Shown piece by piece: positions 1 through 26,438 of a stretch of 26,438 bases of DNA. Source of the stretch: a virus; IMG/VR virus record IMGVR_UViG_3300033155_000271, positions 1-26,438 of that record; one strand, 5' to 3'. Numbering within the stretch: position 1 is the stretch's first letter; each line of letters opens with the position of its first letter. The notes under the pieces were generated by a model. It saw only the letters and a program-made list of their open reading frames with translations. It was not told where the DNA came from and ran no database searches. The position numbers and the translations under genes were made by a program.

Positions 1-180
1 CAAGTACGTAGCCTAAATGAAGCAGGTCTTAGCTTGTTAGCACAAGAGATATTCTATGCTGACATGTATGGACAAGCATGTTACTATGACCGACACCACA
101 ATTTCGTGGTAAATCAGGATGCCTTTGTAGACGCTTGTCTGCAACATGGTATACGAACGGCAACTATTGTCAAATTCTAA
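1..180 (+). CDS. C-terminal end of an unidentified protein (truncated by window)
   Basis: Frame 1 is open from the first base to a TAA at 178-180 and gives 59 residues ending IVKF. The fragment contains a tyrosine/histidine-rich stretch (CYYDRHHNF) but no motif I recognise. The next gene follows after a 30-bp gap with its own ribosome binding site, so this is the end of a separate upstream gene. The start and function lie outside the window. That it is coding rests only on the open frame and on codon use similar to its neighbours. Confidence 0.6.
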   Translation, partial: QVRSLNEAGLSLLAQEIFYADMYGQACYYDRHHNFVVNQDAFVDACLQHGIRTATIVKF

Positions 181-210
181 CTATATATAACTATTCTATG
201 GAGAATACCT

Positions 211-663
211 ATGTCTTTACTTAAATCTTTATCTACAATGAATCGTGCGTCTGCATCTGAGCACAAAGCTAAAATTCAAATGACAGCTAAGCAGGAAGAA
301 GAAATCTCTACTAAGCTGAAAGCACAAAATCGTATGAACGTGTACCCTAACCGTTTCGACATCGCTTTACCATTCCGCGTAACTACCTGTAAAGGTCGTG
401 GTGCGAATGCTGAGTTCAAACAACATGGTTACTTTACTAATGTTGATGTTGCATCTGCGGTTGGTACAATCTGTTCTAAAGCTCTGTTCGGTGACAAAGC
501 ACTTGCTGGTGAGTTCAATCCAGAAGTTGTTGAGAGTCACGTAGAGTTCACAACATGGATGGCTGATGCCCGTAACCAAGAGATTATTGCTCTTGCTGAA
601 GGTGGTACAGTTGCACATGTTCACACAGATACAGCTGAAGAAGCTGAAACACCAGTATTCTAA
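211..663 (+). CDS. Conserved-looking phage protein with acidic Ala/Glu-rich tail ending PVF
   Basis: A 150-residue soluble protein. The start is set by a GGAG ribosome binding site just upstream (atggagaatacctATG). The N-terminal 40 residues are charged and helical-looking (TAKQEEEISTKLKAQ), the middle is globular, and the last ~15 residues are acidic and end AEEAETPVF. I do not recognise the family. The tail resembles that of the protein at 6010-6318, which ends DGPVF, and the general plan of SSB C-termini (acidic, ending in Phe). The stop codon overlaps the start of the next small gene (TAATG), so the two are probably translationally coupled. Codon use and the strong RBS suggest good expression. 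Confidence 0.8.
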   Translation: MSLLKSLSTMNRASASEHKAKIQMTAKQEEEISTKLKAQNRMNVYPNRFDIALPFRVTTCKGRGANAEFKQHGYFTNVDVASAVGTICSKALFGDKALAGEFNPEVVESHVEFTTWMADARNQEIIALAEGGTVAHVHTDTAEEAETPVF

Positions 664-746
664 TGCTGGATAAGTTCTGTGTATTTGTCAAGTGGTTCAT
701 GCTATTAGCTGTTCCGCTTGGCATCTTACTAATTATTACATGCTAA
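663..746 (+). CDS. Tiny single-span membrane protein
   Basis: A 27-residue ORF whose ATG overlaps the preceding stop (TAATG at 661-665). Residues about 8-26 form one continuous hydrophobic segment (KWFMLLAVPLGILLIITC), so the product would be a small membrane peptide. A rho-independent terminator follows directly, making this the last gene of a two-gene unit. Phages often encode such peptides as toxins, inhibitors or lysis accessories, but nothing here picks a function. Support is the coupling and the hydrophobicity only. Confidence 0.5.
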   Translation: MLDKFCVFVKWFMLLAVPLGILLIITC

Positions 747-751
747 GCCTT

Positions 752-780
752 AGCCTTACCTTAACCGGTGAGGCTTTCTT
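752..780 (+). terminator. Rho-independent terminator
   Basis: AGCCTTACC (752-760) pairs with GGTGAGGCT (767-775), nine base pairs with one G-U, around a TTAACC loop and followed by TTCTT. It ends the 211-746 unit. Its sequence closely resembles the terminator at 1313-1340. Confidence 0.7.
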
Positions 781-824
781 GGTAGCCTACAACCTGTAGG
801 TACTATTACTTAACCGGAGATTTT

Positions 825-1295
825 ATGAAGAAATTATTAACCGTAGTACTGCTCGCACTATCTATGCTGTCGTTCAATGCCTCAGCTCGTAATGTAATTG
901 ATATTACTGAAGCAACATGTAGTATATCAACGACAACAGCAGTGTCTGAGCATATTGCTATTAATGACTGTCAAGTGTCTGCATTTCATGATGACACAAC
1001 ATTCAAGCAAGCTTCGTTCAAAGAAAAGCGTACAAGTAATGTACTTGAGATGCCTGAGTCTACAGCCCTAACAGGTTGGGCTAAAGGTGCTGGTGCAGAT
1101 GACAACATGTATACTTCACCTACATACACTCAACTAAACCAGATGTGTATTGTTGCTGTTGAAGACTACTATACAGGTGAACGTACCTTGTATTTCACTA
1201 CTGATTGGGACAGTCAAGTAACTGCCTTCTTAATTAGTGGTACAGGAAATGACCGTATCTTTGAGCGTACTTACGCTATGAACTGTCGGTTCTAA
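825..1295 (+). CDS. Predicted exported small protein (Sec signal peptide)
   Basis: 156 residues with a clear Sec signal peptide: MKKLL, a hydrophobic core of about 14 residues, and likely cleavage after NASA near residue 21. The mature part has four cysteines (in TCSI, DCQV, MCIV and NCRF), consistent with disulfides in the periplasm. The start follows taaccggagatttt, a good RBS. The gene stands alone between two near-identical terminators, like a self-contained cassette. I do not recognise the family. An exported phage early protein could act in superinfection exclusion or envelope modification, but that is inference. Confidence 0.75.
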   Translation: MKKLLTVVLLALSMLSFNASARNVIDITEATCSISTTTAVSEHIAINDCQVSAFHDDTTFKQASFKEKRTSNVLEMPESTALTGWAKGAGADDNMYTSPTYTQLNQMCIVAVEDYYTGERTLYFTTDWDSQVTAFLISGTGNDRIFERTYAMNCRF

Positions 1296-1312
1296 GTAAT
1301 AAGCTAAGCCTT

Positions 1313-1343
1313 GCCTTGCCCTTAACAGGGTGAGGCTTTCTTG
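1313..1343 (+). terminator. Rho-independent terminator
   Basis: GCCTTGCCCT (1313-1322) pairs with AGGGTGAGGC (1327-1336), ten base pairs including two G-U, with a TAAC loop, then TTTCTT. It terminates the exported-protein gene. Confidence 0.75.
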
Positions 1344-1347
1344 GTTA

Positions 1348-1478
1348 GATAACTGTGTAAGGCTCACCGTTTATAGCTATTGCCCAATGACTTAAGTGGA
1401 GGCAGGTGATGGCAGTTATCAAGTAGAGTCCATGCTGAGAAGGCAAGGTGGGATATGAGGTTCGACCCCTCACTCTAC
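1348..1478 (+). ncRNA. Structured RNA ending in a small tRNA-like domain
   Basis: Two adjacent folds fill the 279-bp gap after the terminator. First, GATAACTG (1348-1355) pairs perfectly with CAGTTATC (1413-1420) and encloses TCACC/GGTGA and TGCC/GGCA stems. Second, GTAGAG (1423-1428) pairs with CTCTAC (1473-1478) like an acceptor stem. Directly inside it is a perfect T-arm: TGAGG (1456-1460), loop TTCGACC, CCTCA (1468-1472). Only about 27 nt separate the 5' acceptor strand from the T-arm, too few for both D and anticodon arms, so it is tRNA-like and not a normal tRNA. It has no encoded CCA. The rest of the gap to 1574 holds a CCAAGG/CCTTGG hairpin and the RBS of the next gene. It could be a decayed tRNA or an independent structured RNA. 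Confidence 0.45.
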
Positions 1479-1574
1479 GTTCAATTTCATTATGTTTAAG
1501 GTGCCAAGGGTTGACCTTGGTTAAATGTATCGGTGGACGATGCAGCCTCCTCTTATTATTAACCGGAGAGAACC

Positions 1575-1748
1575 ATGTCCAAGATTATACAGTTCCATAA
1601 GAAGGCACCTGTTGAAGACAAGTGTTCTTTCTGCAAGACCCCTGAAAGTAAAGTGAGGAAACTTATTACTAACTCTCAAGGTAAGTTTATATGTAACAAG
1701 TGTATCACTACCTGTAAGAAGTTAATTACAGAGGATGTAGTAGCATGA
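1575..1748 (+). CDS. Stand-alone ClpX-type zinc-binding domain protein
   Basis: A 57-residue protein with RBS ccggagagaacc. Residues 17-52 match the N-terminal zinc-binding domain of the ClpX unfoldase: C17-x2-C20, then the signature ESKVRKLI (ClpX has S/E-x-VRKLI), then C40-x2-C43 and a helix ending KKLIT. Nothing of the AAA+ ATPase follows; the protein stops right after the domain. In ClpX this domain dimerises and binds adaptors and substrates such as SspB and lambda O. A free copy could therefore compete for adaptors or bind ClpX and redirect ClpXP, which is inference. The last codons overlap the next start (ATGA), so the genes are coupled. The Cys-Cys spacing is one residue longer than in typical ClpX. 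Confidence 0.8.
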   Translation: MSKIIQFHKKAPVEDKCSFCKTPESKVRKLITNSQGKFICNKCITTCKKLITEDVVA

Positions 1749-1981
1749 GTCACACAATGGCAACAATACATCAAGGCAGTATAAGTAATGCTAACTTAAT
1801 AAGCTGGATAGACCAATACAATGCCTATACCGGCACAAGTAACGGCTACCTTGCCAGCTATGCACACACTGAAGTAGCTCTTAACTTATTTCATGAACGT
1901 GCTGAACAAATAACTATGACTCAGTACAACAAAGGCTTTGTCCATGCGAGGGTAGGATATGCTCCTAACGCAAACCCGTAA
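1745..1981 (+). CDS. Hypothetical small protein
   Basis: 78 residues, starting at the ATG that overlaps the stop of the zinc-domain gene (ATGA). It is soluble and mixed in composition, with no signal peptide or membrane segment. The middle (GYLASYAHTEVALNLFHE) looks helical. I recognise no family. It overlaps the next gene by 23 bp, consistent with one operon from 1575 to 3739. Confidence 0.65.
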   Translation: MSHTMATIHQGSISNANLISWIDQYNAYTGTSNGYLASYAHTEVALNLFHERAEQITMTQYNKGFVHARVGYAPNANP

Positions 1982-2189
1982 AGGGCCAGGTCAGACATTG
2001 TATAGTTCTACTCAGCAACCTACCGACACTCCTGAGTTTGATGTACGTGTTAAACAACATGGTCAGAACGACCACCTATACCGCAACGTAATTCACGTAT
2101 ATATGGCTGAGAATGCCTATGTAATAATACGTGCTGATAATCATGTCTGTACACATAGTATGGACAAAGTAAGGCTGGAGATTAACTAA
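1959..2189 (+). CDS. Hypothetical small protein
   Basis: 76 residues, starting inside the end of the previous gene with a GAGGGTAGGAT ribosome binding site before the ATG. The C-terminal half (VIHVYMAENAYVIIRADN) reads like a small beta-rich domain. No family is recognised. Its TAA overlaps the ATG of the following 46-residue ORF. Confidence 0.6.
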   Translation: MLLTQTRKGPGQTLYSSTQQPTDTPEFDVRVKQHGQNDHLYRNVIHVYMAENAYVIIRADNHVCTHSMDKVRLEIN

Positions 2190-2329
2190 TGACATACGAA
2201 CAGAAAGTTACTATGTACCGAGCCGGTCAGTACCGGTTCAAATGTCCACCAGTCTGTACTGCATTCTGGGACACTGACTCATGGATAAAATGGATAGATG
2301 CCTGTGGTGCATGGGTGAAGCCCTCATGA
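2189..2329 (+). CDS. Hypothetical 46-residue protein
   Basis: It starts with TAATG coupling to the previous gene and ends with an ATGA overlap to the next. The sequence is rich in aromatics and cysteine (TMYRAGQYRFKCPP, FWDTDSWIKWIDACGAW). No known motif is seen. The position, fitting exactly between two coupled neighbours, is the main support. Confidence 0.55.
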   Translation: MTYEQKVTMYRAGQYRFKCPPVCTAFWDTDSWIKWIDACGAWVKPS

Positions 2330-2802
2330 GATACTTAATAGCCTTGCTGTTGCTTGTCTCATCGTCCGTACAGTCAGCCGGTGTAGAACTGGTCCTACCT
2401 GTCTGGACACATCATGTGGTCTACAAGGAAGATGTCAAGCCGTACACAGAAGACTTTGATAATCGTGGCTATGGTCTCAACCTCAACCTGCAAAACAAGA
2501 TGGATGTTGGCTTTGTAGTCATGACTAAGGACTCTGTTGAGGAACAGTCAGTCTATGCTTATGGTATAGTTTATACTGACACTCCAGTACAGTTCGGTGG
2601 TGGTCTGACATTTATTGTCAAGAGCAAACAAGACCCTCAACAGGCTGAGTACGAGAAAACTCAGTCAGCTATCATCATACCTATCTTTGCTGTCCGATAT
2701 GGTTGGGTAAGATTAACAACCACATACCCGTTAGGTAAAGTAATAGATGCTAAGATAGATTTAATTAACGTACAATTAATGATACCCTTTGGAGGGAAAT
2801 AA
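2326..2802 (+). CDS. Predicted exported protein, possibly outer-membrane beta-barrel
   Basis: The ATG at 2326, which overlaps the previous stop, gives 158 residues; a longer in-frame start at 2281 lies inside the preceding gene and is less likely. Residues 1-21 are a Sec signal peptide (MRYLIALLLL, likely cleavage at QSA-G). The mature part has alternating short beta-like stretches (GYGLNLNLQNKMDVGFVVM, AYGIVYTDTPVQFGGGLTF) of the kind seen in small outer-membrane barrels. I cannot assign a family. A second exported protein in the early region fits modification of the infected cell envelope or exclusion of rival phages, but that is inference. Confidence 0.7.
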   Translation: MRYLIALLLLVSSSVQSAGVELVLPVWTHHVVYKEDVKPYTEDFDNRGYGLNLNLQNKMDVGFVVMTKDSVEEQSVYAYGIVYTDTPVQFGGGLTFIVKSKQDPQQAEYEKTQSAIIIPIFAVRYGWVRLTTTYPLGKVIDAKIDLINVQLMIPFGGK

Positions 2803-2803
2803 T

Positions 2804-3214
2804 ATGAGTATGAACTTCTACTTAAAAAGCCCTACTGAGGGTGAGCTACTTAAGCGTTACCCTGATGAGAACATGAGACTTAATGACATGTATCCTAACC
2901 TGGGTGACTACTTCAACGACATGTCAGAATCTGAACATAAAGAGTCAGGACACTTCTACACACAAGACAAAGGCTGGTGCCAAACTGAGTCAACTGTCCC
3001 TACTGTCAATATGTCAAACAGTAACTTCCGATACGTCCTGAACGAGATACTTGGTCTGGACACTTCTGAGTACTGTGGTGACTTGGAAGACCTTCAACTG
3101 GCTCGTGCTAGTCTGATGTTACACAGCACTCCCAACTGTTACTATGGCATAACAGAAACCTTAAAACTAATTGAGCTGGCTATCGAGAACGATTGGTCAG
3201 TATACTTTGCATAA
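2804..3214 (+). CDS. Hypothetical protein
   Basis: 136 residues from ATG 2804, chosen because TTGGAGGG sits at ideal spacing; an in-frame ATG at 2789 lies upstream of that RBS. The protein is acidic and soluble, with several Asp/Glu/Tyr-rich stretches (NLGDYFNDMSESEHKESG). No recognised motif. It lies in the same transcription unit as the HTH gene downstream. Confidence 0.7.
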   Translation: MSMNFYLKSPTEGELLKRYPDENMRLNDMYPNLGDYFNDMSESEHKESGHFYTQDKGWCQTESTVPTVNMSNSNFRYVLNEILGLDTSEYCGDLEDLQLARASLMLHSTPNCYYGITETLKLIELAIENDWSVYFA

Positions 3215-3226
3215 CTGGAGAAACCT

Positions 3227-3739
3227 ATGGCTACACAAAAAGAAAACATTAAAGCACACTTAGTCGGTGGCAGTAAGATTACACCCATCATTGCAATGAC
3301 TGACTTTGGCTGTATGCGATTAGCTGCTGTTATATTCACACTACGTGAAGATGGTCTGGACATCAGTACTAACAACATAACACGCAATGGTAAGACCTTT
3401 GCACAGTACTCCTTGATAACAAAGAAGCCAGTGAAAGAAATGACACTGCTATCGAGAACACCAAGCACTGGCTATGAGAACAAAGAGTTTAATGTATGCT
3501 TGTGTGTGACAGTTACACAGGATTTAATAAACAGTCCAGAAGAACAAGACGGTCCTATATTCATACGCCTTAGTGAAGATGACACCCTGGAACTCACAGT
3601 AAAATGTCTTCCTGATGAAGGCATCTGTCACTACCTTCTTATTGATGGTAAAGAAGTGCAAGTACTGTCCGGTGCATTTAAGTGGGTGAATAGCTACTTA
3701 GGTGACAAGACTGGTTCAATGACAATCAGTTACGAGTAA
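3227..3739 (+). CDS. Protein with N-terminal helix-turn-helix domain
   Basis: 170 residues, RBS ctggagaaacct. Residues about 5-65 match the phage winged helix-turn-helix family with the plan 'k.i..hL..g..ITp..A...fGc.RLaa.I..LR.eG..I' (here GGSKITPIIAMTDFGCMRLA, then FTLREDGLDISTN and a basic wing). This family is common in phages as a presumed DNA binder. The C-terminal ~100 residues (VCLCVTVTQDLINSPEEQDG and onward) form an extra, unrecognised beta-rich domain not usual for the family. It may regulate early phage transcription, but no operator can be pointed to. It is the last gene before the non-coding stretch 3740-4028. Confidence 0.7.
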   Translation: MATQKENIKAHLVGGSKITPIIAMTDFGCMRLAAVIFTLREDGLDISTNNITRNGKTFAQYSLITKKPVKEMTLLSRTPSTGYENKEFNVCLCVTVTQDLINSPEEQDGPIFIRLSEDDTLELTVKCLPDEGICHYLLIDGKEVQVLSGAFKWVNSYLGDKTGSMTISYE

Positions 3740-3746
3740 GAATTAT

Positions 3747-3904
3747 GTGGTCGTAAGCAGATGGAAAAGCTGTGCGGTTAGTAGCCGTATGCTGTCACAA
3801 TAATGGCCTGTACGATACATGTTAGTCAGCGAGTGAGTTCGCTACTCACCTGACACAGGCAGATGATGACAGAATCGGGGGTTCGAGTCCCTCCGACTTC
3901 AGCA
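3747..3904 (+). ncRNA. tRNA-like RNA with an 87-nt structured variable arm
   Basis: All tRNA landmarks occur in order. The acceptor is 3747-3753 with 3894-3900 (six of seven pairs, one G-U, one T-T mismatch). T8 A9 follow. The D-arm is AGC/GCT with loop AGATGGAAAA containing GG. The anticodon arm is TGCGG/CCGTA (3773-3777, 3785-3789) with 7-nt loop TTAGTAG, giving U33, A37 and anticodon AGT (Thr). The T-arm is 3877-3893 with loop TTCGAGT. The 3' end is A-GCA, not CCA. The variable region (3790-3876) is 87 nt and folds on itself: CTGTCA/TGACAG, GCCTGT/ACAGGC, GTCAG/CTGAC, GTGAG/CTCAC, 22 Watson-Crick pairs. Normal variable arms are 4-24 nt. A CCA-adding-type nucleotidyltransferase gene begins 125 bp downstream. 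Confidence 0.6.
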
Positions 3905-3982
3905 CACAGTGTAGCTACTTAGTAGTGAACAACGAGGCGACTGTACGCGCCTACAACCTTGGAAACTTGGAGAGACTGTGTG
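3903..3982 (+). ncRNA. Branched stem-loop domain downstream of the tRNA-like RNA
   Basis: CACACAGT (3903-3910) pairs perfectly with ACTGTGTG (3975-3982). Inside are CTAC/GTAG (3915-3925) and AGGCG/CGCCT (3935-3952) hairpins and a weak third arm. The span is tRNA-sized but has no T-loop signature. It may be the 3' part of the same RNA or the leader of the nucleotidyltransferase gene. An 8-bp pair at this distance could arise by chance, so confidence is modest. Confidence 0.3.
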
Positions 3983-4028
3983 GTACAACATAAATCATTA
4001 TACATATTAATCTAGGAGGAGCACCCTA

Positions 4029-4595
4029 ATGTTACAACATGAGAACCAGCAGGTCAAAGATTTGCTATGCTATATGAGTGACCTAGGCTTTGACTTTGAA
4101 GTTCTTGGTGGCTACCCACGAGACTTACACTTCGGTCGTACTCCTAGAGACATGGATGTATGCTGTTGGAACTGTAAACCAGAAACAGTCCTATGGAGAA
4201 ACCGGTACGTTAAACTATTGGCATATTTACAAGAAACTGGTCTGTACAAGAGCGACTTTGCTGTAGGTAGCGAGTACCCTTCAGACCGAATCTTTGGAGG
4301 TCTAAGGACAACTGTTGATGTTGACATCATCTTCTGGGTAGAGAATTTTAATTCCGCAGAAGCTATTCTAGGCTGGTTTGACTACAATATTAACCAGTTC
4401 CGTTTAGTACGTGACGAGTACACCGGAGTAACTGCTGGAGCACCTTGGGAACACATGTTCAACTATGGACGATTGAAACAGTTACGTGAGACAGAGCTAT
4501 CTGAAGTACGTATAAAGAACACACTCAAGTTAGCTAAAGATGTCGGCTGGCTAGAGAAATCTACAATATCATACCCTTGGGGTGGAGTACAATAA
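4029..4595 (+). CDS. CCA-adding / poly(A)-polymerase-head nucleotidyltransferase
   Basis: 188 residues with a very strong RBS (AGGAGGAG). Residues 25-44 carry the signature of the tRNA nucleotidyltransferase/poly(A) polymerase head domain: GG at 27-28, RD at 31-32, G36, then the metal-binding D41-x-D43. A third carboxylate candidate lies in the strand TTVDVDIIF (D97/D99). The family transfers NMPs to RNA ends (CCA to tRNA 3' ends). This protein has the head but is far shorter than cellular enzymes (about 400 residues), so the neck/tail tRNA-binding domains are absent or minimal. Related short proteins are annotated in many phages with unproven substrates. The tRNA-like RNA just upstream, whose 3' end lacks CCA, is a natural candidate substrate (inference). 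The stop overlaps the next ATG. Confidence 0.7.
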   Translation: MLQHENQQVKDLLCYMSDLGFDFEVLGGYPRDLHFGRTPRDMDVCCWNCKPETVLWRNRYVKLLAYLQETGLYKSDFAVGSEYPSDRIFGGLRTTVDVDIIFWVENFNSAEAILGWFDYNINQFRLVRDEYTGVTAGAPWEHMFNYGRLKQLRETELSEVRIKNTLKLAKDVGWLEKSTISYPWGGVQ

Positions 4596-4888
4596 TGAAC
4601 GGTAAGAAAGCTAAGATGCTACGTAAGTTAGCAGGTCCGAAAATGGACACACAATACACTGAAACAAATGTTCGTGGTAAGTTCATGAACACAAGTGCCA
4701 TTATTGACGCTAGAGGTAACCCAGTACTTGATGATGAAGGTAACGAAACCTTTAACCGAGTCACTTGGCGTACCAGTACTACAATGATGGGTGCAGGTAC
4801 TCGCATGGTATACAAAGTTCTGAAGAACATATACCACAACCGTACTCGTGACATGCACGTTAACATTCACACACCTGTTGGAGCATAA
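4595..4888 (+). CDS. Conserved-looking phage hypothetical protein
   Basis: 97 residues from ATG 4595, which overlaps the preceding stop (TAATG) and follows GGGGTGGAG. A TTG start six codons earlier lies within the RBS and is rejected. The N-terminus is basic (MNGKKAKMLRKLAG). The rest includes GNPVLDDEGNETFNRVTWRT and ends THTPVGA-like. The basic helix followed by a Tyr/Arg-rich body looks like a small nucleic-acid-associated protein, but I cannot name a family. It is probably co-transcribed with the nucleotidyltransferase. Confidence 0.7.
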   Translation: MNGKKAKMLRKLAGPKMDTQYTETNVRGKFMNTSAIIDARGNPVLDDEGNETFNRVTWRTSTTMMGAGTRMVYKVLKNIYHNRTRDMHVNIHTPVGA

Positions 4889-4889
4889 T

Positions 4890-5102
4890 ATGTTTTTCAA
4901 GAAATCTGTAAAGAAAGCTACAAAGAAATTCCGTTCACTGCGTAGTGACCTGACTCAAGTTATTAGCCAGGAAGCAACAGTGCAGCGTGACCTTAATAAA
5001 GAAATTGTTAAGGTTAAAGTTAAGCTTAATGTATCTCAAAACGAGATGGAAGAAGCTCAAGCAATTCTGTCGAACGTAAATGCGTTCCTCGGTAAGAAGT
5101 AA
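4890..5102 (+). CDS. Small lysine-rich coiled-coil-like protein
   Basis: 70 residues from ATG 4890, with TTGGAG upstream; a longer in-frame ORF starts inside the previous gene and is less likely. The first 20 residues are very basic (FFKKSVKKATKKFRSL). Residues about 25-65 are a heptad-like amphipathic helix (EATVQRDLNKEIVKVKVKLN, then NEMEEAQAILSNVNAFLGKK). The family is unknown; oligomerisation through the helix is likely. It is the last confident gene before the gene-poor stretch 5103-6009. Confidence 0.65.
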   Translation: MFFKKSVKKATKKFRSLRSDLTQVISQEATVQRDLNKEIVKVKVKLNVSQNEMEEAQAILSNVNAFLGKK

Positions 5103-5276
5103 CAATCTGACTTAGCTGGTTAGATAGTGTTGTTGGCTCGACATGATGAAGCAGGGTTAGCTCCTGCATTAAAGCCAAAGCTGTGAAGGATGGGTCCTGA
5201 GTCACTACTAAAGTGGAGACCAAGCCATCAACCAGCCGGTAAGACCAGACCGTGACGTTAATTTGTGGAGGCTTAC

Positions 5277-5457
5277 ATGCCTATGAAGCAATACTAATGT
5301 GGTTGTGCAAAGATGGTTCCAACCAGATAAGGCACAAGGAAATGCTCGATATAAATACCGTCTATTGATAGTTTGTATTGAGTGCAAGGAAGCTTTAATA
5401 AATAGGGTAGCACCCTTAACAGCTGTAAAGGATAACACAAAGTACAAGGTAGTTTAG
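5277..5457 (+). pseudogene. Possible frameshifted small gene (about 60 codons)
   Basis: GGAGG at 5267-5271 is ideally spaced before ATG 5277, but that frame stops after six codons (MPMKQY). In the +1 frame, reading is open to TAG 5455 and looks protein-like: VVVQRWFQPDKAQGNARYKY followed by RLLIVCIECKEALINRV and TAVKDNTKYKVV, including a C-x2-C pair. Either one base is missing near 5287, or a GTG at 5299, overlapping the first stop, starts a coupled 52-residue gene. No family is recognised. Confidence 0.35.
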
Positions 5458-5472
5458 TACGAGGAGGACCTG

Positions 5473-5559
5473 ATGACCATAGCATTTGACTGCTTAGTGA
5501 ACATGATAGTTAGTCATCAAAGGCCTGTCATGACTCGTACCAATACGTTAAGAATCTGA
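5473..5559 (+). CDS. Possible 28-residue ORF with strong RBS
   Basis: AGGAGG five bases before ATG is the best RBS in this stretch. The 28-residue product (MTIAFDCLVNMIVSHQRPVM and eight more) has no recognised motif. A protein-like frame continues in a shifted frame from about 5515 to a TAA near 5622, so the gene may be frameshifted. The start codon lies inside the TGATGAC/GTCATCA inverted repeat and the RBS can pair with CTCCTC at 5562-5567. Confidence 0.25.
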   Translation: MTIAFDCLVNMIVSHQRPVMTRTNTLRI

Positions 5560-5635
5560 GTCTCCTCCGGTCAATAAACTTGCTTAAACCCTCCGGTAAT
5601 ATTGAGACGAGCAAGAGTTGTTAACGTATAGTCCT

Positions 5636-5785
5636 ATGAAGTCCAAAATAGTCCGAGTAAAACTTACCCAATCCATGCCCTCTCTTTTGCGTGTGCTGGT
5701 ATACGGTTTCGGTGATGAGTCAGTAGTAGGCACCTGTGAAGACCTCGACACGACAAGACAATTGCTCGTAAGTGCTGGTCAGTAA
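5636..5785 (+). CDS. Possible 49-residue protein
   Basis: ATG 5636 to TAA 5783 encodes MKSKIVRVKLTQ...LRVLVYGFGDES...TTRQLLVSAGQ, with a composition typical of a small soluble protein. The weak point is the lack of a clear Shine-Dalgarno. The same frame continues open for 28 more codons after the TAA. No family is recognised. Confidence 0.35.
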   Translation: MKSKIVRVKLTQSMPSLLRVLVYGFGDESVVGTCEDLDTTRQLLVSAGQ

Positions 5786-6009
5786 CAGTGTAGTCTGTGG
5801 AACCACTATAGCAGTGTAACCAAACCAGCAAGTGGAGTGGAAAGCTCCCAACTAATTATGGAAGGTAGTGATTAGCTTACGGAGGCCGACCGATGCCGTA
5901 TAGCGTGGTCCAGGCTACCTTCCACCTTATGACGACTGAGCAAGCTTGGCTGGCTCCTGTGGTAACAGTAATATACAAACCCTTAACTCACTATCTCTGG
6001 AGAGAACCT

Positions 6010-6318
6010 ATGAGTAATGTACAAGCCGTATTCGGCCAATTCGCTGTTGAAATCAATGGCAACGTAGAAATGTTCGCAACTGAAGCTGAAGCACAAACTG
6101 CATACGATGCAGATGCAAACGCTGCCGGTTACTTAGCGAAAGCTACTGCTTACACAGACCATAAAGGCCTGATTGAAAAGAACGCTAAAGGCAAAATCAA
6201 TGTAATCGTTGACTTCCTGGCTTTCATCGAATCTTATGACGCTGATGCTGTAGTTGATGCACCTGTTGCAGAAGCTACTGAAGCTACTGAAGCTGCTGCT
6301 GACGGTCCTGTATTCTAA
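6010..6318 (+). CDS. Small acidic Ala-rich protein with PVF tail
   Basis: 102 residues from ATG 6010, chosen because it has the RBS pattern used across this genome (ctctggagagaacctATG). An in-frame ATG at 5893 also has a GGAGG and would add 39 residues, so a longer form is possible. The core (GQFAVEINGNVEMFATEAEA and KINVIVDFLAFIESYDADAV) is followed by an Ala/Glu tail with an ATEATEA repeat ending DGPVF, like the tail of the 211-663 product. The codons look like those of a highly expressed gene. The function is unknown. A strong terminator follows, so this gene ends its transcription unit. Confidence 0.8.
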   Translation: MSNVQAVFGQFAVEINGNVEMFATEAEAQTAYDADANAAGYLAKATAYTDHKGLIEKNAKGKINVIVDFLAFIESYDADAVVDAPVAEATEATEAAADGPVF

Positions 6319-6341
6319 GTAGAACTTAAGTAAGCAATTAG

Positions 6342-6374
6342 GAAGGGCTGACCATTGTGTTAGCCCTTCTTTAT
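6342..6374 (+). terminator. Rho-independent terminator
   Basis: GAAGGGCT (6342-6349) pairs with AGCCCTTC (6362-6369), eight perfect pairs, then TTTATT. It sits just before the closing stem of the structured RNA at 6374-6627. Confidence 0.75.
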
Positions 6375-6627
6375 TAGTCTTATTATATTTGAGGATGGGT
6401 AGACCTGATTAAATTCTCTCACCTCTGTCTCACCCTAAACCATACGCTCTTCACGGTTTAACAACATCCCTAGTGTAAGCATAGTATAGGCCTTACTGCT
6501 ATGTTCGCGCTCTGCGTTATGTTGTTACTGTTTGAATCGTCCCTGTGCGGGTCGGAAGTTGTGCAGCAGTTGGACTTTGTAGATACTACCTACACCTATC
6601 AGCCATCCTCAAATATAATAGGATTAA
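6374..6627 (+). ncRNA. 254-nt structured RNA closed by a 25-bp stem
   Basis: TATTATATTTGAGGATGG (6381-6398) is the exact reverse complement of 6603-6620. Counting RNA pairs with G-U, the stem extends to 6374-6398 with 6603-6627, 25 pairs without a break; two of the outer pairs are G-U, which favours structure at the RNA level. Inside are TAAACC/GGTTTA (around 6436-6461), AACAACAT/ATGTTGTT (around 6460-6527) enclosing CATAG/CTATG, a CGC/GCG hairpin, and CCC/GGG in the segment near 6541-6552. No ORF with an RBS lies inside, and no tRNA signature is visible. The 3' strand of the stem contains AGGA (6620-6623), the likely RBS of the next gene, so the fold could hide that start. Confidence 0.65.
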
Positions 6628-6630
6628 CTT

Positions 6631-6789
6631 ATGAACAAATATTTAATAGCGTTACCATGTTTCAAAGGTTCTAAAGGGTTTTGTCACCCAACAATATTAG
6701 TTAGTGCGAAAGATAAAGCCGATGCTATTGCCTTGGTATATCACCTGAAAGGACAAGTCAATATTGGTGACATTAAACAATGCAGGTAA
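6631..6789 (+). CDS. Hypothetical 52-residue protein
   Basis: ATG 6631, with AGGA eight bases upstream that lies within the 3' strand of the preceding RNA stem, to TAA 6787. The product begins MNKYLIALPCFKGSKGFCHP and continues into a helical KADAIALVYHLKGQVNIG, like a small alpha/beta domain. The family is unknown. Translation would depend on opening the stem, or on transcription starting inside the RNA (inference). Confidence 0.55.
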   Translation: MNKYLIALPCFKGSKGFCHPTILVSAKDKADAIALVYHLKGQVNIGDIKQCR

Positions 6790-6792
6790 CTT

Positions 6793-7011
6793 ATGAAAAC
6801 ATATCAAGTACGTGGATACTGGCATTCTAATGGTGCTACATTCCAAGCAACATTCTCAGAAGCTCAGTCCAAAGATTCCATGCACATTATGGACAAGGCT
6901 GAGCTTTTGTGTTTGCTTAATAAGAACCAATATGGGTACAGCTACTACCACCCAGACACTTACAAGAAATCATTCACCATATTAAAGGTTGCGAAAGACT
7001 ATGATGACTAG
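6793..7011 (+). CDS. Hypothetical small protein
   Basis: 72 residues, starting three bases after the previous stop with AGGTAA upstream. Tyr-rich beta-like N-terminus (MKTYQVRGYWHSNGATFQAT) and a helical middle (DKAELLCLLNKNQYG). No recognised motif. It is the second gene of a closely packed run of small genes from 6631 to 7936. Confidence 0.65.
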   Translation: MKTYQVRGYWHSNGATFQATFSEAQSKDSMHIMDKAELLCLLNKNQYGYSYYHPDTYKKSFTILKVAKDYDD

Positions 7012-7234
7012 CGAGATGACAAGCCTTATTGACAAGGATAGGAATGCTCATACAGTTTACATATACTTTATAGGCCAAACATGTACTGGTGATAACGTAG
7101 TAATACTGGACAGGTCATTACCTATTCACTATGGTAACATGGCCAGAGTTAATCAACGAGTAGATATTATGAGAGCTGCTGGTAAGCAAGTATTTCTACT
7201 TAAGAACATACGACTTAAAGGAGCTTTGCACTAA
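7001..7234 (+). CDS. Hypothetical small protein
   Basis: 77 residues if ATG 7001 is used; ATG 7004 and 7016 are also possible, and only 7016 is preceded by a weak GCGAG. The start overlaps the end of the previous gene. The sequence contains a Rossmann-like beta stretch (AHTVYIYFIGQTCTGDNVVI) and ends basic (KNIRLKGALH). No family is recognised. The stop overlaps the next ATG (TAATG). Confidence 0.6.
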   Translation: MMTSEMTSLIDKDRNAHTVYIYFIGQTCTGDNVVILDRSLPIHYGNMARVNQRVDIMRAAGKQVFLLKNIRLKGALH

Positions 7235-7602
7235 TGATACTATCAGCTAAAGATTGTGAGATACATATTAAGCACTGCATACCATACACTATTGAGAAGC
7301 CCTTCCCTGAAGGTATAGCTCACTTAGCAGATGGCTATGCTTGGGACTACCGTTCTGGTCAGTACTATATTAAATCAGAAGAGCCAGTCTCAGAAGAGTT
7401 CATAACAATATACTATGACATGACAGCTGGCTGGAGCCTGGATGGTTCTACTGGAAGCTTAACTGTGCAAGTACCTATGGATGCTACTGATTGTTATGTA
7501 GCTGGACTACTGTGTATCTTAACTGGCAGAATAAAGTATGCTACGTATTGTGAAAACAATCCAGATGACATGTCACCAGTTATACCGGAAGAGTACCGAT
7601 GA
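7234..7602 (+). CDS. Hypothetical protein
   Basis: 122 residues, with ATG overlapping the preceding stop. Acidic, Tyr/Trp-rich soluble protein (GIAHLADGYAWDYRSGQYYI) with several cysteines in the second half. No motif recognised. It is coupled to the next gene by an ATGA overlap. Confidence 0.65.
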   Translation: MILSAKDCEIHIKHCIPYTIEKPFPEGIAHLADGYAWDYRSGQYYIKSEEPVSEEFITIYYDMTAGWSLDGSTGSLTVQVPMDATDCYVAGLLCILTGRIKYATYCENNPDDMSPVIPEEYR

Positions 7603-7790
7603 AAACTAACTTAGAAGTAATTAACTTTCGTAGTGGTGCCAAAGGTGTCAAACCAGAAGGACAACTAGGTACTTGTGGTTGGTCTCCCAGAGCATGGCAG
7701 CCTGAAGAGTCAGCTAAAGAAGCATTCCTAGAAGAGAATAGTAACTGGTCAGCTGACCAGATTGATTCAATTGTTCTAGGTGAGCACTAA
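7599..7790 (+). CDS. Hypothetical small protein
   Basis: 63 residues starting at the ATGA overlap. Contains a Gly/Trp-rich centre (GQLGTCGWSPRAWQPEES) and a C-terminal helix (KEAFLEENSNWSADQIDSIV). The family is unknown. It is followed by a TAATG-coupled small Cys-rich gene. Confidence 0.6.
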   Translation: MKTNLEVINFRSGAKGVKPEGQLGTCGWSPRAWQPEESAKEAFLEENSNWSADQIDSIVLGEH

Positions 7791-7936
7791 TGAACTGCAA
7801 AGACTGTCGCCTACTGGTTAAACCAGTATGGCATGAAGAAATAGAAGACTACCTCATAGATGGTGAGTGCAGTCACCCTGATAACAAAACAAAGGACCTC
7901 GATGAGTGTCCACTGGAGAACAGATATGACTCTTAA
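7790..7936 (+). CDS. Small cysteine-rich protein, putative zinc ribbon
   Basis: A 48-residue ORF from the TAATG overlap at 7788-7792 to TAA 7934. Four cysteines form a plausible zinc site: C3-x2-C6 near the N-terminus, then C27 and C40. Small Cys-rich proteins of this plan with an acidic middle (WHEEIEDYLIDGECSHP) are frequent in phages, with unknown roles. It overlaps the start of the holin-like gene by 11 bp. Confidence 0.55.
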   Translation: MNCKDCRLLVKPVWHEEIEDYLIDGECSHPDNKTKDLDECPLENRYDS

Positions 7937-8348
7937 CCCATTAAGTATCATCGGAGATGCTATCACCGCTGTCGGTGGCTACTTCCGAGATGGTCAGAAA
8001 ATTAAAGCTGCTGTCGGTGAGCGTAAGGACGAGCTTAACAAGATTAAACTAACAGCCAGAATAGAATCTGCTAAGGCTGGTGTGACCCATGACATGAAGA
8101 TGGATGAAGGTGCACGAGCTGCTGCCGGTTGGATGGACGATGTATCGTTCTTCGTATTCCTGGCTCCAGCCATACTTGCATTCTTTCCAGGCATGGTAGA
8201 CCACATTGAAGATGGCTTTGAAGTACTAGCTGGTATGCCTGAATGGTATCAGTACGCACTTGGCATGATGCTGATAAGTGTATGGGGCTACCGTAAACTG
8301 GTCTCACCTATCATCCAGTCAATAGCGAAGGCTTATCTGGGAAAGTAG
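7926..8348 (+). CDS. Putative holin (3-TM-type)
   Basis: 140 residues from ATG 7926, with GGAG upstream; a longer in-frame start at 7860 lies inside the preceding gene. The N-terminal region has a soluble coiled helix (KIKAAVGERKDELNKIKLTA). Residues ~70-140 hold two clear membrane segments (VSFFVFLAPAILAFFPG and YQYALGMMLISVWGY), separated by GFEVLAGMPEWYQ. This matches the phage 3-TM holin plan 'W.D......flap.ila.fp......gf..L..mPeWyq'. Holins form the inner-membrane lesions that time lysis. The endolysin gene follows immediately, supporting the assignment. Confidence 0.7.
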   Translation: MTLNPLSIIGDAITAVGGYFRDGQKIKAAVGERKDELNKIKLTARIESAKAGVTHDMKMDEGARAAAGWMDDVSFFVFLAPAILAFFPGMVDHIEDGFEVLAGMPEWYQYALGMMLISVWGYRKLVSPIIQSIAKAYLGK

Positions 8349-8371
8349 GTAAGGGTAAGACCGTAACTGCT

Positions 8372-8974
8372 GTGAAGCCAACCGGTGTTACCCATATTAT
8401 GAGTGATGTATCTGCTGGTGTTGAACCTATGTTTAATGGTGGTGATGCATTTGACCCACACGCTATGTCACATTACGAGGCACCTAAAGATGATACGAAA
8501 GTTACTATCGAGAAGTTACTCGATTGGGAAGAAAGCTATCGCGGTTCACCCTATCACTGTTCTGAAGGGTACGTTACTTATGGCATTGGTCATAGGCTCT
8601 CAAGTATTAAAGACGAGCCTCTTGATAACTATTCTGATATGTGGATTTCTCAAGGGGATGCTGAACATCTTCTTACCACAGACCTACGCAAACTGTTTGG
8701 TGATATTGGTCAGTCTAGTTTTCTTATTGCTTATGATGAACTAAGTAATGACAGGCAGGTAATTATAGAATCTATGGTGTACCAAATGGGCATAGCTGGT
8801 GTTGCTGGCTTCCATCAAATGTGGAAAGACATTGCTAATGGAGACTTCCGAGGTGCTGCTTCAGAAATGATAGACAGTCGCTGGAGAGAGCAGACACCGG
8901 AACGTGCTAAGCGACATGCAGAGGTCATGGAGTATGGAGACCTTAAGCATGTGTATGGTGCGTACCTATCATGA
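8372..8974 (+). CDS. Endolysin, GH24 (T4-type) lysozyme with E-C-T triad
   Basis: 200 residues with a GTG start; an ATG at 8399 is an alternative and neither has a strong RBS. It cleaves the glycan backbone of peptidoglycan. Catalytic residues can be placed against T4 lysozyme E11/D20/T26: E54, C63 and T69, with the diagnostic YGIGH at 70-74. The Asp position is Cys, a known variant of the E-8aa-D/C-5aa-T motif. The helical lobe includes FHQMWKDIANGDFRGAASEM and SRWREQTPERAKRHAEVM, as in GH24 enzymes. The N-terminal ~40 residues are an extra, non-cleavable-looking segment; no signal peptide is seen, so release depends on the holin upstream. Confidence 0.9.
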   Translation: MKPTGVTHIMSDVSAGVEPMFNGGDAFDPHAMSHYEAPKDDTKVTIEKLLDWEESYRGSPYHCSEGYVTYGIGHRLSSIKDEPLDNYSDMWISQGDAEHLLTTDLRKLFGDIGQSSFLIAYDELSNDRQVIIESMVYQMGIAGVAGFHQMWKDIANGDFRGAASEMIDSRWREQTPERAKRHAEVMEYGDLKHVYGAYLS

Positions 8975-9615
8975 ACCCCATCGACTTAGCAAGCGAATGG
9001 TTATCCAAACGTGGTGCTGCTTACCTGGCCAAAGAGAACGTAATAGTTTACTATGCGTCCACCACAGGCAGGAAGCAGGACTACCAATGGATTACCCATA
9101 CGCTGGTAGAAGTGGTAAGGATTATAAGAGCTACACTCATGAACCCTGATGACTCAGATAAGAAACTGCAATCGAAACATATCATTGCTGCTTGTCAAGA
9201 GTTAGACAGGGTTTTTGAGTTTGCCGTGAAAGCCAAGTTCGAGACTAAGCCAGAGATATTTAATTACTTGAAAGAATCTGGTGAGAGCATGGGTGACGCT
9301 ATTGTGTCCTTACTGTCCGAAGATTTATATGCACAAGGTTATAAAGCACTGTTGCTTAACGATGTGTATATGGTTATTGATGTATGTTTGTCTGACTTAA
9401 AGACACATGTATCAGTTGCTGAAGAACGTGAGCTAGTATATAAGCATTTCCCCACCTTGGGCTATGAAGTACGTACTGGCTCCAGTCGTCCTGAGTTCCA
9501 GGGCAAGAAACAAAACGCTGTCATGTTAACAACCGCTAAGCCTCGTGAGATAATTGTGCTTAGTGAAAGAGAACGTGACAATATATCTGACAAAATTGTA
9601 GGAGCATTATCATGA
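8971..9615 (+). CDS. Hypothetical protein in the lysis block
   Basis: 214 residues, starting in an ATGA overlap with the endolysin gene. Soluble and mainly helical (EVVRIIRATLMNPDDSDKKL, AACQELDRVFEFAVKAKFE), with no signal peptide, membrane span or motif I can name. Its place between endolysin and the phospholipase-like gene does not by itself show a lysis role. The stop overlaps the next start. Confidence 0.7.
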   Translation: MNPIDLASEWLSKRGAAYLAKENVIVYYASTTGRKQDYQWITHTLVEVVRIIRATLMNPDDSDKKLQSKHIIAACQELDRVFEFAVKAKFETKPEIFNYLKESGESMGDAIVSLLSEDLYAQGYKALLLNDVYMVIDVCLSDLKTHVSVAEERELVYKHFPTLGYEVRTGSSRPEFQGKKQNAVMLTTAKPREIIVLSERERDNISDKIVGALS

Positions 9616-9851
9616 CCAAAGAAGAAATTATTAACATGGTGAACCAGTTTGAATGTGGTATGTTCGCCAACCGTGACACTATGCAAGAGTCTAGAGATTA
9701 CGCTGAGATGCTACTCAAGTCTTCTAGTTTAAGTGAACGTAGCTTTGCATCAATGACAGCTTTGACTGTGCACCAGAATACTATGGTAAAAGTGCTACTA
9801 CAAATGATTGAGGACAGTTTCAATGATGAATCTAATACCACCAAAGTTTAA
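9612..9851 (+). CDS. Hypothetical small helical protein
   Basis: 79 residues starting in an ATGA overlap. Predicted all-helical (EEIINMVNQFECGMF, DYAEMLLKSSSLSERSFASM, TMVKVLLQMIEDSFND). No family is recognised. Its 3' end overlaps the phospholipase-like gene by 29 bp. Confidence 0.65.
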   Translation: MTKEEIINMVNQFECGMFANRDTMQESRDYAEMLLKSSSLSERSFASMTALTVHQNTMVKVLLQMIEDSFNDESNTTKV

Positions 9852-10080
9852 GAAGTTCCAGGACTACTGTAGTAACTTCCCAGATAAGTTACTGGGCAAG
9901 AGGTACGCATACTGCTGTTACATCCATGATGTACAATACAGCACACACTACAGTACTAAAAGTAGGTTACAAGCTGACAATGATTTGTTTACCTGTGTAC
10001 GTAGAAGGCGTGGCTTAGTAGTTGCCTCTTTAATGTGGATAGGTGTACGCTTGTTTGGTGGTAGTCACTACCGGAGATAA
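9823..10080 (+). CDS. Phospholipase A2-like small protein
   Basis: 85 residues from ATG 9823 (or 9826), chosen for the GAGGAC upstream. It carries the secreted-PLA2 active-site pattern CC-x2-HD (CCYIHDVQY, the His-Asp pair expected to be catalytic), followed by a second Asp in RLQADNDLF, then a hydrophobic helix (GLVVASLMWIGVRLFGG) and a basic end. Similar short proteins with 'CC..HD..Y' and 'GVRLFGG' occur in tailed phages. PLA2 hydrolyses the sn-2 ester of phospholipids. In a lysis block it could attack host membranes, but no activity has been shown for the sequence here. There is no signal peptide. Confidence 0.6.
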   Translation: MMNLIPPKFKKFQDYCSNFPDKLLGKRYAYCCYIHDVQYSTHYSTKSRLQADNDLFTCVRRRRGLVVASLMWIGVRLFGGSHYRR

Positions 10081-10085
10081 ATATT

Positions 10086-10310
10086 ATGGGAGCTGATACA
10101 ATAACAGTAACTGACCAACAAATTAATAGGCACCTACGAGGTATCTTAATACAGTTGGGTGCATCAGGTATTGCTAAAGATTACGACTCCCTAGCAGCTG
10201 CTATCGAGAAGCTGGGCATGTGGGACTTCCTGTTTAATCAAGCAGAGGTCATTGCATGTCTACACGCATTTGATGTACTAAATAGAAAATTACTTAACAG
10301 GAGAAGCTAA
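10086..10310 (+). CDS. Hypothetical small protein
   Basis: 74 residues, RBS ccggagataaatatt. Helical, with GASGIAKDYDSLAAAIEKLG and EVIACLHAFDVLNRKLLNRR. No motif recognised. It is directly coupled (TAATG) to the primase-helicase gene and may be a replication accessory, but only the position suggests this. Confidence 0.6.
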   Translation: MGADTITVTDQQINRHLRGILIQLGASGIAKDYDSLAAAIEKLGMWDFLFNQAEVIACLHAFDVLNRKLLNRRS

Positions 10311-12046
10311 TGGCTTGTGTAGAGAAAATAGCATGTCCCGACTGTGGAGGCAGTGACTGTTTACAGACCTTTTATAATGAAGGTCCTGAGAACTACTCAA
10401 GCTTCTGCTTCGGCTCATGTTGGGAACCAAAGGGCAATCCTTATAAGAAAGGTGAGGCACCAAAGGTTAAAATTAAGACACCTGAAGAGATTCAGGCTGA
10501 GATTAAAGATACTCAGAAGGCAGCTATCTTCAAGGGCATGGGTCCGAACAAGAACCATAGAGGTATTCCAGGCACATTCTTTAACAGCTGGGGAGTACGC
10601 TTACTTGTATCTGAGTATGATGGCATCACGCCATATGCTACAGCCTTCCCTTACTCTGATGAGGGCAAACTAGCTGGCTGGAAATGCATACCACTCAAGA
10701 AGAAAGACTTCTGGAGTCTGGGTGCTACTAAAGGCTCTGACCCATTCGGCTTTGAAAGAGCTATGAAGATTGGTGGCAAGCGTCTGTATATTACCGAGGG
10801 AGAGTATGATGCTATTGCATTAGACTACTGCCTATTCGAGGCTAATAAGAACTCCAAGTACGGTAAGAAAATGTATCCTGTCATCAGCCTGTCACAAGGT
10901 GGTGGTAGTATCTCGCATAACCTGAAGAAGATACGTAAGCGTATCAAGAACCGGTTCAGTGAGATAGTGCTTGTACTGGACAATGATACTGTCGGACTCC
11001 AGGCTGAGAAAACTGCACAGGCTCTTATGCCTAACATTCTTAGGGCTGATAAGCCTCAAGGTTGCAAGGATGCCAACGATGCTGTACGTAAAGGCAAAGA
11101 GAGCATCATGGCAATGGCTCGTATGGCCCAGTGGGAGGCTCACAAGCCACCTATCGAGGGTGTGGTACGTGTATCAGCAGTTATGGAGAAAGCTCTGGAG
11201 AAGGTCACGTTCGGCCTCTCATACCCATTTGAAGAGTTCACTAAGATGACCTATGGGCAGAAGTTCTCTGATGCAGTAGCTTTGGGTGCTGGTGTTGGTA
11301 CAGGTAAGACTGTGACAGCTCATGCTTTCATGGCTCACAATATGCACGTACATAAGCAACCATGCTTTGCTGTATTGTTAGAAGAGCAGAACCCTACCAC
11401 TGTTAAGAATGTATGTTCAAAGATTGATAGTATCAACTACAATAATCCTCATGCAGTTTATGACCCTGACCAGTTCAGGGAGACTGCTATATCCTTACAA
11501 GATAAATTGTTCTTGTGGGAGTCTGATGAAGACCAAGCTTTACGATTTGATATGGATGAGATTTTATCTGCCATTCGATTTAATAATTTGGAGTACGGTT
11601 GTAGGTTTGCTTACATTGATAACATGACTCGGCTGGTAGACCATCTACCTCCAAGTGAGCAGAACACATTCATTAACAAGTATGCTTCAGAAATTGAAGG
11701 CCTGGCTACACAGTTGGATATGCACATTATGGTTTACAGCCATCTCAATCCATCTCAGTCTGGTCATAGTCATGAAGAGGGCGCACCAGTATATGTAAGT
11801 CAGCTAACAGGTTCCAGGGGAATCATGCGAAGCTTCCCTACTATAATGGCCTTCCGAAGAAACAAACATGCTGATGCTAGTGCCGGTATGTCTAAAGATA
11901 ATTCTATTCTTAGCATTATTAAAGACAGAAGGCATGGCAACGAGGGTGATGTTAGAACACATTACAATGCAGAGACTGGACAGCTTACTGAGTACGCTTG
12001 GGAAGGTGAACTGGAGAACCCTATGAAGGATAAGAAATACAAATGA
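10310..12046 (+). CDS. DNA primase-helicase (T7 gp4-like)
   Basis: 578 residues, close to T7 gp4 (566). Domain order is N-terminal zinc-binding (C9-x2-C12 and C33-x3-C37), TOPRIM primase with RLYITEGEYDA (catalytic Glu) and IVLVLDNDTVG (metal-binding Asp), then a RecA-like ring helicase. Walker A is GAGVGTGKT near residue 326, Walker B is FAYIDNM, and the DnaB-family loop is HIMVYSHLNPSQ with QLTGSRGI following. It unwinds DNA ahead of the polymerase and lays RNA primers. Starts at a TAATG overlap. The second Cys pair is CxxxC where T7 has CxxC. Otherwise it looks complete. Confidence 0.95.
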   Translation: MACVEKIACPDCGGSDCLQTFYNEGPENYSSFCFGSCWEPKGNPYKKGEAPKVKIKTPEEIQAEIKDTQKAAIFKGMGPNKNHRGIPGTFFNSWGVRLLVSEYDGITPYATAFPYSDEGKLAGWKCIPLKKKDFWSLGATKGSDPFGFERAMKIGGKRLYITEGEYDAIALDYCLFEANKNSKYGKKMYPVISLSQGGGSISHNLKKIRKRIKNRFSEIVLVLDNDTVGLQAEKTAQALMPNILRADKPQGCKDANDAVRKGKESIMAMARMAQWEAHKPPIEGVVRVSAVMEKALEKVTFGLSYPFEEFTKMTYGQKFSDAVALGAGVGTGKTVTAHAFMAHNMHVHKQPCFAVLLEEQNPTTVKNVCSKIDSINYNNPHAVYDPDQFRETAISLQDKLFLWESDEDQALRFDMDEILSAIRFNNLEYGCRFAYIDNMTRLVDHLPPSEQNTFINKYASEIEGLATQLDMHIMVYSHLNPSQSGHSHEEGAPVYVSQLTGSRGIMRSFPTIMAFRRNKHADASAGMSKDNSILSIIKDRRHGNEGDVRTHYNAETGQLTEYAWEGELENPMKDKKYK

Positions 12047-12231
12047 GACCTATAGCAACACCGATGTACAAAGGGTACGTCAAAATGTTCTTGGATACTA
12101 TTTTCAATGAACACCCATGCGACGATTTTGTAACTGCGTACATAAAGAAGAAACCTGGAGTTAACTACAGCACTGCTGAGGTTAAGTGGAAAATTCTAAA
12201 TGCAGCTTACGAGGAGTTTAAATTAAAATGA
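12043..12231 (+). CDS. Hypothetical small protein
   Basis: 62 residues between ATGA overlaps with primase-helicase and RNA ligase. Soluble and basic at its end (AAYEEFKLK), with KKKPGVNYSTAEVKWKILNA suggesting a small helical domain. No family is recognised. Likely co-translated with its neighbours. Confidence 0.6.
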   Translation: MRPIATPMYKGYVKMFLDTIFNEHPCDDFVTAYIKKKPGVNYSTAEVKWKILNAAYEEFKLK

Positions 12232-12767
12232 GTAATGTAGAGTTTAAGGCTTGGCCTAAGATTTATCGAGATAGTCCTTTCAACGTAACTATTACTGAAA
12301 AGATTAACGGCACTAACTCTTGTATCATCATTGAAGATGGCAAGATAGTAGGTGTCCAATCTCGTAAGCGTTTCATTACACCTGAAGATGACAATTATGG
12401 TTTCGCAGGTTGGGTACAACGTAACAACGATGAGCTGGAAACACTTGGTGATGGCTATCACTATGGCGAGTGGGCTGGCCTTGGTATCCAGAGTAATGAA
12501 CTTAACTTACCAGAGAAACAACTGTTCCTGTTTAACACCTTCCGGTGGAATGCAGAGAACCCTAACTTGCCATCTTGTTGCAAGGTTGTACCTATACTGT
12601 TCCAGGGATTAATATTGCCTGACACAATATCAGATATGCTGCAAGAGATGGACAAGGCTACGGATGTAATTCATGAAGGTGTCATTGTATACTATCATGC
12701 TATGCGTAGTTACTCAAAACATACAATCAAGCTACCGAAAGGTAAATGGGCTTGGCAGGAAGATTAA
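12228..12767 (+). CDS. RNA ligase (adenylyltransferase core, Rnl2-like)
   Basis: 179 residues in an ATGA overlap with the previous gene. It shows the ordered motifs of covalent nucleotidyltransferase ligases: motif I EKINGTN with nucleophile K25, then SRKRFI, motif III-type YHYGEWAGLGIQ and LFNTF, motif IV HEGVIVYY, and motif V HTIKLPKGKW. K-x-NGTN is more typical of RNA ligases than of DNA ligases (K-x-DG-x-R), and a separate DNA ligase is encoded at 22335. The short length means only the catalytic domain is present, without an OB or C-terminal domain. Phage RNA ligases repair tRNAs cut by host defence nucleases. Together with the CCA-adding-type enzyme it suggests RNA repair. Confidence 0.85.
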   Translation: MSNVEFKAWPKIYRDSPFNVTITEKINGTNSCIIIEDGKIVGVQSRKRFITPEDDNYGFAGWVQRNNDELETLGDGYHYGEWAGLGIQSNELNLPEKQLFLFNTFRWNAENPNLPSCCKVVPILFQGLILPDTISDMLQEMDKATDVIHEGVIVYYHAMRSYSKHTIKLPKGKWAWQED

Positions 12768-12769
12768 CA

Positions 12770-12871
12770 ATGAGTTGGCTAGAAGAAGCTGCCCAGGAAG
12801 GGCACGAGCCTGATTTACTACCACAGGAGATACCTGATGAGCGTAACACAGAAGATGCTGGAGAGGAATGA
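12770..12871 (+). CDS. Possible 33-residue acidic peptide
   Basis: ATG 12770 lies two bases after the RNA ligase stop and the ORF ends at TGA 12869. The product is strongly acidic (MSWLEEAAQEGHEPDLLPQE and a DERNTEDAGEE end). No RBS of its own is seen, so it would rely on coupling. It overlaps the next gene by 35 bp. The coding call is tentative. Confidence 0.4.
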   Translation: MSWLEEAAQEGHEPDLLPQEIPDERNTEDAGEE

Positions 12872-13064
12872 CAAACTCCTTACAGTTATCATTGATGAAT
12901 TTGTAAGTGACAGAGTTGACATGTCTAATGAAGACCTGATGAACGACTTTTATGAAGACAATATAAATAGCAGTGTAGTAATAGCTGATGTGTATGTTGA
13001 CTGGCACTTACCTTTCTTATACAACACTATCAAAGATATGTACATGGTAGTCAAAGATATTTAG
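12837..13064 (+). CDS. Hypothetical small acidic protein
   Basis: 75 residues, with AGGAG at good spacing before ATG 12837. Acidic and helical (LLTVIIDEFVSDRVDMSNED, LMNDFYEDN), ending LYNTIKDMYMVVKDI. No motif recognised. Ends nine bases before the DNA polymerase start. Confidence 0.65.
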   Translation: MSVTQKMLERNDKLLTVIIDEFVSDRVDMSNEDLMNDFYEDNINSSVVIADVYVDWHLPFLYNTIKDMYMVVKDI

Positions 13065-13073
13065 GAGAAACTA

Positions 13074-15011
13074 ATGAAGAGAGTTTACGGAGCTGATATT
13101 GAAGCTGATGGGTTACTAGATACCATAACCAAAATCTGGTGCATGAGTAATACCGAGCTTGATGAGAACTTAAAAGTTGTTCGCTCCTTTACTCTCACTG
13201 AGTACAATGATATTCAGGATATGTTTAGTGACCCTGACAACATTCTTATCATGCACAATGGCCTTGGCTATGATGGGCCAGCTGCGGAGATGATTTTCAG
13301 TGAAGGCATGGACAGACCCTTCGTAGTTAATGCCGAGATAATCGACACACTAATTCTTAGCTGGTACTTGTATCCTAAGATGGTTAAGCATGGTCTTGAC
13401 CCTCATGGGGAAACACTAGGTATCCTTAAGCCTAAGATTGATAACTGGGAAGACCTCACTCTGGAAGAGTATACACATCGTTGTGAAGAGGATGTACGTA
13501 TTCAGGTTGCCTTATGGCGACAGATGTGGAAGCATCTCATGTTACTATATGGAGATGAGAAAGCTTGCTGGAGAGCAGTACGTCACTTGAACTTTAAAGC
13601 CAAGTGTGCAGCACTGCAACAAGAGTCCAGATGGAAACTAGACGTTCCAAAAACGGAAGAATTGGTAACTGTATTTGCCAAGAAGCATGGTGAAGCTCGT
13701 ACTGCACTCGAAGCTCGTATGCCTCGTGTACCTATCATGAAGAAGAAGTCTAGACCCAAGAAACCTTTCAAAGGTAGTGGTGAGATGTCTGCTCTAGGTG
13801 TTAAGTGGGGAGCCTTCTGTAAGATTCATGGCGTTGACTTTGACAGTACTGAAGAGCATCCTTACCAAGACGGTGACAAGGCTCCTAATGCTGGCTCATC
13901 GACACAGTTGAAGGCCTGGCTAGTTACTATGGGTTGGGTTCCTGAGTCGTTCAAGTATGTGCGTGATAAAGAAACTAACAAGATGCGAGTTATCCCACAG
14001 ATTAAGAATCAGGAAACTGAAGAGCTGTGTGATTCTATCGTGAGGTTGATACCTCAAGAGCCAGCACTGGAGTATCTGCGTGAGATGTCTATCGTCAAAC
14101 ATCGCCTAGGTGTAGTCGAAGGCTTCCTTAAGAACATGGATGAGTTCGGTTACGTACAGGCACTAGTACAAGGCTTGACAAATACTCTACGCTTTAAGCA
14201 TAAGGTATGTGTTAACCTCCCATCAGTACGTAAGAAGTATGGTAAAGAGATACGTGGTCTATTGATTGCACGTAACCCTGACACTGAACTGTGTGGTTCT
14301 GATATGGCTTCTCTTGAAGACCGTACCAAGCAACACTACATGTGGCCGTATGACCCTGAGTATGTTAAAGAGATGCAGAAGCCAGGCTTTGACCCTCACC
14401 TTGATATGGCACTAGCTGCTGCCTTGGTGACACAGGCTGAGATTGACTTCTATAAATCTTATGATAAGGAGAATGCAACTGATGCTGACTATGCAAAACA
14501 TAAAGACATCGCTGATAACAAACGACATCCGGGTAAGAGTACTAACTACGCTGCTACCTATGGTGCTAAAGGACCAACTATCGCTAGGTCTGCTGGAGTA
14601 CCAGAGGCTCTTGGAGAGAAACTCTATGAAGCTTATTGGGTTAGAAATTGGAGCTTGGTGGCTATTGCTGACGCATGTATTGTCAAGCAATCGCGTGGAC
14701 TTAAGTGGCTTTGGAATCCTGTCGCAGGGCTATGGGTATATCTAAAAGCTGAGAAGGACCGGTTCAGTACATTGAACCAGTCAACAGGAACTTACTGTTT
14801 CGACAGATGGCTCTATCATGTATTGGAAACTCGTAAGCAGTTAACTGCACAGTTCCATGATGAAGGTGTTTGGGAACTTAAGAAGGGCAACCGAGAAGCT
14901 ATGACTAAAATACTGAAGGATGCTGTACAGAAAGTTAACGAGGAACTTAAAATGAATCGTGAGCTGGACGTAGATGTAGACTTCGGACAATCCTATGCGG
15001 AGATACACTAA
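13074..15011 (+). CDS. Family A DNA polymerase with 3'-5' exonuclease (T7 gp5-like)
   Basis: 645 residues (T7 gp5 has 704), RBS taggagaaacta. The N-terminal exonuclease has ExoI ADIEADGL (D8, E10), ExoII HNGLGYDGP and ExoIII EEDVRIQVALW. The polymerase domain has motif A LCGSDMASLEDR near residue 405, motif B RHPGKSTNYAATYGA near 485 (conserved Arg, Lys and Tyr), and motif C FHDEGVW near 594. All catalytic residues expected for proofreading and synthesis are present. T7 gp5 carries a thioredoxin-binding loop in the thumb; the shorter length makes a full loop doubtful here. Its stop is TAATG-coupled to the next gene. Confidence 0.97.
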   Translation: MKRVYGADIEADGLLDTITKIWCMSNTELDENLKVVRSFTLTEYNDIQDMFSDPDNILIMHNGLGYDGPAAEMIFSEGMDRPFVVNAEIIDTLILSWYLYPKMVKHGLDPHGETLGILKPKIDNWEDLTLEEYTHRCEEDVRIQVALWRQMWKHLMLLYGDEKACWRAVRHLNFKAKCAALQQESRWKLDVPKTEELVTVFAKKHGEARTALEARMPRVPIMKKKSRPKKPFKGSGEMSALGVKWGAFCKIHGVDFDSTEEHPYQDGDKAPNAGSSTQLKAWLVTMGWVPESFKYVRDKETNKMRVIPQIKNQETEELCDSIVRLIPQEPALEYLREMSIVKHRLGVVEGFLKNMDEFGYVQALVQGLTNTLRFKHKVCVNLPSVRKKYGKEIRGLLIARNPDTELCGSDMASLEDRTKQHYMWPYDPEYVKEMQKPGFDPHLDMALAAALVTQAEIDFYKSYDKENATDADYAKHKDIADNKRHPGKSTNYAATYGAKGPTIARSAGVPEALGEKLYEAYWVRNWSLVAIADACIVKQSRGLKWLWNPVAGLWVYLKAEKDRFSTLNQSTGTYCFDRWLYHVLETRKQLTAQFHDEGVWELKKGNREAMTKILKDAVQKVNEELKMNRELDVDVDFGQSYAEIH

Positions 15012-15235
15012 TGGCTGAATGGAACTTTAACTTCAAGGCAGGTACTGAACTGATTGAATGTTGTCCTGGCTGTGCTTGTGAGATAATGGTAGACGGAGAT
15101 GGAACTACCAACTGTCCTGAGTGTGGTTGGGAAAATGTCCTACCATGCACTGCTTGCTGTGATTCAAACGGTATGCGGTGTGACTGGGACGCAATAAATA
15201 TATGCACACCTTATAGGGAGCACAAGAAATGTTAG
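15011..15235 (+). CDS. Cysteine-rich zinc-ribbon protein
   Basis: 74 residues coupled to the polymerase stop. Ten cysteines, including CCPGCACEIMVDGDG then CPECGWENVLPCTACC, make two treble-clef or zinc-ribbon-like knuckles (C-x2-C pairs). The start of the second half (CTACCDSNGMRCDW) adds further Cys. Such proteins may bind nucleic acid or RNA polymerase, but no specific family is recognised. Overlaps the next start by 7 bp. Confidence 0.65.
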   Translation: MAEWNFNFKAGTELIECCPGCACEIMVDGDGTTNCPECGWENVLPCTACCDSNGMRCDWDAINICTPYREHKKC

Positions 15236-15522
15236 AAACAATATCTCTGGGAATAGCTATACTAGCTACAGCCTTTGCCCAGAACACATCCTTTACAATG
15301 GTGAGTCGTTCACGCAACCGTGACAACAAGACCTACCATGCTATCTGTTCGGTATTCTCGAATGGACTATGGTTACTTACCTTTGGCCTTTTAGGTACAG
15401 AGTTAATAATCAATGGCAACTACATAATGGCTATACCTTACATCATAGGTACGGTAGCCGGTTCCTTGTTTGGTGCTGAGCTGTCTATCAAGATTGAGAA
15501 AGCTATCGGAGCAAAGACATGA
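15229..15522 (+). CDS. Small integral membrane protein
   Basis: 97 residues with three hydrophobic segments: ~5-20 (ISLGIAILATAFAQNTSF), ~42-62 (VFSNGLWLLTFGLLGTELII) and ~65-85 (YIMAIPYIIGTVAGSLFGAE). A positively charged loop (VSRSRNRDNKT) lies between the first two. Similar small proteins are seen in phage nucleotide-metabolism clusters but I cannot name a function. It is not near the lysis genes, so holin is not the first choice. Ends in an ATGA overlap. Confidence 0.65.
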   Translation: MLETISLGIAILATAFAQNTSFTMVSRSRNRDNKTYHAICSVFSNGLWLLTFGLLGTELIINGNYIMAIPYIIGTVAGSLFGAELSIKIEKAIGAKT

Positions 15523-15839
15523 CTGAAGTAGTTACTGATGGTCTAAAGAATGACTCAGGCAAAATACTTACCAGCCTGTTATACAATGGTGTGCCTAATG
15601 CTTTGATGGGTGCTGCTGAGGTACTAACCTTTGGTGCTGTGAAGTATGAGGCGCACTCTTGGAAGAAAGTAAAGGCAGAGCGATACCTTGATGCCTTCTA
15701 CCGTCACATGTACCAAATGCATAATGGTGAAACACATGATGAGGACTCCGGTCTACCTCACATTGACCACGCTGTAACTAACTTACTATTCATACGTGAG
15801 CTTATGTCAGCTGGTGATGACCCGTTTGGTGCCGAGTGA
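15519..15839 (+). CDS. dATP/dGTP diphosphohydrolase-like protein (MazG superfamily)
   Basis: 106 residues in an ATGA overlap. It follows the phage dATP/dGTP diphosphohydrolase N-terminal-domain pattern: KNDSGK at the start, EVLTFGAVKYEAHSWKKV, RYLDAFYRHMYQMHNGE, then EDSGLPHIDHAVTNLLFI. The conserved Glu, His and Asp residues of that all-helical family are present. Enzymes of this type hydrolyse dNTPs to dNMP and pyrophosphate and shape the nucleotide pool. The gene lies directly before the ribonucleotide reductase genes. Relatives (MazZ) serve phages whose DNA contains 2-aminoadenine, but no purZ is visible here. Confidence 0.75.
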   Translation: MTEVVTDGLKNDSGKILTSLLYNGVPNALMGAAEVLTFGAVKYEAHSWKKVKAERYLDAFYRHMYQMHNGETHDEDSGLPHIDHAVTNLLFIRELMSAGDDPFGAE

Positions 15840-16846
15840 CTGATAAAGTACAGATGCAGACAAAGAAGCTTAGCTATACTTATGATTACGATAAAGCAAT
15901 CGAGTTAGCTAAACTTCAGACTAGCATCTTCTGGACAGACGATGAGATTAACGTAGACAAGGACATCCAAGACATTCGTGTTAACATGTCCTTATCTGAA
16001 TCTCATGGTGTTACAACTACGTTACGATTGTTCACATTATATGAACTGTTTGCAGGTCGTGACTACTGGTTAGGTCGAGTTATGCGTATGTTCCCTAGAC
16101 CGGACATTGAACGTATGGCTGCTGTGTTTGGCTTCTTTGAGCTGAACGTACATGCACCTTTCTACAACAAGATTAATGAGGCACTGCACCTCAACACTGA
16201 CGAGTTCTACCTGAGCTATGTTAAAGACCCTATACTGAAGGAGCGCATGGAATATGTCGAGTCTCTCATTTGTGATGAGGATGATTTACTATCACTGGCT
16301 GGTTTCAGTATGGTGGAGGGTGCTGTACTTTATTCAGCGTTTGCGTTTCTAAAACACTTCCAGGCTCGTGGTAAGAACAAGCTACTCAATGTAGTACGTG
16401 GTATTAACTTCTCAGTACGTGATGAAGACCTTCACTGTAAAGGTGGGGCCTGGCTGTTCGGTCAGCTTATGTCTGAGAAGAAAGCAGCTGGTTTACTATC
16501 AGATACTGATATAAGAGTTCTTGAAATAAGAATCAAGGAGACTGCTGCCCAGATACTGGAACACGAACTTCGTATTGCTGAGATGATATTTGAACTCGGT
16601 CCTATGGAAGGAATAACACTTGATGCAATGCAGACCTTCATTGAGTCTCGCATTAACGTATGCTTATCGCAATTAAATATTGGACCACTTGTAGATAAAG
16701 TAGGTGACAATCCAATAGCTGACTGGTTCTATAAAGATATTAACATGGTGCAATTCCATGACTTCTTTACCGGTATCGGTAACTCTTATAACCGCGACTG
16801 GGATGAAAGCAAGTTCCTATGGAGGGCTTCTGATGATAAACCTTAA
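15836..16846 (+). CDS. nrdB: Class I ribonucleotide reductase small subunit
   Basis: 336 residues from a GTG that overlaps the previous stop (GTGA); ATG 15854 is an alternative. NrdB makes the radical or oxidant used by NrdA to reduce NDPs to dNDPs. Visible ferritin-fold residues: E102 and H106 with Y110 (FFELNVHAPFY), E161 (SMVEGAVLYSAFAF), and E197-x2-H200 (RDEDLHCKGGAW); E70 is a candidate for the first-helix ligand. The radical Tyr position is kept (H-x3-Y). The spacing E-x3-H differs from the usual E-x2-H. NrdA follows after one small gene, as in many phages, with nrdB first. Confidence 0.92.
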   Translation: MTDKVQMQTKKLSYTYDYDKAIELAKLQTSIFWTDDEINVDKDIQDIRVNMSLSESHGVTTTLRLFTLYELFAGRDYWLGRVMRMFPRPDIERMAAVFGFFELNVHAPFYNKINEALHLNTDEFYLSYVKDPILKERMEYVESLICDEDDLLSLAGFSMVEGAVLYSAFAFLKHFQARGKNKLLNVVRGINFSVRDEDLHCKGGAWLFGQLMSEKKAAGLLSDTDIRVLEIRIKETAAQILEHELRIAEMIFELGPMEGITLDAMQTFIESRINVCLSQLNIGPLVDKVGDNPIADWFYKDINMVQFHDFFTGIGNSYNRDWDESKFLWRASDDKP

Positions 16847-17003
16847 ACAAGACATAGCAGATGTGATTGCATCTAAAGGAACTAAGGACGCTGCCATATT
16901 TAAAATAATGTTACAGCCATACTTTCAAACCTTAGCTGAGTGTATACATAACTTGGCAAATACTATAAGGGAGCTTAACAAACATGTCAATGACAATATA
17001 TGA
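16833..17003 (+). CDS. Small helical protein between nrdB and nrdA
   Basis: 56 residues from ATG 16833 with GGAGG upstream; a longer in-frame ORF inside nrdB has no RBS. Predicted helical (LKQDIADVIASKGTKDAAIF, CIHNLANTIRELNKHVND). It overlaps nrdB by 14 bp and nrdA by 20 bp, so it is translated with them. It shows no glutaredoxin motif (no C-x2-C), so it is not an obvious reductant. Function unknown. Confidence 0.65.
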   Translation: MINLKQDIADVIASKGTKDAAIFKIMLQPYFQTLAECIHNLANTIRELNKHVNDNI

Positions 17004-18687
17004 ACAGCTCTCTATTGAGCGCAAACAACTCCAGGCCGAAGGTGAGATACCTATGTGGTTCACTACCGGTGGCTGGCAGTTGTTTAAAGATAAATATTTA
17101 CACGATGCAGTAGCTCTTAGGGATACATACGAGCGTATTGCTAAGACTGCTGCTGGACATTTACCAGCACATATGCAGGAAGACTATGAAGAAGTATTCT
17201 TTCAGCTTATGTGGAAGGGCTGGTTAGCTCTTTCAACACCTGTGTTATCAAACATGGGAACAAACAAGGGTATGCCAGTAAGCTGTTCTGGCCAACTCGT
17301 TGAGGATTCAATCAATGGCTTTTATACAGCTTACCGCGAGGTGGCTCTGCTTACACAGCGTGGGTTTGGCACGAGCAGCTATCTTGGCAATGTTCGGCCT
17401 CGCGGCACTCCTATATCCGCAGGTGGCACTGCTAGTGGTGTTGTTGATGTAATCACTTCGTTTGTCGATGACATGCGTAAGGTTGCTCAAGGCACTGCAA
17501 GGCGTGGAGCCTGGGCAGGGTACTTACCAATCGACCACGGTGACTTCTTTGAAGTTGCTGATTATTTAATGCACTACCCCGATGACCTTAACATAGGCTG
17601 GGTAGTTAATGATGAGTTCATTCAACGTCTGGAGAATAATGAGAAGGATGCTATCCTTACATTCCAGAAAGCTATGAAGGTTAAAGCAGTGACCGGTAAA
17701 GGTTACTTCTTCTTCGTGGATGATGTGAACCGTCACAATCCTGACTGTTACAAAGCTTGGGACTATCGAGTACATGCATCGAACTTGTGTATTGAGATTA
17801 CTCTTACCAGTAGTGAATTGGAAACTTTCACTTGCGTACTCAGCTCTATGAATGCTGCGAAATTCCCTGAGTGGGAGAACACATCAGCTGTACGTGATGC
17901 TACTGTGTTCCTCGATTGTGTTGCTGCGGAGTTCATGGAACTTGCCAGAGGCAAGCCAGGCTTTGAGAAGTCTGTACTGTTTACTGAAAGGCATCGAGCT
18001 TTAGGCTTAGGTGTGCTTGGTTTCCATACTTACTTGCAACAGGAAATGATTCCGTTCGAGTCTTTACAGGCTCAATTTATTAATGCCAATATGTTTAAGT
18101 ACATCAAGGAAGAAGCATTAGCTGCTAGTCAGTGGATGTTTGAGAACTTCCCTGACACTGCTGAAGTACCTCGGTGCGAAGGTAGACGTAACACTCACTT
18201 ATTGGCAATAGCTCCTAACTCCAGTTCTGCACTAATATGCGGTGGTGTGTCACAGGGTATCGAACCTGTCGTTGCTAACCTATACAACCAGCCAACTGCT
18301 GCTGGTGAGATTTACAGAGTTAATCCTGTATTCTTAAAGATAGCTAAAGACCGTAACAAGTTCAATGACGATTTAGTAGATGATTTGATTGAAACAGAAG
18401 GCTCAGTTCAGCACCTTGATTGGTTATCTGACGATGAGAAGCTTGTGTTCAAGACAGCCTACGAAATAGACCAAGAGGTTATTATTCGGTTAGCCTCACA
18501 ACGACAACAACACGTTTGTCAGTCGCAGTCATTGAACCTATTCTTTGATGCAGATGAAAGTGAAGAGCACATCGCGCAAGTACATAAGATGGCCTTCCTT
18601 GACCCTAACATTAAGGGACTGTATTACATGAGAACCAAAGCTGGAGTGCAAGCATCGAAAGGTGAGTGCATTGCATGTGAAGGTTAG
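16984..18687 (+). CDS. nrdA: Class I ribonucleotide reductase large subunit (short, no ATP cone)
   Basis: 567 residues versus 761 in E. coli. The catalytic set is complete: C101 (SCSGQLVED) and C284 (TFTCVLSSMN) as the redox pair, N267-C269-E271 (SNLCIEI) as radical Cys and its helpers, and Y547-Y548 (GLYYMRT) for radical transfer from NrdB. The C-terminal shuttle pair is C562-x2-C565 (ECIACEG). The N-terminal ATP-cone, which in E. coli switches activity off with dATP, is missing, since the barrel begins within the first ~30 residues. The enzyme should therefore escape dATP shut-off, an advantage during phage replication (inference). ATG 16984 follows GGGAGC. Confidence 0.95.
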   Translation: MSMTIYEQLSIERKQLQAEGEIPMWFTTGGWQLFKDKYLHDAVALRDTYERIAKTAAGHLPAHMQEDYEEVFFQLMWKGWLALSTPVLSNMGTNKGMPVSCSGQLVEDSINGFYTAYREVALLTQRGFGTSSYLGNVRPRGTPISAGGTASGVVDVITSFVDDMRKVAQGTARRGAWAGYLPIDHGDFFEVADYLMHYPDDLNIGWVVNDEFIQRLENNEKDAILTFQKAMKVKAVTGKGYFFFVDDVNRHNPDCYKAWDYRVHASNLCIEITLTSSELETFTCVLSSMNAAKFPEWENTSAVRDATVFLDCVAAEFMELARGKPGFEKSVLFTERHRALGLGVLGFHTYLQQEMIPFESLQAQFINANMFKYIKEEALAASQWMFENFPDTAEVPRCEGRRNTHLLAIAPNSSSALICGGVSQGIEPVVANLYNQPTAAGEIYRVNPVFLKIAKDRNKFNDDLVDDLIETEGSVQHLDWLSDDEKLVFKTAYEIDQEVIIRLASQRQQHVCQSQSLNLFFDADESEEHIAQVHKMAFLDPNIKGLYYMRTKAGVQASKGECIACEG

Positions 18688-18905
18688 GAACTTACCCGAC
18701 AAGTGCATGACCTAGTACTTAAAAGGGGCAGGGTTGGTGTGATGAAGTAACCATACACTCAATATGCGTGAGTGAATCCAAACCATCAGGCGAAGCTCTT
18801 ATCTAACCCATAACTAATGACTAGAGGCTGTTGAAAGCATAAATATTCCGCTGGCATCGTACTGCCATCCTATTAATTAATCCTATAATAACGGAGAGAA
18901 CTATC
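18688..18905 (+). other. Leader region of the SSB gene
   Basis: 218 bp without an ORF bearing an RBS. It holds hairpins CACTCA/TGAGTG (near 18755-18775) and TGGCA/TGCCA (near 18854-18870), a looser GGTTGG/CCaAACC pairing around the first, and an AT-rich run just before the RBS (acggagagaac). It probably carries promoter or leader functions for the next unit. No clear terminator or promoter can be fixed. Confidence 0.35.
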
Positions 18906-19573
18906 ATGGCTGAAGCCAAAAAGAAAGAAAGCAACCTCAAGACTGCAAAGGACGTAATCTTTGTCTACTCATCTTGTACTCATGCACAGAAGCAACTGAA
19001 CAAGGATAACAAGCCAGCAATGTCTGACAATCCTCTGGAGTTTCATGGTTATGAGATTAAGATTCTGGTAACTGAGTCTTACTTCAAAGCAATGAAGAAG
19101 CAATTCAAAGGTGCCAAGAACTTCCCTAACGTGAAGGAATTTACTCCTGACGAGTGTGTTGAGAAGTTTGAGATTGATGAGCCTGATGAAGACATGGTTT
19201 TGATTAAGTTCACACAAGGCTGTATGTACGGACCGAAAGGCAACCGTAAAGAGTCTCGTCCTGTTGGTCTGCTAGGTATCAAACGTACCAAGACTAATGA
19301 TGGTGTTGCTTACTTTGACAATAATGGAAATGTAATTACAAAAGAAACTTCTATCGGCAACGGTACGACAGGTCATTTGCAATTCAATCCTGTAGAGAAC
19401 GCTCATGGCCTTTACTTGTATCCAACAGCGGTTTGTGTAACAAACTTAGTTGAGTACGTAATGAAGATGCATTCGGTATCGAAGATGTTGAAGGCGAAGC
19501 TCCAGAAGCTGATGCTGGTGAACCAAGCTTTGATGACGATGGTGGCGACCAGTTTGAAGACCCACAATTCTAA
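18906..19573 (+). CDS. Single-stranded DNA-binding protein (T7 gp2.5-like), tail in -1 frame
   Basis: The first frame is open from ATG 18906 (RBS acggagagaac) and gives a gp2.5-like body: basic N-terminus, EFHGYEIKILVTESYFKAM and VLIKFTQGCMYGPKGNRK, ending TAVCVTNLVEYV at 19460. In this frame the end is basic and unlike any SSB. In the -1 frame, from 19463, comes a typical acidic tail (EDAFGIEDVEGEAP, then GEPSFDDDGGDQFEDPQF) ending in Phe, stop 19571-19573. Joined after V185 the protein is ~222 residues (T7: 232). In T7 the acidic tail with terminal Phe is essential and binds polymerase and helicase. One missing A in the GTAA(A)TGAA run would explain the shift; no classic slippery heptamer is seen. 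The uncorrected frame ends at 19589. Confidence 0.85.
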
Positions 19574-19627
19574 GTTGTACACAAAATAGCTCTGTTCATA
19601 AATCGTGAACAAGGCTAAAACGTGAAC

Positions 19628-19662
19628 AGAAGCCTGTCCTAATCTTGGGATGGGCTTCTTAG
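19628..19662 (+). terminator. Rho-independent terminator
   Basis: AGAAGCCTGTCC (19628-19639) pairs with GGATGGGCTTCT (19648-19659), twelve pairs with two G-U, loop of eight, then a short T-rich end (TTAGTTT). It separates the SSB gene from the exonuclease gene. Confidence 0.7.
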
Positions 19663-19677
19663 TTTGGAGATAACTAT

Positions 19678-20571
19678 ATGGAAGAATTTGATGATAACTA
19701 CTTTACTAACTCATCTGATGTCTTTGGCTCTGGGACTACTCTTAATGTTGATGGTGATATAGCTGTCTACAAGCCCTGTTGTATATTCAACGAGGACTCT
19801 GACCATGACCGGTCTATGATTGCCAGAACTATTACTGGTTTCATTAACAAGCTTGTGGTGGATGCTAATGCAGATGCTTATCAATGCTTCTTAACGACAA
19901 AGACAAACTTTCGTGATGACTTGGTTGCTGACTATAAAGCCAACCGGTCAGATACTGAACGTCCTGTTAATCTAGCCTGGGCCAAGCGTTGGGCTGTCGA
20001 TAACCTGGAGAGCAACTTTCATCCTAAGATGGAGGCTGATGACTTACTGGGTATACACATGACAGAAGATTCTGTGCTGTGGAGTCTGGATAAGGACTTA
20101 CGACAAATCCCAGGCAAGCATCTTGATGATGCAACTCGACAGGTTGTGACAGTCACTGAGTATGGAACACTTAAAGACCTTGGCAAGAAAGCTTACTTCG
20201 ACGGTATGATTGGTTTCTATTACCAGTTACTGATTGGTGATGGCACTGATTGGATTGTTGGCTGTGGTGAACGCTTACCGGCACCGAAGACCAAGATGGG
20301 TACTAAGCGGAAAGGTATAGGTCATAAGGCAGCTTGCCAGATTATTCTGAAGGCTGCAATGACTGATGTTAACAACATCGAGCCAGTACGTAATGCAGTA
20401 TATGCAGAGTACCAGAAACTACATGGTAAATACTGGAAGCACTTCATCGAAGTTCAGGCCCAGTTACTGTGGATGGTACGTGAGCAGAAAGGTGAACACA
20501 TTAAGATGTGGACTTATGATGACCGTGATGCATGGTTTGACTTAGGTACAGGGTTGTTCTTACATGGATAG
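19678..20571 (+). CDS. 5'-3' exonuclease (T7 gp6-like, FEN/PIN family)
   Basis: 297 residues (T7 gp6: 300), RBS tttggagataact. It shows the acidic metal-binding motifs of the FEN family in order: LNVDGDIAVY near residue 25, YKANR, MEADDLLGIH near 119, SLDKDLRQIPG near 137 and LIGDGTDWIVG near 187, followed by the GIGHKAACQ segment expected of the H3TH region. It would remove RNA primers and make 3' overhangs for concatemer formation and recombination. The last codons overlap the endonuclease VII gene by 8 bp. Confidence 0.9.
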   Translation: MEEFDDNYFTNSSDVFGSGTTLNVDGDIAVYKPCCIFNEDSDHDRSMIARTITGFINKLVVDANADAYQCFLTTKTNFRDDLVADYKANRSDTERPVNLAWAKRWAVDNLESNFHPKMEADDLLGIHMTEDSVLWSLDKDLRQIPGKHLDDATRQVVTVTEYGTLKDLGKKAYFDGMIGFYYQLLIGDGTDWIVGCGERLPAPKTKMGTKRKGIGHKAACQIILKAAMTDVNNIEPVRNAVYAEYQKLHGKYWKHFIEVQAQLLWMVREQKGEHIKMWTYDDRDAWFDLGTGLFLHG

Positions 20572-20941
20572 GCAAATAGCTCAGAAAGAGATTGCTATCA
20601 TTCGTGGAGAGAAGTCTATCAAGCAGCAGTACAAGTGTCCGATTTGTTCTGGCTCTCTTGCTGCTGGTGTGTCTGCCCTAGACCACTGCCATACTACCGG
20701 ACGTTTACGTTCTGTACTGTGTGGTACTTGTAATAGAAATGAAGGCAAGGTATTGAAGGCTATGGTTTACATGGCTAAGAAGATACACCCTGTCTGGACA
20801 AATAAAGTGGCATGGTTACGAAGATTAGCTGACTACCTTGAATGGCATGAGCAGAATCCTAGTAACTTAATACACCCTACATTTGATATGGCCAAGGGTA
20901 AACAAAAGCCTAAGAAACGGGCTAGGAGAAAGAAAGTATGA
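20564..20941 (+). CDS. Endonuclease VII-type Holliday-junction resolvase
   Basis: 125 residues (T4 endonuclease VII: 157). HNH/treble-clef signature: zinc cysteines C25-x2-C28 and C53-x2-C56, with catalytic D40-H41-x-H43 (ALDHCHTTG) and N57 (CNRNEG). The positions of Asp40, His41 and His43 equal those of the T4 enzyme. The last ~15 residues are very basic (KGKQKPKKRARRKKV), suitable for DNA binding. It resolves four-way and branched DNA before packaging. Starts within the exonuclease gene and ends in an ATGA overlap with the next. Confidence 0.9.
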   Translation: MDRQIAQKEIAIIRGEKSIKQQYKCPICSGSLAAGVSALDHCHTTGRLRSVLCGTCNRNEGKVLKAMVYMAKKIHPVWTNKVAWLRRLADYLEWHEQNPSNLIHPTFDMAKGKQKPKKRARRKKV

Positions 20942-21709
20942 AGATGACAAATGATATTGTAGTCATAGCTGATACTCAAGTAACTCCAAGTGCTCCTCTC
21001 GAACACATACATGCAGTAGCCAGATATATTTGGATACGTTATTGTTCACATAGGAGACCACTGGGACTTTGAATCGCTAAGTTACTATTCATCTGCGTTG
21101 GAAAAGGAAGGTCGTCGGTTGAAGGATGATTTAATATCAGGTGCTAAGGCATTAGATATTATTAAGGACTACATCGACATGAAGAATGCTCCACTTAGGA
21201 AGTGTAAGCAAAAGGTGTACAAACCTGAGATGCATTTTATTATGGGCAACCATGAGAATCGTCTTAACCGGTACATTGATTCCCACCCTGAGTTGAGTGG
21301 CTTCATAAACCTTAATGAAATGATTGAGCGAGCTGGCTGGACAGTACATGAGTTCCTAGAACCATACTGGTACGACAGCATCTGCTTCAACCACTTCATG
21401 CCTAATCCAGAATCGGGCCGACCTGTAGGTGGTTCTATCATGAACAAGATGAACAAGTTTCCACACTCGTTCGTTCATGGACATCAGCAGAAGTTTCAGT
21501 TTGAACGTAGACAGAACATGCAAGGGAAACCACACTTTGGTATCTGTGCAGGTTCGTTCTACATACATGATGAAGCTTATCGTGGTGCTAACAATACAGA
21601 GATACGTGGCTTTACACATCTTAAGCACTTCACTAATCGTTATGATTACAGTGACTATGATTGTGAGTTCATATCTCTTGAAAGACTATTGGCAGATTTC
21701 TGTGAGTGA
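20938..21709 (+). pseudogene. Metallophosphoesterase broken by an N-terminal frameshift
   Basis: From ATG 20938 the frame gives VVIADTQVTP (first metal motif) and HIHAVARYI, then stops at 21070. The rest lies in the +1 frame: PDIFGYVIVHIGDHWDFESL from 21020 (second motif GDHWD), GNHENRLNRY (GNHE), and SFVHGHQQKF (H-G-H), to TGA 21707. Together they make a calcineurin-type metallophosphoesterase of ~250 residues. The bases CCAGATATATT (21020-21030) read well in both frames (ARYI and PDI), as if a repeat-mediated deletion removed a few codons between two copies. No ATG with an RBS starts the second part, so the gene is probably inactive or the sequence is wrong here. The substrate is unknown. 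Confidence 0.75.
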
Positions 21710-21902
21710 TACTAAAATATCACAGGCAGAGGTAACAGAAATTGCTACCGAGACTGTCAATCAGATTGTAGAAGACATGCCCAAGGACTTAGCCCCAGAA
21801 CAGGAGAGAGAATATCTCTACAACTGTGGCCAGGCTCTGGGTAGGGCTTGTATGATAATACAAGAAATGATAGCTGTTAAACCGGCAGCTACCTTAAACT
21901 AA
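21702..21902 (+). CDS. Hypothetical small helical protein
   Basis: 66 residues from GTG 21702, which overlaps the end of the phosphoesterase frame. Helical and acidic (SQAEVTEIATETVNQIVEDM) with a second helix (NCGQALGRACMIIQEMIAVK). The RBS is weak, so the start is uncertain; the reading frame itself is longer upstream but there it overlaps the phosphoesterase. No family is recognised. Confidence 0.55.
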   Translation: MSDTKISQAEVTEIATETVNQIVEDMPKDLAPEQEREYLYNCGQALGRACMIIQEMIAVKPAATLN

Positions 21903-21924
21903 CTAAATCATTATGGAGAATCTA

Positions 21925-22323
21925 ATGAAGTTTATACTATTAATGCTATTGAGCTTTGGCGTAAATGCCATGAGCTACAATCCAGAGAATGCCGACAACG
22001 ATACCGTCTATCAAGGTGAGGTGAATTATACTTTGCCTTTCCTAAGAGAGATGAACAGTAAAGGTGTCGAAGAACCGATGACTTGGGATGAGTATGCGTC
22101 TATTAACTTTTACGTTGATGGTGTGTACTATGACTGGGCTTCACCTCCTATCGAGGAGTACTACACACCAAACACAATGCTACAGCAGAACCTGTTGATA
22201 GCGAAAGATGCAGCTGACGTTACTATTACGTTAACTGACCAAGATGGCAGAGAGAGTAAACACTCCAAGGCTGCTAACTTTAACTGGACTGCCCCAGGTG
22301 CTCCAGTAATTACTTGTAAGTAG
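21925..22323 (+). CDS. Predicted exported protein
   Basis: 132 residues from ATG 21925 (RBS tatggagaatcta); an in-frame ATG at 21913 is in the RBS region. Sec signal peptide MKFILLMLLSFGVNA with cleavage after VNA. The mature part is beta-rich (EVNYTLPFLREMNSKG, DVTITLTDQDGRES) and ends NWTAPGAPVITCK, recalling an immunoglobulin- or fibronectin-type fold. No lipobox Cys is seen. It is a third candidate envelope-acting protein, here among replication genes. Family not recognised. Confidence 0.7.
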   Translation: MKFILLMLLSFGVNAMSYNPENADNDTVYQGEVNYTLPFLREMNSKGVEEPMTWDEYASINFYVDGVYYDWASPPIEEYYTPNTMLQQNLLIAKDAADVTITLTDQDGRESKHSKAANFNWTAPGAPVITCK

Positions 22324-22334
22324 GAGAAACTATT

Positions 22335-23111
22335 ATGGCAAGACGTAAAGATTTTATTGGTGCAAGTACATACACTGGGCAGAAGCTTCGTGGTGCTTGT
22401 GAGTTAAACTACAAAATTGATGGTGTACGAATCCTTCATCGTGAAGGCAAACTCGTAACCAGGAACGACAAAGTACCTCCAGGTTTGGACATTGCTTTGT
22501 CAACACTTGCTAAAGGCAAGATTAAATTATACGGTGACTGTGAAGTATACAAAGGTGACTTCTTTGCAAGCAACAGTCCCATGCAACGACATGACCCTGA
22601 AGAAGACTGTATTGGTTATGATGATGTGTATCCTCTGGACTACACAGACCAAGATGGTAAGATGCATACTGTCGATAAACGACTTAAGATTGGTGTCTTC
22701 TGTGACCCAGCTCCTGCTGTCATTCGTAAGCACTTACAAGATGCACTGGACCTCGGTTATGAAGGCCTTGTCATTCGTGCTGCTAACGGTAAGTGGTATC
22801 GTGTGAAGCCTGAGTACACAGCTGACGTTTATATCACTGGCTGGTTTGAACAGCTGAACACTGCCAAGGAACCTAAAGGTCAACTTGGTGGTTTCGATAC
22901 AAACTATGGTAAGGTTACTGCGTTCACAGAGGAGCTAAGACGGGAACTCTGGGATAATCCTGGCCGGTTCGTTGGCCGGTTGATGGAAGTACAATACAAG
23001 GAATTATATGATACTGGCTCGTTCCGGTACTGTGTTAAGTTCCTACGCTTCCGTGATGACAAAGACGAAGAAGCTTTCGATACTAAAGCTGGTGAGATTG
23101 TCAGCTGGTAG
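22335..23111 (+). CDS. ATP-dependent DNA ligase (minimal)
   Basis: 258 residues (T7 ligase: 359), RBS taggagaaacta. Motif I ELNYKIDGVR places the nucleophile at K27 with the K-x-DG-x-R of DNA ligases. Then come motif III GDCEVYKGDF, motif IV GYEGLVIR, motif V WYRVKPEYTADVYITG, and a C-terminal OB domain with LMEVQYKELYDTGSFRY. The N-terminal region before motif I is only ~25 residues, shorter than in T7 ligase. It seals nicks after primer removal. The following 145 bp is a regulatory leader for the RNA polymerase gene. Confidence 0.92.
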   Translation: MARRKDFIGASTYTGQKLRGACELNYKIDGVRILHREGKLVTRNDKVPPGLDIALSTLAKGKIKLYGDCEVYKGDFFASNSPMQRHDPEEDCIGYDDVYPLDYTDQDGKMHTVDKRLKIGVFCDPAPAVIRKHLQDALDLGYEGLVIRAANGKWYRVKPEYTADVYITGWFEQLNTAKEPKGQLGGFDTNYGKVTAFTEELRRELWDNPGRFVGRLMEVQYKELYDTGSFRYCVKFLRFRDDKDEEAFDTKAGEIVSW

Positions 23112-23154
23112 TACCATTATTCTAACCATAGAGTACTTATAAGGTCATATCTAC

Positions 23155-23160
23155 TATAAT
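23155..23160 (+). promoter_or_regulatory. Possible host-type -10 box (TATAAT)
   Basis: A perfect TATAAT lies in the AT-rich gap upstream of the RNA polymerase gene, but no good -35 box is found 16-18 bp upstream. It is a weak candidate for host-driven expression of the phage polymerase. Confidence 0.25.
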
Positions 23161-23166
23161 TATATT

Positions 23167-23246
23167 CCTGAACGGGATAAACTGTTACAATTAATACACA
23201 GACTGTTACAATTATGCCCGTTCGGGTATATTACTAACTTATACCC
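23167..23246 (+). promoter_or_regulatory. Leader of RNA polymerase gene with two competing hairpins
   Basis: CCTGAACGGG (23167-23176) pairs with CCCGTTCGGG (23217-23226), ten pairs with one G-U. GGGTATA (23224-23230) pairs with TATACCC (23240-23246), seven perfect pairs. The two share 23224-23226, so they cannot both form fully. The second ends two bases before the RBS (TTGGAGG). This looks like a leader that could switch access to the polymerase start. Confidence 0.45.
23181..23214 (+). repeat. Tandem 13-bp direct repeat
   Basis: ACTGTTACAATTA occurs at 23181-23193 and 23202-23214, a spacing of 21 bp, about two helical turns. Both copies lie in the loop of the 10-bp hairpin. The arrangement fits two binding sites on one face of the DNA for a regulator or phage polymerase. 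Confidence 0.7.
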
Positions 23247-23256
23247 TTGGAGGTAT

Positions 23257-25116
23257 ATGATGGCGAAGATTAAGTTAGAGGGCGGTATTGAGTTACCAGC
23301 CCCAAAGAATGCTTCAGGCTTTGCTAGACCTCTTGATGTTTCCGATTATCGGTGGAGGTCTATGCGACCTGAGATGTGGCAACGAGCGTATACTCATTGT
23401 CTGTTTAGTTTGCATAACCTCTTTGAACTACCCTTGCATTCTGTCGTACCTTACATAGCAAAGAACATGCTAGAATCTAATGAGCCATTTCTGGTTGCTC
23501 TTCGGTTCATGGGTGAGATGGAGTTGCAAGGGTACATTAAGTTCAACCGAGGTTTTGATGAACGTATAGTTGTACCAACTAAGAAGCTATTGAATCTGAA
23601 GATTGCTGAGAAGGAAGCTCCAGACACTGTAGTTGTTATGCCGAACATTGTTGGCGAAGAGTACATGTCCAAGTATATTGCTGTACGTGGTGGCCGGAGA
23701 AGTCCAGCTAACCTACGTGCTGCTCGTGTTGTTAATGATATGTCTGATGAAAGATTTGTTATTAATGACTATACCCTGGACCTACTTAAGAAGTACCCTG
23801 TAGAGAAAGATGCTATCACTGATGGATGCATGTATGCACGTACTTTGGCCACAGCTGAGCAACTCAAGGACAAGGTATTTCGATTCCCGTACTTCTTAGA
23901 CTCGCGTGGACGGATGTACAGTGCTACTACTTGTGGTGTAAGTCCACAGGGTGCTGACCATGAGAAGGCTTTACTGTTACCGGTGTATGCTGAAAGGTTA
24001 ACTACTGATGGCTTCATGGCTTTGTTCGAGACAGCTACAGGCTATGCTGAACAGGACTGGCACTTCGATAAGATGGCAGGACATGCAAGGCATCCTGAAC
24101 TACATGAGAAGGAATGGAAGTTAGCTGATAAGCCTTATTCGTATATGGCTACGGCTAACCTAATTGCTCAGTACCTCGATGACCCTACTAGACCATTGCC
24201 AGCGTTCATACCTTTGGACGGACGATGCTCTGGCTTGCAACATTGGAGTGCAGTCATACGTTCTAACGCAATTACTAGGCACTTAGGAATGAATGCCGAT
24301 GAATCCAGTCTTGACATATACGAGAGAGTTGCTCTTGAGTGGTGCGAGACCCTGGAAGAGGCTCATAAATACCTGGCTACAAGAAAAGCAGCTAAGATAC
24401 CGGTGATGACTTGGGCTTACAATGCTACGCAGATGACCTCTATGGCTCACATGGATAAACTCTATGGAACTGAGGACAAGTGGGATGTCGATACCGAATC
24501 GTATCAGCCTACTCGTGAGGGCTTCCCTCGTGCTGTTACAGGACAGTTGGGCCGTGATTTATACAATCGCCTCAATGAGACTCTTGGGCCTCTTACGGCT
24601 GCTGTGGAGTGGGTTTCAGACAGTGCGACGATTATCTCAAAAGAGGGATTTGTTGATATTGAATGGCCGACACCTGATGGTTTTGAATGCGTTCAACGAA
24701 AGGTCAAAGGCGACCCGAAAGCTTTGAAGGTTACTCTGAGCAACAAGGTTAATTTCAAACTAAGTATCCTTGATTTCTCAGGGCAGAAGTCGGATAGCAG
24801 GAAGCATAGAAGTGCAATTGCTCCTAATATCATACATAGCTTGGATGCTACTCATCTACGGATGGTTGCGAAGAAGCTTAAGATGCTAGGTAGTCCGATG
24901 ATATTCATACATGATTCCTTTGCGACCCATGTTAACTTTCGAGCCAGTCTGTACAAGGAAATTATAGATGCCTTTATAACACTGTACTCAAGAGAGTATC
25001 TGCTTGATTTGAAGATTTACTGGGAGAAGAAGTACAAGGTAGTCTTGCCAGACCAACCTAAGCTTGGAGATTGGGAGCCAGAGAGCCTCCGAAGTCTTAC
25101 GAATTTCTTCATGTAA
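23257..25116 (+). CDS. Single-subunit RNA polymerase, compact T7/N4 type
   Basis: 619 residues versus 883 in T7; starts at ATG 23257 or 23260 after TTGGAGG. Key elements: FLDSRGRMY (DxxGR) near residue 215, motif A IPLDGRCSGLQHWSA near 321, motif B RKAAKIPVMTWAYN (Lys near 380, Tyr near 387), SAIAPNIIHSLDATHLRM, motif C IFIHDSFATH (Asp near 552), and an aromatic C-terminus NFFM (T7: FAFA). In T7 about 420 residues precede DxxGR, here ~214, so most of the N-terminal promoter-binding domain is missing. The total is close to the two N4 RNAPII subunits joined. T7 has Gly after the motif B Tyr; here it is Asn. It likely transcribes the late genes that follow. Confidence 0.9.
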   Translation: MMAKIKLEGGIELPAPKNASGFARPLDVSDYRWRSMRPEMWQRAYTHCLFSLHNLFELPLHSVVPYIAKNMLESNEPFLVALRFMGEMELQGYIKFNRGFDERIVVPTKKLLNLKIAEKEAPDTVVVMPNIVGEEYMSKYIAVRGGRRSPANLRAARVVNDMSDERFVINDYTLDLLKKYPVEKDAITDGCMYARTLATAEQLKDKVFRFPYFLDSRGRMYSATTCGVSPQGADHEKALLLPVYAERLTTDGFMALFETATGYAEQDWHFDKMAGHARHPELHEKEWKLADKPYSYMATANLIAQYLDDPTRPLPAFIPLDGRCSGLQHWSAVIRSNAITRHLGMNADESSLDIYERVALEWCETLEEAHKYLATRKAAKIPVMTWAYNATQMTSMAHMDKLYGTEDKWDVDTESYQPTREGFPRAVTGQLGRDLYNRLNETLGPLTAAVEWVSDSATIISKEGFVDIEWPTPDGFECVQRKVKGDPKALKVTLSNKVNFKLSILDFSGQKSDSRKHRSAIAPNIIHSLDATHLRMVAKKLKMLGSPMIFIHDSFATHVNFRASLYKEIIDAFITLYSREYLLDLKIYWEKKYKVVLPDQPKLGDWEPESLRSLTNFFM

Positions 25117-25211
25117 GTGCTTGATAACATGGAAGTTATCCTTCAAAATCAACACAGATGGACCACTAATGAGAAGAGAGAGAAAATAGATGCAAGCCTA
25201 AAAGGGGGTTT

Positions 25212-25238
25212 GGGGGATTCTTTCCAGAATCTTTTTCT
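25212..25238 (+). terminator. Rho-independent terminator after RNA polymerase gene
   Basis: GATTC (25216-25220) pairs with GAATC (25227-25231), extendable by G-U pairs to the preceding Gs, then TTTTTCTT. Just upstream are two G5 runs separated by TTT (25204-25216). The stem is short but the T-tract is good. Confidence 0.5.
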
Positions 25239-25261
25239 TACTAACCTGTTTAGACTTAATA

Positions 25262-25278
25262 AGTACTTAAGAAGTACT
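25262..25278 (+). promoter_or_regulatory. Hairpin in front of the next RBS
   Basis: AGTACTT (25262-25268) pairs perfectly with AAGTACT (25272-25278), loop AAG, ending directly at the AAGGAG ribosome binding site of the 25291 gene. It could be an RNA processing or operator-like site. Confidence 0.4.
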
Positions 25279-25290
25279 AAGGAGAACCTT

Positions 25291-25479
25291 ATGGACAATT
25301 ACAACGATATGGCAAGGGAGTTAGGTTACGACCCGACTGACCCAGCCCATATAGAAAAGATGCAAGAGGACTTTGCTACTGATGAGTTAGTTGCTGTCGG
25401 CCTTACTGAGGAAGACTTAGCTATCTTACAAGCAAACGAGCCTGGAGCTGCTGAGCTGGTAGAAGACAATGAGCACTGA
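25291..25479 (+). CDS. Hypothetical small acidic protein before terminase
   Basis: 62 residues from ATG 25291 with an ideal AAGGAG; a GTG start at 25117 would add 58 residues but runs through the terminator and hairpin, so it is rejected. Acidic and helical (EKMQEDFATDELVAVG, LTEEDLAILQANEPGAAELV). No motif recognised. It overlaps the small-terminase candidate by 11 bp and is probably in the packaging unit. Confidence 0.65.
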   Translation: MDNYNDMARELGYDPTDPAHIEKMQEDFATDELVAVGLTEEDLAILQANEPGAAELVEDNEH

Positions 25480-25921
25480 GCTTGTTCAACTACCGCACGA
25501 ACACGAGTTAATAGCACAAGCTATGAAAGTCACACGAGGAGACCTTGCTAAGGCTTCTCGCTTTGACCAAGTTCCACACAATGCAATGTCGTTGCGTAGG
25601 ATAGTCAAAGATGAACCAGCCATACGAAGACGTTACCTTGAATTACTTGCAGAAGAAATGCAAGAGAAAGGTTTGCACATAGCAGAACGTATCTTGAAGA
25701 TGGCTGAGTTACAGGACAGAGCATTCGGTGGTGAGTATACTGACGATGAAGGTAAGATACATAACTACCCAGTTGACCCGAAGACCGCTATTGACGTATC
25801 AAAAGAAATATCACGACTTATTGCTGAAGGCAAAGGTCAGAACATGTCTGCTAAGGCAGCTGTTATTATCGCTTCTAAGGAGGATGCCAAAGAACTATTG
25901 GCTGGCTTCTTGGATTCTTAG
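25469..25921 (+). CDS. Putative terminase small subunit
   Basis: 150 residues from ATG 25469 (GGTAGAAG upstream). The N-terminal ~60 residues look like a helix-turn-helix DNA-binding region (VTRGDLAKASRFDQVPHNAM, then SLRRIVKDEPAIRRRYLELL). A long helix (EMQEKGLHIAERILKMAELQ) and the segment PVDPKTAIDVSKEISRLIAE follow, a layout typical of small terminase subunits that recognise the packaging site and form rings. The sequence match is by pattern only; position directly upstream of the large subunit is the strongest support. Confidence 0.65.
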   Translation: MSTELVQLPHEHELIAQAMKVTRGDLAKASRFDQVPHNAMSLRRIVKDEPAIRRRYLELLAEEMQEKGLHIAERILKMAELQDRAFGGEYTDDEGKIHNYPVDPKTAIDVSKEISRLIAEGKGQNMSAKAAVIIASKEDAKELLAGFLDS

Positions 25922-25929
25922 GAGAACCT

Positions 25930-26438
25930 ATGAGCTACATATCAAACTTAGACAAACATGAGACAGAAGTCCTTCATGATTACCTCATGGGTGATTTTGA
26001 AGAGTTTAGTAAATTCTGTTTCAAGATAATGACAGGTACAAAATTACTTCATGTCGATTACTACGTTGTGCTCTTTCATGCTATTCAAAAGCTGATTGAC
26101 CAAGAAAGTACCCCTTTGTATGCTTGGTGCAAGAACCCTTGTGCTCAAACGATACTTACCGGCTTTAACTCAGACGTACTCGCAGAGTGCTCAGGTTACA
26201 TCCGTACTATCATGTCTGACCCTGACTTCCAGAAAGTCTTTCCCGATGTTGTGATTGATAACAATAAGAAATCGGTTGAGAGACTAGGAACAATGTCAGC
26301 TGGCGTACTACACGCCATACCTACTACAGGTAAGATGACCGGTAAAGGCTGTGGGGCCTTAGTAGAAGATTTTGCAGGACTGATGGCTATTGATGATGTT
26401 ATCAAACCAGACGATGCAAACTCTCCGACAGAACGAGA
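25930..26438 (+). CDS. Terminase large subunit, 5' part, lacking the Walker A segment
   Basis: The first 169 residues of the packaging ATPase, cut by the window edge; RBS taggagaaccta. Recognisable order: FCFKIMTG, HVDYYVVLFHAIQKLID, then YAWCKNPCAQTILTGFNSD (T7-like 'aWcl..NPd.k.i..sYs..la'), VFPDVVID, GVLHAIPTTGKMTGKGCGAL, and Walker B-like FAGLMAIDDVIKPDDA. Between KLIDQ and YAWC the usual ~20 residues with 'PPR..GKT' (Walker A) are absent, although the frame is continuous. Without Walker A the ATPase should not work, so this is either an in-frame deletion of about 63 bp, a sequencing gap, or an unusual enzyme. Confidence 0.8.
   Translation, partial: MSYISNLDKHETEVLHDYLMGDFEEFSKFCFKIMTGTKLLHVDYYVVLFHAIQKLIDQESTPLYAWCKNPCAQTILTGFNSDVLAECSGYIRTIMSDPDFQKVFPDVVIDNNKKSVERLGTMSAGVLHAIPTTGKMTGKGCGALVEDFAGLMAIDDVIKPDDANSPTER

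Follow-up and report, generated by a model that had tools for sequence, protein, structure and literature searches.

The DNA analyzed here (the window) is a 26-kb virus record of 26,438 nucleotides. Its genes include those for a single-subunit RNA polymerase, a primase/helicase, a DNA polymerase, a ribonucleotide reductase, an RNA ligase, and a lysozyme, and its DNA polymerase shares 47-48% identity with the enzymes of Zobellviridae phages such as Salinivibrio phage CW02 and Pseudomonas phage GP100. The RNA ligase gene (12228-12767, PF09414) could supply an RNA repair enzyme in the same phage. A cloverleaf-like RNA element at 3747-3904 lies between a winged-helix gene (3227-3739) and a gene for a nucleotidyltransferase. 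The latter protein is assigned to PHROG 1614 (E = 2e-22), and its motif is similar to the catalytic one of CCA-adding and poly(A) polymerases. Its structure model, built from two sequences, has low confidence (pLDDT 55) and gives a weak structure match, which supports only a polymerase-beta type core.

The element was compared with its counterpart in L001, a syntenic IMG/VR contig whose nucleotidyltransferase is 75% identical in protein sequence. Protein-based scans recovered only L001/L003 and L004, the last of which ends short of this part of the genome, and the plasmids searched gave no match; the clear homologues number two, the window and L001. The features of the locus, all on the plus strand, are as follows.

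3737-3746, plus strand: leader TAAGAATTAT, identical in L001
3747-3753, plus strand: 5' strand of the acceptor stem, GUGGUCG, with a U2.U71 mismatch and G3.U70
3754-3755, plus strand: U8-A9, kept in L001
3756-3771, plus strand: D arm AGC/GCU, 3 bp, with a 10-nt loop containing GG; two of three pairs doubly changed in L001
3773-3789, plus strand: anticodon arm UGCGG-UUAGUAG-CCGUA, 5 bp; four of five pairs doubly changed in L001, loop variable
3790-3876, plus strand: giant variable arm, 87 nt, between the anticodon and T arms
3792-3797 and 3867-3872, plus strand: stem a, CUGUCA/UGACAG; five of six pairs doubly changed in L001
3806-3811 and 3855-3860, plus strand: stem b, GCCUGU/ACAGGC; four of six pairs doubly changed in L001
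3815-3824, plus strand: single-stranded motif AUACAUGUUA, on the 5' side of a bulge and immediately 5' of the apical hairpin; unchanged in L001
3825-3854, plus strand: apical stems GUCAG/CUGAC and GUGAGU/ACUCAC, from folding
3877-3893, plus strand: canonical T arm GGGGG-UUCGAGU-CCCUC, from the Rfam fit and the L001 comparison
3894-3901, plus strand: 3' strand of the acceptor stem, CGACUUC, followed by A73 at 3901
3895-3987, plus strand: 93-nt stretch identical in the window and L001, starting in the 3' acceptor strand and continuing into the domain that follows
4029-4595, plus strand: nucleotidyltransferase of the polymerase-beta superfamily, 188 amino acids, motif GGYPRDLHFGRTPRDMD

The acceptor stem has seven positions, of which six are paired (3747-3753 with 3894-3900; in order G-C, U.U, G.U, G-C, U-A, C-G, and G-C). 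Together with U8, the D arm, and a T loop of the UUCRA type, this gives the core of a tRNA. An initial annotation of this DNA had listed U8, the GG of the D loop, U33, A37, the T loop, and a 7-nt anticodon loop as tRNA landmarks separated by an 87-nt insertion, and all of these features and their coordinates proved correct. Likewise, the arm does have four stems (6, 6, 5, and 6 pairs), although they total about 23 pairs rather than the 22 originally counted.

Standard searches pass over this RNA. ARAGORN calls neither a tRNA nor a tmRNA in the window, and an Rfam search of the whole window with E values up to 1 returned no match at the locus. When a search was focused on 301 bases, the Rfam tRNA model spanned the interval, including the insert, at 22.6 bits (E = 0.016) compared to a gathering score of 29, and no known Rfam family scored above its gathering threshold for the element. 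Covariance models, which the initial annotation had proposed as a check, thus fit a tRNA below the gathering score and returned nothing for tmRNA. The folding energy of the window copy (z = -1.5) is weak evidence taken alone. Nevertheless, the tRNA-like element at 3747-3904 is confirmed, and the comparison with L001 is what decides the matter.

The element in L001 is 153 nt long and also precedes the nucleotidyltransferase gene. Its helix sequences differ from those of the window, whereas its plan is the same. In a position-by-position alignment, 31 of the 32 helix positions form standard pairs in both sequences, and the sole exception is the U.U at 2-71, which is present in both. Eighteen pairs are changed on both sides, one is changed on one side, and 12 are unchanged. 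Shuffling L001 20,000 times never gave as many as 31 pairs, and 14 pairs carry double changes even in an uncorrected MAFFT alignment. The D arm, the anticodon arm, stems a and b, and the T arm all covary, and in the acceptor stem G7-C66 of the window is replaced by A7-U66. Both RNAs begin stem a at position 46 and place a 4-nt linker before the T arm. Furthermore, the L001 sequence, when folded independently, adopts the same cloverleaf (z = -2.2), with a weak stem adjoining the AUACAUGUUA motif. The single-stranded parts that are unchanged between the two RNAs are U8-A9, the start of the T loop, A73, and AUACAUGUUA.

Covariation in relatives had been put forward as a check, and it is found in the cloverleaf and the arm alike. 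Because all helices are kept through 18 double compensatory changes, this comparison of two sequences establishes that the RNA structure is under selection. It also shows, for this pair, that the giant arm preserves its architecture and not the sequences of its helices. A decaying tRNA gene or a functionless chance fold would be compatible with the unexceptional folding energy of the window copy, but no pair was lost among the 32 while 18 were compensated, and the invariance of the motif and of the downstream stretch calls for selection. We consider this explanation strongly disfavored and barely tenable.

The initial annotation had offered an inserted RNA domain, a tRNA mimic, or an intron in the variable region as possible readings. 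The covariation with L001 supports a tRNA-like RNA with an inserted domain, possibly a mimic put to another use. Regarding the intron, reading the sequences suggests that if stem a and everything inside it were excised, the variable loop would be 6 nt long in the window and in L001 alike, and splicing would thus yield a class I tRNA. However, there is no conserved sequence of the splice-site type, the conserved element of the arm is instead a single-stranded motif, and the anticodon loop of L001 would still have 6 nt. Phage introns of such a size and position are not known to us, and we judge this explanation to be very improbable.

The two RNAs also differ in the anticodon loop: the window has the 7-nt UUAGUAG and L001 the 6-nt UUGAGU. 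The anticodon AGT had been highlighted as unusual for bacteria, but AGU has no meaning here, as the loop of the relative is shorter and of another sequence. An ordinary tRNA-Thr with anticodon AGU and an oversized variable arm might be proposed from the 7-nt loop with U33 in the window, and also from the canonical anticodon loop (UUU) of L023, an RNA described below. The conserved 7-nt loop of a decoding tRNA is nonetheless missing from the pair: the 6-nt loop of L001 has no matching anticodon, the U2.U71 mismatch occurs in both RNAs, no CCA is encoded, and ARAGORN rejects both as tRNAs. Because the loops differ in length and sequence, decoding is unlikely. A decoding tRNA would be expected to keep its loop length and anticodon rather than a motif in its arm, and therefore a non-decoding RNA is favored. 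From these sequences, the element probably does not decode, and an ordinary tRNA-Thr is highly unlikely.

A second conserved part of the locus was missed by the initial annotation. No identical run shared by the two genomes is longer than the one at 3895-3987 (the runner-up has 60 nt), and 42 bases separate its end from the start codon of the nucleotidyltransferase gene. A closed domain is predicted from position 3903, formed by P1 (CACACAGU at 3903-3910 with ACUGUGUG at 3975-3982), which encloses two good predicted hairpins (3914-3926 and 3935-3952) and a weak third. In addition, the loop UGUAC at 3942-3946 could pair with GUACA at 3983-3987, after P1. Because nothing varies in this region between the window and L001, the pairing inside the domain is a prediction only, and its folding energy is unremarkable (z = -0.6). 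The 3' end had been described as A-GCA. Its A73 stands, but the GCA is unlikely to be a variant of CCA, since its “CA” is the start of predicted P1, and it is better read as part of this next helix. When IMG/VR was searched with an exact pattern from the invariant stretch, only L001 and one coding coincidence in another phage were found, and a spaced pattern recovered L001 only.

Two other sequences were noted. The candidate promoter ATACAT(A/G)TTA(A/G)TC has two sites in the window and was rejected, as neither is repeated elsewhere. Repeats of the type GGCTTTCTTGGT follow hairpins at 772 and 1334 in the window and at 4354 and 8211 in L001, and are apparently the standard terminator of this phage group.

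To look beyond the pair, IMG/VR was scanned for ATACATGTTA followed 38-66 nt later by a T loop, which gave 27 stretches, many of them matching by chance. Several were rejected as ends of protein genes before ordinary tRNAs. L028 was rejected with its motif inside a stem, L031 as a permuted tmRNA, and L030 and L048 for want of a convincing cloverleaf. One unrelated phage contig, L023, carries a tRNA-Lys-like RNA with anticodon UUU, a canonical D arm and anticodon loop, an encoded ACCA, and a variable region of about 73 nt. Here, AUACAUGUUA is again placed on the 5' side of a bulge, immediately before the apical hairpin and inside an enclosing stem; this placement is a model, and the unconstrained minimum-energy fold of the arm differs in detail. 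The same arrangement arose in 478 of 100,000 shuffles of the L023 arm. Directly after its ACCA, a predicted stem encloses three hairpins (z = -1.2), a resemblance to the predicted downstream domain of the window that is suggestive only. Thus, tRNA arms, a giant arm, and the motif before an apical hairpin occur together in the window, L001, and L023. We regard L023 as a probable third member, connected through architecture rather than overall sequence, with the motif having been part of the search query. The same motif pattern gave 24 matches in about 85,000 prokaryote genomes, none of which is inside a giant variable arm.

Oversized tRNA-like RNAs are also present in other phages. A scan of the examined loci for long tRNA-likes gave 40 candidates compared to a mean of 2.7 in shuffled sequences, a count to which tRNA arrays contribute through pairing of neighboring genes. 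Unannotated tRNA-likes of ~155 nt occur in GP100 (L020, LT986460.2; at 4076-4230, within the noted interval 4057-4250) and cyanophage S-CRM01 (L085, NC_015569.1, about 1495-1655). The two are homologous over about 145 nt (73 nt at 79.5% identity), and they covary in a hairpin (GTCGG/CCGAC versus TCAAG/CTTGA) and in their T stems; in GP100, a leader and trailer lengthen the acceptor to about 20 pairs. GP100 is a Zobellviridae podovirus and S-CRM01 a cyanomyovirus, and the tRNA-like is common to both. GP100 was rejected as a carrier of the motif (it has ATATCATGTT) since the S-CRM01 homologue lacks it, which makes this a separate tRNA-like. GP100 also has, at L020:2034-2106, a tRNA with anticodon TTA (stop codon UAA), possibly a suppressor tRNA.

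The tRNA arrays of Ounavirinae contain a conserved tRNA-like of ~127 nt that is unannotated in most records (L042:4741-4864 of phage SUSP1 and relatives). Its loop is ATACATGTTA or ATACGCGTTA, and the retained palindromic center would suit loop-loop dimerization. Another locus, L043, encodes four tRNA-like paralogues on the minus strand (around 2222-2366, 2676-2817, 2960-3022, and 4829-4924) that share a 25-nt repeat, TTGTTGTAGTTAAGAGTTACTTCAA, shortly 5' of the T arm, as though a single inserted domain had passed from one tRNA gene to others. Because all of these RNAs lack the sequence of the window element, we treat them as parallels and not as members.

The reading we favor, with a probability of roughly 60%, is that the element is a phage-encoded, non-decoding tRNA mimic whose scaffold supports a giant arm displaying AUACAUGUUA. 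The elbow formed by the acceptor, T, and D arms would allow tRNA-handling enzymes (RNase P, 3' processing, and possibly CCA addition) to excise a stable RNA. G3.U70 together with A73 are determinants for alanyl-tRNA synthetase, which the element would therefore suit. The giant arm would then present AUACAUGUUA to a partner, either a protein or another RNA.

The most likely use for such an RNA, although we hold it with somewhat less than even confidence, is that of a trans-acting decoy that occupies or misdirects a putative host factor that handles or attacks tRNA. This is favored because similar arms occur in L023 and GP100, where no nucleotidyltransferase gene adjoins the element. It is also favored because defense nucleases that cut the variable loop of tRNA-Tyr, and phage tRNAs that counteract such systems, are known (PMC13096335).

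The invariant stretch and the conserved linkage with the gene downstream point to a role in cis as well. The main rival, which we consider possible but rather unlikely, is that the tRNA-like and the invariant stretch form the 5' untranslated region of the nucleotidyltransferase operon. The RNA might then be a processing site (“tRNA punctuation”), or an operator bound by the nucleotidyltransferase for self-regulation, by analogy with thrS and ThrRS. The element stays with the downstream gene in both genomes, whereas the upstream gene differs and similarity starts only at the leader; in L001, a terminator-like hairpin ends immediately 5' of this leader. Moreover, no stretch of the two genomes is more conserved than the one separating the tRNA-like from the start codon, and the encoded protein is similar to CCA-adding and poly(A) polymerases in its catalytic motif. 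Against this proposal, the tRNA-likes of L023 and GP100 have no such neighbor, the linkage is conserved in two genomes only, and the protein structure match is weak.

Returning to the mimic, a broader and more speculative proposal, which we consider rather unlikely, is that unrelated phages carry a class of such non-decoding RNAs. The tRNA core would serve as their chassis, and the giant arm with AUACAUGUUA would do the work, through a trans effect on a host factor involved in handling or attacking tRNA. In the window, this unit would be fused to a second, nearly invariant RNA domain.

Several known RNAs share features with the element. Class II tRNAs (Leu, Ser, and Tyr) likewise have a cloverleaf with a stem in the variable region, but their arms are roughly 10-24 nt, whereas the window has 87 nt with an internal bulge, a conserved motif, and an anticodon that is not conserved. 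The tmRNA SsrA also combines a tRNA-like acceptor and T arm, G3.U70, A73, and a large extra RNA part. The window differs in having an anticodon-like arm and a 3-bp D arm. Neither ARAGORN nor Rfam matched a tmRNA here, and a conserved tag reading frame was not found: from the AUG in the arm, the window stops after five codons while L001 is open. HDV-like theta ribozymes adjoin phage tRNAs (PMC10879173) and so resemble the window in placing a structured RNA beside a phage tRNA-like. Rfam models gave no ribozyme match downstream of the tRNA-like at E values up to 10, and on inspection the nested double pseudoknot order of HDV-like ribozymes is absent from the predicted domain.

In Escherichia coli, the thrS mRNA leader is an operator bound by ThrRS, with a tRNA-like fold before a gene of tRNA metabolism. 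The window presents a comparable order, a tRNA-like fold preceding a gene for a possible tRNA-metabolism protein. It differs from the thrS operator in that its tRNA core is nearly complete and carries a giant arm.

The closest known analogue is T4 species 1 RNA (rnaC, or RNA C; species 2 is rnaD). This late RNA of unknown function has been confirmed by northern blot (PMC9697503). Like the RNA proposed for the window, rnaC is a small, non-decoding phage RNA of similar size (139 nt, stable), and a canonical T arm lies close to its 3' end. Unlike the window element, rnaC is located in a tRNA cluster, has no clear 7-bp acceptor or D arm, and shows neither AUACAUGUUA nor the invariant downstream stretch; no alignment between the two reached the reporting score. 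The two stable RNAs of T4 have been without a function for decades. The oversized tRNA-likes of other phages that are backed by covariation are selected, recurrent, and missed by tRNA callers, and a class of fake tRNAs that has drawn little notice may be in use among phages. For the window element, the conserved motif and the invariant neighboring domain make function testable, and the outcome could be a phage strategy against tRNA-targeting defense or a new mode of phage gene regulation.
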